Below are positions 1 to 64,000 of a stretch of DNA of 64,000 nucleotides, piece after piece. Position numbers and translations under genes: made by a program. The stretch is taken from assembly GCF_026802175.1 (NCBI RefSeq), contig NZ_CP113797.1, forward strand, positions 2,457,026 to 2,521,025, read 5' to 3'. This DNA is from Thermocoleostomius sinensis A174. GTDB taxonomy: Bacteria > Cyanobacteriota > Cyanobacteriia > Elainellales > Elainellaceae. Below the pieces are notes generated by a model, which saw only the letters and a list, made by a program, of their open reading frames with translations, made no database searches and was not told the origin of the DNA. Position 1 is the stretch's first letter; each line of letters opens with the position of its first letter.

Positions 1-433
1 AGGGGGACGGTCAATTTAAGTTTTATTTTAAGTTACCCTATAACAAGGGTGCAGTTTTGAATGCTGAGTTTTGAACGCTAGAAGAATAAGTAGGTTTGCT
101 TAACACTCCCTCGGCCCTAGCTACACCTAACTGAACGAGTGCTTTTGAGGGACAGATGCAATTAGGGAACAACAGAAACAAAAACAAATACCAAGCTAAT
201 GGGCTGCTCTGTCAAAGAAGCAGTTTAATCGGTAGAAAGCAGGCGTATCAAACAGAAGTTACACTGGTCTTAATCGAATTGTGTCGCTGATTTATTCTTT
301 AGGACGGTTCTCCATTTTTCCCTATTGTTCTAATTGCCAGGTTTAACTATCAAGGCTGAATTAGGCAATTGGTTGAGGCTGTTGTTGCACGCTCCACTGC
401 TTCGTTGCTCTTTCTATCTGCCGACTTTCTCTC
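1..433. other. Non-coding stretch at window start
   Basis: I see no convincing gene here. The stretch is A+T-rich and ends 434 bp in at the start of the hybrid histidine kinase, so its right part presumably holds that gene's promoter. I could not pick out a clear -35/-10 pair or a Shine-Dalgarno sequence before the ATG. Confidence 0.5.
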
Positions 434-3400
434 ATGACTGAAGCTTTTCCCGACCGTCTGCTGTGCTCAATTCCTGCGCCAGTTAACGAAGCGAAACGGT
501 TAGAAGCACTGCGACGCTACGAGATTCTTGACACGCCTCCAGAAATTGCATTCGATCGAATTACCACATTAGCAGCGCGTCTATTTGATGCACCGATCGC
601 GCTTGTTTCCCTTGTCGATGCATCTAGAGCATGGTTTAAATCTTGTTACGGGTTTGAGTTACAGGAAGTTCGGCGCGATAACACGATTTGCAGCGTGGCA
701 TTGCTGTACGACGACGTGTTGGTGGTTCCTGATACCCAACTAGATGACCGGTTTACCTGTAACCCATTCGTGCAGGCCGATCCGGGGTTACGGTTTTATG
801 CAGGTGCTCCGTTGATTACCCATGATGGGTTCACGCTTGGAACGCTGTGTCTGTTGGACATGAAGCCGCGTCCAGATCTGACCGATGCGCAAAAAGCGAC
901 TTTGTCTGATTTGGCTGCTATGGTGGTGGATGAGCTAGAACTGCGATTGGCCGCCCGCCGCATGGCCCAAATTGATACCGCTCTTCTAGAAGTGACGAAA
1001 GGAGTCGCTGCTGCCACAGGTGATGCGTTTTTTTTGGCATTGGTACAGCAATTCACCAAAACCTTGGGGGTTGATTATGCTTTTATTGGGTTAGTCGATA
1101 GCTCTGACCATTTTGCCGATCGCCCAGATACCGTCAAGACGATCGCGGTTTGTGCCGATGGAGAAATCATCGACAACTTTGAGTACTCCCTGCGTGGCAC
1201 CCCTTGCCAAGAGGTGCTGCAAACTCGAAAACTGTGTCTCTATCCCAGTGGGGTGCAGTCCCAGTTTCCCCACGCCCCCTTACTGGTTCCGCTTCAGGTC
1301 GATAGCTATGCCGCTATTCCCTTTTTTGATTCAGTGGGCGCACCGCTGGGATTGTTGGCCGTTATGGGGCGAACTCCCCTGTCCAATCTCCAGCTTGCAG
1401 AATCACTGCTAACTATCTTTGCCCTACGAATTGCTACCGAACTAGAGCGCCAACAAACAGAGTCCGATCGCCAGCAAGCACAACAGGAATTAGCCCGCCT
1501 GATCGAACAACGAACCGCCGAACTATCGCAGGCCAACGAATTATTGCGGCGAGAAATTGCAGAACGGCAGCAAACCGAAGTAGCACTGCAAAAAGAACAA
1601 GAAACGCTGAAGGTGTTGCTAGATAACGTTCAAGCTGGCATTGTTGCCTGTAATGCTGAGGGCATCTTGACGCTGTTTAATCAAGCGGCACGCGAGTTTC
1701 ATGGTTTACCCGAACAGCCTTTACCAGCCAGCCAGTGGGCGGAACACTATGATCTCTATTTGCCGGATGGCACAACCCGTATGTCCCAGACCGAAATTCC
1801 CCTCTTTCGGGCTTTGCAGGGCGAAATCCTGTACAACGTCGAAATGATGATTGTGCCCAAACAGGGAGCAGCCCGAACGCTGCTTGCTAGTGGACAGGCG
1901 ATCGTTGATGTGCATGGTCAGAAGCAGGGAGCCGTGGTGATCATGCATGACATTACCGAGCGCAAGCAAGCCGAGGAAGAACGGGCAGAATTAGCACGAG
2001 AGCAGGCCGCCCGGGCCCTGGCAGAAATCTCTCAGCAAGCCGCCGAACAAGCCGCCGAACGCACTGCCCGATTACAAGCAGTAACAGCCGCTCTCTCGCA
2101 ATCCTTGACGCCCTATCAAGTTGCAGATGTAATTGTTGAGCAGAGTCTGGCAGCGTTGGGCGCTAGTTCAGCGTTAGTAGTGCTGCTTACTGACGATCGA
2201 ACCGAACTTGAAATTATTAAGGCGATTGGCTACGAGCCAGATTTACTCGAAGCTTGGCAACGCTTTCCAGTCACGGCGGATGTGCCCCTCGCAGCAGTCG
2301 TGCGGACCGGAGAACCTACTTGGCTTGCTCCTGTGAGCGATCGGATTCAGCGCTATCCTCACTTGGCTGAGATTTACAGCCGCTATGATTTTAAGGCCTG
2401 GATGGCTTTGCCTCTCACGGTTGAAGGTAAAACGCTGGGCGGTATTTTGCTGAGTTTTCAAGCATATCAGCCCCAAACTCAGGACGATCGTGATTTTGTT
2501 GTAGCCCTGACTCGACAGGGTGCTCAGGCAATTTCGCGGGCCCAACTCTATGAAGCAGAACGTAAAGCCCGCGCTGATGCAGAGCGAGCAAATCAAGTCA
2601 AAGACGAGTTTTTGGCAGTCTTGTCCCATGAATTGCGATCGCCACTGAACCCGATTTTGGGCTGGTCAAAATTGCTTCAAACTAAGCATCATGATGCCGT
2701 CACCCTAACTCGTGGCTTGCAGACTATTGAACGCAACGCCAAATTGCAAACCCAACTGATTGAAGATTTGTTGGATGTTTCTCGAATTCTGCGCGGCAAA
2801 CTCAATCTGGACAAGGTTCCAGTCGATCTAAAATCGACGATCGAAGCGGCCATGGAAACGGTGCGGCTGACTGCTGAAGCGAAAGCGATCGAGTTGCAAT
2901 TCACGGTAAATGATGGGAGAAGTCAGGAAACTCCTTCCACCCTAGCTGTTCCATATCCTAATTCACGAATTCAGACCTTGGGCGATGCAGGGCGATTACA
3001 GCAAGTGATTTGGAATTTGCTCTCCAATGCAGTCAAGTTCACACCAGAGGGCGGACGTGTCGAGGTGTACCTAGAACGAAAATTGAGCCATGACGCGGGA
3101 ATTGATCAAGCGTCTATGTCCCCATCCCCCTATCCCGCCTATGCCCAAATTACCGTCACCGACACTGGTAAGGGCATTACTCCAGAATTTCTACCCTATA
3201 TTTTCGATCGCTTCCGTCAAGCAGACAGCAAAACCACCCGCAAGTTTGGAGGACTCGGTCTAGGGTTGGCGATCGCTCGACACTTGGTAGAACTACATGG
3301 CGGTACAATTCAGGTATCCAGCCCAGGTGAAGGGTTGGGGGCTACGTTTGTGGTGAAGTTGCCGTTGGTTGGCGATCAAGCGTCAGGAATCGCAGATTGG

Positions 3401-3838
3401 GAAAACAGCCCCAATTCCTCATCTCCTGTATCTCACTCGCCATTGACAGGTTTACGAATTTTGGTAGTGGATGATGAAACGGATGCACGTGAGCTAGTGG
3501 TATTCATCTTGAAACAGGCAGGGGCCAGCGTCACACCTGTTACGTCTGCGATCGAAGCGTTGCACGTCTTGAAGACATTAGAGATGGATCTAGTGATCAG
3601 TGATGTGGGAATGCCCGATATGGATGGCTATATGCTAATGCAACAGATTGACACTCAGTTTGCTGTCCCCTCAGCCAAACGCCGCAAGCCTCCGGCGATT
3701 GCTTTGACAGCCTATGCTGGTGAACTGAATCAGCAGAAAGCTTTGGCAGCGGGATTTCAGCGACATCTCACCAAGCCCATTGAACCAGTTGCCCTAGTGG
3801 ATACGATCGTGGAGCTAACTCTCAATCAGACTATTTAA
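434..3838 (+). CDS. Hybrid sensor histidine kinase with GAF, PAS, GAF, HisKA, HATPase and receiver domains
   Basis: A soluble multi-sensor hybrid kinase of 1134 aa. The order read from the protein is: GAF (about 35-185), second GAF (about 190-340), coiled coil, PAS (about 385-515), coiled coil rich in A/E/Q, third GAF (about 555-710), HisKA with the H-box LSHELRSPLNP (about 728-740), HATPase with the N-box NLLSNAVKF and G-boxes DTGKGI and GLGLGLAI, then a C-terminal receiver with acidic residues VVDDE and phospho-acceptor region ISDVGMPDMDG (about 1052-1065). No transmembrane segment is visible, so it should act in the cytoplasm. The first GAF motif, beginning ILDTPPE, is common in cyanobacterial kinases, but no Cys in the usual bilin-binding context stands out, so the ligand is unknown. 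No partner regulator is adjacent. Confidence 0.93.
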   Translation: MTEAFPDRLLCSIPAPVNEAKRLEALRRYEILDTPPEIAFDRITTLAARLFDAPIALVSLVDASRAWFKSCYGFELQEVRRDNTICSVALLYDDVLVVPDTQLDDRFTCNPFVQADPGLRFYAGAPLITHDGFTLGTLCLLDMKPRPDLTDAQKATLSDLAAMVVDELELRLAARRMAQIDTALLEVTKGVAAATGDAFFLALVQQFTKTLGVDYAFIGLVDSSDHFADRPDTVKTIAVCADGEIIDNFEYSLRGTPCQEVLQTRKLCLYPSGVQSQFPHAPLLVPLQVDSYAAIPFFDSVGAPLGLLAVMGRTPLSNLQLAESLLTIFALRIATELERQQTESDRQQAQQELARLIEQRTAELSQANELLRREIAERQQTEVALQKEQETLKVLLDNVQAGIVACNAEGILTLFNQAAREFHGLPEQPLPASQWAEHYDLYLPDGTTRMSQTEIPLFRALQGEILYNVEMMIVPKQGAARTLLASGQAIVDVHGQKQGAVVIMHDITERKQAEEERAELAREQAARALAEISQQAAEQAAERTARLQAVTAALSQSLTPYQVADVIVEQSLAALGASSALVVLLTDDRTELEIIKAIGYEPDLLEAWQRFPVTADVPLAAVVRTGEPTWLAPVSDRIQRYPHLAEIYSRYDFKAWMALPLTVEGKTLGGILLSFQAYQPQTQDDRDFVVALTRQGAQAISRAQLYEAERKARADAERANQVKDEFLAVLSHELRSPLNPILGWSKLLQTKHHDAVTLTRGLQTIERNAKLQTQLIEDLLDVSRILRGKLNLDKVPVDLKSTIEAAMETVRLTAEAKAIELQFTVNDGRSQETPSTLAVPYPNSRIQTLGDAGRLQQVIWNLLSNAVKFTPEGGRVEVYLERKLSHDAGIDQASMSPSPYPAYAQITVTDTGKGITPEFLPYIFDRFRQADSKTTRKFGGLGLGLAIARHLVELHGGTIQVSSPGEGLGATFVVKLPLVGDQASGIADWENSPNSSSPVSHSPLTGLRILVVDDETDARELVVFILKQAGASVTPVTSAIEALHVLKTLEMDLVISDVGMPDMDGYMLMQQIDTQFAVPSAKRRKPPAIALTAYAGELNQQKALAAGFQRHLTKPIEPVALVDTIVELTLNQTI

Positions 3839-4229
3839 ACTCTATCCGAACCCCCGAATTGCCCACACTACAATTCAAGTACAAATGAAGTGAGATGCTC
3901 ACGCAATCTTCCGATTTCAATCGTGGACTAGACGCAGTGCTTGAAACGAATTGGCTTGGGCGACGACCTCTGACGACCCCTACTCACGATGAACAGGAAA
4001 GTCAATGAAGATAAAGTCATACCCATTCTCTATCCGATTGCACAGGATGCCGACCCCTCCTAACCTCTCCTTGGTAGGGGGAGGAGCCGCCAGCGGTGAG
4101 ATGAATGTGATGCCGCATGACCAAGAATGGGGAGCAATGGAAATAATTGAGAGGCACAATCAGGGGATGCAAATTTAGTGACAACCGTTTATGCTAGAAA
4201 GGTTGTGAATTTTTTCAGTCACCCCAGCC
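3839..4229. other. Intergenic region with a pyrimidine/purine hairpin
   Basis: There is no gene that I can support between the kinase and rpmF. The region contains an imperfect inverted repeat at 4064-4084 (CCTCTCC / GGGGAGG, one G-T pair, 7-nt loop). It resembles the dispersed CCCCTCC...GGGGAGG repeats found in many cyanobacterial spacers. The right end should hold the rpmF promoter. Confidence 0.5.
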
Positions 4230-4412
4230 ATGGCTGTACCTAAGAAGAAAACCTCAAGTTCCAAACGGGACATGCGTAGAGCGCATTGGAAGCGCAAAGC
4301 AGCTGTTGCAGCGCAAAAAGCTCTGTCGCTTGGTAAGTCTGTTTTGAACTCGTCCAAAGAGAATCGTAGCTTCAGACATCCTCAAGATGAGGAGGACGAA
4401 GGCGAAGAGTAA
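4230..4412 (+). CDS. rpmF: 50S ribosomal protein L32
   Basis: A 60-aa basic protein starting [20 protein letters not shown], the signature of bL32, a structural protein of the large ribosomal subunit. It is the long cyanobacterial type with an acidic C-terminus (DEEDEGEE) and lacks the Cys pair of zinc-binding L32 forms. It stands alone on the plus strand. A perfect 9-bp hairpin follows the stop codon by 28 nt. Confidence 0.95.
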
Positions 4413-4440
4413 ATTGTCTCAGACTGGCTTTGTTTTATTC

Positions 4441-4468
4441 TGCGTCTGTGTCTTCACTTACAGACGCA
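4441..4468 (+). terminator. Hairpin downstream of rpmF
   Basis: A perfect 9-bp inverted repeat (TGCGTCTGT 4441-4449, ACAGACGCA 4460-4468) with a 10-nt loop, directly after rpmF. No T-run follows, so it may act as an mRNA 3' end stabiliser or a weak terminator. The next 250 bp up to 4721 contain no gene that I can support. Confidence 0.5.
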
Positions 4469-4721
4469 CCTTACCTAATTTGCCTTTAGTATCAACCGCC
4501 TCGTTAAGTTCCTGAAAGTGCAACCAGACATTGTAAGCAGGGACCATATTGGCGGTTTTTTCGCAATTGGGTAATTGCGGGGCATCACAATAGTCCTAGG
4601 TTCTCCTCCGCTGCTCTCAAGCAAGCCTCAGCAAAGCATCGGCAAATCCTTTATTCTTGAAATAGGCAAATCCCGATTCGCACGTCAGCTAGGTTGGGCA
4701 ACTCTACGTTGAGCAAAAGCT

Positions 4722-5321
4722 ATGTTGGGCAAATTTTTTCAAAAACCAGACCCTGAATTCAAAGATCGTGTTCCGCCTGGACAACATCTAGCCAAAGGCT
4801 TTCCAGTGTTGACCTATGGTCAAACGCCGCAGGTGAGTACGGAAGGGTGGGAGTTTAAGGTATGGGGCTTAGCCACTCCTAAAACGTTCACCTGGAATGA
4901 CTTTATGGCCATGCCACAGCACGAATTTACTGCCGATTTTCACTGTGTCACCACATGGTCAAAGCTAGATGTGAAATGGCGCGGGGTAAAAGTTACTGAC
5001 TTTATGAACTATATCGAGGTAGACCCCAAAGCGGCGCATGTCATGGAGCACTGCTATGGCGGTTATACTACTAATATTGCGATCGAAGATTTTGTTCGCG
5101 AAGAAAACTTTTTTGCCCACACCCTGTTCGACGAACCATTGCCTGCCGATCATGGTGGTCCCCTGCGCTTGGTAGTGCCGCACCTATACGCTTGGAAAAG
5201 CGCTAAATGGATTAATGGACTTGAGTTTTTAGAACAGATGGAGCTAGGCTTTTGGGAACGCAACGGCTACCATCAGCGAGGGGAACCTTGGGCTGAAGAG
5301 CGCTACAGTAGCCGCTGGTGA
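4722..5321 (+). CDS. Sulfite-oxidase-like molybdopterin oxidoreductase
   Basis: A 199-aa protein made almost wholly of the oxidoreductase molybdopterin-binding fold (sulfite oxidase/YedY superfamily). The motif FHCVTTWSKLDVKWRGV (about residues 73-89) carries the Cys that ligates molybdenum in this family, and DHGGPLRLVVPHLYAWKSAKW (split here as DHGGPLRLV and YAWKSAKWI) matches the conserved cofactor pocket. There is no signal peptide, unlike YedY/MsrP, and no heme or dimerisation domain, so this is the short cytosolic bacterial type. The substrate cannot be read from the sequence. The start at 4722 fits the beginning of homologous short proteins (MLGKFF). Confidence 0.85.
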   Translation: MLGKFFQKPDPEFKDRVPPGQHLAKGFPVLTYGQTPQVSTEGWEFKVWGLATPKTFTWNDFMAMPQHEFTADFHCVTTWSKLDVKWRGVKVTDFMNYIEVDPKAAHVMEHCYGGYTTNIAIEDFVREENFFAHTLFDEPLPADHGGPLRLVVPHLYAWKSAKWINGLEFLEQMELGFWERNGYHQRGEPWAEERYSSRW

Positions 5322-5365
5322 TAAAGCCGCGCGTTACCAAGCAAAACCCCCATCCAAGAAAGGAT

Positions 5366-5398
5366 CTCCTCACCCCCAGATGGCGAAAGGGGGTGGAG
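5366..5398. repeat. Inverted repeat between convergent genes
   Basis: CTCCTCACCCCC (5366-5377) faces GGGGGTGGAG (5389-5398), with a bulge of one base and an 11-nt loop. It lies in the gap between the convergent molybdoenzyme and universal stress genes and could end transcription from either side. It also resembles dispersed cyanobacterial C/G-rich repeats. Confidence 0.45.
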
Positions 5399-5478
5399 AA
5401 GATTCCCAGGAAGGAAGTTACAAAACTTTACCAAACTGAGCCGGATGAACTGTGCTGGACGATACAGTTGGACTGGGT

Positions 5479-5931
5479 TTATTGTCCCATGGTCACTAGA
5501 TGGCGCCCCTCCAGGCGATCGGGATAACCGAATGGATGATGCTGCACAATTAATACAGGACAAGCAGCATGACGAGTGACGTGATGACTAACGCTTGTAT
5601 CGAGGTCTTCATCGTTATTAGCATCTCGACGTCCCATCACAATCAAGTCAGACCCCCAACCGATCGCCAATTCACAAATTTGATGACCTGGGTTGGCAAG
5701 CGGTTGCGCCAAATCGCAACCTATTCCAGCTTGCGTGGCCACGGCATGAAATTTTCGCAGCATGGTTAGTCCTTGTGACTCACAACTTGCAGGCGATTCG
5801 GCATCTGCACACGGCAAGATATGAGCAAGCAAGAGACGAGCATTCACCAGTTGTGCTAACGACAGTGCTGTTTCAAATACACGTGTATTGTTCACTGAGG
5901 TGTCTAGTGCTACCAAAATTCTTTCAAACAT
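5479..5931 (-). CDS. Universal stress protein (UspA family)
   Basis: A 150-aa single-domain Usp. The N-terminus FERILVALDTS and the central block SDLIVMGRRD followed by CPVLIVQ are the usual landmarks. In ATP-binding members the loop reads G-x2-G-x9-G-S/T. Here it is GRRDANNDEDLDTSVSHHV, which lacks the second and third Gly, so nucleotide binding is doubtful. The role is probably in stress survival by an unknown partner. A possible 36-codon membrane ORF lies just upstream on the same strand. Confidence 0.85.
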   Translation of the reverse strand: MFERILVALDTSVNNTRVFETALSLAQLVNARLLLAHILPCADAESPASCESQGLTMLRKFHAVATQAGIGCDLAQPLANPGHQICELAIGWGSDLIVMGRRDANNDEDLDTSVSHHVTRHAACPVLIVQHHPFGYPDRLEGRHLVTMGQ

Positions 5932-6048
5932 AGCTACCCCTACTTTTTCCTAACTACTTTGAGGTTAGGAAAAGATTATGAGGAACTATTGAAGATCGGG
6001 TTGAAGCGATAAGAAATATACAATTCTACAAAGAACTTGAGTAAAGAC

Positions 6049-6159
6049 TTACTCTTGCTTCCCTCGACTCATGATCTGCCAAAAGATGATCAGGGTGAGA
6101 GTTGGAAAGCCAAGTACAAAGCTCCAGTCTAAAATTGCTGCCACTGTTGGGTTGTACAT
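6049..6159 (-). CDS. Possible small single-span membrane protein (36 aa)
   Basis: An open frame of 36 codons begins MYNPTVAAILDW and continues with a hydrophobic stretch (FVLGFPTLTLIIFW) before a basic tail (SRGKQE). This layout resembles the many one-helix subunits of cyanobacterial membrane complexes, but I do not recognise the family. The Shine-Dalgarno is weak (GAGG, 13 nt before the ATG). It sits 118 bp upstream of the universal stress gene on the same strand. It could be a chance frame. Confidence 0.3.
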   Translation of the reverse strand: MYNPTVAAILDWSFVLGFPTLTLIIFWQIMSRGKQE

Positions 6160-6273
6160 TAATCGTTTTACGCCTCGTTTTAAGTCATGACCTCAAGTGG
6201 TGTCGATCGAGTTATACCATGTTTTTTTTGCCCTCAAGTTATACTGAACCTAGCATCACCGGAGTATCTCGCT

Positions 6274-7194
6274 ATGGTTCGTCTTGATGAGAATCCCCCC
6301 GTGGTTGGTACAGAAGACATCATCACTGAGCTTGACATCAGCCATCTCGTCATAGAGGACGATACGCCGTTGGACAATTTTCAATCTGAGTTACAGCAGC
6401 GGTTATTAGTAGAACCACTTTGTAGTTCTAGGGTGCTTACGCCACCGTTTCTAGCGGCAGCGAATGTTGGATTGTTCTACAAACTGAAAGGCGATCCCAT
6501 TGTTCCAGATATGTTGCTGAGCTTGGGAGTACAACGGGCCGAAAATTTTTCTGAACGTCGGCATCGCTCCTATTTTGTTTGGGAATTTGGCAAAGTTCCC
6601 GATGTCTGTATTGAAATTGTCTCTAACCAAGAAGGCGATGAATTGATTCTATGCCAAAAATCACAACAGAGAGGAAAAGTTGCAAGCAAAAAGGATATCT
6701 ACGCGCAAATAGGTGTGCCCTATTATGTTGTATTTGATCCTCTGCGGCAAATTCAAGGTGAAGCTGAGATGAACGGGGCATTGTTGCGCGTGTGGTCAAT
6801 TTCTCCGATCGGTTATACCGAGCTAACTTCCCCTCAGGGTGTTACCCAGATAGGAGAAGTTGTCTGGTTGGAGGGAATCGGACTGGGACTCACCCTCTGG
6901 GAAGGCCCGTTTGAAGAAGATATCTCTAGGCTTTGGCTGCGCTGGTGCGATCGAAACGGTCGGGTGATTCCTACAGGTGCAGAAGGTCAAGCCTTTGAGC
7001 GCCAACGCGCCGAGCAGGAACACCAACGCGCCGAGCAGGAACGCCAACGGGCAGAACAGGAACACCAACGCGCCGAGCAGGAACGCCAGCGCGCCGAGCA
7101 GGAACACCAACGGGCAGAACAGGAACGGCAAGCTAGAGAACGATTGGAAGCCTACCTGCGATCGCAAGGCATTAATCCAGATCAACTTCCTTAG
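6274..7194 (+). CDS. Uma2 family (DUF820) nuclease-fold protein with heptad-repeat tail
   Basis: A 306-aa protein. Residues about 60-215 match the Uma2/DUF820 restriction-endonuclease-like fold: IVPDMLLSL, PDVCIEIVS and VPYYVVFDP supply the acidic and beta-strand core. Residues about 243-290 are six near-identical heptads (QRAEQE preceded by R or H), predicted to form a short coiled coil, followed by the common Uma2 ending LEAYLRSQGINPDQLP. I chose ATG 6274 over an ATG 29 codons upstream because GGAG at 6261-6264 is well spaced and the preceding residues do not look conserved. Cellular function of these abundant cyanobacterial proteins is unknown. Confidence 0.8.
   Translation: MVRLDENPPVVGTEDIITELDISHLVIEDDTPLDNFQSELQQRLLVEPLCSSRVLTPPFLAAANVGLFYKLKGDPIVPDMLLSLGVQRAENFSERRHRSYFVWEFGKVPDVCIEIVSNQEGDELILCQKSQQRGKVASKKDIYAQIGVPYYVVFDPLRQIQGEAEMNGALLRVWSISPIGYTELTSPQGVTQIGEVVWLEGIGLGLTLWEGPFEEDISRLWLRWCDRNGRVIPTGAEGQAFERQRAEQEHQRAEQERQRAEQEHQRAEQERQRAEQEHQRAEQERQARERLEAYLRSQGINPDQLP
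7000..7125 (+). repeat. Six 21-bp tandem repeats encoding coiled-coil heptads
   Basis: Six units of 21 bp (7000-7020, 7021-7041 and so on) inside the Uma2-type gene encode alternating RQRAEQE and HQRAEQE. The unit length is seven codons, so copy number can change without shifting the frame. Synonymous changes (CGCGCC or CGGGCA) alternate between units, suggesting expansion by a two-unit block. Confidence 0.9.
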
Positions 7195-7430
7195 AATGAA
7201 AGGCTGTTCAAAGTTAAGGGCAATTAATTTCACCAGCCCTCTGTGGAGGCGTCTAGGTCTTCAAAAAATAGTCTTCAGAATAATAGAGAGAGACCATTAA
7301 AAAAATGCCTTCAGGCTAGCGCTGGCAGATGAGCGTTCGGTTAACTGCGCTAGAATAACCCGGATCTAAGTCTCAAACGTGGCAATCTTATAACGCAGTC
7401 ATAATGAAGTAGGAGTGATCGATAACAATC

Positions 7431-9107
7431 ATGAGACTTCTCAAGTCTGACGGGAAATTGATCAAACCGCTACGGATTGCCCGAGTCATAGGACTCGCAT
7501 TTATAGTTGGCTTATTGTTCAGCATCTGCTTCGATCGATCACCTGCCATAGCCCAAGAAACCTCCCCTCTCCCGCGGGCTTCAGTCGTTGTAGATGGTAC
7601 AGAACTGTTTCAGTTGGGTAGCCCTGGAACTTATGAAGCAGAAGAACGGGCAGAAAAGGCCAACCGTCAGATTCGGACCGCCATTACAACCGGACAGCCG
7701 CCAAGCATAACGGTATCTGGTAGTGAACAATTGCCTACGCTAGAACTGAATGGCGAACAATTGCTGACTATCACCGAAGAAGATTTGGTTCCAGGTCAAA
7801 GTGGTCGCGCCCAAGCACGGGAATGGGCCGAGCGGATTGAAACAGCGATCGAACAGGCGCAAGAACAGCGCACAAGCGGTTATTTGCGAATTGCCGCGAT
7901 TCAAGCGATCATTGCCGCTCTGATTGCATTGCTGTTGCATTGGTCTATAGGACGCTTTTGGCGACGCACCCTCACTCCAGAACTGCGCACCATTACACAA
8001 GTTCCCGATCCTGACAGCGTCCGGATACCACAATATACATCCCTCGATCTGCTGCTGGGCTTTTTGTTGATCGCAGCACGTGTTGGTATTTGGTTAGTTG
8101 CGGTACTTTACATTAGCAATTTATTTCCCTGGACGCGACAGTGGAGTTACCGGCTCACAGAGATTTTGATCAGCAGCTTTGTTTCTCCGATCGTGGTGTT
8201 GGGCGAAAATCGCTATTCGATCGTGCATCTGTTGATTTTAGCGGGGCTGTTCTTTGCGCTGGAAATTGTTACTAAAACAATCACCAATCTTTTAAAAACT
8301 CGTGTCCTACGCCTCACTGTTACCAATCGAGGGACTCGCGAAGTGATCGCGATCCTGATTCGCTACAGTTTGCTGTTCATCGGGGCGATGGTGCTGCTGC
8401 AAATTTGGGGCATTGATTTAAGTTCTCTGGCGCTGCTCGCTAGTGCTCTCGGTTTAGGGATTGGTTTAGGACTTCAAGACATCGCTAAAGATATTGGTAG
8501 TGGGGTGGTGCTGTTGTTTGAGCGGCCTATCCAAGTGGGGGATTTTGTGCAAGTCGGAGAATATGAAGGCACGATCGAACTGATTGGGGCCCGCAGCACG
8601 CTAATCCGTACCCTGGATCACATCTCGATCATTGTGCCGAATTCACGTTTTTTGTCCGCCGAGGTGATCAATTGGAGCCACCACAACCCTGTGTCGCGAT
8701 TGCATTTGCCCGTCGGAGTTGCCTATGGATCGGACATGAACGCGGTGCGCTCGGCATTACTCGAAGCGGCCCAAGAACACCATCGTGTCTTAATCAATCC
8801 TAAACCTCAAGTGTTTTTTAAGGGGTTTGGGGATAGTTCCCTCAATCTAGAACTGCTGGTATGGACGGCTGAACCCAGCAAACATATTTTGATCAAAAGT
8901 GAACTGTACTTCAAAATTGAAGAGAAATTCCGCAAATACAGCGTCGAAATACCATTCCCACAGCAAGACCTACATGTGCGATCGGGCAACTTGCCGATTG
9001 ATCTGTCCCCTGAATTTCAGCAAACTCTCCAGCAACTTCTCAAACTATCGCAAAATGGACAAGCATCACACACTGATAAAACTGTCGATCGAAAGCCTGC
9101 GCCGTGA
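7431..9107 (+). CDS. MscS family mechanosensitive ion channel
   Basis: A 558-aa protein with an N-terminal signal/membrane anchor (about 20-40, ending AIAQE), a periplasmic region of about 110 residues, several transmembrane segments (about 160-180, 205-235, 270-290, 310-335, 340-360) and the MscS pore and beta domain (GLGIGLGLQDIAKDIGSG; ERPIQVGDFVQV; IIVPNSRFLSAEVINWS). The C-terminal cage-like domain ends in a polar tail. It should release solutes upon hypo-osmotic shock or mediate small-molecule efflux at the plasma membrane. It is longer than E. coli MscS (286 aa) because of the N-terminal extension, which is usual in cyanobacteria. Confidence 0.92.
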   Translation: MRLLKSDGKLIKPLRIARVIGLAFIVGLLFSICFDRSPAIAQETSPLPRASVVVDGTELFQLGSPGTYEAEERAEKANRQIRTAITTGQPPSITVSGSEQLPTLELNGEQLLTITEEDLVPGQSGRAQAREWAERIETAIEQAQEQRTSGYLRIAAIQAIIAALIALLLHWSIGRFWRRTLTPELRTITQVPDPDSVRIPQYTSLDLLLGFLLIAARVGIWLVAVLYISNLFPWTRQWSYRLTEILISSFVSPIVVLGENRYSIVHLLILAGLFFALEIVTKTITNLLKTRVLRLTVTNRGTREVIAILIRYSLLFIGAMVLLQIWGIDLSSLALLASALGLGIGLGLQDIAKDIGSGVVLLFERPIQVGDFVQVGEYEGTIELIGARSTLIRTLDHISIIVPNSRFLSAEVINWSHHNPVSRLHLPVGVAYGSDMNAVRSALLEAAQEHHRVLINPKPQVFFKGFGDSSLNLELLVWTAEPSKHILIKSELYFKIEEKFRKYSVEIPFPQQDLHVRSGNLPIDLSPEFQQTLQQLLKLSQNGQASHTDKTVDRKPAP

Positions 9108-9338
9108 CTTTAAAGCTGGGATTTGTGATGTCATGAAGCGTGAGGTTGAAGCTGGAAAACGCTTGAATCTTTAAATGATTCACCCTCTGGGTAAAACACT
9201 ATTAAAACGCCGCTCTGTAACCCATCAGGATTGCTGCAAGCACACCGCACTTAGTAACTCCGCGCACTCAATCGCAACCGCTTGCTAAGCGCAAAATTTT
9301 CTTCTATTCTTTGGATTTAGCCATTAGCCTCTTGTACC

Positions 9339-11015
9339 GTGGATATCTGCGATCGATCACACGGAAAACCAAGCTCACATTCTGCGTTGCGGCAATTGGC
9401 ACTATTGCTGTTGGTTCTGGGAATATTTTTCCGTCTTTGTGATTTGGGCGATCGTCCCTATTGGGTCGATGAAGTAGCCACATCGATTCGGGTGGCAGGC
9501 TACACCAAGCAACAGGTGATCGAGCAACTGGCAGATGGTCAGTTGCACAGCATCGCGGACCTGCAACACTATCAGCGGCTTAATGTCAACCAAGGTTGGG
9601 GGAAAACGCTACAAGCGCTTGTGCAGAGTCCAGAACACGCTCCCCTTTACTTTCTGTTGGCGCGGCTGTGGTCACAATGCTTTGGCTCCTCAGTTGTGGC
9701 CATGCGGAGTTTCTCTGTCTTGCTCAGCTTGATTGCGTTACCAGTAATGGCGGCTCTCAGTCGAGCACTGTTTGCACCAGAGAAACCCCGATCGCTCTCA
9801 TCCTGGACAATGAATGGGACGATTAATGCATTATCAGTGGCGTTGTTGTCTGTTTCACCTTTTTTTGTCGCCTATGCTCAAGAGGCTCGGCCCTACAGTT
9901 TATGGATTGTGGTATTGCTAGTGATGCACTGGACGTTGCTAAAAGCTGTCCGCACAGACGATCGCCTTTATTGGATTGGGCACAGTATCAGCACAGCGTT
10001 AGCGTTGTATACCTCGCTGTTGAGTGGGTTGGTGATCCTGGGGCACAGTGGCTATGTAGCGATGATGCAGCGATGGCGCTTTGGCTGCGTTTTTCAGCAC
10101 TACATTCTAACATTAACCCTAGCAATCGGAGCGTTCGTTCCGTGGTTGGTGATTGTGGTACAGCAATGGGATACATTGCAGGACAATACGACCTGGACTC
10201 GTGGCGCGTTGGGGAGGTCCCCTTTATTGGCAATTTGGCTCTACAACCTTGCTGTTCTCTATTTTGATGTGCCTGTTGTTCTCTCGCCGTTGTGGATTGG
10301 ATTCATTGAGGTTTTAACAGCGCTGGCGATCGTCAGTTTCATCGGCGGTGCAATCTATTGGCTCTGCCGCAAAACCGCGCGTTGGCAATGGCTGTTGGTG
10401 ATGAGCCTAATTGTGACAACTCCTGCTTGCTTAATTGCAACCGATCTCCTCACAGGAAGTCAAATTTCTACAGCGGCTCGATATTGGTTGCCTGCTCATG
10501 TGGGTATACAACTGGCAATGATTTATTTATTTACCGATCGGTTGAGTTTAAAGACAACAAAATCCCGATGGCATGGGCTGTTGATAGTGATAATAGCGAT
10601 TAGCTGCATTTCATGCGGATTTCAGCTATATCAATCTCCGAAATATCAAAAAAGCCGCAATTTACACAATCAACCGATTGCCACCATTCTTAATCAAGCC
10701 GATCGGCCTCTTTTGATCGCTGAATCATCCCAAACATTGGATGTAATTTCGCTGAGCTATGACTTGCAATCAGCGGTACAATTCCAAATTCTTGCAAATT
10801 CTGGGGCATTACCATCGTTCAAGCAATGCAATATATTTGTGTTTAATCCATCTCGATCGCTACTAGAGGAAATTCAAGCTAATTCTGAGGTGACATTGAC
10901 GGTTCAATATCAACCAACACGTCTAGTTCCTACGGAAATGGCTCTCTCACTCTGGTCAATTCAATCCCATCGCTGTCATAGCGTTACAAAGATAGCCATT
11001 CCAAGTCAGTTGTGA
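9339..11015 (+). CDS. Glycosyltransferase family 39-like integral membrane protein
   Basis: A 558-aa protein with about 10 or more hydrophobic segments. After the first membrane helix comes DRPYWVDEVATSI, the aspartate/glutamate loop typical of GT-C dolichyl/undecaprenyl-phosphate sugar transferases (PMT/ArnT-like), and later a conserved AYAQEARPYSLWIV block. It probably moves a sugar from a lipid-phosphate donor onto an envelope acceptor, which cannot be named. The start is a GTG at 9339; no other in-frame start precedes the first helix convincingly. It converges on the alpha/beta hydrolase gene with a 36-bp gap. Confidence 0.8.
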   Translation: MDICDRSHGKPSSHSALRQLALLLLVLGIFFRLCDLGDRPYWVDEVATSIRVAGYTKQQVIEQLADGQLHSIADLQHYQRLNVNQGWGKTLQALVQSPEHAPLYFLLARLWSQCFGSSVVAMRSFSVLLSLIALPVMAALSRALFAPEKPRSLSSWTMNGTINALSVALLSVSPFFVAYAQEARPYSLWIVVLLVMHWTLLKAVRTDDRLYWIGHSISTALALYTSLLSGLVILGHSGYVAMMQRWRFGCVFQHYILTLTLAIGAFVPWLVIVVQQWDTLQDNTTWTRGALGRSPLLAIWLYNLAVLYFDVPVVLSPLWIGFIEVLTALAIVSFIGGAIYWLCRKTARWQWLLVMSLIVTTPACLIATDLLTGSQISTAARYWLPAHVGIQLAMIYLFTDRLSLKTTKSRWHGLLIVIIAISCISCGFQLYQSPKYQKSRNLHNQPIATILNQADRPLLIAESSQTLDVISLSYDLQSAVQFQILANSGALPSFKQCNIFVFNPSRSLLEEIQANSEVTLTVQYQPTRLVPTEMALSLWSIQSHRCHSVTKIAIPSQL

Positions 11016-11051
11016 GCATCTATGGTAAACCTACTCTGAATTGTTTTGCTG

Positions 11052-12149
11052 TCAAACATGCTGCGATCTAGTAATCAAAAATTGCTGAATCCGATCGGCT
11101 ACACTTTGCGGTTGCTCAAAATGGGGCACATGCCCCGCTGTAATCCAATGCAGTTCGCTTCGGGGAATGGCGCGGTGAAACCGATCGGCATCGTCAGTTC
11201 CCAGCATATCGTCAGATTCTCCCCAGAGGATCAACGTTGGAGGTTGAATGGTAGTTAAATCTTCGGGTGAGAAAGCATAGCCGCCGCTACGGGTAAAAGA
11301 CGCGATTGCTTGTCTCCAAGTCGGCATTTGTTGATGCACCAAACTACAGCGAATTGCATCGACTAAACCCGAATCAGTCCAAGGGAATACCTGCGCCAGT
11401 TGCAATGCCATTTGTTTACGAAATGCTAGCCACTCTACGCTCCAACCTAAAACGGGCGCACTCAAAAACGGTCCGATCGGAAAATTACCAGACAAACCCA
11501 CGCTATCAATTAGCACCAAAGATTGAACGCAATTCGGATATTTCAAGGCAAAATCAATCGCCACGGCTCCACCCATTGATGCACCCACTAGCACGATTGG
11601 TTGATTGATTCGTTGCCAAACAGCATGAAGATGCTGCCGGATGGTGAACGGATTAATTGACAAATCGGAGTTGTATTCTGTGAATCCAAATCCCAGTAAA
11701 TCGATCGCCCAAACATCTCGATCGGCAATGAAACAGGGCAACAGACGACGAAATTCTAGTAGTGAGCTATCAAACCCGTGCAGCAACACTATTGGAGCAT
11801 TTGACGATTTTGTGAATGAAGTAAGTGCTGACTGATGAATGTAAGCAGTGGCGATCGAAACGTGCTTCTGTGGTAGCATCACCTGCACAACCGATCGTCG
11901 CAGTTGTCGAAGTAAGGCGAGCGCGTCTGCATCCTGAATACTGGCTGTAGCGGCTGGCAAAAAATGGATCGACTGATTGTCGAGCATGGCACTACTAGCA
12001 CGTAAAAGCGCATTTGTACAACCACCGATCGGGCGAACCGTGCGGAGGATGTGGTTTAAAGATGATTCTCCTATTATCGAGGTCAACGCCTCAAACGCTT
12101 TAATTAGGAGAGAAGCCATGTTGAGACTTGATGACGGCACGCACTTCAT
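11052..12149 (-). CDS. Alpha/beta hydrolase
   Basis: A 365-aa alpha/beta-hydrolase fold protein. It shows the oxyanion region IVLLHGFDSS, the nucleophile elbow VGASMGGAVA (Ser), the acid region LILWGESDDML and the catalytic His in ITAGHVPHFEQP near the C-terminus. The closest general class is the cyanobacterial haloperoxidase/esterase-like hydrolases; substrate unknown. ATG 12149 is preceded by an AAAGGGGTGG sequence. A shorter start at 11987 (MLDNQSIHFL) would also be plausible because the first 54 residues are not obviously part of the fold. Confidence 0.85.
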   Translation of the reverse strand: MKCVPSSSLNMASLLIKAFEALTSIIGESSLNHILRTVRPIGGCTNALLRASSAMLDNQSIHFLPAATASIQDADALALLRQLRRSVVQVMLPQKHVSIATAYIHQSALTSFTKSSNAPIVLLHGFDSSLLEFRRLLPCFIADRDVWAIDLLGFGFTEYNSDLSINPFTIRQHLHAVWQRINQPIVLVGASMGGAVAIDFALKYPNCVQSLVLIDSVGLSGNFPIGPFLSAPVLGWSVEWLAFRKQMALQLAQVFPWTDSGLVDAIRCSLVHQQMPTWRQAIASFTRSGGYAFSPEDLTTIQPPTLILWGESDDMLGTDDADRFHRAIPRSELHWITAGHVPHFEQPQSVADRIQQFLITRSQHV

Positions 12150-12959
12150 CTACCACCCCTTTGCCGCCACCAACTCTGCGCAGGCTTTTCGTTGCGGATG
12201 TCTGACTAAGTTCAAACAATCATCCCCAGTTTTTCTCGATCGTTTTACACAATTGATGCTGCTAGTCTTGATGCTGGTGCGAATGGTACGAATGCGAACA
12301 CCTGTCCTGCGACGATATCGAGTAAGCTACCCGATCGTATAGCAGGCTTGAGTTCTGACTTGAACTGTTCAGAATCGTTGATTTTCAATCAACAATAGGC
12401 AGCTAAAGAAGATACCCATAGCAGTCGAAGGAAGGGTTGGGAAACGGTCAGGCTCACAACTCTTGCTCTGGACGGGGTTTCGCTCTATCCTTTTGCTGTA
12501 TAAACGTGCTGTATCTGCGTCAACGACGTTCATTATTCAGCAAAGAATGCTGTCAGCTATAGCACAGCGCTGCTTAGAGCCAAGCTTGATGAACTACGAA
12601 GATGCACGATCGACTAATACCAATTCTCTAAACTTGGACTATCCATCACCGCATCTATAAGGGCATTTCGCAAAACGCCCCTGTGGGATCTGTAAGGCTA
12701 GTTCTAGGAATTGGTACAACACTGTGTAACTGCAAAAAATGATTCTGCGAATACATGGATGATGAATCATTAACTTTTTAGGAATAATTATCTCATTTCT
12801 ATTCAATTAGAAAAGACTAGAAGTCCGAACAAGGCACAGGATTCGTCCGCGCAACTCACTGTTACGTGAAATTTACTTCAGTTGATATTTTCTATCCTCG
12901 ACAAAGGATACGAAATACGACGATTTTACTCATTCGCTCGACACAAGGAAGCATCTCTA
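12150..12959. other. Long intergenic region without a supported gene
   Basis: About 800 bp lie between the divergently oriented hydrolase gene and the next small gene. Short open frames occur but none has recognisable content or a good ribosome site. The region contains the 99-bp inverted-repeat element described at 12618-12716. The rest shows no structure that I can name. Confidence 0.5.
12618..12716. mobile_element. MITE-like inverted-repeat element of about 99 bp
   Basis: The ends TACCAATTC (12618-12626) and GAATTGGTA (12708-12716) are perfect inverted repeats. Inside lies a hairpin GGGCATTT-CGCA-AAACGCCC (around 12661-12680). Elements with these TACCAATTC ends and a GGGCATTTCGCAAAACGCCC-like core recur in cyanobacterial genomes as small non-autonomous elements. 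No target duplication is obvious. No coding capacity. Confidence 0.55.
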
Positions 12960-13259
12960 ATGAAAAGAAATTTGAATTGGGAACGCTACAAGCAACTTGA
13001 ATTGATTCCCGATGCCATGTGGGAAGCCACGTTGGACGAAGCAAAGCAGCACTCAAAATCACAGGGCTGGCTGAATTTGGTTTGGGACTTCCTGGTGGAT
13101 TGCTTAATTGAAACCACCGAACCGCGCATTCGAGAGAAACACGATCGTCATCACAAGTGCATTAGCTGGGAAGCTTACGACCCCACAACTGGAACAACGC
13201 ATTGCTTTTCATCAAAGACGGAAGTACTAGCGTGGCTAGAGCGACGGCATTTCCGGTAG
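12960..13259 (+). CDS. Hypothetical protein (99 aa)
   Basis: I do not recognise this family. The 99-aa protein is rich in Trp, His and charged residues (WERYKQLELIPDAMWEATL near the N-terminus; HDRHHKCISWEAYDP; ending EVLAWLERRHFR). There is no signal peptide or membrane segment. ATG 12960 is chosen because AAGGAA lies 9 nt upstream; a start 26 codons earlier lacks one. Good codon use suggests a real gene. Confidence 0.6.
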   Translation: MKRNLNWERYKQLELIPDAMWEATLDEAKQHSKSQGWLNLVWDFLVDCLIETTEPRIREKHDRHHKCISWEAYDPTTGTTHCFSSKTEVLAWLERRHFR

Positions 13260-13367
13260 ACGACCGCTCGATCGCCACTGTTCAGATATTAGGGCTTCAT
13301 TTTACTTGGGTTCACTGATTGGAATGACAATTTTGCTTTTTGTATTCGCTTTCGTAGTGAAGCAAGA

Positions 13368-14849
13368 GTGAAACAATTATTTCTTTTTTCATCCAATTGT
13401 TGGATGGCAATCCGAACGTCAATTCGTTTTAATCTATTCGGTTCACCCTTCATTCACCAACATGTACAGACCGAAAAAAACAGGGTAATCTCCGAAATTA
13501 AACACTGCCTAGACCTGGCTATTCCCCTAGCAGGAGCACAATTAGCTCAATCACTGGTTGCCTTCATCGACACAATGATGATGGGCTGGCTAGGCAGTAG
13601 CACGATCGCCGCTGGAGGCTTGGGGGCAGCTACGTTCAATGTGTTTTTGATTACAGGCATTTCGATCGTGTCGGCGGTCAGTCCCCTCACAGCAGAAGCC
13701 TATGGAGCCGGAAACGCTCAGCAAGTCGGGCGTGTCGTTCGTCAAGGATTTTGGGTGGCGTTGACGTTTGCCTTGCCGATTACAGTGCTGCTGTGGAGTG
13801 CCGGATTTTTCTTGCGGCGACTGGGGCAAGCACCCGAAACTGTTGCGCTAACTGAAACCTACCTACAGGCGATCGCCTGGGGATACTTTCCCGCGTTGGG
13901 ATTTGCCGTTCTTCGCAGCTATATCTCGTCGCTGTCACGCACCCGTCCCATTATTGTTGTGATTATGGGCGGTACCATTCTGAATATTGTGGGCAATTAT
14001 GTGCTGATGCTTGGTAAATTGGGATTTCCCGCGTTGGGGCTAGCAGGGATTGGCTGGGCCAGTACCATTTCGCTATGGAGTACCTTTATAGCTCTGGCGC
14101 TGTATGCCTTGGTGCATCCCCAACTGCGCGTGTACAAAGCCTTTTCGCATCTATACCGATTCGAGCCAGTGGTTTATTGGGATCTATTGCGCGTGGGCTT
14201 GCCGATCGGCATTCTAGCGATTGCAGAAGCGGGACTGTTCACCGTTACCACTTTTCTGATGGGACAAATCAGTACCGTGACGTTGGCTGCTCACCAAATT
14301 GCTCTGCAAACGGCGGCAACTTCCTTTATGGTTCCATTGGGCGTTTCGTTTGCCACCACCATTCGAGTGGGGCAAATGCTGGGGCAGGGCGATCGATCGG
14401 GTGCTCGTTTGGCTGGATATGTGGGCATGGGCATCGGAGCCACGTTTATGGCCGGCATGAGCTTATTGATGTGGACTATTCCCGAACGAATTGTTTCTCT
14501 TTATCTCGATACCACCGATCCAATTAACGCTGATGTCGTAACGGTTGCTAAAAATCTCCTCGGCGTTGCGGCTTGGTTTCAACTGGTAGATGGAATTCAA
14601 GTGACAGCCAATGGTGCATTGCGGGGGCTAAAAGATACCTACATTCCCATGATGATTGGCATTGTCGCCTATTGGGGTATTGGTCTCACCAGCGGCTATA
14701 TTCTCAGTGCTCGGATGGGCCTAGGTGGTGTGGGGCTTTGGTGGGGCTTGGCGATCGGCTTGGCGGTGGCGGCGATGGTTTTGACTTGGCGCTTCAGTAT
14801 AGCTCGATTGGAACCTGCGATCGTTCCTTGTTCAAAACCGTTGTCGTGA
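13368..14849 (+). CDS. MATE family efflux transporter
   Basis: A 493-aa polytopic membrane protein with twelve hydrophobic segments in two homologous halves. It starts its fold at HCLDLAIPLAGAQLAQSLVAF (about 45-65; quoted in part as LAIPLAGAQLAQ) and contains FIDTMMMGWLGSS, the usual MATE motif. It should export cationic drugs or metabolites in exchange for Na+ or H+. The frame opens with GTG 13368; a start at ATG 13404 (MAIRTSIRF) is possible, so the first 12 residues are uncertain. Confidence 0.9.
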   Translation: MKQLFLFSSNCWMAIRTSIRFNLFGSPFIHQHVQTEKNRVISEIKHCLDLAIPLAGAQLAQSLVAFIDTMMMGWLGSSTIAAGGLGAATFNVFLITGISIVSAVSPLTAEAYGAGNAQQVGRVVRQGFWVALTFALPITVLLWSAGFFLRRLGQAPETVALTETYLQAIAWGYFPALGFAVLRSYISSLSRTRPIIVVIMGGTILNIVGNYVLMLGKLGFPALGLAGIGWASTISLWSTFIALALYALVHPQLRVYKAFSHLYRFEPVVYWDLLRVGLPIGILAIAEAGLFTVTTFLMGQISTVTLAAHQIALQTAATSFMVPLGVSFATTIRVGQMLGQGDRSGARLAGYVGMGIGATFMAGMSLLMWTIPERIVSLYLDTTDPINADVVTVAKNLLGVAAWFQLVDGIQVTANGALRGLKDTYIPMMIGIVAYWGIGLTSGYILSARMGLGGVGLWWGLAIGLAVAAMVLTWRFSIARLEPAIVPCSKPLS

Positions 14850-15060
14850 AGGCTAAAGGCTAGAGTCTGAAAGAGGAGAAATAACTTTTTTAGGGGAACA
14901 GCAGAAATTTGGGCAGTTGGCAACGTTGAAATTTGTTTGCATTCACCAAATTTTTCGAGCATAGCGATTATGGTGGACTCATCCATTGTTGCTAGCAAAT
15001 TGAGTTGCCAGCAACTTTGGGTTGCCAGTGAATCGGTGATGCAATGAAGGAGCACGTAAC

Positions 15061-17226
15061 ATGGACATTCTGATCGAAAATCTGCTGCCGGATCAGTCCA
15101 ACCTTGCCATTCCTGGTTATTTTGTTCGCAGTACGGCTCCCCGCAATGTGGAAGATCGGCAGAACTTGGTCGATCGCGATCGTCCCGTGATTCAAGATGT
15201 GATTCAGCGGTTGTATGACAACCACATCCGCAGCCAGCAGGAAACGGGGGTTGTGATTGCGATTCATGGCTACAATACCGGGGCAACCGATGATACTGAG
15301 ACCGTGTGGGATGGTTGGTATCAACCCCTGTGCACCTATGCCAATTATGACGATCCGTTTATTCGACAAGACCCAAACCGCTTTGTGTTTCTGGGCTATC
15401 GTTGGCCCTCCGAAAGCGTGGCCCAGAAACATAACCTAAGGACTGCCTTTAGAGCACTACCGTTTCTGCTGAAAACCCTATTGATTACAGGAACCGCCGT
15501 AGCGCTACTGTCATTGATTTTGCTACTGGCGATCGGGGCGGCCTGGTGGGCAATTCCGCTCAGCTTGGGCGTGTTTGGGCTATCGTTGGTTGTCTGCTTA
15601 GTCCTGTTGCGATTTTCGGTATATTTTCGCGACACCTACCGCGCCACTTACTTTGGCGTCAATGATTTAGTGGAACTGATTCGTCAACTCGATCAAGGAC
15701 TGGTACAGCTAAAAATGGCAGAATTGCTGCCAGATCAAGCGCTGTTCGATCGTATCTTGACTGATATCCCGGACTTGCAAGGATTAGAGTATTCAGCATT
15801 CTTAGGGGCGGTAAATACAATTCGACGAGAACGCGACAAACGTCCGGATTTAATTATTCAATTAGATGATGTTCGATTTCGACAATTCATTCAGCGATTA
15901 CAGTCATTTTCTGGTATCGACTCTGTTATTGATCCATCTGTGCTCCCCCACTTAGTGCTGCGCCTGGACGCGGTTCAGGCTGAAACGTTGCAGCGAGCCG
16001 AAACCTACTGGAAGCGCCGCCCGATCAAGCTGTCGTTTATTGGGCACAGCATGGGCGCTCATGTGACAACGCAAACCATTCGGATTTTATCGGATGTGTT
16101 TGACCCCCGATCGATTGGCAAAGTGGGAGATCAATCGGAAAAGATGCCGTCTTCTCGCATTGGTCGGGTGTTTTGCTTGGGGCGATTGGTGCTAGTGTCG
16201 CCGGATATTCCGGTACTGGCGATCACATCCGGGCGATCGAATTTTCTGCGATCGTCGCTGCGGCGATTTGAAGAGGCTTATCTGTTCAGCAATGAGGGAG
16301 ATCTGGCCCTAAGACTTGCTTCCACCGCCGCCAACTATTTTTCGTTTCCAGCCCGCACCCGCACGCAGGGCTATCGCTTAGGTAATGTCACGGTCAAGGC
16401 TAATGGCTCTGATGGCAAAACCCTGTTTGGCATTGTCAACATCGCGACACCTATGAACCGCCTGTTGCCCTACCTAGAAGTTAAAGTTTTGAATCAGCGC
16501 AAGCCCCAAACGCTCGATCCTAGTCCTGTTGTTCAAGCCAAGCTGAGACAAGAATTAAAAGATGAAGCGGTAATGGTCAACGACGGTGACAAAGACAAGC
16601 AATCGTTGGCGGATTTATTCACCTATTTTGACTGTACTGAATACCGCGACTTCACTGACTACAACGCCAAAGCGCAAGAAACCATTCGCAATGTCATGAT
16701 TTTGAATGGTCAACGATCGCCGTTGAATTTGTTTGACTACGTGCGATTGTTTTTGGCATTTGTGCAATTTTCACCTCGATCGTTTCCTAAAGGGCGCGAT
16801 GTACACGGTGGCTATTTTTGGGGCAAATTTAGTAAATTGCTGCTGTATCGCTTGGTGTTTTTGGGGTTTTCTGGGTTGCTTGATTCCCTTGACCAAACGC
16901 CATTAGAGACACTGGGTATTACTGCTCTGCCTGATTATTTGAAAGCAGAGCTTGAGCAGGCTCGCCTAGCTCCATTGGAACCCACATCAGGCGCAACGGC
17001 AAGCCAACTAATCGATCCACCTTTATCGCAGCAACGGCAGACGGCTCTGCGCTATCTCTCTTGGATTTGCCAGCAGAAGCACATCCAAGCGGCCGTGTCT
17101 CCAGAACGCTATCAAGTGGATGTCATGGGCATTGAACGGGAAGAGGTGCGCGAGGAAATGTTACTCCGTGAAAAATCTGTCGATGTTATGTCGGATGTTG
17201 TGTCACATCGCCACCGCTTGAGCTAA
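15061..17226 (+). CDS. Membrane-anchored alpha/beta-hydrolase-like protein of unknown function (721 aa)
   Basis: A large protein with a split hydrolase fold. Residues about 62-75 read GVVIAIHGYNTGATDD, like the oxyanion strand of DUF900/lipase-like hydrolases. Two adjacent transmembrane helices follow (about 145-165 and 168-185). The nucleophile elbow FIGHSMGAHVTT appears at about 330-340, and LVLVSPDIPVL may carry the acid residue. The C-terminal 250 residues are not recognisable. AAGGAG lies 8 nt before the ATG. The two helices inserted between the first strand and the nucleophile are unusual. Its 3' end overlaps the convergent ABC gene by 24 bp. Substrate unknown; envelope lipid or protein ester is a guess. 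Confidence 0.65.
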   Translation: MDILIENLLPDQSNLAIPGYFVRSTAPRNVEDRQNLVDRDRPVIQDVIQRLYDNHIRSQQETGVVIAIHGYNTGATDDTETVWDGWYQPLCTYANYDDPFIRQDPNRFVFLGYRWPSESVAQKHNLRTAFRALPFLLKTLLITGTAVALLSLILLLAIGAAWWAIPLSLGVFGLSLVVCLVLLRFSVYFRDTYRATYFGVNDLVELIRQLDQGLVQLKMAELLPDQALFDRILTDIPDLQGLEYSAFLGAVNTIRRERDKRPDLIIQLDDVRFRQFIQRLQSFSGIDSVIDPSVLPHLVLRLDAVQAETLQRAETYWKRRPIKLSFIGHSMGAHVTTQTIRILSDVFDPRSIGKVGDQSEKMPSSRIGRVFCLGRLVLVSPDIPVLAITSGRSNFLRSSLRRFEEAYLFSNEGDLALRLASTAANYFSFPARTRTQGYRLGNVTVKANGSDGKTLFGIVNIATPMNRLLPYLEVKVLNQRKPQTLDPSPVVQAKLRQELKDEAVMVNDGDKDKQSLADLFTYFDCTEYRDFTDYNAKAQETIRNVMILNGQRSPLNLFDYVRLFLAFVQFSPRSFPKGRDVHGGYFWGKFSKLLLYRLVFLGFSGLLDSLDQTPLETLGITALPDYLKAELEQARLAPLEPTSGATASQLIDPPLSQQRQTALRYLSWICQQKHIQAAVSPERYQVDVMGIEREEVREEMLLREKSVDVMSDVVSHRHRLS

Positions 17227-17916
17227 ATCGGTCGGAGCGAGGCGATCGTGCAACACCTGTCCATCGCGGAACCAAATAATACGGTGGGTTTTTCGAGCCA
17301 CGTCTGCTTCGTGTGTCACCATCACGACCGTAATTCCAGAGGCATTCAGTTCGCCAAAAATCTCCAGCACTTCCTGAGTCGTTTGCGAATCAAGCGCTCC
17401 GGTTGGCTCGTCGGCTAACAAGACGACTGGACGATTAACGATGGCTCGGGCAATGGCCACCCGCTGCTGTTGTCCACCAGATAGTTGGGTCGGTCGATTG
17501 TTGAGACGATTGGCCAATCCAACCCGCGTCAGGGCTTCGGCGGCTCGGTCTTTGCGCTCTTTGGTTGGCACTCCAGCATACACCATCGGCAGCATCACAT
17601 TTTCTAAAGCTGATAGCTGCGGCAACAAATGAAACTGCTGGAACACAAACCCCAGCTTGCGGTTGCGAATATGCGCCAATTCCTCATCCGATAACTTGGC
17701 TACATCTTCGCCGTCTAAGTAGTAGCTACCAGAAGTGGGGCGATCGAGACAGCCAATCACATTCATCGCTGTAGATTTACCGGAGCCAGACGGCCCCATG
17801 ATGGCGCAATATTCCCCCGCCTCTACCGTTAGGTTCACATCGTTCAATGCATGAACTTCGGTATTGCCAGCCCCATAGACCTTGGAGATATGCTCAAGAC
17901 GAATGATGGTTTTCAT
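17203..17916 (-). CDS. ABC transporter ATP-binding protein (MacB/LolD type)
   Basis: A 237-aa ATPase with Walker [10 protein letters not shown], signature [14 protein letters not shown], Walker [14 protein letters not shown] and the H-loop VTHEAD. It belongs to the MacB/LolD/FtsE group that powers FtsX-fold permeases. It lies 12 bp downstream of the permease gene and is last in a leftward operon with the HlyD-like adaptor, so the three proteins should form an efflux pump driving substrate from the periplasm outward. The gene end overlaps the 3' end of the 721-aa gene on the other strand. Confidence 0.93.
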
Positions 17917-17928
17917 GGTTTGTCTCAG

Positions 17929-19146
17929 TTAAGCGCTACGCAGAGCCACGATTGGATCCAACTTGGCAGCTTGCCGGGCCGGAAATACGCCGAAAAATAA
18001 TCCAATTCCGCCGGAAACACCCACCGCTAACACAACCGCTATTGTGGAAACCCCCGCCTGTAGAGGTGTCACTGCTCCAATCAGCGTCACACCTGCCACA
18101 CCAATGCCTGTCCCGATGATGCCACCGATCGCCGATAGAATAATAGCCTCAATCATAAACTGCACCAAAATATCCTGCTGAGATGCGCCAATGGCTTTAC
18201 GTAAGCCAATTTCCTGAGTTCGCTCTCGCACCGAAACCAGCATGATATTCATAATGCCAATGCCGCCGACAAACAGGGAGATCCCAGCGATCGCCGCCAG
18301 CATCAGAGTTAGAGCACCAGTGACATTGCCAACAATTTCCAAGGCATCTTTTTGGGTGCGGATGGTGAAGCTATCCTCTGCCACCACCTTGTGACGCAAG
18401 CGCAGCAGATTGCGAATTTGAAATTGAGCCGCATTGATCGATGCTTCGTCTCGGGCGCTGGTAGAAATGTAAGTGACAGCCGTTCCGTAGGGCGAGTCGT
18501 TACCCGTGATGCGGCTAGACATGGTGGAAATGGGAATCAAGGCTACGTCGTCCTGGTTATTGCCTAAAAAAGCACCTTTCGATTCCATTACCCCAATGAC
18601 CTGAAAGCTAACGTTGCGAATGCGAATTTGCTGACCGATCGGGTCAGTATTGCCAAACAATTTTCTAGCCAGGTCAGATCCTAACGCCACCACCCGGCTG
18701 CTGCGCTGCACGTCCAAGTCGCTGAAGAAGCGACCGCGCTCCACATCAAAACTACGGACGATCGTGAAATCGGGGGTGGTTCCGGTGACGCCTGCATTGG
18801 TGCGACGATTGCGATAGGTAATCAGTTGTTGTCCCTGAAGTTCTGGCGCAACGGCACTTACCGTAGGAACCTGAGACGCGATCGCCTCGGCATCTTCCAG
18901 GGTAAGATCGCGAATCGGTGCAGCGGCGCGGCTATTGGCCTCATCACTACCGGGAATGATAAACAACACATTCGGTCCCAGCGACTCAAACTGCTCAGCA
19001 GCATAGCGTTGTGCCCCCTGCCCAACCCCTACCATCGCAATTACCGAGGCATTGCCAATAATAATGCCTAACATCGTCAGGGTACTGCGGAGTTTATTTG
19101 CAGTCAGCGTTTTGACTGCCATATTGATACTTTCAAAAATATTCAT
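17929..19146 (-). CDS. ABC transporter permease, MacB/DevC-like (FtsX fold)
   Basis: A 405-aa permease. The first membrane helix is preceded by ANKLRSTLTMLGIIIG, the typical MacB C-terminal-half start. A large periplasmic (MacB_PCD) domain covers about residues 45-260, then three helices form the FtsX domain with RERTQEIGLRKAIGAS, ending in the conserved ARQAAKLDPIVALR. It pairs with the ATPase immediately downstream and the adaptor upstream. Confidence 0.93.
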   Translation of the reverse strand: MNIFESINMAVKTLTANKLRSTLTMLGIIIGNASVIAMVGVGQGAQRYAAEQFESLGPNVLFIIPGSDEANSRAAAPIRDLTLEDAEAIASQVPTVSAVAPELQGQQLITYRNRRTNAGVTGTTPDFTIVRSFDVERGRFFSDLDVQRSSRVVALGSDLARKLFGNTDPIGQQIRIRNVSFQVIGVMESKGAFLGNNQDDVALIPISTMSSRITGNDSPYGTAVTYISTSARDEASINAAQFQIRNLLRLRHKVVAEDSFTIRTQKDALEIVGNVTGALTLMLAAIAGISLFVGGIGIMNIMLVSVRERTQEIGLRKAIGASQQDILVQFMIEAIILSAIGGIIGTGIGVAGVTLIGAVTPLQAGVSTIAVVLAVGVSGGIGLFFGVFPARQAAKLDPIVALRSA

Positions 19147-19270
19147 GGTTTAACGGAGGTTAGGGGTTAGGAATTAGGAGTAGAGGGTTGGGAGTGGATG
19201 AGTGGATAGATAAGGAATTGGTTTTGATTCTGCAACCTTTGTCCATTAGCTTTCGTTTCATCCTTCATCC

Positions 19271-20608
19271 TTATTCTTCAGTTTGATCCCACTGTGAATT
19301 AGGAGGAATGTCCGTAAACACCCGCTCGCCTGGTTGCAGTCCTTCTAAGATTTGAGTTTGGTTGCCAACAGACGTGCCTAGCATGACAGGGCGAAATTCT
19401 GGCTGATTGGTCTCGTTGGGAACCAAAACACCCGTCTCACCATCACGGGTGACGATCGCCACGGTAGGCACAACCAAGGCATTAGTCATTTCATCGCCCA
19501 AAAAGGTGACATCAACGTTCATGCCGGACAACAGCTTGTCTTCTCCGGAAGTCAGCGCAATCCGCACTTGGAAAGAGGTGACATTTTGATCAACTACGGC
19601 TTCTGGAGCAATCAACAACACCTCGCCGCGAAATACCTGACCTGGATAAGCATCGGCCACAATTTCAACGGGTTGCCCCACTCGAAGCTGTTGAATATCG
19701 ACTTCCGGCACTTCCGCTAGCACTTCTAACCCTTCTGCCAAGGCAACAATCGCCGTAGAAGTAGCAGAGGATGCTTCTGATGCAGAGGTGGTAGGAGTGA
19801 CAAACGCCCCTTCACTGGCATATTTCTGGGTGATGATGCCATCAAATGGAGCACGAATGAAGGTATCGTCATACTCCACCTGTACCGATCGTAAATCGGC
19901 TTGGGCTTCAGCGAGTTGGGCTTGAGCTTCGGCAATGTCTTCCGATCGAGCGCCGCGTTGCACTAATTCCAAACTACGTTGAGACTCTCGCAGGGCCGCT
20001 TCCGATTGGGCGAGGTTGGCTCTGGCGGTTTCAGCTTGATTGAGCACATCATCCAAGTCATCGGTAGAAATGGCCCCCTCACTGGCCAGTGATTGATTAC
20101 GGCGTACCCGTTCATCGGCTCGGTTGACTTGGGCTTGGGCTTCAGCCACCCTAGCTTCGGCTTGGGCCACTTGGGCTTCGGCTCGGGCAATTTCCTCGGG
20201 ACGATTTCCCGATCGCAAAGCTGACAATCGAGCCTCGGCTTGAGCCACCCGCGCACGGGATTGAGCTAACCGAGCCTCCACCGATTCATATTCCATGCGA
20301 GCCACGACCTGCCCCTGAGAAACCCGATCGCCCTGCTCTACAAGTAATTCCACCAAAATTCCTGAGGTTTTAGGACTCAGATTCACCGTTTGAATAGGCT
20401 GCACCCGACCACTGGCACCAATCCGCACCTGTAGCGGTTGCGAGTCCACTGTGACTGTCATGGTTGACACATCAGGAACGGCGGATTGATTGCGCACCGT
20501 CCAATAGGTTAAGCCGCCAACGCCAAGTAATCCGGCTGTCACCAGCCCTAAGATCCAGGGGTTTGGGTAACGTTTACCAAGAAAAGAAAGTTGCATAGTC
20601 GTTCGCAT
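19271..20608 (-). CDS. HlyD/MacA-type periplasmic adaptor of the efflux pump
   Basis: A membrane-fusion protein of about 445 aa: an N-terminal membrane helix (PWILGLVTAGLLGVGGLTYW), a lipoyl half, a long alpha-hairpin composed of repeated AQAEARVAEAQ-like segments (about residues 110-240), the second lipoyl half (FDGIITQKYASEGAFV), and beta-barrel and membrane-proximal domains. It links the inner-membrane MacB-type pump to an outer-membrane exit duct. ATG 20608 (MRTTMQLSF) is a conservative start; an open frame extends to 20683 but the extra residues are not family-like, and no start has a clear ribosome site. Confidence 0.9.
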   Translation of the reverse strand: MRTTMQLSFLGKRYPNPWILGLVTAGLLGVGGLTYWTVRNQSAVPDVSTMTVTVDSQPLQVRIGASGRVQPIQTVNLSPKTSGILVELLVEQGDRVSQGQVVARMEYESVEARLAQSRARVAQAEARLSALRSGNRPEEIARAEAQVAQAEARVAEAQAQVNRADERVRRNQSLASEGAISTDDLDDVLNQAETARANLAQSEAALRESQRSLELVQRGARSEDIAEAQAQLAEAQADLRSVQVEYDDTFIRAPFDGIITQKYASEGAFVTPTTSASEASSATSTAIVALAEGLEVLAEVPEVDIQQLRVGQPVEIVADAYPGQVFRGEVLLIAPEAVVDQNVTSFQVRIALTSGEDKLLSGMNVDVTFLGDEMTNALVVPTVAIVTRDGETGVLVPNETNQPEFRPVMLGTSVGNQTQILEGLQPGERVFTDIPPNSQWDQTEE

Positions 20609-20717
20609 AGAAAGGAGAGTTGAGCAAGGAGGTCGCTCGAAACCGGCACAGAACCAGCACGACCCACGATGAACAGACATCAAAACGAGACATCAAAACA
20701 AGTTAACCAACGGCATC

Positions 20718-21209
20718 TCAAGCTGGAGCATCAGGCTGAATCTGTTGCTGTTCAAGTTCCCAGCGCTGATCTAACAGCGGTAGTTCTCGTTCCCAAAAGG
20801 CATGAATGTCTCGCATTTCTTGCAAGCGCTCTTGCAGAGGCGGTGGACTGTCTTCTAGAAGACTCAGCCCCTTTTCAGCAAGCTGCCGAAATGAGGTGAT
20901 TTGAGCAATACGCTGTTTGGTGAGTTGAGACCAAGCATGGGGTTTGATTTGAAAATAATCTCGTCGTTCTCCAGGAATACTGACTCGTTCAATCAAACCA
21001 ATCTGAATCAACAACCGGGTCATGGTGCTGATCGACCCCTTGCTTGCTTGCAAGCCCGCGGCCAACTCTCCGGTCGATTGCTGTGGTGGATCAGAGATCA
21101 GCAGCCAGCCAAAAATTCGACCTGACATGCGGGGAAACCCCACTAATTCAAACATCAGACCAACTTCTTCAACAAAGTGGGTACGTTCAAACGATTGCTC
21201 TTTGTTCAA
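20718..21209 (-). CDS. GbsR/MarR family winged-helix transcriptional regulator
   Basis: A 163-aa regulator. Residues about 25-100 form a winged helix: GRIFGWLLISDPPQQSTGE, then ELAAGLQASKGSISTMTRLL as recognition region, and the wing ERVSIPGERRDYFQI. The pattern of one helix, winged helix and C-terminal dimer helix fits the GbsR branch of the MarR clan. It is encoded directly upstream of the adaptor-permease-ATPase genes on the same strand (110-bp gap). It probably represses both itself and the pump, with the inverted repeat at 21257-21285 as the likely operator. Confidence 0.85.
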   Translation of the reverse strand: MNKEQSFERTHFVEEVGLMFELVGFPRMSGRIFGWLLISDPPQQSTGELAAGLQASKGSISTMTRLLIQIGLIERVSIPGERRDYFQIKPHAWSQLTKQRIAQITSFRQLAEKGLSLLEDSPPPLQERLQEMRDIHAFWERELPLLDQRWELEQQQIQPDAPA

Positions 21210-21511
21210 CTGTCCACTGGTCGTTACACTCCTTAACTAAGATTATATCTTTTAAATGTTTAGTAGATACTGAACAAACTAAACAACCGTTATTTACAGC
21301 TTACTGACTGTTCCATAGCTAGCCATCCTCCAGGTGGGCAATCTCTTGGGGAAATAACCCGCCCGATCGGTCAAGCTTGGGAAAAGTGTTCGGATGCAGC
21401 GATCGAAGGAGTGGAGGAGTAAATGGGTGGAGGAGAAGCATGGTAGAGGTTTTTCAGTTAAGCGCTAGCATAGTAGTCCGATAACCAGTAGTCTGATTAC
21501 CAGTTGAAGGT
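21210..21511. other. Divergent promoter region
   Basis: This 302-bp gap separates the leftward regulator from the rightward lipoprotein gene. Apart from the inverted repeat at 21257-21285 I see no named element. A short direct repeat pair (AGTAGTCCGATAACC / AGTAGTCTGATTACC) lies at about 21472-21501, just before the lipoprotein start. Confidence 0.5.
21257..21285. promoter_or_regulatory. Candidate operator of the GbsR-like regulator
   Basis: Perfect 8-bp inverted repeats TGTTTAGT (21257-21264) and ACTAAACA (21278-21285) are separated by 13 bp, giving a 21-bp centre-to-centre distance, two helical turns. The element lies 48 bp upstream of the regulator's start codon in an A+T-rich stretch, the usual place for a MarR-clan autoregulatory site. 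Confidence 0.6.
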
Positions 21512-22264
21512 ATGACACAATTGCTACAACACGCGACTAAACAACATCAACGCTTGCGAAGGCAGGGGTTGATTCTTGCAGGGCTGATTATATTGGCAAG
21601 TGGTTGTGGTCGGACAAGCGAGTCATCTTCTCTTGAAACTCCATCTGCTAGCGCGCCCGGTACTCCCTCAGTGGTGGCTGAGGCTGACGCCACTCCCTCG
21701 CCTGTGCCGCCCTCTCCGGTGGCTACGGATAGCACGGTGATTTCATCCGAAGGCATTGGTTCTGCACAACTGGGCATGACCTTGGGCGAACTCAAAGGGG
21801 TTTTAGGGTCTGAGACGGAGTTTGTGGTAGAGTCGCCGTTTATTGTCGATTTTGACGCGATCGCCGTGCGCCGTAATGGTGAAACGCTATACCACATTCT
21901 GTATTTGGCGGGTGAAACCTTTGGCGATGACGATGTGATTCAGGGGTTATACACCGACAACACCCGGTTTCGCACCGCCGAGGGGGTTGGGCCTGGGACA
22001 CCGTTGACGGAAGCGGAACAAGCCTATGGAGAAGCCACCCTAGCTTATAATACGCAAAATGAATCGAGAGAATATGCTCGGTTTGAGCGCCAGCCCGCCA
22101 GTAATGTTTCGTTTGCGACTGGCAACGGCAATGAAAATCCGGCTGGGGTTTACGCTGCCTCGAACGAAGACTATAACGAAACCACCGAGTTTCGCAGCGA
22201 TGCAACGATTCAGTCAGTATTAGTCATTTGTCTAACAGACGGGTGTGCTCCTGCGGCTAACTAA
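21512..22264 (+). CDS. Predicted lipoprotein of unknown function
   Basis: A 250-aa protein with a lipoprotein signal: basic start, hydrophobic core LILAGLIILASGC with Cys at about residue 33, followed by a Ser/Pro/Thr-rich linker (about 35-75). The folded domain (about 80-250) begins GIGSAQLGMTLGEL, a motif seen in cyanobacterial secreted proteins of unknown role, and ends with a possible disulfide CLTDGC. It should be anchored in the plasma or outer membrane facing the periplasm. No catalytic motif is visible. Confidence 0.7.
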   Translation: MTQLLQHATKQHQRLRRQGLILAGLIILASGCGRTSESSSLETPSASAPGTPSVVAEADATPSPVPPSPVATDSTVISSEGIGSAQLGMTLGELKGVLGSETEFVVESPFIVDFDAIAVRRNGETLYHILYLAGETFGDDDVIQGLYTDNTRFRTAEGVGPGTPLTEAEQAYGEATLAYNTQNESREYARFERQPASNVSFATGNGNENPAGVYAASNEDYNETTEFRSDATIQSVLVICLTDGCAPAAN

Positions 22265-22339
22265 TTTGCCAAAGCTTTGATTCAAGCCTTTGCTCCAACC
22301 TCTATTTTGCTATCATCCCCTGCTCCCCAATCTACCATT

Positions 22340-22591
22340 ATGATCAGTATGATCAAGCTGCTTCTATCACTAATTCTGGCTCTTTGGGTTTGCACAATCG
22401 CCCTCGTCGCCGCCCAAAACGGTACACGGGTTGCCATCCAGTTTTTGGGAATACAGTCGATTCAAATTCCCTTTGGCATAATGCTGGCTTTTAGTGCAGC
22501 TGTGGGAATGGTGGCAATGGCTATATTATTGCCACTGCTGCGATCGACCGGTCGTCCTTCCACTCGATACGATCGTGAAGATTTTGAGTAG
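22340..22591 (+). CDS. LapA-domain (DUF1049) small membrane protein
   Basis: About 83 aa with two hydrophobic helices: IKLLLSLILALWVCTIALVA and, after NGTRVAIQFLG..., a second ending MAILLPLLRS. This two-helix layout with an intervening VQFLGIQS-like beta segment is the LapA/DUF1049 pattern. The frame is open from 22277, but the residues before the paired Met codons at 22340/22349 are not membrane-like, so I start at 22340. Function in cyanobacteria is unknown. Confidence 0.65.
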   Translation: MISMIKLLLSLILALWVCTIALVAAQNGTRVAIQFLGIQSIQIPFGIMLAFSAAVGMVAMAILLPLLRSTGRPSTRYDREDFE

Positions 22592-22678
22592 AGCCGTTAT
22601 CTCCGCAATATTGAGTGATGCATCCAATTGGGGTGGGCTGGGTAAAGTAGAAGACGTTTATGAAGGCTGTTTATGCGG

Positions 22679-23380
22679 TCACAGCTTCCACTGATCTAGA
22701 ACACTACCCCAGGTTTCTAAAGTGCAAATAATCTGTGCCGAGGTTGTCGTCCAACCGACAATCCCGCCTTGGGCCCGCACCATTTCTAGTGTCGCTTGTT
22801 TGAAATCTGGAAAATAGCTTTCGGTACAGTCTTCAACCATCAAGCACTCATAACCGCGATCGTTCGCTTCACGCATTGTGGTTTGCACACAGACTTCGGT
22901 AGTGACACCGGTTAGTAGCAAATGGGTGATGCCTCGTTCTTGCAGTTGCAATTGCAAGGGTGTAGCGTAGAACGCACCTTTACCAGGTTTGGTGATAACT
23001 ATTTCGCCGGGTAGTGGAGCTAGTTCAGGAATGATAGCATTACCGGGTTCACCCAAAATTAAGATTCGTCCCATTGGACCTTCATCACCAATTTTGAGTT
23101 TTCCGTTACCACGATCGCGTTTAGACATAGGACAATCTGATAAATCGGGTTGATGACATTCCAGGGTATGCACGATCGGCAATCGCAGCGCTCGAAACAG
23201 CGTCAGTAACCGTTTTAATGGTGGTACGATTGCCTGTAATCGTGAGACATCATTGCCTAGTGCATCACCAAACCCACCTGGCTCCAAAAAATCTCGCTGC
23301 ATGTCAATGATGACGAGAGCAAGTTGATGAAGGTCAGCCGGAAGCGAATAGTCGTAGGGTTGAGCAGAAAAAGAGAGCAT
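22679..23380 (-). CDS. Cysteine hydrolase, isochorismatase superfamily (second paralogue of the importer operon)
   Basis: A 233-aa hydrolase with the family triad Asp26 (VIIDMQRDF), Lys131 (ITKPGKGAF) and Cys164 ([17 protein letters not shown]). It is paralogous to the enzyme at 25061-25744 but lacks that enzyme's N-terminal PYPYNG segment and has different substrate-pocket residues. It is the last gene of the BMP-type importer operon. The most likely reaction is hydrolysis of an amide or ureide taken up by the transporter (biuret, triuret, ureidoacrylate or similar). The substrate is inferred, not seen. Confidence 0.8.
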
Positions 23381-23410
23381 GAGAAGGAATGAAGAATGAG
23401 AGACGAGGGA

Positions 23411-24958
23411 TTAATGTCCTGCCATACTCTGCCCAATCGCAGCAAAGTCGGCTTCGGTGGTAGGGCTATCATAGACAAACTGACCGCCGCTGATGACCAA
23501 AATGCGATCGGAGAGTTTCAGCAACTCGTCGAGATCTTCGCTAACCAGCAGCACCGCTACTCCGCGATTGCGAGCGGCTACGATTTGGGTATGAATAAAA
23601 TCAACGGCAGCAAAATCCAAACCGAAGCAGGGGTTTGCCGCAATCAGCAGGTTAATTTGATCGGAGGACAATTCGCGAGCAAGAACAGTCCGCTGAACAT
23701 TGCCGCCAGAAAGGTTGCCAACCGGCGTATCAGGCGAGGGGGTCTTCACCGAGAATTGTTGAATCAGTCCTTGGGCCATCTGTCGGATGGCATTGAGAAT
23801 CAACATCACTCCTTTCGCTTGGGGAGGACGATCGAAGGTACGCAGAGCCATATTTTCAGCTACGCTCATGTGGGGAACACAGGCATTGCGCAGCGGTTCT
23901 TCGGGTAGGGCAAAGACACGATGTCGAGTCATTTCGGCGCGAGTGGCTCGATACGGTTCGCCATTGACATGGATTTCGCCTGCTGTGGCATCTCGCTGTC
24001 CGGCTAGCACTTCCACCAATTCTCGCTGTCCGTTGCCCGAAATGCCGGCAATGCCCACAATTTCGCCGCTATGAACCGTGAGGTTGACATCAGAAACCGC
24101 TTCGACCCCGTTGTCTTTGTTAGCGTGAAGATGGTGTACTTCCAGGACTGGATACGATTCTGTATGAACCGTTTTGTTGACAGGTGTTGGGTCTTTTTTC
24201 TCGCCCATCATCATTTCTGCCATGTCAGAAATTGCCAGATCTTTCACAAAGCCATGGCCCGCAAATCTGCCTTTTCGTAACACAGTGACTTCGTCTACAA
24301 ATGCGGTAACCTCTCGAAATTTGTGAGAAATCATTAGCACACTTAAGTCGCCTGCCGTCACCTGTTCTCGCAGTAAACCCAGCACCTCATCGGCTTCGGC
24401 TGGTGTTAAAACGGATGTTGGCTCATCCAAAATCAGAATACGGCTGTGTAGATACAGTTGCTTAAGAATTTCTAGTTTTTGCTTTTGTCCGGCTGCTAGT
24501 TGGGCGATCGGAGTGTCTAGGGGGACTTGAAACGGCGAGCTTGCCATGAACGATCGCAACTGTTCAAGTTCCGATTTCCAATGAATAAGGTTGGTACTGT
24601 TATAGCGCGACAAGACTAAATTCTCTGCCACCGTCATAGCGGGAACCGAAGTAAAATGCTGATATACCATACCAATGCCGTACCGATGAGCATCGCGAGG
24701 ATTGGTAATTTGTACGGGTCGATCGTCAATTCGCACTTCACCCGCCGTAGGGCTATAAAACCCCATAATGCACTTCACCAGCGTACTTTTGCCAGCTCCA
24801 TTTTCCCCTAACAGGGCATGGAAGGTTCCGGGTTTTAGGTGCAGCGATACGTTCTCAAGTGCTACTAACCGACCAAATTGCTTGGTCATACCCACCACTT
24901 GCAAATCGGGCGGACGATTGAGCTTAATTGGAGATTCGATCGATGTTGCAGTGTTCAT
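23411..24958 (-). CDS. ABC transporter ATPase, BMP/nucleoside-importer type (two ABC domains)
   Basis: A 515-aa tandem ATPase of the simple-sugar/nucleoside class (NupO/YufO-like). First domain: Walker A GENGAGKST, signature LAAGQKQKLEILKQL, Walker B ILILDEPTSVL. The second domain has a degenerate Walker A-like GISGNGQREL, and signature NLSGGNVQRTVLAREL. This is the usual asymmetry of the family. It energises the two permeases encoded upstream in the same operon, and lies between the two hydrolase genes. Confidence 0.93.
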   Translation of the reverse strand: MNTATSIESPIKLNRPPDLQVVGMTKQFGRLVALENVSLHLKPGTFHALLGENGAGKSTLVKCIMGFYSPTAGEVRIDDRPVQITNPRDAHRYGIGMVYQHFTSVPAMTVAENLVLSRYNSTNLIHWKSELEQLRSFMASSPFQVPLDTPIAQLAAGQKQKLEILKQLYLHSRILILDEPTSVLTPAEADEVLGLLREQVTAGDLSVLMISHKFREVTAFVDEVTVLRKGRFAGHGFVKDLAISDMAEMMMGEKKDPTPVNKTVHTESYPVLEVHHLHANKDNGVEAVSDVNLTVHSGEIVGIAGISGNGQRELVEVLAGQRDATAGEIHVNGEPYRATRAEMTRHRVFALPEEPLRNACVPHMSVAENMALRTFDRPPQAKGVMLILNAIRQMAQGLIQQFSVKTPSPDTPVGNLSGGNVQRTVLARELSSDQINLLIAANPCFGLDFAAVDFIHTQIVAARNRGVAVLLVSEDLDELLKLSDRILVISGGQFVYDSPTTEADFAAIGQSMAGH

Positions 24959-25060
24959 GGCAAGAAAGGCTATAGGGATGAAGGATGAAGTAAATTTCTT
25001 GTTTCTAGCCTCTGGCTAGACATGCGCAACAAAAGGTTCTACCGTCTTTTACTGACTTCT

Positions 25061-25744
25061 CTATTGACTGATCGCTTCAATGAAGGCTTTAGAATCGGCA
25101 ACGGCTCCAAAAACACCTCCTTGCATCTTCACCATCTTTAGAGCGGCTAAGTGATTGCCATAATCGGTTGCGCCTGTGCAATCAGAAAGTAGTAAACATT
25201 CATACCCCCGATCGTTGGCATCGCGCATTGTAGTATGGACACAAACGTCTGTGGTGATTCCAGTCAGCACAATATTTTGAATACCTTTGCGTTTCAACAC
25301 CAAATCTAAATCAGTTGCATAAAACGAACCTTTACCAGGTTTGTCAATAATGACTTCTCCTGGTATCGGAGCAAGTTCAGGAATGATCTCCCAACCGGGT
25401 TCACCACGTACCAGAATTTTGCCACAAGGTCCCGAATCGCCAATACCGGCGCCAATTTGCTGCGATCGCCATCGTTTGTTTTCAGGTAAATCAGATAGGT
25501 CAGGGCGATGGCCTTCCCGCGTGTGCATGACGTGATAGCCTTCTGCCCGGGCCATGGCTAATACGCGCATAATGGATTCGATCGGGGCCCGAGTCAGAGA
25601 TAGATCGTAGCCCATTTTGTCTACATATCCACCCTTGCCACAGAAGTCAGTTTGCATGTCGATAATCAGCAATACCGTATTCTCTGGACGGAGATCGCCA
25701 TTGTAGGGATAGGGATAGGGGTCAGCCTCAACAAAACGTCCCAT
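25061..25744 (-). CDS. Biuret-hydrolase-like cysteine amidohydrolase
   Basis: A 227-aa isochorismatase-superfamily enzyme with Asp29 ([18 protein letters not shown]), Lys135 ([15 protein letters not shown]) and Cys168 ([12 protein letters not shown]) as the catalytic triad. The N-terminal [18 protein letters not shown] and the [15 protein letters not shown] and [20 protein letters not shown] segments (each shortened here) match what I remember of biuret amidohydrolase (BiuH) and triuret hydrolase. Biuret hydrolysis yields allophanate and ammonia. GGAG lies 8 nt before ATG 25744. The gene sits between a permease and the ATPase of a BMP-type importer, which suggests uptake-coupled degradation for nitrogen. 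Confidence 0.8.
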
Positions 25745-25854
25745 GTTTATACTCCGTGTGATAAAGGCTATACAGGAAGGTTAAAAGCTAAAGGTTTTAT
25801 CGATCGATTCGGTTGCTCTGACTTCTACCTTTTATGCTTCTCCTTCAGACTTCT

Positions 25855-26796
25855 CTAGCCTTGGCTATCGGTTCCCAACGCGCCCGGCACGCCAGTTAGT
25901 GTACGTTTAGGGGAACAGGTGAAAATCATAATTAACAGCGTTAGCACGTAGGGAGCGGCATTGAACAGGTAGTAACCTTCCCTAATTCCAACAGACTGCA
26001 ACGCTGGCCCCAGCGCTTGTGCTCCGCCAAATAACAGTGATGCCCACAGGCACAAGATGGGATTCCAACGCGCAAAGATCACCAATGCAACGGCCATCAA
26101 ACCTTGCCCACTAGAGATGCGTTCTGTCCAAACGCCGGGATAGTAGAGCGAGAGGGCGGCTCCCCCGATGCCTGCCAGAAAACTGCCTGCCATGATGCTA
26201 AGCATTCGCACGTTGAAAATCGAGACCCCCATTGCTCTAGCTGCTTCAGGGCTATCGCCTACTGCACGAACAAATAGCCCCCAGCGGGTCGATTGAAAGA
26301 ACCACTTCATTAACGGAGCGATCGCCAACCCCAACAAGAACAGCGGACTAATTTGTAGGGCCGCTTGCAGAGCGGGAGGCATGGCTGCATTTCCTAAATT
26401 TAAAGTCGGTAATTGGGGGGCTGAAGGTTGAATGAATGGCTTGCCCAAGAAAAAAGCAATGCCGCTGCCAAACACAATCATGGCAATACCGACTGCCACA
26501 TCATTAACGCGATATTGTTGCGACAGCCACCCGTGAATTGCACCCAATGCCAAGCCGGATAAACCGGCGACTAAAACCCCCAACCAAGGCGAGCCAGTCA
26601 GATAAGAGATGGCATAGGCGCTCATCGCTCCCATTAAGACTGTACCTTCCAGCCCTAAATTGATCTTGCCGCTTTTCTCGGTCAAGCATTCTCCCAAGCT
26701 GACAAACAAGAATGGAGTACCGCCGCGCATAGTTCCGGCCGCGATCGCCAGAAGAACGCCCCACCAACCTAATGCTTGTGATGCTTCTGCTGCCAT
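25855..26796 (-). CDS. ABC transporter permease, nucleoside/BMP type (NupQ-like)
   Basis: A 313-aa permease of the BPD_transp_2 family, with about 8-9 membrane helices and the landmark GECLTEKSGKINLGLEG near the N-terminus. ATG 26796 is chosen because AGGAG lies about 10 nt upstream, overlapping the TAG stop of the upstream permease (TAGGAG); the frame is open to 26919 but that would overlap the previous gene by 110 bp. It should form the channel together with the 369-aa permease. Confidence 0.92.
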   Translation of the reverse strand: MAAEASQALGWWGVLLAIAAGTMRGGTPFLFVSLGECLTEKSGKINLGLEGTVLMGAMSAYAISYLTGSPWLGVLVAGLSGLALGAIHGWLSQQYRVNDVAVGIAMIVFGSGIAFFLGKPFIQPSAPQLPTLNLGNAAMPPALQAALQISPLFLLGLAIAPLMKWFFQSTRWGLFVRAVGDSPEAARAMGVSIFNVRMLSIMAGSFLAGIGGAALSLYYPGVWTERISSGQGLMAVALVIFARWNPILCLWASLLFGGAQALGPALQSVGIREGYYLFNAAPYVLTLLIMIFTCSPKRTLTGVPGALGTDSQG

Positions 26797-26809
26797 AGCT
26801 TTAAGTCTC

Positions 26810-27919
26810 CTAAGAAACAACCACTGATTCCTGCCCAGGGCTGGGAGGAGGGGAGGGAGGAGGAACAAGAGTGGGCTTTTCCTTAAAGAAGGGGAATTTG
26901 CCGTAGAGGGAATCGCCATAGAGCACCACCAGGAAAACTAACCCCTGAAAGACCAAGACCGTGGCATCGGGGAGACCGTGTGATCGCTGGAGAATTCCAC
27001 CACTGGCCAGAATGCCGCCCACAAGTAAGGAAAGGAAAATAGCTGCGATCGGATTATGTCGCGCAGCAAAGGCCACCAAAATGCCGCCATAGCCATAGCC
27101 AACATTCAGGGATTCGTTGGCGGCTCCCTGCACAGCAGCCACTTCCACCATGCCGGCCAGCCCTGCACATGATCCGGCTAAAAAACAAATGATTACCGTC
27201 AGTTTGCCCACCGGTAGCCCAGCAATACGAGCGGCTCGGATATTACCGCCAGCCGTGCGGGCGGCAAAGCCAAAGGTGGTACGCTGCATCAGAAAATAGG
27301 CGATGACACAAGCAACCAGCCCATACAGCAAGCCCCAATGCACCCGTGTGCCGGGAATATTGCTAAGCATATTCATATCTGCTAAGGGATACGTGGAAGG
27401 CTTGTTCAATGAACTTGGGTCTTTCATCGGCCCACCCACTAAATGGTTGAGTAGGGCGATCGCCACGTAATTCAGCAATAAACTACTGATTGTTTCATTC
27501 ACGGCTCGGTAGTGTCGGAGTGCACCTGCGAACCCAATCCAGACACCGCCTGCAATCATGCCCGCCAGCGCCATCGCTATCTGTACCACCAACGGCGAGA
27601 CCGCCGTGCCCAACGTTAGCCCTATGGAAACTGCCGCCAAACCACCGACGACAAGCGCTCCTTCATTACCAATGATCACTAGACCCAATCGCGCTGGTAA
27701 GGCAGTACATAATGCACTGAGCATCAACGGAGCCGCCCGAATTAATGTATTTTGGAACGTACTCCATTTGCCAAATGCCGCCTTCCAAATAGACGCATAG
27801 ACTGCAAAGGGATTAGCTCCAGCGATCGCACAGAACACGCCAAACAACACTAATCCAAACAGAATTGACCCAAAGGGAATCACAATAGATTCCAGGTTTC
27901 TACGCCAAGTTTGATTCAT
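26810..27919 (-). CDS. ABC transporter permease, nucleoside/BMP type (NupP-like)
   Basis: A 369-aa permease of the BPD_transp_2 family with about 9-10 membrane helices. FGKWSTFQNTLIRAAPLML and PARLGLVIIGNEGALVVGG (shortened) are characteristic of this group, and the C-terminus is a Pro-rich cytoplasmic tail (PPPSPPPSPG). It follows the substrate-binding protein gene by 17 bp and its stop codon is merged with the ribosome site of the next permease, so translation is probably coupled. Confidence 0.92.
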   Translation of the reverse strand: MNQTWRRNLESIVIPFGSILFGLVLFGVFCAIAGANPFAVYASIWKAAFGKWSTFQNTLIRAAPLMLSALCTALPARLGLVIIGNEGALVVGGLAAVSIGLTLGTAVSPLVVQIAMALAGMIAGGVWIGFAGALRHYRAVNETISSLLLNYVAIALLNHLVGGPMKDPSSLNKPSTYPLADMNMLSNIPGTRVHWGLLYGLVACVIAYFLMQRTTFGFAARTAGGNIRAARIAGLPVGKLTVIICFLAGSCAGLAGMVEVAAVQGAANESLNVGYGYGGILVAFAARHNPIAAIFLSLLVGGILASGGILQRSHGLPDATVLVFQGLVFLVVLYGDSLYGKFPFFKEKPTLVPPPSPPPSPGQESVVVS

Positions 27920-27936
27920 TCTGTATTCTTTCCACG

Positions 27937-29103
27937 CTAGCTTCCAACCGAACCCAACACGCCTTCAACTAAGTAATTCATTTCTTCTAACTTTGGATCT
28001 TGCTGTTTCAATTCTTCGTTCCCAGCAATAATCACTTTGCCCTGATTGTCTTTAATCTCTCCTTTGTAAATTGTCATGCTACCGTCCAAGAACTGTGCTT
28101 TTGCCGTTTCGGCTGCTTGCTTGGTCTCCTCACTGACAGCCGGGCCATACTCAGACAATTTACAAAACCCTTCTTTTAATCCACCGCGTAAAATGTGGGG
28201 AATGCTGCCATCCATGAGAGTTTTGCCCGCTTGTACGTCTTCAATTATTTTGGAGTAGACGTTTGTCCAATCCCACTCTGCCCCTGTGAGATAGCCCTTA
28301 GGAGCTAACGCCGCTTGATTGGCATGATAGCCCGAGCAGAAAATACTCCGCTTTTCAGCCGTTTCCATGACAACTTTAGGGCTGTCTACATGACACGTAA
28401 CAACATCAATCCCCTGATCGACCATGCTATTCGTTGCTTCGGCTTCTTTAATGGGTTCCGCCCAGTTACCTGTGAATACTACTTGAGTCGTAATTTCAGG
28501 TTTGACGCTGCGAGCACCTAGGGTGAAGCTGTTGACGTTGCGCAATACTTGGGGAATTGGTTTGGCTGCAATAAACCCTAGCTTGCCCGTTTGAGACGTG
28601 AGCGCTGCAACAATTCCGGCAATGTATTGAGCTTCATCAATGTAGCCAAAGTAGCTGCCGACGTTATTAGGTGTTACACCTTCTTGATAAAGTCCACCCG
28701 CATGAAAGAATTGCACTTCTGGATATTCTTCAGCCAGTTTGAGAATGTGCGGGTCAAAGTAACCGAATGAAGTAGGAAACAGAACGGTTGCACCGTCAAT
28801 GTCAATCATGCTGCGCATGGATTCTGCTACGGCGGTGGTTTCAGGAACATTAGCTTCTTCCACCAGCTTCACAGAAGCATGTTTTTGAACCATACCAGCT
28901 GCACCTTCTGCATGAGCTTGGTTGTAACCGTAGTCATCTTTGGGACCCACATAGATAAAACCGACGGTGAGATCTTCGCCGCCAGCAGCTTCACCTTGCG
29001 ATGTACATCCGCTCAGTTTGGTCGTGATTCCAAAGGCGGCCGTCGCTAACAGACCACGAATCACCTGACGACGGGAGAAGTGAGGGAACCGAATAGTGCT
29101 CAC
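27937..29103 (-). CDS. BMP family (Med/BmpA) ABC transporter substrate-binding lipoprotein
   Basis: A 388-aa binding protein. The N-terminus has a twin-arginine-like FSRRQVIRGLL motif and a lipobox TKLSGC (Cys about 33), so export by Tat followed by lipidation is possible. The mature part begins DLTVGFIYVGPKDDYGYNQA, the usual BMP start, and has the two-lobed periplasmic-binding layout. BMP proteins bind nucleosides, purines or related ureides. It is the first gene of a leftward operon of six genes: binding protein, two permeases, hydrolase, ATPase, hydrolase. Confidence 0.93.
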   Translation of the reverse strand: MSTIRFPHFSRRQVIRGLLATAAFGITTKLSGCTSQGEAAGGEDLTVGFIYVGPKDDYGYNQAHAEGAAGMVQKHASVKLVEEANVPETTAVAESMRSMIDIDGATVLFPTSFGYFDPHILKLAEEYPEVQFFHAGGLYQEGVTPNNVGSYFGYIDEAQYIAGIVAALTSQTGKLGFIAAKPIPQVLRNVNSFTLGARSVKPEITTQVVFTGNWAEPIKEAEATNSMVDQGIDVVTCHVDSPKVVMETAEKRSIFCSGYHANQAALAPKGYLTGAEWDWTNVYSKIIEDVQAGKTLMDGSIPHILRGGLKEGFCKLSEYGPAVSEETKQAAETAKAQFLDGSMTIYKGEIKDNQGKVIIAGNEELKQQDPKLEEMNYLVEGVLGSVGS

Positions 29104-29442
29104 AGTGGCGACTCCTTATCAAAAGGATGATGGACTACACAGAACTTAGATTGAATTGTTGAGCAAAGCTTATCAGAACCGATCGCCCCATAAGGTTCGA
29201 AAAGGTGCGAGAAAGGTGCGCTAACAGGTTCGAGAAACGTAACGTCTGGACTACACGAAATGTTACGTAGATAACAAAGTGGACGAGAGTGAGTTTGTAG
29301 GATACACAGTTAGCACCATTTCCCATCCTCCAAAAGCTGGATTTTGCAGGAGTTGCATTCGATCGGTACTTTGATTAATCTTGTTGCTCTTTAATGCTTT
29401 GGTTGCTTTTGCCTTACTCAATTCGTTGCAAGCTGTTTCAAT
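29104..29442. promoter_or_regulatory. Divergent control region between the importer operon and the NB-ARC/WD40 gene
   Basis: The 339-bp gap contains four copies of a GGTKCGM heptamer at 29194-29200, 29204-29210, 29215-29221 and 29228-29234, spaced 10-13 bp, i.e. on about the same DNA face, 90-130 bp upstream of the binding-protein start. Next to it is a dyad GTTA-N6-TAAC (29262-29275). Regulator binding is an inference; I did not find a canonical NtcA box (GTA-N8-TAC). Confidence 0.4.
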
Positions 29443-32400
29443 ATGAATGCCAATGAAGCCTTAGCGCTGCTTGAGGCAATCCTATCCAACAATCGGTTGA
29501 GCCAACTGCAAAAGACGGTTTTTTTTCACACCTGGGAAGATCAATCGTATGGAGAAATTGCGCGACGGTCTGGCTATGAGTTGGGCTATATCAAGCAAAC
29601 GGGATCACAGCTTTGGCAATTGCTATCGCAAGCGTTGAACGAAAAAGTCACCAAGCATAACGTTCAGCAAGTGGTGCAGCGCAAAATGACGGCAACGCAT
29701 CCGTCCGCGTCCCGTTCTGTGTCTGGGTATGCTCAAACTGCACAAACCCCTGAAACTATCGCTTATAGGACTGCTTCAGGCAAGCAAACACTCGGCGATC
29801 GATTCGTTGGCGATCAGCCTTCAGATGCCTTTGTCCAACAGCAAACAACTCATCTGCCTCCGATCATGCCCAAGTGTGATTGGGGTGATGCTGTGGATGT
29901 CTCCACCTTTTATGGACGCGCCGACGAACTAGCCACTTTGGAACGATGGATCTTGAACGATCGCTGTCGCTTGGTAGGCATCTTCGGCATGGGCGGCATT
30001 GGCAAAACGTCGCTGTCGGTGAAGTTGGCCAGACGGTTGGCTGGCGATCGGGAGTGGGAAGCGGGGAGTGGGGAGTGGGGGACAATCGACCGGTTTGAAT
30101 TTGTGATCTGGCGATCGTTGCGCAATGCTCCCCCGTTGATGGATCTGCTGGCTGATCTGATTCAATGTATTGCCAATCAACAGCATTCATTACTGCCAGA
30201 AACGTTAGATGGACGGCTGCGCTGCTTGTTGAACTATTTGAGGCAACACCGGTGTTTGATCGTTTTGGACAATGGCGAGACGGTCATGGGGCAACCTCAA
30301 CCTAGCGATCGCTCCACCGATCGCTATCTCTCTGGCTATGAGGGTTATGCTCAACTGTGGCAGTGGATTGGTGATCTGGAGCATCAAAGTACGCTAGTGT
30401 TGACCAGTCGCGAGAAGCCGAAGGAGATAGCTGCCAGAGAAGGCAAATTCCTGCCCCTTCGATCGCTGCGATTAACCGGATTGCCAATTGAAGCAGGACA
30501 GGCGTTACTGGGCATCAAAGGCGATTTTACGGGTTCAAAGCAAGACTGGCAGATGCTGGTGAATCACTATGCTGGCAATCCCTTAGCGCTGAAAATGGTA
30601 GCTCCGGTCATTCAGGATGTGTTTGATGGGCAAATCTCTAGCTTCCTGGAGTGTTTGCAAGAAGGCACGCTGGTGTTTAGCGACATTCAAGATCTGTTAG
30701 GACAACAAATTAACCGCCTGTCGCCCCTCGAACAACAGGTTCTGTACTGGCTTGCCATCAATCGTCAACCTATTACTTTGTCGCAGTTGCGATCAAACTT
30801 TACTCCGCCGATGCCCTTGGGACAATTACTAGATGCCTTGACTGCCCTAGAACGCCATTACTTGATCGATCGCGCGACCTCAACCTTGCCAGACAAAACT
30901 CAGACACGCTTTACTTTGCAGCCCGTCGTGATGGAATACATGACTGAACAGTTGATCGAGCGGGTGTGTGCAGAAATTTGGCGATGGGGAGAAGAGAGAA
31001 GAGGGAACGGGAAACAGGAAACGGGGAGCTATTCTGCGTCCTCTGGTTTCTGGACTTCTCTATCTCCTCTCTTCTACTCTCATACGCTGCTGCAAGCTCA
31101 AGCCAAAGATTATATTCGCGAAACGCAAACTCGATTAATTGTGAAACCGATCGCCGATCGGCTGTTGCATTGCTGTTCGCTCGCCGAGCTAGTTCAGCAT
31201 TTTCAGCACATTCTGACTAAGGTACGCCAACACCCCCCCCAGCAAAGGGGTTATGCGGCGGGCAATATCATTAACCTACTCTGTCAATTCGGTGTAGATT
31301 TAACAGGCTGGGATTTTTCAGACCTAACCGTTTGGAATGCCTATTTGCGGGGTGTGGCGCTGCACCGAGTCAACTTTACTGGAGCCGATTTGGCTAGGTC
31401 TGTGTTTACAGAAACCTTTAGCCAAATTTTGACGGTGGCCTTTAGTCCGGATGGTAAGTGGCTGGCTACTGGGGATGTAAATCATGAAATTCGCTTGTGG
31501 CAAGTATCTGACGGAAAGCAACTATTGAGTTGCAGGGTGGATGAGGGCTGGGTGTGGTCGGTGGCGTTTAGCCCAGATGGACGCTTTTTGGCTAGCACCG
31601 CCAACCGCACGGTGAAACTGTGGGATGTGCAAACAGGAGTCTGTGTACAAACCTTTGGGGGCTACACGGATCGCGTTTTTTCAGTCGCATTTAGTCCCGA
31701 TGGACGGCTGCTGGCAACGGGCAGTGAAGATCATCTGGTGCGTGTGTGGGAGGTGCGATCGGGGACATTGCTTCATGTTTTAGACGGACACACCAACGAA
31801 GTACGATCGGTGGCCTTCGCGCCGATTGAGGTACGGTTGCCCAATCAACCTACTAAATCACTGGTCTTGGCTAGCGGCAGTTTCGATGGAACCGTGCGGC
31901 TTTGGGATACGCGGACGGGCCAGTGTGTTCAGTGTTGGCATGGCCATCAAGGGTGGGTGTGGTCGGTGGCGTTCAGCCCGGATGGAGAATGGTTGGCCAG
32001 CAGTGGCAGCGATCGACTGGTGCACCTTTGGCAGGTTGATACGGGCACTCAAGTTCGATCGTTCGTTGGACATACCCAACAGGTTCGGGCCTTGGCTTTT
32101 AGTGGAGACGGCAGAACTTTGGCTAGTGGCAGTGACGATCGCAGTGTTCGGTTGTGGGATTATCGCAGTGGCGACTGTTTCGCTACGTTAGTGGGACATC
32201 GTAGTTGGATCGCGGCGATCGCCTTTAGCCCAGATAATCCCCTGTTGGCCAGTGGCAGTGAAGATCAGTCGGTGCGGCTTTGGCACAGTCGCACTCGCCT
32301 CTGCTTGAAAACCTTGCAAGGATACAGCAACGGGGTATGGTCGGTGGCGTTTAGTCCAACCGGGCAGATGCTGGCCAGCGGCAGTCAAGATCGAGTGATT

Positions 32401-33327
32401 CGGTTATGGGACTGGCAACAGCAACGGCGATTAGGCAATCTCACAGGTCACAGCAGTTGGGTGTGGTCGGTCGCCTTTAGCCCAGATGGAACCGTCTTGG
32501 CCAGTGGCAGTGAAGATCGAACCGTGAAACTGTGGGATGTGCGCTCCCAAACGTTGCTGCAAACCTTGGAAGGACATCAGGATGCGGTTTTAAGTGTGGT
32601 GTTTGATTGTACGGGTGATTTGCTTAGCGGTAGTCTAGATGGCACCATTAAACGCTGGAATCGACAAACGGGATGTCAGCAAACGTTAGTGGGGCACGGC
32701 GGTGGTGTTTGGTGTTTGGCGCTGAGTGCGGATGGGTCGCTGCTGGCTAGCGGCAGTCAAGATCAAACAATTAAGCTGTGGGAAGTCGATCACCACCGTT
32801 GCCGACAAACACTGGTGGGGCATGAAAGCTGGGTGCGCAGTGTTGCCATTGCCCCCGATCGCCAAACCATCCTCAGCGGCAGTGCCGATGGCATGATTAA
32901 AGTTTGGTCGCTGCACGGCGCTTGCATCCACACGTTAGTGGCCCATCGAGGCCCCGTTTTATCGATCGGGTTTCATCCGAATGGACATACCTTTGCCAGT
33001 TGCGGCACCGATGGCGTGATTAAACTCTGGGATGCCGCTACTTATCAATGTTTGCAAACCCTAGAAGCACACGATCGGTGGGTACGATTTCTTTGCTATA
33101 GCCCCGATGGACAAACCCTAGCCAGTTGTAGTCAAGACGAAACCATTAAGCTCTGGAATCACGCTACCAATATCCCATCCTGCCCTTCTAACCCTCAACC
33201 CCTAATTACCCTACGCATTCCCCGTCCCTACGAAGGCATGGCAATCGGGCGAGTCCAGAATCTAACTGCTGCCCAACTTGCGACCCTTTGTGCCTTGGGA
33301 GCCAGTGCGGCGATCGAGCCAAGCTAA
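29443..33327 (+). CDS. vMAP-N / NB-ARC / WD40 STAND protein
   Basis: A 1294-aa signal-transducing ATPase. Residues 1-80 match the vMAP N-terminal helical domain of cyanobacteria (EIARRSGYELGYIKQTGSQLW). An NB-ARC NTPase follows: Walker A GMGGIGKTS at about 187, Walker B CLIVLDNGE, sensor VLTSREKP. A short pentapeptide-like link (LTGWDFSDLTVWNAYLRG) leads to 14 WD40 repeats (about 660-1245), enough for two seven-bladed propellers. The C-terminus carries the typical PYEGMAIGRVQNLTAAQL ending. There is no catalytic effector domain. STAND proteins of this type may be signalling scaffolds or intruder sensors. Two low-complexity G/A-rich insertions (about 30055-30094 and 30985-31030) stay in frame. 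Confidence 0.9.
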   Translation: MNANEALALLEAILSNNRLSQLQKTVFFHTWEDQSYGEIARRSGYELGYIKQTGSQLWQLLSQALNEKVTKHNVQQVVQRKMTATHPSASRSVSGYAQTAQTPETIAYRTASGKQTLGDRFVGDQPSDAFVQQQTTHLPPIMPKCDWGDAVDVSTFYGRADELATLERWILNDRCRLVGIFGMGGIGKTSLSVKLARRLAGDREWEAGSGEWGTIDRFEFVIWRSLRNAPPLMDLLADLIQCIANQQHSLLPETLDGRLRCLLNYLRQHRCLIVLDNGETVMGQPQPSDRSTDRYLSGYEGYAQLWQWIGDLEHQSTLVLTSREKPKEIAAREGKFLPLRSLRLTGLPIEAGQALLGIKGDFTGSKQDWQMLVNHYAGNPLALKMVAPVIQDVFDGQISSFLECLQEGTLVFSDIQDLLGQQINRLSPLEQQVLYWLAINRQPITLSQLRSNFTPPMPLGQLLDALTALERHYLIDRATSTLPDKTQTRFTLQPVVMEYMTEQLIERVCAEIWRWGEERRGNGKQETGSYSASSGFWTSLSPLFYSHTLLQAQAKDYIRETQTRLIVKPIADRLLHCCSLAELVQHFQHILTKVRQHPPQQRGYAAGNIINLLCQFGVDLTGWDFSDLTVWNAYLRGVALHRVNFTGADLARSVFTETFSQILTVAFSPDGKWLATGDVNHEIRLWQVSDGKQLLSCRVDEGWVWSVAFSPDGRFLASTANRTVKLWDVQTGVCVQTFGGYTDRVFSVAFSPDGRLLATGSEDHLVRVWEVRSGTLLHVLDGHTNEVRSVAFAPIEVRLPNQPTKSLVLASGSFDGTVRLWDTRTGQCVQCWHGHQGWVWSVAFSPDGEWLASSGSDRLVHLWQVDTGTQVRSFVGHTQQVRALAFSGDGRTLASGSDDRSVRLWDYRSGDCFATLVGHRSWIAAIAFSPDNPLLASGSEDQSVRLWHSRTRLCLKTLQGYSNGVWSVAFSPTGQMLASGSQDRVIRLWDWQQQRRLGNLTGHSSWVWSVAFSPDGTVLASGSEDRTVKLWDVRSQTLLQTLEGHQDAVLSVVFDCTGDLLSGSLDGTIKRWNRQTGCQQTLVGHGGGVWCLALSADGSLLASGSQDQTIKLWEVDHHRCRQTLVGHESWVRSVAIAPDRQTILSGSADGMIKVWSLHGACIHTLVAHRGPVLSIGFHPNGHTFASCGTDGVIKLWDAATYQCLQTLEAHDRWVRFLCYSPDGQTLASCSQDETIKLWNHATNIPSCPSNPQPLITLRIPRPYEGMAIGRVQNLTAAQLATLCALGASAAIEPS

Positions 33328-33466
33328 AGTTACACATCATGCTAACGTTAACGGAGATCGTTCCCAATCACCCGCTGCAAATATCCTCGAACGCTCACAG
33401 ACAATTTCTCATCGGTCGGGTGCATTGGGGTTGTTATGCCGCCGTGCTAATCCCCACTGATCTCTA

Positions 33467-33787
33467 CTAGTTTTCACCAGAACGCAGTAACTTTAATGTT
33501 TCTGGTAGAACTGCACTCAATATCTCCCTTAGCCTCGCATTTGAGGTATTGCCGCAAGTCAACCAGATAATTTGCGGTGGTGATCCCAAGCGCTCAACTA
33601 AATCTACAAAATCACTATCTTTCGTCATAAAAATTATTCCTTGAGCCTTTGCAGCCTCAAAGATTTCAGGGTCTTCTGCATCTCGTAGACTAAGATCCCG
33701 TAACGCCAACGCTGTAATCCCAAAGGTATCTGTGATCCAGGTTGCTATCGCCGGAGACAGATGTGCATCGATCCAAATGGTTGTCAT
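33467..33787 (-). CDS. DUF5615 PIN-like toxin candidate
   Basis: A 106-aa protein of the DUF5615 PIN-like family: IWIDAHLSP at the N-terminus, DAEDPEIFEAAKAQG, and FMTKDSDFVDLV, giving the acidic residues of a PIN nuclease site. The start ATG overlaps the stop of the DUF433 gene by 4 nt (ATGA), the usual arrangement for this pair. The probable activity is RNA cleavage held in check by the DUF433 partner; this is inferred from family context. Confidence 0.85.
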   Translation of the reverse strand: MTTIWIDAHLSPAIATWITDTFGITALALRDLSLRDAEDPEIFEAAKAQGIIFMTKDSDFVDLVERLGSPPQIIWLTCGNTSNARLREILSAVLPETLKLLRSGEN

Positions 33788-34008
33788 GCCACCAATATAG
33801 GATGGTTCAATTTACGTGCTGCGTATGTTAAGGAAGCTCGTATATCATCCATTTCTAAATCTGGCAAGTCTTCTAAAATCTCTTCAGCACTTAGACCTGC
33901 TGCGAACAAATCTAAAACATCAGACACTCGAATTCTCATCCCACGAATACAAGGACGACCACCACATTGCCTGGGATTTACTGTAATTCGTTCAAGTAGC
34001 TTTGACAT
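33784..34008 (-). CDS. DUF433 antitoxin-like protein
   Basis: A 74-aa DUF433 protein with the hallmark NPRQCGGRPCIRGMRIRV and a predicted HTH (VLDLFAAGLSAEEILEDLP). ATG 34008 is chosen over a GTG at 34035 because GGAGG(T) at 34017-34022 stands 8 nt upstream. It precedes and overlaps the DUF5615 gene. The likely role is antitoxin and autorepressor. Confidence 0.85.
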   Translation of the reverse strand: MSKLLERITVNPRQCGGRPCIRGMRIRVSDVLDLFAAGLSAEEILEDLPDLEMDDIRASLTYAARKLNHPILVA

Positions 34009-34035
34009 TTGAAGAAACCTCCATAAAATCAGCAC

Positions 34036-34314
34036 CTATCGAAAAGCCCGTTCATTCATTTCCTCAAAAAATAACTCTTCGCTTTGAGTTGCCATTCGCA
34101 ATGCTATGCGGTCTTGCAGAATTTTTGAATTAAAGTTTCTGCGAACCTCCTCGTCAATACGATTAGGCAAGGCTCCTGCATCAGCCTCAGACCGTGTAAA
34201 ATCTTGTGTCAAGCCTGTTGCGGCTGACAATTGAAATGTTGCGGTTTGGCTCAAGGATTTAACCAATCCATGCCATTTCACCCTGATCAATCCGGACGTA
34301 ATCAAACAGTGCAA
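34036..34314 (-). CDS. Doubtful ORF (92 aa), possibly the tail of a decayed gene
   Basis: I do not recognise this frame. Its C-terminal half (EEVRRNFNSKILQDRIALR, then ATQSEELFFEEMNERAFR) has protein-like composition, but the N-terminal half overlaps another frame that looks like a degraded ATPase N-terminus (34259-34387). It ends 27 bp before the DUF433 start, overlapping its ribosome site region. It may be the surviving 3' end of a gene whose middle was lost. Confidence 0.3.
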   Translation of the reverse strand: MHCLITSGLIRVKWHGLVKSLSQTATFQLSAATGLTQDFTRSEADAGALPNRIDEEVRRNFNSKILQDRIALRMATQSEELFFEEMNERAFR

Positions 34315-34387
34315 ACCCTTCCTCTATGCTTGCCATTGCTTGAACGTGGGACAAGTCCCCACCAGTTCCATCATGTAGGATGATCAT
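34259..34387 (-). pseudogene. Possible remnant of a HerA/DUF87-like ATPase N-terminus
   Basis: A 42-codon frame starts MIILHDGTGGDLSHVQAMAS and ends DQGEMAWIG before TAA (34261-34259). In the same frame beyond the stop it continues ILEPNRNISIVSRNRLDT, similar to the N-terminal beta-barrel region of HerA-type ATPases (..W-I-G-Q-I-x-x-P-N-x-N..). If so, the TAA replaces a CAA (Gln). This is recognition from memory on a short stretch, so confidence is low. Confidence 0.3.
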
Positions 34388-34736
34388 TCAGCGTGCCTCT
34401 TGCGTAGTCAGCGGTCTTATATCCAGTCTGTCCACAACTCACTAGGATTGTCAGCACTTGCCTGTCCAATCGCCCATCTAGATACAAAATATTTCCTTAT
34501 AAGCACTGGCTATTGGGCTTCTTGGAATGCTGACCATCTTGCTTGCAGCATCAAAGGACATTGAGCCTTAGCGACTGACAGATAGGCGGGAAGCTACCGC
34601 CTTACCGATAACTGAAGGCGGCATAACAATCAATTGGAGTATCAAGACACCCTCTTGCTGACCCAGCTTCAGTAGACTGTCCTAAGTTGGAAGCGATCGT
34701 CAGTTTGAATCTTTTTTGAATATCCTTACAATATCC
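34388..34736. other. Gap with no supported gene
   Basis: About 350 bp between the decayed ORF region and xdhC-like gene. I see only a small hairpin GGCGGGAAGCTACCGCC at about 34587-34603. The promoter of the XdhC gene should lie at the right end. Confidence 0.45.
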
Positions 34737-35891
34737 ATGTCTAGGACTTTCTATCGACAACTGCATCAACTGCTGCAACAACAAGCCGTGGTGGTGGCAA
34801 CCGTGGTACGCACCCGCGGATCGACCCCCAGAGAAGTGGGAGCAAAGATGCTAATTCCAGAAACAGGGAACCCGATTGATACCATTGGCGGTGGCGCAGG
34901 AGAAGCAAAAGTCTGTCAACAAGCGCGATCGGTGCTGCAAACTGGAAAAAACCAATTCGTGGAGATTGATTTGTCGGGTGCATCTCAGCGTCCTGTCGAG
35001 GGCGTGTGTGGCGGTTGGATGCAGGTTTGGTTGGAACGGTGGTCGGGTGAGGCTGCCATCGATCTCGCTCAGCAAATTGTGCAGCAGTTGCAGGTGGGGC
35101 AACCGGGGATATTGGTGACGCCATTGACGGCAGAGCGATCGTCCTATTTGGTTTCGTCGCTGCCAGAGGTGACAACACCTGTGATCCGATCAGCCCCTTC
35201 CAGCCCCTGCAAGCCTCTGGATACCTCTGCTAAGGGCGCGGATGCATCTCACCTGGCGCTGTTGGCACCGTTGCCCCTGCCTCCTGTTCTCTTAATTGGA
35301 GGAGCAGGTCACGTAGCAGTACCACTTGCCCAAATAGCTCACCTCTTGGGATTTCAAGTAATCGTGCAGGACGATCGCCCGGATTTTGCCTGTGCCGATC
35401 GCTTTCCTGGCGGAACTGTGCTCTGGGCGCAACCCATCGAGTCGATTGTTGAACTTCCGCCTCCTGCCCGTTTGTATATTGCCTTGGTGACACGGGGATA
35501 CCAATACGATTTAGCCGCCCTACAGCACCTACGCCAATTACTCGACCCATCCTTTCCTCGTTACATCGGCATGATTGGCAGCAAAAGACGAGTGCAGTGT
35601 GTGTGGCAAGCGCTTCAGCGATCCACTGGTTCATCCAGTTGGTTCAACCAACTTCGTGCTCCGATCGGTCTGGATATTGGAGCATTGACCCCGGAAGAAA
35701 TTGCCGTCAGCATTTGCGCCGAACTCATTCAGGTGCGACGTGGCGGAACAGGTCAGCCGTTGTCACTGGGGTTCAACCCCACCGAATGGTCGATTGTTCA
35801 CCCCCCGCGATCGATTCCCCAATCCATTCAAGTATCATGCTTCTATGAAGACTCCACATGGCAGCACCACCAACAGCAGCAACAGTCCTAG
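34737..35891 (+). CDS. XdhC/CoxI family molybdoenzyme maturation protein
   Basis: A 384-aa XdhC-like protein. The N-terminal XdhC_CoxI domain has VVVATVVRTRGSTPREVGAK, GGGAGEAKV and the C-terminal Rossmann domain shows LIGGAGHVAVPLAQIAHLLG, VQDDRPDFA and the conserved YIGMIGSKRRV with AVSICAELI. Members help insert sulfurated molybdenum cofactor into xanthine-dehydrogenase-type hydroxylases. ATG 34737 fits homologue starts better than the TTG 21 nt upstream. It overlaps or abuts a MocA-like gene, its usual partner. No xdh structural gene lies in the window. Confidence 0.9.
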   Translation: MSRTFYRQLHQLLQQQAVVVATVVRTRGSTPREVGAKMLIPETGNPIDTIGGGAGEAKVCQQARSVLQTGKNQFVEIDLSGASQRPVEGVCGGWMQVWLERWSGEAAIDLAQQIVQQLQVGQPGILVTPLTAERSSYLVSSLPEVTTPVIRSAPSSPCKPLDTSAKGADASHLALLAPLPLPPVLLIGGAGHVAVPLAQIAHLLGFQVIVQDDRPDFACADRFPGGTVLWAQPIESIVELPPPARLYIALVTRGYQYDLAALQHLRQLLDPSFPRYIGMIGSKRRVQCVWQALQRSTGSSSWFNQLRAPIGLDIGALTPEEIAVSICAELIQVRRGGTGQPLSLGFNPTEWSIVHPPRSIPQSIQVSCFYEDSTWQHHQQQQQS

Positions 35892-35901
35892 CGCAGGCAA
35901 G

Positions 35902-36624
35902 ATGAGTTCAACTCCAACCTGCAACTCCCGACTTCCAACTTCTGCTTCTGATGGCACCTCTAGGTGTGATGCGGTGGCTGACTCTACATCTGACAGCAAT
36001 GGCAGTGAATATGCGATCGTCTTGGCGGCCGGAGCATCCACTCGTATGGGAACGTGCAAAGCGTCTCTACCCTGGCATGATAGTCAAACCCTATTGACCT
36101 ATCAACTGTCTCAGTTGCTTCTGGCAACTATTACCCCTGTGGTCGTTGTGGGAACACACAATGCTTACCTACAGGAAACTTGTCCGGCATATGTGCAAGT
36201 CGTTGTCAACCCGGATACCACTCGCGGCAAAATTAGTTCGATCTTAACGGGTCTGGCAGTCCTGCCAACTCAGCTACAAACCTTAATTATTTCAGCCGTT
36301 GATCAACCCCGATCGACCACTATTTATACCCAGTTGCTTCAAGCCCATCGACAATCAACAGCTCCCATCACCTTGCCGGTCTACGGCGATCGCCGAGGAC
36401 ACCCGCTGCTACTTTCTGGTGAGTTGCGATCGGAATTACTCGCTCTGTCAGAGCAAACCTTGGGACTACGACAGCTTGTGCAACAATATTCGGCTCAGCT
36501 TCAGTTGGTTGAGTTTCAAACGCCGGAGGTACTGCTGGACTTGAATACTCCTGAAGAGTATCACCACTCAATCGTCAAACAGGCTGTGGTCTACTCCAAA
36601 GCAAACACATCAGCCACAACATGA
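35902..36624 (+). CDS. MocA/MobA-like nucleotidyltransferase (molybdenum cofactor cytidylyltransferase type)
   Basis: A 240-aa NTP-transferase. The conserved domain starts YAIVLAAGASTRMGTCKASL (about residue 35), continues with ISSILTGL and SAVDQPRST, and ends DLNTPEEYHH, matching the MocA group that cytidylates molybdopterin cofactor for hydroxylases such as xanthine dehydrogenase. The frame is open upstream; ATG 35902 lies 11 bp after the xdhC-like stop, while ATG 35845 would overlap it by 47 bp. The Ser/Thr-rich segment before the domain is unusual. It converges on the DUF3616 gene with a 34-bp 3' overlap. Confidence 0.85.
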   Translation: MSSTPTCNSRLPTSASDGTSRCDAVADSTSDSNGSEYAIVLAAGASTRMGTCKASLPWHDSQTLLTYQLSQLLLATITPVVVVGTHNAYLQETCPAYVQVVVNPDTTRGKISSILTGLAVLPTQLQTLIISAVDQPRSTTIYTQLLQAHRQSTAPITLPVYGDRRGHPLLLSGELRSELLALSEQTLGLRQLVQQYSAQLQLVEFQTPEVLLDLNTPEEYHHSIVKQAVVYSKANTSATT

Positions 36625-37637
36625 CTACCATCAATCACCCGATCGGGGTTAGGCGAGTCATATACAATCAAGACGCCTTTGGGCTGTCCCGATCGCTGCC
36701 ACAGTGCCACTCCTTCGGCTTTGTCAGTTCCGCGACCGTGAGGAATGTCAAACACAGTTGTAAGTCGCGTAGCTTGGTCAGAAAAGCTGTCGTTGGGCAG
36801 CATCCAAACATCGCTGAGTCGAAATAGCCGCAACGTCCCATCCAAATCCATCGTGGGGCCAGCCAAGATTAGCAAGTCCTCTCCATCAAGGCAAAGCTCT
36901 CGAATTCCTAATCCATCCAGATCTAAGAAATGCCGACGATATAGACTGCCATCACGATTAGGTTTCAGGGCTAAGCGTCCGGGTTCAGGCTCGTCAAGCT
37001 CTAGCTCTAACATCATGGCAATGCCACGCAAAACCGGCCCCCGCAAGCCAAGCAGGATTCGATTTTGTTGCGTCACCAATCCTTCAATATCAAATCCGTT
37101 GTCCTTGCCCGGCAGAGGACGAACCTGCGGCAGCGGTTCAGCTAAAAAGGGTGCGAGGTACTCGTCTTGCTTCAGCACCGTTATCAATTCATTGCCGTCT
37201 GGCGTTTTTTGTAAATAGGCGGCTTTCTGGGTGGCGGTAGCAACTAACTGATTATCAACCAGCGGAATTCGGGCTAACAGATAGCGGTTTGGGTCAGTGT
37301 TAATGACTTTTAGGTTCTCGACTTTTCCTTTTTTGACCTTTTTGCGTTTGGTTCCATGAGACCCGACTAGCCATAGCGCATCTGCCGTGCAGTCCAATCC
37401 TTCAATGTCTACCTCACCCACTGCATCATCAAAATCAGCCAGCAGGGTACTTAGTTCAAAACTGACAGAATTGCCAACTGTCCAATCGTCGATCGTCGCC
37501 AACCGCACAATCGCATTTTCCTCGTCGGAAGCTGTCCAGAGATATCCATTGGCAAAAGCAGCCGTTGACAAATCTTGGTGAAACCGATCGCGGTCAAAGC
37601 GTAAAATAACCTGATGCAATAGTGCTCCTACCGACAT
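36591..37637 (-). CDS. DUF3616 domain protein
   Basis: A 348-aa DUF3616 protein, probably a beta-propeller-like fold. LSTAAFANGYLWTASDEEN, DIEGLDCTADALWLVGSHG and FDIEGLVTQQNRILLGLRGP (each shortened) are the family landmarks. ATG 37637 is preceded by AGGAGGGG at a good distance. There is no signal peptide, so it appears cytoplasmic. Function unknown. Its last 34 bp overlap the MocA-like gene on the other strand. Confidence 0.85.
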   Translation of the reverse strand: MSVGALLHQVILRFDRDRFHQDLSTAAFANGYLWTASDEENAIVRLATIDDWTVGNSVSFELSTLLADFDDAVGEVDIEGLDCTADALWLVGSHGTKRKKVKKGKVENLKVINTDPNRYLLARIPLVDNQLVATATQKAAYLQKTPDGNELITVLKQDEYLAPFLAEPLPQVRPLPGKDNGFDIEGLVTQQNRILLGLRGPVLRGIAMMLELELDEPEPGRLALKPNRDGSLYRRHFLDLDGLGIRELCLDGEDLLILAGPTMDLDGTLRLFRLSDVWMLPNDSFSDQATRLTTVFDIPHGRGTDKAEGVALWQRSGQPKGVLIVYDSPNPDRVIDGSHVVADVFALE

Positions 37638-37962
37638 GCCACCCCTCCTGAACACAATGAGCCGAATACTGAACTGAACACTGAGCCGACAAAAAACCCG
37701 GCAGACGTATAACCTACCGGGTGGACAAACTGCTTAGGTATATCAGGTAAGCTCTACTTTACTAAAGCCCCTTGGTAATCACATCACCCTTTTGGGTGAT
37801 TACATTGAATCGGTCTATCCTCTCTAGCAACTGCCTCGTTGCAGAAGCAATCCCTAAAGCTTGCTTTTAAAGAAACAGTCAAGAGGATGAAAGTAGATCA
37901 CTTTTGCAGTAAAAGTAGGTGATTTCATTTTTACCGACAAAGGGAATCAAAAAGCGAACAGT
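37638..37962. other. pheT-DUF3616 spacer with several hairpins
   Basis: A 325-bp gap downstream of pheT and upstream of the DUF3616 gene, both leftward. It holds a rho-independent terminator (37691-37722), a hairpin ATCACCC-TTTT-GGGTGAT (37783-37800) and ACTTTT-GCAGT-AAAAGT (about 37901-37917). No coding frame is supported. The concentration of dyads suggests a structured 3' end or leader. Confidence 0.55.
37691..37722 (-). terminator. Rho-independent terminator, leftward
   Basis: Read on the minus strand, a 9-bp stem (ACCCGGTAG / CTGCCGGGT, one G-T pair, arms at 37714-37722 and 37696-37704) with a 9-nt loop is followed by TTTTTT (37696-37691). It should end pheT transcription about 240 nt after the stop codon, or attenuate transcription into the DUF3616 gene. 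Confidence 0.75.
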
Positions 37963-40437
37963 TTAGCTGCGCAATTCTGCCTGGAATTTTTCTTCCAATG
38001 CTTCTCGCACTTTTTGATGCACGGGTTCCACATCGTCATCGGTAAGCGTTCGATCGACTGCTCGATAGACTAACCGGAAGGCAAGGCTGCGCTTTCCAGC
38101 AGGCACATTGGCTCCGCGATATTCATCAAATAGTTCCACCGATTCCAAGAGCGTTCCTGCTACTTGTCGAATTGATCGCTCAATTTCTGCTACTGAGAAT
38201 TTCACTGGTGCGAAGAAAGCAATATCGCGATCGGAAGCAGGATAGGCAGAGAAGGGTTGGAAGAGGGACGCCAAGCTATCCTCTTGAATCATTGACTCCA
38301 GCATGACATCTAGATTGAATTCAAATACATAGACTTCATCGGGTAAGCCACGCTGTTGCCGAAACTGAGGATGTAATTGTCCGAACGTGCCCAATCGATC
38401 GCCATTGATCCACAGCGACGCTGTACGACCTGGATGCAGGATGGGGTTACGGCGATCGGGCTGATATTCCACCGTCAGGCCCAGCCGTTGAAACACACTT
38501 TCTAACCTCCCCTTCGCTTCAAACCAGGATAGGGGTTGTTCTCGACCACCCCGCACCCAACGCCCCCGCGTAGCATCGCCGCCCATGATACCAGCCGCTA
38601 CATCGCTTTCATAAAAACCATTTTCTTCGCGCCAGAATACCCGTCCTATCTCAAACGCATTCAGGGGTCCGTTGCCCTGCTCTAGGTTGTACTGGAACGC
38701 ATCAATTAACCCTGTCAACATCTCGGTGCGCAACGCTGAATATTCTACGAACAGCGGATTGGCCAACGACACTTGATTTTCTTCGGTTGGCTTCACCAGT
38801 GAATAGTGAATCACTTCGGTTAATCCGATCGCCCGGAATGCCGCATGAATTTGACGCAACGCTAATTGATCATCCGGCAAATAGCCTGCCTCGGTTTTGC
38901 CTGGCAATGTATCGCAGAAGTTGTCATAGCCATAGAGCCGTGCCACTTCTTCAATTAGATCAATTTCTCGTTCTAAATCTCGATAGCGATAGGGGGGAAT
39001 GGTGACGCTCCAATCACCGGGCTGTTCAGCGGGCAGCAACTCACAGCCGAGGGCCGTCAACACCCGTTCCACATCGCCCGCTTGCAGTTCGCCAATGTCT
39101 TCTTCGGAAGGAGTAGACCCATTAGCTTGAGGATTGCCATGTAGATAGATGGGCCCCAGGATCTGATTGATTCGCTCTAGGCGCAGTTCGATCGTGCGGC
39201 TGGTCAAAGCTTGATCAGGGCGATGGTCAGCGATGACTTGCGTTTCTATCGTTCCTCCGGCCAGTTCCGTAATCAATTGCAGGGCCCGGCGACAAGCAAT
39301 CTCCAACTCTGCTTGATTAACCCCCCGTTCATAGCGGGTCGAGGCTTCCGTACGCAAAGCCTGCGATCGAGCCGAACGTCGGGTGGTGACAGAATCGAAA
39401 ATAGCCGCCTCCAGCACCAAATTTTTTGTATCAGCACCGACTTCTGTGTCCTCACCGCCCATTTGCCCCGCCAAGGCCACGGGTCGGTCGTTGGCCGTAA
39501 TCAGCACGGCTTGCTCTTGCAATGTGCGTTCCTGACCATCTAACGTGGTTAAGGTTTCTCCTGATCGAGCAAAGCGAACGCCGATTGTCAGAGTTTTGCC
39601 ACCTGCAACGGCTTGCAACCGATCGCGATCAAAGGCATGAAGCGGCTGTCCCCATTCCAGCAGCACATAGTTGGTGACATCAACAACGTTATTGATGGGG
39701 CGAATCCCGGCTGCCTGCAATCGCTGCTGAAGCCATAGAGGAGACGGCGCGATCGTGACTCCGGTGATGCTAGTGCCAATGTAAATGGGACACGCTTGCG
39801 GCTCGGTAATTTTAATTGCTAGATTCTTCCCTGCGGATTTGACCAGAACGTCAGGCACGATCGGCAATTTCAATTGGGCACCCGTCAAGGCTGCTACTTC
39901 CCGGGCAATTCCCACCATACTAAGAGCATCGGCTCGGTTGGCCGTAGAGGTCAGATCGAGCACCACATCGTCTAAACCCAGATATGGACGCGCATCACTA
40001 CCCACGGGTAAATCTGCGTGGGGAAAAATGTGAATGCCTTCCGATTCTTTAGCTAAGCCGACTTCAGCCAGCGAACAAATCATCCCTTCTGAGGGGACAT
40101 CCCGCAGTTTACGCGGCTTGATCTTCAAGTCAATGTTGGGCAGGTAGGTGCCGATTGTTGCCACTGGAACAAAAACATCGGCACGCACGTTGGCCGCACC
40201 GCACACGATCGTGGAGGGCGTTTCGGCTCCAATATCCACGGTGCACACACTTAGCTTATCCGCATTGGGATGAGGTTCCCGTTTCAGTACCTTTCCAATG
40301 ACCACCCCGTCGGCCCAAGCGCGGCGATCTTCAATCTCTTCGACTTCAAAGCCAGCCATCGTCAGTCGATCGGCTAATTCTTCTGGGGCGATCGTAATAT
40401 CTACCAGTTCTCGGAGCCAGTTCAAAGAGATGCGCAT
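37963..40437 (-). CDS. pheT: Phenylalanine--tRNA ligase beta subunit
   Basis: An 824-aa PheT of the bacterial long type: N-terminal B1 region [20 protein letters not shown] tRNA-binding domain ([19 protein letters not shown]), B3/B4 editing domain ([20 protein letters not shown]), B5 domain, catalytic-like core ([23 protein letters not shown]) and C-terminal anticodon-binding domain ([32 protein letters not shown]). It forms a heterotetramer with PheS, not encoded here, and charges and edits tRNA-Phe. Confidence 0.97.
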
Positions 40438-40595
40438 TGCCCGCTTTTCTTTCCTCAGTCAAAGTAGAAGGTTTTAACGTAACGTTTCGTCAACTTCACC
40501 ATTCTATCCTTATCAGGAAGGATGACGGATCAAGCAAGGAATGAAGTTTTAGCTGAATCGTGAAGCAAGGAGGGCTGTGCCATCAAGCGGCTCTG

Positions 40596-42314
40596 TTACC
40601 ACGTCCAACGCACCCGATCGTGGCGACAGTCAAGATAACAAAGCAGCGGGTACTGGGTATAGCGGCCGAGTCCACCCGGCCACCAAGGGTCGAGGGCATA
40701 ATAAATCTGGTTGCCAGTTAAACCATCACAGTAGAATTCAATGGCATCGCCAAGCTCATGACGTCGATCGAGTGCTCCAACCATTCGTTGATTTACATCA
40801 GGACTCACTTTCGAGGCATCATACCATCGCAGAATCTGAAAGGGACGGTGGATTCGATCGCACGCGTGTTGAGCCGCTTTAGCCATGCGCTCGATCGCCT
40901 CGACCGTTGCCAAGTTAGGAGGAGCGTGTTTTCCGCCTTGGGTAGCCTCTGCCCACGTGAAACTGCCATTGGGTACAATTGCTGCATGCAGTTGAATGGT
41001 CTCTGGCGTCCAAGTCATAGGCCGGGGAGGGAGGGCGATCGGCTGTGGAGCGAAGGGAGCATCCGGGGAAGTGCGATGAGCCGTTTCCATGCGGCGTACC
41101 TGCTCAAGCAGTTCCTGAATCGCACCGCTGCGATCGTCTAGCCCCTGCCAAAGCTGCACCAAGCGAATCAGGGCTTCCCGCTGCGATTGTGTCGCTGCAA
41201 ACTCCACTGGTGTTCGTCGAATGAACTCCAGCAACGCCCGATCGATCTGCGCAGCCGCATCAATTAATGCCGCTTGATCGGGATTGCTGGCAGTCAAGAC
41301 CTGCGCATCAATTCCCAATTCTTTCAGCACCAAGGTTCGACTCTCTAGTTCGTGCCAAACCCGGTAGGTTTCCGTGAGGGCATAGCGCTGTTCTCCTTGA
41401 CCTCGATAGCGACGAGAAACAGACTGGGCAAACGCTATCAAGGCCGAATCGATCGCACAGATCTCGACTTCGGCAGCGGTGTTTGTGGACAGAGACAAAA
41501 TCGTGGCCCGGCGAGAAGGCAGTTGTCGCCATCGTTGCACCAGCCGAATCAATGCCTCTCGCTGGTGAGGATAGCCCGCAAATGATGACGACAGTGGTTG
41601 CACAGCCTGGATCAGCCGATCATCCAGGGTTCTGTCCTCTCCATTGCCCTCACGGGAATCGGATTGATTGGATTGACTCTCTGATTGACTCGATGACAGC
41701 AGCGATGCCACGATCGCCGGACGCGAGTCGAGTTTACGCCAAATCCGCAGAGCTTCCAATAAGGCTTCTCGTTGATAGGACAAGCCCACATAATGACGAG
41801 TGATGTGTTCAACAAACTGCTGTAGGGCCCCATCCAAATAGGCAACCGTAGATGGAGCGTGCTCGGTGTCTGAGCTTGCAGACTGTTCAATCACCAAACT
41901 GTCTAGATAGGCTTGAATGAGGGTGGGGCGATCGCAAGCTTCCAGACGAGCTGCCACCAAATCATTGGCAGGTGGATTGTAGCCATTGGCAATGACTCCT
42001 AGAAAGCGATCGCTATAGCGTCCTTGCGTTGGTTCCCAAAACTCTTCTCCTTTCCATCCTTGCGCCACCAGCTTATCTGTCAGGCTGCGAATGGTGTTAG
42101 CGGCAAATTGTACTTGCTCTGGAAACGTACTAACTTGCTCCAAAGCGATACGATTGGCAGGCGCAATTCCTAACCCAACCTCGCCATCATTGAGTTGAGG
42201 CTGTTGATGCACCCGGTATAGGGCTGCCAGAATTGGCTGATGAATTCCAGTTCGCTCTGCTTCTTGCAAAAAATAGTGGTTGCGATGAGCAGCATTGAGT
42301 CCTGCCATAACCAT
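40596..42314 (-). CDS. Four-repeat helical protein with degenerate M15-like peptidase domain
   Basis: A 572-aa protein. Residues 1-140 resemble the globular N-terminal part of cyanobacterial wall-associated proteins. Between about 155 and 410 a 45-residue motif occurs four times, each containing a QREAL/QRYAL core followed by an aromatic and L-x-S/D-R (QREALLEALRIWRKL; QREALIRLVQRWRQL; QRYALTETYRVWHEL; QREALIRLVQLWQGL). The C-terminal 100 residues match the D-Ala-D-Ala carboxypeptidase M15 fold (RRHELGDAIEFY, WWPGGLGRY, YLDCRHDRVRW). Two expected zinc ligands are changed: Asp to Glu526 and His to Tyr560. It may bind, not cut, peptidoglycan. There is no signal peptide. Confidence 0.6.
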   Translation of the reverse strand: MVMAGLNAAHRNHYFLQEAERTGIHQPILAALYRVHQQPQLNDGEVGLGIAPANRIALEQVSTFPEQVQFAANTIRSLTDKLVAQGWKGEEFWEPTQGRYSDRFLGVIANGYNPPANDLVAARLEACDRPTLIQAYLDSLVIEQSASSDTEHAPSTVAYLDGALQQFVEHITRHYVGLSYQREALLEALRIWRKLDSRPAIVASLLSSSQSESQSNQSDSREGNGEDRTLDDRLIQAVQPLSSSFAGYPHQREALIRLVQRWRQLPSRRATILSLSTNTAAEVEICAIDSALIAFAQSVSRRYRGQGEQRYALTETYRVWHELESRTLVLKELGIDAQVLTASNPDQAALIDAAAQIDRALLEFIRRTPVEFAATQSQREALIRLVQLWQGLDDRSGAIQELLEQVRRMETAHRTSPDAPFAPQPIALPPRPMTWTPETIQLHAAIVPNGSFTWAEATQGGKHAPPNLATVEAIERMAKAAQHACDRIHRPFQILRWYDASKVSPDVNQRMVGALDRRHELGDAIEFYCDGLTGNQIYYALDPWWPGGLGRYTQYPLLCYLDCRHDRVRWTW

Positions 42315-42620
42315 CCAGAAATTGGTGAACGTGGGTGTCCTGATCCTTTCATCATGAACCTGCTAAATACTAGATGAATTTGCAGAGAACGCATCACCTT
42401 CTTGCAAAGTTGTGCAAACCTTGATTGCTGCAATTATTCTGGCGTACTTGCCAAGAGCGCTCTTAATAGAGTTGAATCGTGATCTATGTGGCACAATCTA
42501 GCCAAAAGCCTGGCTAACTCTGTATTTCAAAATTAGTGGAATTTGCGTGATACATTTTTCCTGAAGTGACCTACACTATGGCATCATTCATCCACAATCG
42601 ATCGAACTGTACGGGAGTTT
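42315..42620. other. Divergent intergenic region
   Basis: A 306-bp gap between the leftward M15-like gene and the rightward antitoxin-like gene. It should contain promoters for both. I see no repeat or RNA-like structure worth naming. Confidence 0.45.
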
Positions 42621-42857
42621 ATGGACACTGTTGTGACAATTGAAGAAATCTTAAATTTAGCAGGACAATTATCCCTACCGGATAAGGTGCGGTTGATTGA
42701 AGAAATCGCTCCTCAGATCACCCGCGATTTGGTGTCTTCTCCGGTAACACCTCGCAAATCTCTGCTGGGTGTGTGGCGAGGGCTTGATACGATCGAAGCA
42801 GAATTGGCAGAAGCGCGACGAGAGATGTGGACAAATTTTCCCAGACGCGGAAGCTAA
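42621..42857 (+). CDS. Orphan VapB-like antitoxin
   Basis: A 78-aa protein of the cyanobacterial addiction-module type: ILNLAGQLSLPDKVRLIEEI, RKSLLGVWRG and EARREMWTNFPR. Members normally precede a VapC/PIN toxin whose start overlaps their end. Here the usual acidic ending (PRED-like) is replaced by PRRGS and the 150 bp that follow encode no PIN protein. It is therefore an orphan, perhaps a remnant of a lost toxin-antitoxin pair or a solitary regulator. Confidence 0.7.
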   Translation: MDTVVTIEEILNLAGQLSLPDKVRLIEEIAPQITRDLVSSPVTPRKSLLGVWRGLDTIEAELAEARREMWTNFPRRGS

Positions 42858-43007
42858 GAAGGAAGGCACGGCTTTCAATAGGTACTGGCAAGAAAGTCCT
42901 AAAACTGTTCGCCCCTCCTGATCTAAGAGGAACGAACGCGTGGCTATCAATTCAAGCAAAATCAAGATGAGCAGACAGGTTAAATCGGTATCAACTAATT
43001 CTCTTTT

Positions 43008-43877
43008 TTATCTTACTCGCAATCGTTCTCGAACTCGTTGAAATACGGTTCGTTCTGTTACGGATTCAACAGGCATTGTTTCTTGGATAGAATCCATATG
43101 CGCTCTTTCCGGCGAGCCAGGAAACTTGTATTCATTGTATTCCATGAGGTTCTCAAGATATTCAACAGCAAAGTTATTTTCTCCAGGAACAGTCTGATAT
43201 CGTGTAATAACTTTCTGTATCAACTCTTTGTTAAGACTGTAATTCCCCAATACGAGGCGCACAGCAAACACCTCACGATGTATACGACACTTCTCTGCTT
43301 GGTGTGGGAGCATTTCATCAAAGAGCAAGACATCACCAACAGACATGTTCTCTGCTTTGTGATTTGCCTCTAGTTCGTGATTGAGAAATTGTAGAATAGA
43401 ATGCTTATTAGAGATGCTGTTACCGGCATGGCGTACCTGACAGTCTAGGAGGTCATCCATCTGACTAATGTACCGACCGTTATAGAGCTTGAGACGCCCC
43501 CCTGTCTCTTCATTCAGATCTTGAAGGGGAATCCACAAGGTCATGGCAGTTCCTCCCTCTACACCAAAGTAGAGGCTATGCCCTGTATGCCACTCACCAT
43601 GAGATTCTTGTTTGGGGTCAGTAGGCTCACTACAAAAAAAGTTGCTGCCGATGATGTGGAGATCATCAAAAAGCTGAGGAAGCAGCGCAACCAACGACGG
43701 CATTTTATCTAGATAAACATACATTTTGTTGAGGCCGCTTCGACTGTACAACCCCTCCTGCCGAGGTAATAATTGAGCGACAGATCGAATCTCCTGGATG
43801 ATTGCCTCATCTAGAATGCCACGTAAAACATAGTAGTTGTAGGACACTGGCCCACGACCAATATTTACAAGCGCCAT
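43008..43877 (-). CDS. Fe(II)/2-oxoglutarate oxygenase-fold (PhyH-like) protein with an HxG metal motif
   Basis: A 289-aa protein of the phytanoyl-CoA dioxygenase superfamily: EWHTGHSLYF (about 95-104), MTLWIPLQDLNEETGGRLKL, GDVLLFDEMLPHQAEK and FAVRLVLG. In the superfamily the first strand carries HxD; here it reads H97-T-G99. The distal His (192) and the 2-oxoglutarate Arg (207) are present. Loss of the carboxylate to Ala or Gly is the mark of Fe/2-oxoglutarate halogenases (SyrB2, CurA-Hal, WelO5, BesD), so a halogenase is possible; an inactive or re-liganded enzyme is the alternative. AGGAG lies 11 nt before ATG 43877, supporting this start over the TTG at 43931. The gene and its 5' flank are more A+T-rich than neighbours, suggesting transfer. 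Confidence 0.7.
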   Translation of the reverse strand: MALVNIGRGPVSYNYYVLRGILDEAIIQEIRSVAQLLPRQEGLYSRSGLNKMYVYLDKMPSLVALLPQLFDDLHIIGSNFFCSEPTDPKQESHGEWHTGHSLYFGVEGGTAMTLWIPLQDLNEETGGRLKLYNGRYISQMDDLLDCQVRHAGNSISNKHSILQFLNHELEANHKAENMSVGDVLLFDEMLPHQAEKCRIHREVFAVRLVLGNYSLNKELIQKVITRYQTVPGENNFAVEYLENLMEYNEYKFPGSPERAHMDSIQETMPVESVTERTVFQRVRERLRVR

Positions 43878-44383
43878 ATCAGATTCATCTCCTAACAACC
43901 TATTCTGTAAATATGGCAGGTAATATAGCAAACACCTGTGTCTATATCCTGTCAGTGAAGCTTCGCTTTACGGGCTTTTTATAATTACATGCGCTGTATG
44001 GAATGAACCAAAAGCCAGTTTGAGGAGGAAGATAATATCGCAAAAAACCAAAAATTCTCTTGTTTTTGAAGGATGTAAGGTCTTATGGAGCTTCTTCTAG
44101 GTAAATCTTTGAGATAAGAAATAATACTAAGGTGAGTAAAGTTTCGGTAGAGATCAACAATCTTAATATTCTTTTTGTAGAGATCAACAATTTTCCTTTT
44201 GTATTCTTGTTTACGCCTTGTCAATGTACTGCGGCTGTACGATTATTTTCCGGACTCAGATTTAATGAGTGTCTACAGCTTCACTAGTCTTCGTTCCGTT
44301 ACAAAATCAAAATTACAGAGATACATCACAGAGATACATTACACAAATACTGGATAATAGAGTGTCTCATATCAACACCTTCA
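43878..44383. other. A+T-rich intergenic region with a 30-bp-spaced direct repeat
   Basis: A gap of about 500 bp upstream of both the leftward oxygenase gene and the rightward HAD gene. GTAGAGATCAACAAT occurs at 44147-44161 and 44177-44191. A leftward frame of 79 codons (44224-43985, TTG start) spans it and encodes the repeat as KIVDLY, but it has no other support and I do not call it a gene. Base composition differs from the surroundings. Confidence 0.5.
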
Positions 44384-45172
44384 ATGCCACTACAACCGTT
44401 GAATGTAGACCTCCGTGCCGTTCGTCTGATTGCCACCGACATGGATGGAACACTGACACAGGCTGGTAAATTTACTCCGGCGTTGCTGCAAGCGCTACTA
44501 GATCTGGCGCTTGTTGACATTCCAGTTGTGATTGTGACCGGACGGTCGGCGGGTTGGGTTCAAGGCGTAGCCCATTATTTACCCATTGCAGGAGCAATTG
44601 CTGAAAACGGCGGCTTGTTTTATTCAAGACATTCGGAAGCCAGCGAGTTGTTGACTCCGATCGCCGATATTGCCGTGCATCGGCAGAAATTAGCCGCCAT
44701 GTTTCGCGAGCTACAGGTAGCGTTCCCGTCGATTCAAGCCTCGCACGATAACCCGTTTCGCCTCACCGACTGGACGTTTGATGTAGAGGGACTGCGCCCA
44801 GAAGATCTACGGCAAATGTCCAATCACTGTCATGATCAAGGCTGGGGCTTTACCTACAGCACAGTGCAGTGTCACATCAAACCAGCCCAACAAAACAAGG
44901 CCATCGGGCTACTAGAGGTGCTCAGTCGCTATTTTCCTCAGTACACAGCCGAGCATATTGTCACCGTCGGTGATAGTCCCAATGACGAAAGCCTGTTCAA
45001 TCGCCATCATTTTCCGATGTCTGTAGGGGTTGCTAATGTACTAGCCTATGTTGATCAATTGACCCATCGCCCCACGTTCATCACTCAATCTCCTGAAGCC
45101 GCGGGGTTTTGTGAACTAGCGAACTACCTGATGCAATTCAAAAAAGAGAAAAACATTCTGAAAGATTGCTGA
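44384..45172 (+). CDS. HAD superfamily IIB (Cof-type) hydrolase
   Basis: A 262-aa phosphatase with motif I IATDMDGTLTQAG, motif II VIVTGRSAG, the cap domain, Lys in HIKPAQQNKAIGL and motif IV TVGDSPNDESLF. HAD-IIB enzymes dephosphorylate sugar phosphates or similar metabolites in the cytoplasm; substrate unknown. MPLQPLNVDL is a plausible start, though the first Asp motif begins only at residue 18. Confidence 0.85.
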   Translation: MPLQPLNVDLRAVRLIATDMDGTLTQAGKFTPALLQALLDLALVDIPVVIVTGRSAGWVQGVAHYLPIAGAIAENGGLFYSRHSEASELLTPIADIAVHRQKLAAMFRELQVAFPSIQASHDNPFRLTDWTFDVEGLRPEDLRQMSNHCHDQGWGFTYSTVQCHIKPAQQNKAIGLLEVLSRYFPQYTAEHIVTVGDSPNDESLFNRHHFPMSVGVANVLAYVDQLTHRPTFITQSPEAAGFCELANYLMQFKKEKNILKDC

Positions 45173-45345
45173 TTCGGTTCTGATGCACTCAGTGCTTGAA
45201 TTAAGCGTAGTTGTGGCCCACTTCTCTCCTAGCGACCGCGCCGAAACATTTGGAGGAGCATAACCGACTAACGGGATAGCAACTTTGCTCAACAAGGGCT
45301 GTTATTCACAAGCCTATCTCTTACCTAACAGTCGGAGGTTTCCCT

Positions 45346-45960
45346 ATGATGCTCGCTCAACGAATGTTCATCTGTCCTTGGTTCCGTCTGTTAATTGGCG
45401 TCGTGCTTGGACTGCCGACGATCGCCCTCATTCCTGAAGCCGCTGCACAAACTCGCAATCCTTGTCCCCACATCTACTACGAAGAACCATTTAATAGCAC
45501 GCGGGCTGTGCCAGCCGGGTGTCCGCCCAATGCTGCTACTCATCGTTCACGTCGCTTTTCTCCTCCAGCGTCGCCACCGCTTAGCCCGTCTGTTCAAAGA
45601 AATGTTGGACCCGTTCCTCCCTTGCCAGAAGCGGTACAAGAGACGATCGCCGTAGTTACCCCAATCAATGGAACGGTGGACATTCGCCTGCAAAATGACA
45701 CCACCACCTCCATCACCTATCAAGTAATTGGGAATACCGAGCCGCGCACCTTGGGCGGTGGACAAGCGGTTGTGTTACGAGCGATTCCGGTGCCAGCTAC
45801 GCTAACGCTCGTGCGGCCCGATGGTGGCTTTGTGCGAGTTATCCCTCTGGCTACGGAAGCTTCCAGCACATTATCACTCTCGCTGGTGGGCACAGGAGAT
45901 CTGGGCGAGAATATTCGCACACTTAGCGTTCAACCCAACGGTCAAGTTCTAGCTTATTGA
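45346..45960 (+). CDS. Secreted protein of unknown function
   Basis: A 204-aa protein with a signal peptide (hydrophobic core FRLLIGVVLGLPTIALIPEA, cleavage likely after AAAQ), a Cys-containing segment (NPCPHIYYEEPFN...GCPP), a Pro/Arg/Ser-rich linker and a C-terminal beta-rich domain (VDIRLQNDTTTSITYQVIGN; FVRVIPLATEAS). GGAGG lies about 8 nt before the ATG. It resembles hypothetical exported proteins of cyanobacteria; no catalytic motif is seen. Confidence 0.7.
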   Translation: MMLAQRMFICPWFRLLIGVVLGLPTIALIPEAAAQTRNPCPHIYYEEPFNSTRAVPAGCPPNAATHRSRRFSPPASPPLSPSVQRNVGPVPPLPEAVQETIAVVTPINGTVDIRLQNDTTTSITYQVIGNTEPRTLGGGQAVVLRAIPVPATLTLVRPDGGFVRVIPLATEASSTLSLSLVGTGDLGENIRTLSVQPNGQVLAY

Positions 45961-46204
45961 GAGCTTGAGATGGTGCACAGTTCAACCGTGCAGGAGTTGC
46001 GCAACCCAGTCCCTGATTCTTCAAATTCTTCAAAGAGACTTCAAGCCTCGATTCCTTCTGAAAAAGGCGATCGATATCAACGGCGAACCTGTGCAAATCC
46101 ACTACACTAGAAACCAGACTGGAACAGCTAACGGAATACAACAATACAACAACAGTACAACCAACAACAGTACAACAAGGAGACTTGAGGGGAGCGATCG
46201 AACT

Positions 46205-46756
46205 ATGGCCAATGCGGTGGATCTGACTGGACTATTTAGCGAGCGGTTTTTCAAGAACTTCTTACCCATTCCCGCCACCAACCAGTTTCCCCTTGGGATT
46301 TTTGCTCCCCCGTTTGAACTTTGCCACATTCAGACGCGGCAGTGGGTCAGGCTATCCGACTACACGGCTGTCCATCCTGTCGTTTTAGCGTTCACGCGCA
46401 TCTTCACCGAGCGCCACTATTGTCCGCTGTGCTATCCCCATATTAAAGCGATGAATCAAGCCTACGAGCAGTTTAGGCAGCGCGGAGTCGAGGTGTTGAT
46501 GATCAGCAGTACGGATGCATTACAAAGCCAAATCGTCATTCAAGACTTAGGAATCACAATGCCATTCCTCAGTGACCCAACCTGTCAGGTATTTCGGCTC
46601 TATGAGGTGGGACAAGCACTGGGTGCTCCTTTGCCAGCCCAGTTCATTGTGGATCGATCGGGTCGGCTGCGCTTCCGCCATTTGTTTTCTTTTCTAGAGC
46701 CAAATGCTAGCGTAGAACGGCTGCTGTCTGCTCTTGATACGATCGACTCTCTCTAA
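46205..46756 (+). CDS. Peroxiredoxin-like (AhpC/TSA, thioredoxin-fold) protein
   Basis: A 183-aa thioredoxin-fold protein: FAPPFELCHIQTRQWVRLSD, VVLAFTRIFTERHYCPLCYP with a CPLC pair in the redox-site position, FRQRGVEVLMISSTDA, LSDPTCQVFRLYEV and QFIVDRSGRLRF. This is the AhpC/TSA-like redoxin layout. ATG 46205 is chosen because GAGGGGAG precedes it; the open frame upstream to 45965 runs through ACAACARTACAAC repeats (about 46135-46180) and is not family-like. The stop and the start of the glycosyltransferase overlap as TAATG, so the two are translationally coupled. Confidence 0.8.
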   Translation: MANAVDLTGLFSERFFKNFLPIPATNQFPLGIFAPPFELCHIQTRQWVRLSDYTAVHPVVLAFTRIFTERHYCPLCYPHIKAMNQAYEQFRQRGVEVLMISSTDALQSQIVIQDLGITMPFLSDPTCQVFRLYEVGQALGAPLPAQFIVDRSGRLRFRHLFSFLEPNASVERLLSALDTIDSL

Positions 46757-47961
46757 TGCGCATTCTGTTTTTACACCCCAACTTTCCGGCTCAATTTCGT
46801 CACTTGGCTACAGCTTTGGCCCAACTGCCAAATCATCAGGTGGTGTTTGGTACGTCTCGGCAGCAGGGTAGTTTGAACGGGGTCACTAAGGTGTTGTTTG
46901 CTCCTAGCCGGCAGCCCTCTCCCCAAATTCATCACTATGTTCGATCGCTGGAAACGGCTGTGCTCAATGGTCAGGCGGTGTATCGCGTTGCGCAAAAGCT
47001 GAAAGATGAGGGATTTGAACCCGATATTGTTTATGGTCACTCTGGTTGGGGACCTACGCTGTTTATCAAAGATATTTTTCCACAAGCGAAGCTATTGTGC
47101 TATTTCGAGTGGTTTTATCATGCCGCTGGCTCCGATTGCGATTTTGATCCAGATATGGAGTTTACCATTGACGATCAACTGCGGGTGCGGGTGCGCAATG
47201 CTCCAATTCTGCTTGATCTCTATAGTTGCGATCGGGGGCTGTCTCCAACCCGGTGGCAGCGACAGCAATTTCCGCCAGAGTTTCAACCCAAGCTGAACGT
47301 GTTGCACGATGGCATTGATACTAGCTTTTTTCAACCCTGTCCCGGTGCCAAGTTGGTGTTGCCTTCGATCGGGTTGGATTTATCTCAGGTTGATGAACTG
47401 ATTACCTATGTTGCCAGAGGTATGGAACCTTATCGCGGGTTTCCGCAATTCATGCGATCGGTGGCGATTATTCAACAACGTCGTCCCAATTGCCATGTGG
47501 TGGTGGTGGGTGAAGAAGGAGTGTTTTATGGGCGCACACTACCAGACAATAAAACCTACAAGCAACTGATGCTGGAAGCACTGCCGCAGTTAGACTTGAC
47601 TCGATTGCACTTCACTGGGCGGCTTCCCTATGATCAATACCTGCAAGTGTTGCAAGCGTCGTCGGTGCACATTTATCTCACCTATCCGTTTGTGCTGTCG
47701 TGGTCAATGCTGGAAGCGTTATCAACGGGTTGCTTGATTTTGGGGTCTAGTACGCCACCTGTGATGGAAGTAATCCGCGATGGCGAGAATGGATTACTGG
47801 TAGATTTCTTTTCGCCGGATGCCATTGCCGATCGAGTGGATGAAGTACTGGAACACCCCGATCGAATGGCCGCTCTGCGCCACAATGCTAGAACTACAAT
47901 CCTAGAGCATTATGATTTGGCCAAATTACTGCCAGAGCATTTGCAGTGGATGCGCCTTTAA
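46756..47961 (+). CDS. Glycosyltransferase family 4 protein
   Basis: A 401-aa GT-B enzyme. The N-terminal domain begins MRILFLHPNFPAQFRHLA; NVLHDGIDTSFFQP, ARGMEPYRGFPQFM and VVVVGEEG lie in the middle; the donor-binding E-x7-E region is SMLEALSTGCLILGSSTPPVMEVI, quoted in part as LEALSTGCLI. It transfers a nucleotide-activated sugar, probably onto an envelope or exopolysaccharide acceptor. It starts within the stop codon of the redoxin gene. Confidence 0.9.
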   Translation: MRILFLHPNFPAQFRHLATALAQLPNHQVVFGTSRQQGSLNGVTKVLFAPSRQPSPQIHHYVRSLETAVLNGQAVYRVAQKLKDEGFEPDIVYGHSGWGPTLFIKDIFPQAKLLCYFEWFYHAAGSDCDFDPDMEFTIDDQLRVRVRNAPILLDLYSCDRGLSPTRWQRQQFPPEFQPKLNVLHDGIDTSFFQPCPGAKLVLPSIGLDLSQVDELITYVARGMEPYRGFPQFMRSVAIIQQRRPNCHVVVVGEEGVFYGRTLPDNKTYKQLMLEALPQLDLTRLHFTGRLPYDQYLQVLQASSVHIYLTYPFVLSWSMLEALSTGCLILGSSTPPVMEVIRDGENGLLVDFFSPDAIADRVDEVLEHPDRMAALRHNARTTILEHYDLAKLLPEHLQWMRL

Positions 47962-48038
47962 AACCAAGGACTCACGATAAACCCCTAGCTACGCCAATTC
48001 AGATCTGATTTAGAAAATCCAATTCGCCACCCCCTGAT

Positions 48039-48233
48039 CTATTGAGGAGACGAGCCTATTGTACTGAGGTAATTCAGTTCATCCACAATTTCCCAGCAGA
48101 GTCCTTTAGGGACATAGCTTTCTATAGTAGGCACCGAATAGGGTGCGTGTAGCCTTCCGGTTTTGAGCGCAGCCGCAAGTCCGACTAAAGCCGGTTGGCT
48201 TAGCTTCAGGGGGACATCACAGCCCTCCCACAT
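48039..48233 (-). pseudogene. drmC: Truncated DISARM drmC (N-terminal fragment)
   Basis: A 64-codon frame starting inside the last codons of drmB (17-bp overlap). KLSQPALVGLAAALKTGRLH, then APYSVPTIESYV and IVDELNYLSTIGSSP resemble the N-terminal helical part of DrmC, the phospholipase-D-family protein that ends class 1 DISARM operons. The frame stops at 48039-48041, and no HKD motif or further DrmC sequence follows before the glycosyltransferase gene. The gene therefore appears cut by deletion. Identification rests on position and a short similar stretch. Confidence 0.65.
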
Positions 48234-50025
48234 CAAAAAACTCTGCTCCCAGACCTTCGACTATATCTATCACCAGTGCCCGATCGAGAAACTCATTGCG
48301 GCGTTCACAGGACGGTTCTGCAATCAGCAAGCAGCCATGACAGGCCGCACCATGTAGGAACCGATCCTCCTGGGGATTGTTAGGTTGATGTTGAGCGCAC
48401 ACCGGATCATTGGAACAGAGTTTGCCCATCTCCAAGGCGTTGATCAGATGGTATTCAATTCGCTGCCCAACTTGAACCAAGCCACCGAGCGTCCCTTCAG
48501 ATCCAGAAGTGCCCGTATAGAGTAAAATGCCATAGCCTGATTCCCCTGTGTAAATGCGCTCTCGAATGGCACTAGCCGCGTAACCACACTCCAAAGAAAC
48601 TGCCGTGATCAACAGGTGCGACAGCGAGTGCAGCATGATGTAGGGCAAGCCGGGAAACTTGGCTTTGTCTGGGTCAAGTCCCCGTTGGCTGCGCCACTCG
48701 TCAAAGCCTTGATACAGAATGCGACCCCGTTTTTGTACCGCATCTTGTTTGAGCCAGTGTTCGATCGCTGCTTTCTTGAACGAAATGAAGATGCCTTCCC
48801 CCTTGTTCTCGATCGCAGGCACCCAGGTAGGTTCAATATCCAGGGCAGCACGGCGCACATCCAGCGACAATTCCCCATCAATATCGGGCATGGCTGCCTC
48901 AAAGCGAGTGAAGCCAACTTGAGCAATGACCTCCCGCAACCGATGAACCAAAACAATGCGATCGATCCGGGCGGATAGGAGTGGGGTGAGTCCGTCTAAG
49001 TGTCGAGTTCGAGCGTAGAAGTCACCCTCCGGTACATCTTCCCCGACCTCATCTGGTTGGGACAGTAGGGTTTCAATTTCAACCTGTTTAATGCTTTTTG
49101 GCTTATCAACTGAGCCACTTTGACGGCGCTTTATTTCTGTCCAGACTGCTTCATCGCTAAAGGCTTCGATCGCCGTTGCTACTTTCTGTTTTTTGCGATC
49201 GCGTTTAATATCGCCAATGTCTTCCGCAAATTGCAGAAAATCTTCGTAGACCAGATCGACTGCCTTCCGCAGTGCTTCATCCGAGTCTGGCAAGGAGATA
49301 ACACTGAGGACTTGAGCAAAGTAGGCATTACTGGCAGAACGTACCAGCAAACGGTTATATTCTGGTTTACCCGTGGTTTGAGAGACACAAAATTCCTTCG
49401 CCGCAGGACCAAGCCAGGGACGATGCCCATCACACGATCCTAAAACTCTGCCATTGGGAACGGTTGCATCGGAGAGGGGACGACGGGCTTTACAGGCTTC
49501 GCAGCGAACGAAAATATCCACGAAGTCATTTCCAGATCCCCCTTCATCTAACCAAAGTTGCCCTCGACAGTTACGATTTGGGCTATCACCATGCACAAAG
49601 CGTACCGGAACTACAGGAACCTTCTTCCTCTCTGGGGTCAGATACTTTCCTTTCACTAGGCTGCCCCAAGGCAGGAGAGGACGGGTTCGGTAGCTGCGAC
49701 CGTTGGGTGCATTCCAAAACTCTTCGATCTGCGCCAGAAACCAGGTTGGGAAAACGAAAGATGTAATGCCGCTACGAGTTGCTTTGGGGTCTTGTTCGTC
49801 TACTGGTGGGGCATACATAGCAATCTGCTTAACTTCCAGTAGTTCACAGACTCGTTCTGCTAACCGATCCTCGTAAATACGACGGCGATCGCCCTTCCAG
49901 TGGTTCAGTCCCCCAATCAATATTGAATGGTTGGGCAGATCAACCATCGCTCCAGGTCCAAAGGTGGAAATAATTTGGCTTTGCCGAATTTCTCCAGAAG
50001 GAGGTCGCTTATTCTTCGCTTTCAT
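48217..50025 (-). CDS. drmB: DISARM protein DrmB (DUF1998)
   Basis: A 602-aa DUF1998 protein. The N-terminus (GEIRQSQIISTFGPGAMVDL) is the classic DrmB start. The C-terminal DUF1998 region shows YIMLHSLSHLLITAVSLECG, LLYTGTSGSEGTLGGL and four Cys likely to bind zinc (LCSNDPVCAQHQ and ACHGCLL). DrmB works with the helicase DrmA as the core DISARM complex that recognises incoming phage DNA. Its ATG follows the drmA TAG directly, with GAGGAGG inside the end of drmA, so the two are coupled. Confidence 0.92.
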   Translation of the reverse strand: MKAKNKRPPSGEIRQSQIISTFGPGAMVDLPNHSILIGGLNHWKGDRRRIYEDRLAERVCELLEVKQIAMYAPPVDEQDPKATRSGITSFVFPTWFLAQIEEFWNAPNGRSYRTRPLLPWGSLVKGKYLTPERKKVPVVPVRFVHGDSPNRNCRGQLWLDEGGSGNDFVDIFVRCEACKARRPLSDATVPNGRVLGSCDGHRPWLGPAAKEFCVSQTTGKPEYNRLLVRSASNAYFAQVLSVISLPDSDEALRKAVDLVYEDFLQFAEDIGDIKRDRKKQKVATAIEAFSDEAVWTEIKRRQSGSVDKPKSIKQVEIETLLSQPDEVGEDVPEGDFYARTRHLDGLTPLLSARIDRIVLVHRLREVIAQVGFTRFEAAMPDIDGELSLDVRRAALDIEPTWVPAIENKGEGIFISFKKAAIEHWLKQDAVQKRGRILYQGFDEWRSQRGLDPDKAKFPGLPYIMLHSLSHLLITAVSLECGYAASAIRERIYTGESGYGILLYTGTSGSEGTLGGLVQVGQRIEYHLINALEMGKLCSNDPVCAQHQPNNPQEDRFLHGAACHGCLLIAEPSCERRNEFLDRALVIDIVEGLGAEFFDVGGL

Positions 50026-53000
50026 CTATTCATCCTCCTCAATCTCAAAACCATCGGGATTGCGTACCCACAGGTTCACTGTTTGTTCCACATCCCGTAA
50101 ACTGCGTTGTGCTTTGAATTTACGGACTTCTAAAGGCTGGCGTTCTAGCTCCGGATCAAGGGGGTCAAACAAGAGCGGTGGAGCTTGCCCCACCTCCTGC
50201 TGATACTGGAGCATGATTTTCTGGCTGGCGATATGCTCCCAAGTGTCCAAAAGGCTGATGACCCGTCCTTTTACCTTTTGGCGAAGATCATCGGCATCCT
50301 TGTCATTGAGTGCTTTGTCATGCATCTCGGCTCGATGAGCAATCACATCGGCAATTCCTTCTAAATCCTTGCGGTGTTGCAAAATATCAATTGCTCGAAG
50401 GGGAGCAGTCATACGACGATCGCCTAATCTCGCGAGGGCAACCGTAATAGCTGCAATCCCTCGATCAATGGCGCGGGGGGAAAAGGGGGTGACACTGGTG
50501 GCTTCCACTGCCCGGTAGAAGGTGATGTGTCATGCCTGAAAGCGTTCATAGTGAGAGCGATCGCGGGGACGGTGAACATTGAGGAGCGTGATCACTAAGC
50601 CGGGGCGCTTTTCGTCTCGACCCACCCGACTAGTTGCCTGGATGTATTCAGCCGCCGTTTTGGGTTGCCCTAACACGACCATCAGACCCAAGCGGGTAAT
50701 ATCTAGACCCACCGAAATCATGTTGGTTGCCAGGGTGACATCAACGTGTTCCTTATCCTGGAACGGCAAAGCCAGACGACGTTTCGTATCAGCAACCTGG
50801 TTGGTGCTAACACGAGAGGTTAATTCCAGAGGCAGATCGTTAATTTTGCGATCGGCAAAGGAACCTTCTGCTTCTCCAAGTCGCTTGCGCTGACTGTATT
50901 GGGTTAATCGGGCATTTACTTCATCTTCCACAATGCGGCGGCTCCCACCCAGTTCCCGTAGAGAGTTGAAGTAGCCCAGTAGCGTCATATAGGGGTCAGC
51001 AGGATTATTGGGATTTTCGCTCCCACCGGCCAGTTCCCAATCTTTTTGGGCAGCCCCCAGCAATGCCAGATAGGTTCGCAGCAGCACAACTTTCAAACTG
51101 CGTCCCTGAGCAGCAATGCCAATGTAAGTGCGGGCATTTTTCTCAGTAGCAGGAACCGTTTTGGCAAAAAAGGAATCGCGGCGATCGGGTCCAGGAGGCG
51201 GAAACACATCCACAGCCTCTCGCCCAAATAAAGCACGAATTTGATTCGTTGCCCGGCGAACTGTTGCGGTGGATGCCACAATTTTGGGACGAATCTGTTT
51301 TTGCTTTCCCTCCTGGGTAGACAGGGCATCAATGGCGGTTTCGTAAAGTCCAACCATTGTCCCAAGTGGCCCGGAAATCAGGTGTAATTCGTCTTGGATA
51401 ATCAGGTCTGGCGGAGGGAGGGGGTGGTTGAGGGGGTGTCCGCGACCGGGACGGCAGGGTCCATAAAAACCGTCTTTGTCGTAGCGTTCGACTTTACCAA
51501 ACAGTCCACCCGTTTCACCGACCCAGGGCAGACTGGCGAATTTATCCACTGTGGCGATGATGAAACAGGGCAACCGTCGATAAATTTGATCATCGACCGT
51601 CAGAATGGGTAGCGGCTGATTGCCGATAAACGCGCATTGCGGCTTGCCATCCGATCGTTTTTTGCGGTTGACGCAGGCAACTCGAAGGTCATCTGGTTCG
51701 TTAGGGTCGGGCAGTAATTGGAAGGAATTTTTGGTGAAACGGGTCCCACACCAGGGACAGTTTTCTAAGGGAATGGGAGAAGGCTTCTGTCTGTCGTTGT
51801 TTTGGTAGGCGATCGTTCTTGCCCGTGCGCTGTTTTCGTCTCCATCTCCTTTCTTTCCCATCTTGTTGGGAGTTGCGGCTTGGCCTACCCACAGACCAAT
51901 CTCAAAAGGATGCTTGCCTAATTTTTCCACGTCGTTCTGTCGTTCCAGTTCCAGGGCACAGATCAGGGTTGCTGCCCGTCCGAGTTGGTCGAGCGTCAGC
52001 AGCCGCAGTGTGTAGCGCATCAGCACACTTAAACCTGCCGAGTGAATACCAGGCTGACGCAACCGTCGTAGCACCAGCGTAAACGCGGCCAATCCTAGGT
52101 ATGCCTCGGTTTTACCGCCGCCTGTGGGAAAAAAGAGGAGATCGACGAGTTCTCTGTCGTCCTGTTCTGGGTTAGCAATGCCGACAATGTTCATCAGCAG
52201 AAATGCCAACTGGAAGGGTCGCCACTTTGGAGCAGACAGAGACTCTGGCATAACTCCTTCTTTGTCATGGGTCAGCCGCTGACGAATGGCGGTGGCAATG
52301 GCACGGTTGGCGATGCGGAATGCTTCAAACACCTGCGGGTCGTTCATCGCTTGCAGTCCGGCTGCAATTCGCTGGTTAGCAATCACGGCTCGGTTGAGCA
52401 AATCGCTTGCCGTTTCCGATCGATGTTTGGGACTGCTGGGTGCTTTGGCTCGTTGTTCTGCGATCCATTCGGCATAAGCATCGACCATTGGCTGCAAAAA
52501 GTCGCGTAATGCAGCAGGTGTTGGGGCAGCGGCAAGGCGTTCCATCTCCAACTCAACGTCGGGCACTGTAGCTGGAATCACCTTCTCGACATCTGCGGTC
52601 GGTATCCAGGCAGTCCAGGCTTTTTGGCAAATGCCACCAGGCTCTACCATCGCAATTGCCGAAACGTTGTGCCCAACTGCAAATTCATAATCATCTCGAT
52701 ATTGCAGGTCTGCGACTCGCTCATCCCAGTCTTCACCGTTACCACCGCGTAAATCAGGACGGGGAACAAAGGCATCTTCCGTCTGAATGATCAATTTAGT
52801 TTGAAAGGCATGGGCAGCATCGGAGGCTTTATTGGGAGCCGGACGGCGTTGATTCACCAGGAAGATGGAGACGGAGCGTGTGCCGGGGGGCACTAAATCT
52901 TCGGAAGTTACGGAGCGGGCAGAAACCATTAACTTCAGCCCTTTGCTCTCTGGAATGTCGAATTCCAATGGCGTTTCGCTGATTTGAATGGGTACTGTGA

Positions 53001-53445
53001 GGTTGGCGTGGCGAGGAGTGCGCTGCCAGGTTCCGACTCTCAGTGTGCTTTTGGATTCTGCTTCGATTTGATCAGTGAGGAGTGGCTTGTAGTCGCCCCA
53101 GCAGACGGTGATATGCAGAGAGGAGGTCTGTTTAGGGACTAAAAGGCTCATTCCCATTGATGAGGGAAAAAAGCCTTTGCGGGCAGAGGATTTATCAGGA
53201 GTTGCTTCATCGTCACCTGCCCCGGAACGACTGACGGCATCCAGTTCATCGTCACCTGTGTCATCCGATCGCACGTCTATTGGAGCATTGCAGGGTACCA
53301 GGAACCCGGTGAGATACCACTTGGAAGGCGGTTGGGGAATAATTTCTTCGGCGTGAGCCAAATCATCGGGAGTGGGGCCAACTAAATCCAGTTGTAGAGC
53401 ATCGAGCAGGTGAGTGCGAACCTCAGCAGGGGTAGTAGACGACAT
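50026..53445 (-). pseudogene. drmA: DISARM helicase drmA interrupted by an in-frame TGA
   Basis: The first 971 codons encode the DrmA helicase: Walker A LFFPTGGGKTEAYLGLA (about 438), the DEXH-like IIQDELHLISGPLG (about 684), and motif VI region AAEYIQATSRVGRDEKRPG near the end. TGA at 50532-50530 follows HYERFQA; the same frame then continues HITFYRAVEATSVTPFSPRA for 167 more residues to TAG at 50028, which is normal DrmA sequence. One base change (Tyr or Trp codon to TGA) therefore splits the gene. The 3' part could be translated from GTG 50508 (160 aa), leaving a two-piece protein. Otherwise this is a nonsense pseudogene or a sequencing error. It belongs to the island drmD-drmMI-drmA-drmB-drmC. 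Confidence 0.88.
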
Positions 53446-53597
53446 AGATAGCCTATTAGGAGCAGGGCATTAATACCAGAATGCCCACAAATTGCTGAGA
53501 ATTCCGGATGGGTACTCACAGCTTCATGAAGGCTTGAGGTAGGCATCTATTCATTGAGGTTCGATGGCAAAGGTGTGGTAGCCTGACCACCTTCGCC

Positions 53598-53822
53598 ATG
53601 GCTGCACGAGATCTCTACCATGATGCGGTGAAATCAGCCTTGATTAAAGATGGTTGGGTGATTACGGCTGATCTATATTTCATCAAATATGAAAATACGG
53701 AGCTATATGCCGATCTTTGCGTCGTTGACGATTTGTTGGCGGCAGGAGTGCCTAAACAAGATATTGTGCTGGGATTTCAGCATCCGAGTAAGCGCCCATT
53801 GACAGAATTTGCCATTACCTGA
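53598..53822 (+). pseudogene. XisH-XisI deletion chimera
   Basis: A 74-codon frame. Residues 1-39 (MAARDLYHDAVKSALIKDGW, then YFIKYENTELYADL) are the start of XisH, the fdxN-element excision controlling factor family. Residues about 42-74 (DDLLAAGVPKQDIVLGFQHP, then KRPLTEFAI) are the end of XisI, the gene that normally lies directly downstream of xisH. About 100 codons of xisH and about 75 of xisI are missing, so one deletion joined the two genes in frame. The product, if made, lacks the XisH nuclease-like core. Confidence 0.75.
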
Positions 53823-53856
53823 TCAGGTAGGATTCTTTGTTTTGAGTAGTTGCTTG

Positions 53857-54444
53857 CTACAGTTTGCCTGCCAGAATTTGAGTGGCTGTGAGGTTGAGGT
53901 CTGGAAAGGTGGGAGACTGGATTAAGTCATCGCCTCGAAATTCTGTGGAGTCATAAAACTGATGCTCCAGGATACAGAGAGTAATTTTTTCTTCCAACGG
54001 GTCAACGATCCAATATTCGGAGATTTCTAGCAGCCCATATTCAGAGCGTTTTGAGCGATAGTCGTCGGTTTTGGTGGAGGGGCTAACGACTTCGACGACC
54101 AGAATCGGGGGTGGCTCATTGAGATTGATCACGGCTTCACGATCGCTCATGGCTTCCCATTGAGCCGCTGCCAAAACAGTGACATCGGGAATGCGAGAAG
54201 TATCCCAATTTCGCCCACGTGGAGAGCGAACGCCGACAGTCATTTGTTTGGAAGTCCAGGGAAGTTCTCGACGTTTGATCTGCTCACGAAACTGATCGTT
54301 GAGAAATTCGGCAATCCCACCATGTTTACCAGTTCCTAGACTCATGGGTACGAGTTCTCCATCGACTAATTCGTAGCGGGTGTCTGTGCCATCGTCGTAG
54401 GCAAGATACTCTTCAAAGGTGAGTTTCTGGGTGGCGATCGTCAT
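53857..54444 (-). CDS. Uma2 family (DUF820) nuclease-fold protein
   Basis: A 195-aa full-length Uma2 protein: [20 protein letters not shown] with [38 protein letters not shown] and [14 protein letters not shown]. These supply the acidic and Lys residues of the PD-(D/E)XK-like site. It lies between the methylase and helicase genes of the DISARM island and is an insertion relative to the usual operon. Role unknown. Confidence 0.85.
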
Positions 54445-54470
54445 AGCACTGGCTCCTGAGAAGGTAGAAT

Positions 54471-54773
54471 TTATCCTTTAGACCGCAGCCGCTTGCCTTC
54501 GGCAACAGCGAAGCTTTCGCGGAACTCCATGACTGCATCAAACTGGGCAGCAGGTTTGACGTAGCGGGTCAACAGCGAAAAATCTAAATTGGGCAGCAGT
54601 TCACTGCTGGCAATCACTTCGTAACCTGTTGAGCGCAGGTGATAAATCTGAAACTGTCCATTCTGCCACTGCCAGACTTCCGTAACGCCCAGGCCCTGGT
54701 AAATGTCTAGCTTGTTAACGAGCCGCTGTTCGGTAGCGGGAATGGCTGATTGGGTCAACATGGGAGAACTCAT
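54471..54773 (-). pseudogene. Internally deleted Uma2 gene
   Basis: A 100-codon frame. It begins with a Uma2-like leader (MSSPMLTQSAIPATEQRLV) and jumps to the C-terminal third of the fold (NKLDIYQGLGVTEVWQWQNG, LYHLR-like QIYHLR, ELLPNLDFSLLTRYV). The central PD-x-V and E-V-x-S-P active-site region is missing. It may still be expressed as a small protein, but catalytic activity is not expected. It lies 27 bp upstream of the intact Uma2 gene. Confidence 0.65.
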
Positions 54774-54836
54774 GGGAATTCTGCTCTAAGGAGGTGATTT
54801 TAGTATAGGTTTCGACCATGAGCTTCGACTAAACGG

Positions 54837-57800
54837 TTACGCTTCCAATCCAGGTAGGGGTGGAGTATTCGATCGTCCACTCTTCCCGGTTTTTGTGCCT
54901 TTCGATCTACCTTTCTTCTCGGCTTGCTTGCCGCCCAGGAGTTCTTGCTCGTAGCGTTGCTGATTCAGGTCGAGCAGTCGTGCCAGCACTTCATCATGAG
55001 TAGCTTCGTTCCAACGGTAGCGATAGGGCTTTTTGCGGCGTGAGGAGTGGTTAGTAGTTAGTGAGGAGTGGTTAGTCTGTCTACTATTCACTGCCCACTG
55101 ATCACTATTCACTGCCCACTGATCACTATTCACTGCCCACTGATCACTATCCACCTCATCCTCATCCTCATAATCCAGCAGGAATTCGCATTGGGGTTGA
55201 ATGTCATCCCAGCCGTAGGCAGCAAGAACCGCACGATCCATTTCGTCATGCAGTTGGCGCAGTTTGAGGATGTCGGGATCGAATTCGTTGGGGTCGTGGA
55301 AGCGGTTGTAGGTTTGGGTCAAGCCTTCGTTGTTGCGAACCATCAGATCGGCGCGGAAGTCGTAGTATTGTTTGCCAATGGCTTCTAGAGTGGATAGTGG
55401 GTGAGTGGATAGTGGTGAGTGTTCTTTACTATTCACTATCCCCTGATCACTATTTCCCTCTTCACTATTCACTATCCCCTGATCACTATTTCCCTCTTTA
55501 CTATTCACTATCCCCTGATCACTGATGACTCTGGGGAAGGGGAAGGTTTCAAAACAATCAGAAGGTGTGTATTGCAAATCGTCCTTCAGAGTAGAACTAA
55601 AAAATCGTGTCCAAATTTCATGAATACGAGATTGAAGAATTGCAAATGGCGGATATGTATCGAAGGGAAAAACGACAGTTTTCTCGTTGTAAACCATACC
55701 TTTTGGTAGAAATGTAAACGCACATGATTTGCTGATACGAGAAATAACTAACACCCGATCGCATTCTGCAATTGCTTTTCTTAACTCAACTCTATCAGCA
55801 CCGAAAAGCCACCATTTTGCAGCAACAGTTTTATTCCAAGAATTCTTAGGAGGCAAAGCAATCCTTGTAGGTTTAACTTTCTCTTCAACAATCGCCATCA
55901 AGTCAGGATGCTTTCGCGCTTCAGCTTCGCTCATTTCTCCAAAATTAATCACATAGCGATGGTGAGAATGAGTTGGGCTACTGTTCACTTCTTCGCCACC
56001 AATATAAGGGAAAATACATTCCTGATTGCGTCGATCTTTCTCAATCAAACGATGCATTTCAGCGATCGGTGTTGCATCTTCATTTGTGTCATCAAAAGTG
56101 AATCCCATACCCAAAACAATGCTGCCCTGAAAACTCTTATTAGCATTCGCCAGCAATGTATTGGGATTATTATTTCCACCTTTGGGGAACAGAAACGCGG
56201 AGATCAACGGAACTTCTTTCCCATCTAAGAATTTTGCTTCTTTATACAGTCCTTTGTAGATGTGAATCACGCTCACCACAACCGCCGCTTGCCCCACCCA
56301 TTTCACCCGTTTGCGAGCGTTGTAGATTGTGCCGCCATGCTCACAGATCCAGCGTAACCCTGTGCTGCGCGTATCGCCTTGAGCGATCGTATTTGTCGCA
56401 ATCAATCCAAAACTGCCGCCTTCTCGCAGTAGCTCATGCGATTTGCGGAAGAAATAAGCCACCAAATCAGAATTACCATGTGACTCTGGATAGTATTCCT
56501 TGAGCCAAAGCAAGTAGTTCTCGGCATTACCGCTGATAATGGTATTTTTGCCCGCAAAAGGTGGATTGCCAATGATGCAATCAAACCCCGGATTTTCCCG
56601 CTCAAATACCTCTAGAAATTCATCTTCCCAGTTGAATGGGACGACTGCATGTTTACCCATTCTCAGCCGCTCTGAAATTTGCCACAACTCTGAAGCATTC
56701 ACCCAACCCGCTTCATAGCCGATCAGCTTACTGCTATATTCCTGCTGTTTTTGCTGCCGCTGTTTGCGCGTTCTGCCCTCCAACTCAGCCTGAATCATGG
56801 CATCCGCAACTAAGCCTTCCCGCGCCGGGTTCACGTCCAGCCCTTCAGCATCGTAAATTTTCAGCTTTGCCAAAAATTGCTCTAGTTTCGCCGCTCGCTG
56901 TTTCGCGTTTGTGCCCTCAAAAAATGCCGACACCATCAAATCTGCGGCAAGGCGCGATCGACGCAGTAAATCTTCCGACTCCTGTAGATAACGCCGTTTC
57001 GCATCCTCATCTGCATCTGTTTGGGTATCTGCATTCTGAATCTTCTGGCGAGTTTTTAAAATTCGTGAGGTTGTCTCTGCCTCTGCCTCTGCTTTTAACC
57101 GTCGCTGATACTCATCCAGCGTTGGCTCATAAAACGCCTTTTGGCTAAACTGCAAAATTTCCCTGCGCTTTACCCCCACCAAAGAATCGCCACACTTCAA
57201 CGAGTGATCCAGAAACGTAAACGGCATACTCTTTGAAAGCGTAAACAGCCACAGTGATAGCTTTGCCAAATTCACAGCAAAGGGGTTTTTATCCACACCA
57301 TACAAGCACCGCTGCGCCACCAACCGCCGCGCATACAGCAACGGTTCCTCTCCCTCCGGCAAATCCTCCGGTAAACCATCCCGGTTCCATGCCGTTTCTA
57401 CCTGGTCTGCCAATTGGCGACAGGCTTCCACCAAAAATGCTCCGCTCCCCATCGCAATATCCGCTACTTTCAGCGATAGGATTTGTTCTGCGGTGGGCTT
57501 GTCACCCAATGCCGCTAAAACTGGGCGCAATGCCGTTTCTACAATTGGTTCTGTGAGCGATCGCGGTGTGTAGTGTGAGCCAGTTCGTCGTCGTTCCTCA
57601 CCGGGCTGCAAATACAGTGACCCCGCAGGTAATAAATTGGGTGTGCGTGGTGACACCTTGCGACCCAATGCGGCTACCACGTCCGTCGCCGTTTTCGCCG
57701 CCTTTAACTCATTCAGTGCCTTGCCTGCGACCTTACACGCCGCCCAGTTTTGCAACAGTTTAGCGCGATCGCCTGGTTTCGCTGCCAGTAGCGTTTCCAC

Positions 57801-59270
57801 ATTCACCACCACATCCTGGGGACGTACTGCGATCGATGTTCCCTCTGCCCGTTCAATGGCAAAACCCATGATCGCGGTGTACACAGACCCAATTTCAGAG
57901 ACTCCGAGTGACCTGTACGACAACCGTTCGCCATTCAACATCAGTAGGCGATCGAGCATCCGATACACCACACCATCGGGAATGCGCGGAACGTTTGGGC
58001 AGAGGGGAGTGGGGAGTCGGGAGTGAGGAGTCGGGAGTGAGGAGTGGTTAGTGAGGAGTGGGGAGTGGTTAGTCTGTCCACTATTCCCTCCACTATTCAC
58101 TGCCCACTGATCACTATCCCCTATCCCCTGCTCACTATTCCCTCTCCCCTCCAAAAACGCATACTCATCCGGATCAAACAATTGTCCATGCCGCGCCGGA
58201 AGATACTCTGGAGTTTCTCCACCCCCGTCATAGACCAGTCGAAACAGGCTCAACAGCCACGCCCAGGCTCCATACCGTTGATCCATCGTGTCGGGATAGT
58301 TGCCTGCATCCGATCGCAGCCGCTCAAATAAACCTGATACCGCATAGTTACGCTGATATAGGTCATCTCCCGGCATCAGCCCCTCATCCTCTGCATATAG
58401 CAGAAACACCAGCCGCATCAGCGTTGTGATCAGCCCACCATAAATGTGCTGCGGATTTTGGCTTGCCAGTTCGCCCAATAGTCTGCCGTTGACTGCTGCA
58501 TCTGCCATCTGAAAACCACGCAGGAGTTCCCATAGGGCATCTACCACCTGATTTGCCAGCGCAGTCGAAACCTCTGCCTGATACTTACGGCTCTCTTCCA
58601 ACAAATCCTTCAGCCGTCGCCCCGTTGGAGCCGTAAATACCCGATAGGCAGAGAGCAACATTTCCATTGCCCCCAAGATCAGCCGCCCTGATACTTCACA
58701 CATTGCCTGCACCGGAAACGTCAGGTGTCCCGACGATTCCCCTTTCGGTGCATAAACTAATCGGATGTCTGTCCCGTTGCACAAAATCCCGATCGGAACC
58801 CCTGCCTCCCGCAGCAACCGCTCAAACTTTGCCTGGGGACTGGCTGCCCATTTACCTGTCTTTTCGTCTGCTGAATTCACCTCATCCAGATTTGCTCCCG
58901 GAGCAATCACCTGAATCAGCATCAGCCAGCCATCGCTGTCCTGTACTCCATAACTAGGTGCAAGAATTTCGCCATAATCCGGCAACGCAACTTCCAATTC
59001 CCTTAAAGCATCACTGCTAATCAGATCGCTTGACTCCCAACCCAGTACATCCACCACAAACATCTGAAAATCGAAAATCCAGGCGCGGCTGTCATCTACT
59101 AGTTGAAGATCGCGACTGATTGCCGACAACAGCGATTGCTGTAAACCCACTACATTGCGATTGACGATCGCTTGTGCTTTCACCAATGCTGGAGGCGAAA
59201 CGACCAGCCCCACAGGTTGCAGGAAGCCGAGCCACTCTTTATGTCGAAGCAATTCTGGATCAGTTGCCAT
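54837..59270 (-). CDS. drmMI: DISARM adenine-specific DNA methyltransferase DrmMI
   Basis: A 1477-aa N6-adenine methylase of the Eco57I/PglX-like class. SAM motif I is VADIAMGSGAFLVEACRQL (about 600) and the catalytic motif IV is CIIGNPPFAGKN (about 898), with RRTGSHYTPRSLTEPIVE just before motif I. In class 1 DISARM this enzyme marks host DNA as self. The protein is longer than relatives partly because three low-complexity segments built of short repeats are inserted in frame (about residues 370-425, 1250-1290 and 1370-1410, with SDQWAVN or SDQGIVNS units). All lie outside the catalytic motifs. Confidence 0.88.
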   Translation of the reverse strand: MATDPELLRHKEWLGFLQPVGLVVSPPALVKAQAIVNRNVVGLQQSLLSAISRDLQLVDDSRAWIFDFQMFVVDVLGWESSDLISSDALRELEVALPDYGEILAPSYGVQDSDGWLMLIQVIAPGANLDEVNSADEKTGKWAASPQAKFERLLREAGVPIGILCNGTDIRLVYAPKGESSGHLTFPVQAMCEVSGRLILGAMEMLLSAYRVFTAPTGRRLKDLLEESRKYQAEVSTALANQVVDALWELLRGFQMADAAVNGRLLGELASQNPQHIYGGLITTLMRLVFLLYAEDEGLMPGDDLYQRNYAVSGLFERLRSDAGNYPDTMDQRYGAWAWLLSLFRLVYDGGGETPEYLPARHGQLFDPDEYAFLEGRGNSEQGIGDSDQWAVNSGGNSGQTNHSPLLTNHSSLPTPHSRLPTPLCPNVPRIPDGVVYRMLDRLLMLNGERLSYRSLGVSEIGSVYTAIMGFAIERAEGTSIAVRPQDVVVNVETLLAAKPGDRAKLLQNWAACKVAGKALNELKAAKTATDVVAALGRKVSPRTPNLLPAGSLYLQPGEERRRTGSHYTPRSLTEPIVETALRPVLAALGDKPTAEQILSLKVADIAMGSGAFLVEACRQLADQVETAWNRDGLPEDLPEGEEPLLYARRLVAQRCLYGVDKNPFAVNLAKLSLWLFTLSKSMPFTFLDHSLKCGDSLVGVKRREILQFSQKAFYEPTLDEYQRRLKAEAEAETTSRILKTRQKIQNADTQTDADEDAKRRYLQESEDLLRRSRLAADLMVSAFFEGTNAKQRAAKLEQFLAKLKIYDAEGLDVNPAREGLVADAMIQAELEGRTRKQRQQKQQEYSSKLIGYEAGWVNASELWQISERLRMGKHAVVPFNWEDEFLEVFERENPGFDCIIGNPPFAGKNTIISGNAENYLLWLKEYYPESHGNSDLVAYFFRKSHELLREGGSFGLIATNTIAQGDTRSTGLRWICEHGGTIYNARKRVKWVGQAAVVVSVIHIYKGLYKEAKFLDGKEVPLISAFLFPKGGNNNPNTLLANANKSFQGSIVLGMGFTFDDTNEDATPIAEMHRLIEKDRRNQECIFPYIGGEEVNSSPTHSHHRYVINFGEMSEAEARKHPDLMAIVEEKVKPTRIALPPKNSWNKTVAAKWWLFGADRVELRKAIAECDRVLVISRISKSCAFTFLPKGMVYNEKTVVFPFDTYPPFAILQSRIHEIWTRFFSSTLKDDLQYTPSDCFETFPFPRVISDQGIVNSKEGNSDQGIVNSEEGNSDQGIVNSKEHSPLSTHPLSTLEAIGKQYYDFRADLMVRNNEGLTQTYNRFHDPNEFDPDILKLRQLHDEMDRAVLAAYGWDDIQPQCEFLLDYEDEDEVDSDQWAVNSDQWAVNSDQWAVNSRQTNHSSLTTNHSSRRKKPYRYRWNEATHDEVLARLLDLNQQRYEQELLGGKQAEKKGRSKGTKTGKSGRSNTPPLPGLEA
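55086..55148. repeat. Three perfect 21-bp repeats inside drmMI
   Basis: Three identical 21-bp units (55086-55106, 55107-55127, 55128-55148; each contains CCCACTGATCACT) encode SDQWAVN three times on the minus strand. Flanking DNA (55030-55085) is of the same short-repeat style and encodes RQTNHSSLTTNHSS. Confidence 0.92.
55426..55522. repeat. 36-bp repeats inside drmMI
   Basis: Two full 36-bp units and a partial third (CTATTCACTATCCCCTGATC in each) encode NSDQGIVNS(E/K)EG on the minus strand. The unit is twelve codons, so the frame is kept. Confidence 0.88.
58000..58155. repeat. Short-repeat insertion in the N-terminal half of drmMI
   Basis: A patch of GGGGAGT, GAGTGGTTAGT, CACTATTC and CCCACTGATCACT motifs encodes a Ser/Asn/Pro/His-rich low-complexity segment (QGIGDSDQWAVNSGG and NHSPLLTNHSSLPTPHS). 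It belongs to the same repeat family as the other two patches and keeps the frame. Confidence 0.8.
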
Positions 59271-59276
59271 TTTAAG

Positions 59277-59346
59277 TAGATAGTAGTTAGTAGATGGTGG
59301 TTGGTAGATAGTGGTTGGTAGATAGTGGTTAGTAGATAGTGGTTAG
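59277..59346. repeat. TAGTTAGTAGATAGTGG-type repeat array
   Basis: Several copies of (GATAGTGGTTGGTA / GATAGTGGTTAGTA) fill the spacer between the S23-like gene and drmMI. They overlap the end of the S23-like gene by a few bases and lie immediately before the drmMI start codon, so they may form part of its leader. Confidence 0.8.
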
Positions 59347-59711
59347 TGGCTGAGTTTTTTGCGAAGTGTAGATAGCATCTTTCGCAGTTCAGTGATGAGT
59401 ACAAAAGAGTCGTTGCTTTCGGCTTTTGTGCAATAACCTAGTTCAACCGCAACGATAAGTTGAGTGTCTAATTCAGCAATTGAACCTTCTGCGATCGATA
59501 AAAATTGGATGAACTGCTGTGTTGTATGACGGGCTTGTCCTTCGGCAATGTTGGAAGGAATTGACACAGCCGCTCGTCTCATTTGAGAAATAAGACCAAA
59601 TTTCTCTTCAGCAGGAAAGTTTTGAGTTAGCTGATAAATCCGCTTAACTAAAACAATTCCCCGTTGCCAAACAATCAAGTCCTTGTAGTCCTTAACGCTA
59701 TTTCCACTCAT
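59343..59711 (-). CDS. Four-helix bundle (S23/bAvd-like) protein
   Basis: A 122-aa protein of the 23S-rRNA-intervening-sequence/four-helix-bundle family: YKDLIVWQRGIVLVKRIY, FGLISQMRRAAVSIPSNIAEG and QFIQFLSIAEGSIAELDTQL. It is related to the accessory Avd proteins of diversity-generating retroelements, but no reverse transcriptase or variable repeat is nearby. It lies between drmD and drmMI, with short-repeat arrays on both sides, and is not a normal DISARM gene. Function unknown. Confidence 0.85.
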   Translation of the reverse strand: MSGNSVKDYKDLIVWQRGIVLVKRIYQLTQNFPAEEKFGLISQMRRAAVSIPSNIAEGQARHTTQQFIQFLSIAEGSIAELDTQLIVAVELGYCTKAESNDSFVLITELRKMLSTLRKKLSH

Positions 59712-59835
59712 CTGTTTCCTCCCCTTTCACTTCCCACTTCCCACTTTTCACTCCCCACTAACTACTAACCACTCCCCACTAACCACTTCCCACTCCCCAC
59801 TAACCACTTCCCACTCACTTCCCACTAACCACTAA
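59712..59835. repeat. CCCACTAACCACTTCCCACTCCC-type repeat array
   Basis: A run of heptamer-like units (CCCACTT, CCCACTA, ACCACTC, ACCACTT) on the plus strand between the S23-like gene and drmD. The array runs into the last codons of drmD. This is a typical cyanobacterial short tandemly repeated sequence. Confidence 0.85.
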
Positions 59836-62800
59836 CGGGTTGCAAGTACACCAAACCAACAGGCTCTATTCGCACCGCTTTGACTTGATAGGCAGCTTTA
59901 ATTCGAGCAGGTTCGCTAATGAGTTCGACCTCTAGCGACTGCAATCGCCTTTCCCAGTGGCGACGATCGGCTTCTAGCTGCTGTGCTTCGGCTTCAGCAA
60001 ATAGCGATAGCTGGAGATTACCTGCGGTTTCTTTTTGGCGTTTGAGGATGCGATCGCGCTGCTCCTCTAAAATTGCCTGCATCTCTTCAGCTTCCTTCTG
60101 TCCCCGTGCTTGCAGCTTTTTCTGGGCACGTTCAATCAAAACAGCCGCACGGCGATCCAAATGCGGTCTCAGTTCCTCCACATCTTGTGCTGCCGCTTGT
60201 CTGAGGCGTTGTTGTACCGATTCAGGCACCTGATGCAGTCGGGGACTTGCTAGCGAGGTTTCTAGAACTTGCAACACATTGTCTTTTTCACCTTCGCCCA
60301 GCGGACGCAGTTTCGATCGCCCCCGTGCCTCCGGTGCAATCCACTCGGCAGCCACAGCAATCACTTCATCGTGCAACCGAGAAGCGCGATCGCCATACAG
60401 CGACAGCCGTCCCAACACAACTACACTGAGAATCGGGCGATCGGTCAGGCAGACACAGGCACGAGTCAACTCATCGTGCAGAAAGCCTTGCGCCAAAAAT
60501 CGCGACAACAACCGCTGCACAATCCGGTGTTCTAGGTGCAAATGCACCACTTCACCATCCAGTGAACCTGGATCACGGAAAACGACTGGACGAATAGGAG
60601 ATTCCCGCCGCCAGTCCCAAAGCTTCTGCCCCCGTTTTCGAGGTGCTCTTAAGGTATCCAGTGTTGTTGCCCAGGTCGGATCAGCGCCAAACCGCTGATC
60701 GAGGGCAGGAATGTCCCATTTCGCAGTAGCAGGCTCGTAAGCTGCTTCGTTCGGATCAACGGGTTGAAGGGAATTGGCTCCTAAAATTTCCAATGAAGCA
60801 GAGATGGCATCGCGAAAATGGCGATCGTCCAACCCTAACCACTTCTGCGACTCGCTCAGCATTCCCTGAAGCAGCGCGTTTTGCTGTTCTAACTCCTGTC
60901 GCCGTAACCGTACTTGCTCCAGTTCTTCGCTGATCATTTCAGCATTGAACGATGATTCATCCGTCTGATCTGCTTTAGCAATCGCCGCTTCCAACCGCGC
61001 CGCTTCCCCATGCTGAATGCCATCTGCTAATAACTGGTTGACATTCCGCTCCAACACCAGCGATAGGCTGCCCAACTCCCGTTGGATAATATCGGTTTTT
61101 CTGAGCAGCGTATCGAGTACCCGATCTTCAGTGCGCTGAGAAAATACGAAATAGTGACAGTAGACAACAGGCGATCGCTGGAGTTTGCGGTCAATTCTGC
61201 CATTTCGCTGCTCTAGGCGTGAGGGGTTCCAGGGCAAATCAAAATGGAACAAGTCGGCACAATGATTTTGCAGGTTTACCCCTTCTCTTGCCGCATCAGT
61301 GGCGATTAGAATTCGCAGTGGATGTTTGGCAGGATCACTGTTAAAGGCGAGCTTAATCTCTTCCCGTCGATCGTCTCCCATGCCGCCATGAAACACAGCA
61401 ATCCGCTGACGTTCCTGATCAGAACCCGCAATGATTGCCTGTAACTGCTGCTGGAGGTAACGTTTGGTGTCGGTGTATTCCGTAAAGATGATGACGCGGC
61501 GATCGTTCCAGGTTGCTCCATCCGTCCCTAACTCAGGGCATTGATTGTCCTGAATCCATTGCGCTAACTTTTGAATGCGAGGATCGGGCAAATGACGAGC
61601 AGCATTGGCAATCTGCGTCATCTCATCCAGCAGTTCCAATTCCCGTGCAGATGGAATAGAAGCGTCTTGCTCGGTTGCCACCCGCATCTGAGCGTTCTCT
61701 TCCGCCTCTACCTCGTCTTCAGTTAACTCAGCGCGATCGTCATCTGCTCCTGCTGATTCTTGCAGTAAAGGAAATGACAGGCTATTCCTATTTTTAGTTT
61801 CTGCCAGAGGAGATGATGCTTGTTTCGCTTGTTTGGCGATCAGCACTTCACCACTATGTTTGGCGATTGCCGTCTGATGAACTTTCAACGTTCGGGCAAA
61901 TGCTTCAATGGATGAGAGCAACCGCTTTTGCAGCGACAGCAGTACCAATGCCGCTGCCCTTTGGGTTGATTTGGGCGCAACCTTAAGCCGCTCCTCTCGC
62001 AGTTGTCGATACGCTTGCAGCAACCGAGACAACTGAAGTTCCGGAGCATCACTGGGTAGTCCATCAATGCTCATGCGAACCACAATTCGCTCTGGAAAAT
62101 CATCCCCAATCTCACGCAGATCGCTTTTGAGCCGTCGTACCATCACTGCATCCAGCAGTTTACGATTTCGTACAGGTACACCTCGACAAAACCGTTGTGG
62201 ATCAAGGATTTCGAGCAGTGCTGCAAAACTATTTGAGTGACCGTTGTGGGGAGTCGCAGACAGAAACAGCTTATGCTCAAACCGAGGAGCTAAATCACGC
62301 ACCGTGCGGGTTAATTGAGAGTCGATCGCGTACTTGGCTCCACTGGCAGGTGCCGCATTATGCGCTTCATCCAAAATCAACATTGCCCCTGCCGAGAATT
62401 CTCCCAACCAGTCTCGTAACGGTGCTGCATAAGTTTCGTCACGCAGCAGCGCATGGGAAATGATAAAGCGGGTATGGGTTGTCCAGGGATTAATGCTATA
62501 ACCGCGCTCTCGCCGCCGACTGGCAACAAATTCGCGATCGACAATCAAAAACGTCAGCCCAAAGCGGCTTTCCATTTCTTCCTGCCACTGTCGCACCACA
62601 GAAGGAGGACAAGAGATGACCACCCGCCGCACCTTTTGGCGCATCAGCATCTCGCGCAGAATTAGCCCTGCCTCGATCGTCTTGCCCAAACCCACATCAT
62701 CGGCAATGAATAGCCCAACTCTAGGCATCAGCAATGCCTTCCGCAACGGTTCAAGCTGATAGGCTTTTACCTCAATTCCTGCCCGGTAGGGAGCCTGAAA

Positions 62801-63097
62801 CAGTTTTGGGTCTGTAGAGGTAACGCAACTCCAGCGTAGGGTATGCAAGTAAGCCGAAAATAGTTTGGGATTATCAAAGCCTCTTGCAGCAACGGATTCC
62901 CACGAGGCTGTTCCAATGTAGCGAGCATCAACTTCCCGTTCCCAAAGTATCTCTAACGTCTCGCCTAGTGCATCATCATCTAAACAAGCAAGACGCACTC
63001 GTGTATCTTCTTGAGGTGTGTGCGTCTCTAAAACGTCTTCGACCAAATATTGCCGAGAGCGAACTCGGACAATACTTCCAACCTCAACAGCCGTCAT
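59825..63097 (-). CDS. drmD: DISARM SNF2-type helicase DrmD
   Basis: A 1090-aa SNF2-family ATPase: Q-motif region YQLEPLRKALLMPRVGLFIA, Walker A DDVGLGKTIEAGLIL (about 131), DEAH box ILDEAHNAAP (about 243), motif III LSATPHNGHS, and C-terminal helicase motifs IIFTEYTDTKRYL, IATDAAREGVNLQ and LEQRNGRIDR. A long coiled coil (about 940-1040) precedes the end. DrmD defines class 1 DISARM, together with DrmMI. It is the first gene of the leftward island. Confidence 0.93.
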   Translation of the reverse strand: MTAVEVGSIVRVRSRQYLVEDVLETHTPQEDTRVRLACLDDDALGETLEILWEREVDARYIGTASWESVAARGFDNPKLFSAYLHTLRWSCVTSTDPKLFQAPYRAGIEVKAYQLEPLRKALLMPRVGLFIADDVGLGKTIEAGLILREMLMRQKVRRVVISCPPSVVRQWQEEMESRFGLTFLIVDREFVASRRRERGYSINPWTTHTRFIISHALLRDETYAAPLRDWLGEFSAGAMLILDEAHNAAPASGAKYAIDSQLTRTVRDLAPRFEHKLFLSATPHNGHSNSFAALLEILDPQRFCRGVPVRNRKLLDAVMVRRLKSDLREIGDDFPERIVVRMSIDGLPSDAPELQLSRLLQAYRQLREERLKVAPKSTQRAAALVLLSLQKRLLSSIEAFARTLKVHQTAIAKHSGEVLIAKQAKQASSPLAETKNRNSLSFPLLQESAGADDDRAELTEDEVEAEENAQMRVATEQDASIPSARELELLDEMTQIANAARHLPDPRIQKLAQWIQDNQCPELGTDGATWNDRRVIIFTEYTDTKRYLQQQLQAIIAGSDQERQRIAVFHGGMGDDRREEIKLAFNSDPAKHPLRILIATDAAREGVNLQNHCADLFHFDLPWNPSRLEQRNGRIDRKLQRSPVVYCHYFVFSQRTEDRVLDTLLRKTDIIQRELGSLSLVLERNVNQLLADGIQHGEAARLEAAIAKADQTDESSFNAEMISEELEQVRLRRQELEQQNALLQGMLSESQKWLGLDDRHFRDAISASLEILGANSLQPVDPNEAAYEPATAKWDIPALDQRFGADPTWATTLDTLRAPRKRGQKLWDWRRESPIRPVVFRDPGSLDGEVVHLHLEHRIVQRLLSRFLAQGFLHDELTRACVCLTDRPILSVVVLGRLSLYGDRASRLHDEVIAVAAEWIAPEARGRSKLRPLGEGEKDNVLQVLETSLASPRLHQVPESVQQRLRQAAAQDVEELRPHLDRRAAVLIERAQKKLQARGQKEAEEMQAILEEQRDRILKRQKETAGNLQLSLFAEAEAQQLEADRRHWERRLQSLEVELISEPARIKAAYQVKAVRIEPVGLVYLQPVSG

Positions 63098-63434
63098 TTG
63101 TATTCACCCCAAAAAACGCGCAGCAAAATTTCCCGCGTTTATGGCACGTCATCAGCGACGAATCACCATATCGACGGATCAACAGCAATAGACGTAGAAA
63201 TACGTAGGTTAACCTGACACTTTGGTCACTCTCAAAAAAGACAAACGTCAGGTGTAACTCTTCTCAGAATGCCCTGCATCTACAAATCTCTAACTTCTCT
63301 GAGGTCTCCAGGATTAAAACAATGTACTTAATCAAAAATTCACTTTGAATACGCAAGTGCAAAGCAATGTCATTTTTTCTATTAGTAAAATCAAACTGAC
63401 AGAAACTGAGCAACTGAAACAGATTGGAGAATTT
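63098..63434. promoter_or_regulatory. Divergent region upstream of drmD
   Basis: A 337-bp gap. An inverted repeat ACCTGAC (63212-63218) / GTCAGGT (63247-63253), centre spacing 35 bp, lies 115-155 bp upstream of drmD and could bind a regulator. No other feature is clear. Confidence 0.4.
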
Positions 63435-63745
63435 ATGAACCCATCTGATAAAATTTCGCTGCAACACCACGAGCAAGTTCGTTTTGTTAAGAAACGAGAG
63501 ATCTCAAGGTTGTCAGGACTCTCTGGAGTCACCCTCAACAAATATCGCCTCTCCGGTACCTTAAGCGAAGATATTCACTGGGTTCGAGTTAATGTATTCA
63601 CTGGGTTCGAGTTAATGCAAAACTTGTTCTTTTTATTCTTGATTGGCTTCATCATATTAATGATCCGATTGCTCATCAACGAGGTATCGAATCTTATCTA
63701 GAAACCCTACTTTCTAACCAAAAGAAACAGCAGCGATCGCGATAG
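63435..63745 (+). pseudogene. Small HTH-domain gene frameshifted by a 23-bp tandem duplication
   Basis: ATG 63435 has GGAG 5 nt upstream. The frame reads FVKKREISRLSGLSGVTLNK, YRLSGTLSEDIHWVRVN and then loses sense. A 23-bp tandem duplication (63573-63595 and 63596-63618) shifts the frame. Removing one copy restores an ORF continuing NAKLVLFILDWLHHINDPIA and ending SYLETLLSNQKKQQRSR at TAG 63745, about 95 aa. The intact protein would be a small HTH DNA-binding protein of a cyanobacterial family that I cannot name. The shifted frame ends at 63701 with a hydrophobic tail that is an artefact. Confidence 0.75.
63573..63618 (+). repeat. 23-bp tandem duplication
   Basis: Two adjacent copies of a 23-bp unit (core CACTGGGTTCGAGTTAATG), identical over the first 22 positions. 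This is the cause of the frameshift in the gene at 63435. Confidence 0.95.
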
Positions 63746-63782
63746 TTTGCTGATTGAAGCGGCTACAGATTGAGGATAAATA

Positions 63783-63989
63783 TCACTCAAGGTTAGAACA
63801 TCGTCTGTGTAAAAACTGAAGTACCTTAACTGTCGATGGGAAGCTGCTGTAATCTACCGATTGCAATCCCTCCTTTAGTTCACGAGCAAATGCCTCGTCA
63901 TCCCCTTCCCCGTGCTCCACATTACCCGCAACACTGGATGCATTTATGCGCTGTGCGACGAGGTGTCCAAAGTTATCCTTGAGTGTCAA
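63783..63989 (-). CDS. Hypothetical protein (68 aa)
   Basis: An unrecognised acidic 68-aa frame (MTLKDNFGHLVAQRINASSV, then EGDDEAFARELKEGLQSV, ending in a basic Cys-containing tail). It has protein-like composition and lies near the window edge, so it may be complete or the downstream part of something larger. No motif is visible. Confidence 0.4.
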   Translation of the reverse strand: MTLKDNFGHLVAQRINASSVAGNVEHGEGDDEAFARELKEGLQSVDYSSFPSTVKVLQFLHRRCSNLE

Positions 63990-64000
63990 TCAAAAATGCA

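Follow-up and report, generated by a model that had tools for sequence, protein, structure and literature searches.

A stand-alone PhyH-fold protein of Thermocoleostomius sinensis with an HxG metal motif, a candidate Fe(II)/2-oxoglutarate halogenase

The protein P0001, encoded in a 64,000-nucleotide stretch of the Thermocoleostomius sinensis A174 genome (the window), has a predicted PhyH fold in which glycine appears to replace the iron-binding carboxylate of Fe(II)/2-oxoglutarate (2OG) enzymes. Together with an ortholog from another phylum, it constitutes a new and rare subfamily of PhyH-fold Fe/2OG enzymes. The best single reading of the evidence, to which we assign a probability of about one half, is that P0001 is a halogenase of a free small molecule. 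Lack of the carboxylate, which the ortholog shares, is typical of enzymes that chlorinate unactivated carbons, and P0001 is thus a credible, though unproven, stand-alone halogenase of a new kind.

The reading frame lies on the minus strand, with an ATG at 43877 and a stop codon ending at 43008, and encodes 289 amino acids. The ortholog (L046:6531-7361) begins MALLAIGQGPASYN, which aligns with MALVNIGRGPVSYN of P0001. Because the two proteins start at the same residue, the ATG is taken as the true start, and a longer, TTG-started frame was rejected. The features of the gene are as follows.

43008..43877, minus strand: gene P0001, a 289-residue PhyH-fold Fe(II)/2OG enzyme with an HxG metal motif (reading frame, Pfam match and frame of the ortholog)
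43886..43892, minus strand: AGGAGAT, read from the sequence a few bases before the ATG, a likely ribosome-binding site
43581..43589, minus strand: codons CAT ACA GGG of H97-T98-G99, with the proximal His ligand and the Gly that takes the place of the carboxylate (alignment columns; H-S-G in the ortholog)
43302..43304, minus strand: codon of His192, the putative distal iron ligand, in GDVLLFDxMLPH192-Q-A-E (alignment)
43257..43277, minus strand: codons of R201 to R207 (R-EVFAV-R-LV), the candidate 2OG-binding Arg pair (alignment; both in the ortholog)

The first-pass annotation had described the gene as A+T-rich. Its GC content (44.5%) is below that of the window (49.8%), but the difference is mild; the upstream intergenic stretch has 35% GC. 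This A+T-rich stretch also contains a 30-base imperfect tandem repeat in two copies (44142-44201).

Around the putative metal site, P0001 reads GEW96-H97-T98-G99-H100-SLYFG. Three alignments were made with 37-40 or 11 PhyH homologs from cyanobacteria, viruses and planctomycetes. In all three, Gly99 falls on the Asp column, H97 on that of the proximal His and H192 on that of the distal His, which bears out the earlier claims that glycine replaces aspartate and that both His ligands are kept. The spacing from the His to the following Trp is 18 residues in P0001 and in two of the homologs (L002 and L004), and the alignment is gap-free there. His192 is invariant in one of the alignments (A6) and matches H228-Q of the CurA halogenase domain (CurA Hal). 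By alignment, the H-x-D/E...H facial triad is absent from both orthologs, which appear to combine two His ligands with a Gly at the carboxylate position, as a halogenase would. The 2OG-binding arginine was also said to be kept, and this is probably right, but with a displacement: its usual place, eleven residues after the distal His, is occupied by Val203 in P0001. Allowing for a loop two residues shorter, R201 and R207 show the R-x5-R spacing found both in CurA Hal and in PhyH relatives. With this two-residue gap, they would be the counterparts of CurA Hal R241 and R247, which we take to be its 2OG arginines, and would supply the arginine expected on strand VIII of a halogenase.

Structure prediction with AlphaFold2 was poor from P0001 alone (pLDDT 33.6) and improved on a 12-sequence alignment from which CurA was absent (pLDDT 74.9, pTM 0.79, parts of the core above 90). 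The predicted structure is a double-stranded beta-helix, as in the PhyH fold. A fold search of the PDB with this model gave 441 matches at E<=0.001, of which the best 50 are all Fe/2OG enzymes. The five best are chains of the CurA halogenase (E 1.6e-12 to 8.2e-12, TM about 0.55 over some 290 columns), followed by the mycosporine hydroxylase MysH (3e-10). After MysH come SptF, a proline hydroxylase and SnoN; the matches next to CurA are hydroxylases and an epimerase. Modeling, which the earlier note had suggested as a check, thus yields a good fold with an HxG halogenase as its first match, while the placement of Gly99 comes from alignment.

At the level of sequence, membership of the PhyH family (PF05721) is marginal for P0001, which scores 21.7 bits against a cut-off of 22, and clear for the ortholog, at 27.9 bits. 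NCBIfam and PHROGs searches with P0001 returned nothing. A PDB sequence search with P0001 alone gave no match at E<=10, SyrB2 and CytC3 included, and none was found with a two-sequence profile of P0001 and P0002. Neither of the two outcomes that the first-pass annotation had named as grounds for abandoning the halogenase assignment was seen: close homology to characterized hydroxylases was absent from both searches, and a characterized HxG halogenase ranks first among the structural neighbors. Relatives of P0001 at E<=1e-4 are absent from 35 genomes of its family and 390 genomes of its class, and a rescan of the class with the two-sequence profile gave weak matches only. Neither ortholog has a match among phages or plasmids. 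Scans of genome_contigs and viral_contigs with P0001 only, in which poorly conserved peptides served as seeds, returned nothing, and four DNA pattern matches on viral contigs (L011-L014) were rejected as out-of-frame false positives.

The ortholog was retrieved by a search of 85k genomes with a small seed alignment in which the W-H-x-G-H and W-I-P-L stretches had been varied by hand. This gave four loci, one of them a true ortholog (L046), in a pattern-seeded scan of genome_contigs from which more distant orthologs may have escaped. L046 is carried by the Planctomycetota MAG OFTM220, and its product is 59% identical to P0001 over residues 1-257. Its motif reads W-H-S-G-H-S-L-Y-F-G, with Ser in place of T98, and it keeps H97, G99, H100, H192-Q-A-E, C197, R198, R201 and R207. 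The family is very rare: it occurs in one of 390 cyanobacteria, one of 392 sampled Planctomycetota and one of 154 genomes of the ortholog's own order. A binning error, in which a stray cyanobacterial contig entered the planctomycete genome, is unlikely, as the GC3 of the ortholog (91%) is that expected for a high-GC host.

Comparison of the two genes at the nucleotide level gives dN 0.38 and a saturated dS, and different codons are used at 105 of the 159 identical residues, including Gly99 (GGG vs GGC). These values indicate purifying selection on the protein, its HxG site included. Since the ortholog keeps the site residues through so many synonymous changes, HxG is maintained by selection rather than being an accident of mutation.

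Among characterized enzymes, the CurA halogenase domain (3nnf/3nnj/3nnl), from cyanobacterial curacin A biosynthesis, offers the closest comparison. In a profile alignment it reads W-H115-V-G117, W-I-P-L, G-G, H228-Q and R241-RAFVI-R247-L-V (numbering is chain position minus a 24-residue offset), and P0001 shares W-H-x-G, W-I-P-L, the G-G after the strand, H-Q and R-x5-R-L-V. The resemblance is nevertheless weak, at about 17% identity and TM 0.55. A three-sequence profile (A7: P0001, P0002 and one viral PhyH protein) matches CurA at E 0.0095. Scored with the two-sequence profile, CurA reaches 12.7 bits, against 4.0 for the best of 300 shuffles and 18-28 bits for several HxD PhyH proteins; these comparators were the best matches from hundreds of genomes, whereas CurA was not so picked and was scored on a 160-residue stretch only. 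The proteins nearest to this profile by sequence are HxD PhyH enzymes. In a tree, CurA groups with the two orthologs at 72/93, a placement that is not firm and involves long branches. When the Gly99 column is dropped the grouping is lost (AU test p 0.265). Sequence trees therefore neither establish nor exclude a sister relationship to CurA Hal, and the likeness is kept as a structural lead only. A clade with SyrB2 and CytC3 is disfavored (p-AU 0.033): their cyanobacterial relatives L042, L043 and L038 form a separate clade, and L042 matches CytC3 at 3.5e-25. Clustering with characterized enzymes, the other check proposed earlier, therefore speaks against SyrB2/CytC3 and gives CurA as the best match by fold but not by sequence. 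The HxG of P0001 probably represents an independent lineage, or else a distant relative of CurA Hal.

Other known enzymes share some of these features. SyrB2 and CytC3 resemble P0001 in their PhyH fold and in an iron site of two His where a small residue replaces Asp, but carry HxA rather than HxG and act on carrier-bound substrates. MysH, SnoN/SnoK, ThoJ, PtlH, EctD and PHYH share both fold and Pfam family with P0001; MysH differs in keeping the carboxylate, as H-N-D, and the HxD carboxylate is likewise kept in the others. BesD, AdaV/AdeV, WelO5 and the biotin halogenase BtnX are free-standing and carrier-free, with free small molecules as their known or stated substrates. HxG/A has served as the selection motif for AdaV relatives (PMC11186838). 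BesD, AdaV and WelO5 are absent from the sequence matches of P0001 and from the best 50 of the 441 fold matches, and BtnX reaches only E 1.1 with the three-sequence profile.

As a halogenase, P0001 would be a catalytically competent PhyH-fold enzyme that binds iron through two histidines only, H97 and H192, with Gly99 leaving the carboxylate site open for a halide. The most likely chemistry is the cycle of known Fe/2OG halogenases, with which two His, an open third site and the candidate 2OG arginines agree. Binding of 2OG and of Cl- or Br- to the iron, followed by reaction with O2 and loss of CO2, would generate a halo-ferryl (chloro-ferryl) species. This species would abstract an aliphatic hydrogen, and the halogen would rebound onto the carbon. 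Iron, 2OG and halide binding, and halogenation itself, are thus steps that we infer. The substrate would be a free small molecule rather than a carrier-bound one. CurA Hal is a polyketide synthase domain that works on a carrier-bound substrate (PMC4227530), whereas P0001 is a stand-alone gene. The earlier description of the gene as isolated, with no obvious carrier protein, holds for the flanking reading frames tested: no NRPS, PKS, carrier protein or biosynthetic cluster was found in this subset of the window's frames. No PKS, NRPS or carrier domain is evident near the ortholog, which is likewise isolated and appears, from its reading frames, to adjoin genes for a subtilisin-like protease and a tetratricopeptide/CHAT-type protein. 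Because both genes stand alone with no carrier nearby, a free small-molecule substrate is probable. A broader version of this reading is more tentative, and we hold it at clearly less than an even chance: that P0001 and its ortholog form a new subfamily of stand-alone Fe/2OG halogenases, deeply divergent and with a CurA-related fold, acting on a free metabolite outside gene clusters and transferred horizontally between cyanobacteria and planctomycetes.

The HxG motif alone does not prove halogenation, because human AspH, which carries HxG naturally, hydroxylates and does not halogenate. AspH is a 2OG oxygenase whose HXG...H site, like that of P0001, provides two His ligands; water W1 occupies the free site, and the enzyme hydroxylates protein domains (PMC13168262, PMC10947486). 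P0001 could by analogy be an active 2OG oxygenase in which two His and a tightly held water complete the site, hydroxylating, desaturating or epimerizing its substrate and leaving halide unused. We regard this as a possible but rather doubtful alternative. It accords with the HxD PhyH enzymes that are nearest by profile and with the hydroxylases and epimerase that follow CurA among the fold matches. The curators of a halogenase pipeline caution that HXG/A marks the class but that searches with it give false positives (PMC12871659), and substitution of glycine for the aspartate of prolyl 4-hydroxylase (D414G) conferred no halogenase activity (PMC2767507). Against this alternative, CurA Hal chains are the best fold matches, and the HxG/HxA PhyH enzymes in the sources cited here (SyrB2, CytC3 and CurA Hal) are halogenases. 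AspH itself lies outside the PhyH family. Taken together, the earlier proposal of a possible Fe/2OG halogenase gains from the conservation of HxG across phyla and from the first rank of CurA by fold, and is tempered by the AspH and prolyl 4-hydroxylase precedents and by the dependence of the CurA grouping on Gly99.

A non-catalytic descendant of PhyH enzymes, used in binding or regulation, is improbable. One of three ligands has been lost, and the protein is a rare orphan with no known pathway, as such a descendant might be. However, purifying selection has strictly kept both His and both candidate 2OG Arg residues in two phyla, something that a dead enzyme would not require.

We know of no PhyH enzyme in which another residue serves as third metal ligand, and an unusual three-His or displaced-carboxylate oxygenase, using H100 or an acidic residue such as E195, is more improbable still. 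The ortholog shares H100, three residues after H97, which in one alignment (A8, with L044) can stand opposite the metal His in place of H97, and E195, D141 and E95 are conserved acidic residues that are rare in HxD relatives; but W-H97 fits the W-H-x-D consensus of most relatives, the model places H97 in a strand bridge and residues 100-103 in a helical turn, and the three-His D414H variant of prolyl 4-hydroxylase is inactive (PMC2767507).

Few enzymes can halogenate a free small molecule at an unactivated sp3 carbon, and those that do are in demand for synthesis. If the halogenase reading is true, a family of stand-alone HxG proteins, CurA-like in fold, conserved in two phyla and unflagged as halogenase by family models, would be a new starting point. 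Should P0001 not halogenate, it would join AspH as a second HxG oxygenase in nature and be, to our knowledge, the first HxG non-halogenase in the PhyH family, and a test of whether HxG predicts halogenation.

The genomic surroundings bear on the origin of the gene. On one side P0001 adjoins the gene of a 572-residue protein that has no Pfam match and on the other that of a HAD phosphatase, followed by genes for a peroxiredoxin-type protein and a glycosyltransferase. Comparison with one relative from its family (G015) delimits a further feature.

42315..44383, no strand: about 2.07 kb between the divergent genes for the 572-residue protein and the HAD phosphatase, a putative insertion carrying P0001

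In G015 the HAD and 572-residue protein genes are also divergent, but their aligned ends lie only tens of bases apart. Because the interval here is about 2.07 kb, P0001 probably arrived by insertion in its lineage, as judged against this one relative; in three other relatives the 572-residue protein gene lies away from the HAD gene. The putative insertion also contains a 78-residue reading frame (42621-42857, plus strand) that reads like an addiction-module antitoxin, with no evident toxin partner. Elsewhere in the window, positions 48217-63097 encode MrfA-type zinc-binding and helicase proteins, a Uma2 nuclease, an MmeI-like restriction-modification protein and an SNF2 helicase, and this region looks like a defense island.

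Several further PhyH genes with unusual metal motifs were encountered in the genomes searched. The genome of P0001 itself contains two adjoining PhyH genes (L006 and L007, G000:C1:4074790-4076371), one with H-R-N, which places Asn at the carboxylate position, and the other with a normal H-Q-D. Three adjacent cyanobacterial PhyH genes (L019, G166:C1:1000617-1003203) have H-Q-N, H-Y-H and H-Y-H for HxD, with a fourth PhyH match about 6 kb away. L042 (G379) and L043 (G614) are PhyH proteins with an apparent C-terminal carrier domain; L042, which is CytC3/SyrB2-like, has H-Q-A, and L043 has H-Q-V, whose Val is unusual at the halogenase position. L038 (G261:C1:2159746), a PhyH protein with H-K-A that groups with the SyrB2/CytC3-like proteins, is a possible halogenase. 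PhyH domains also occur in very long frames of 1532-2193 residues (L004 in G165, L020 in G598 and L021 in G314), possibly natural-product enzymes; in L004 the domain precedes a thioesterase-like domain and another PhyH-like stretch, and L020 carries two PhyH domains in tandem.
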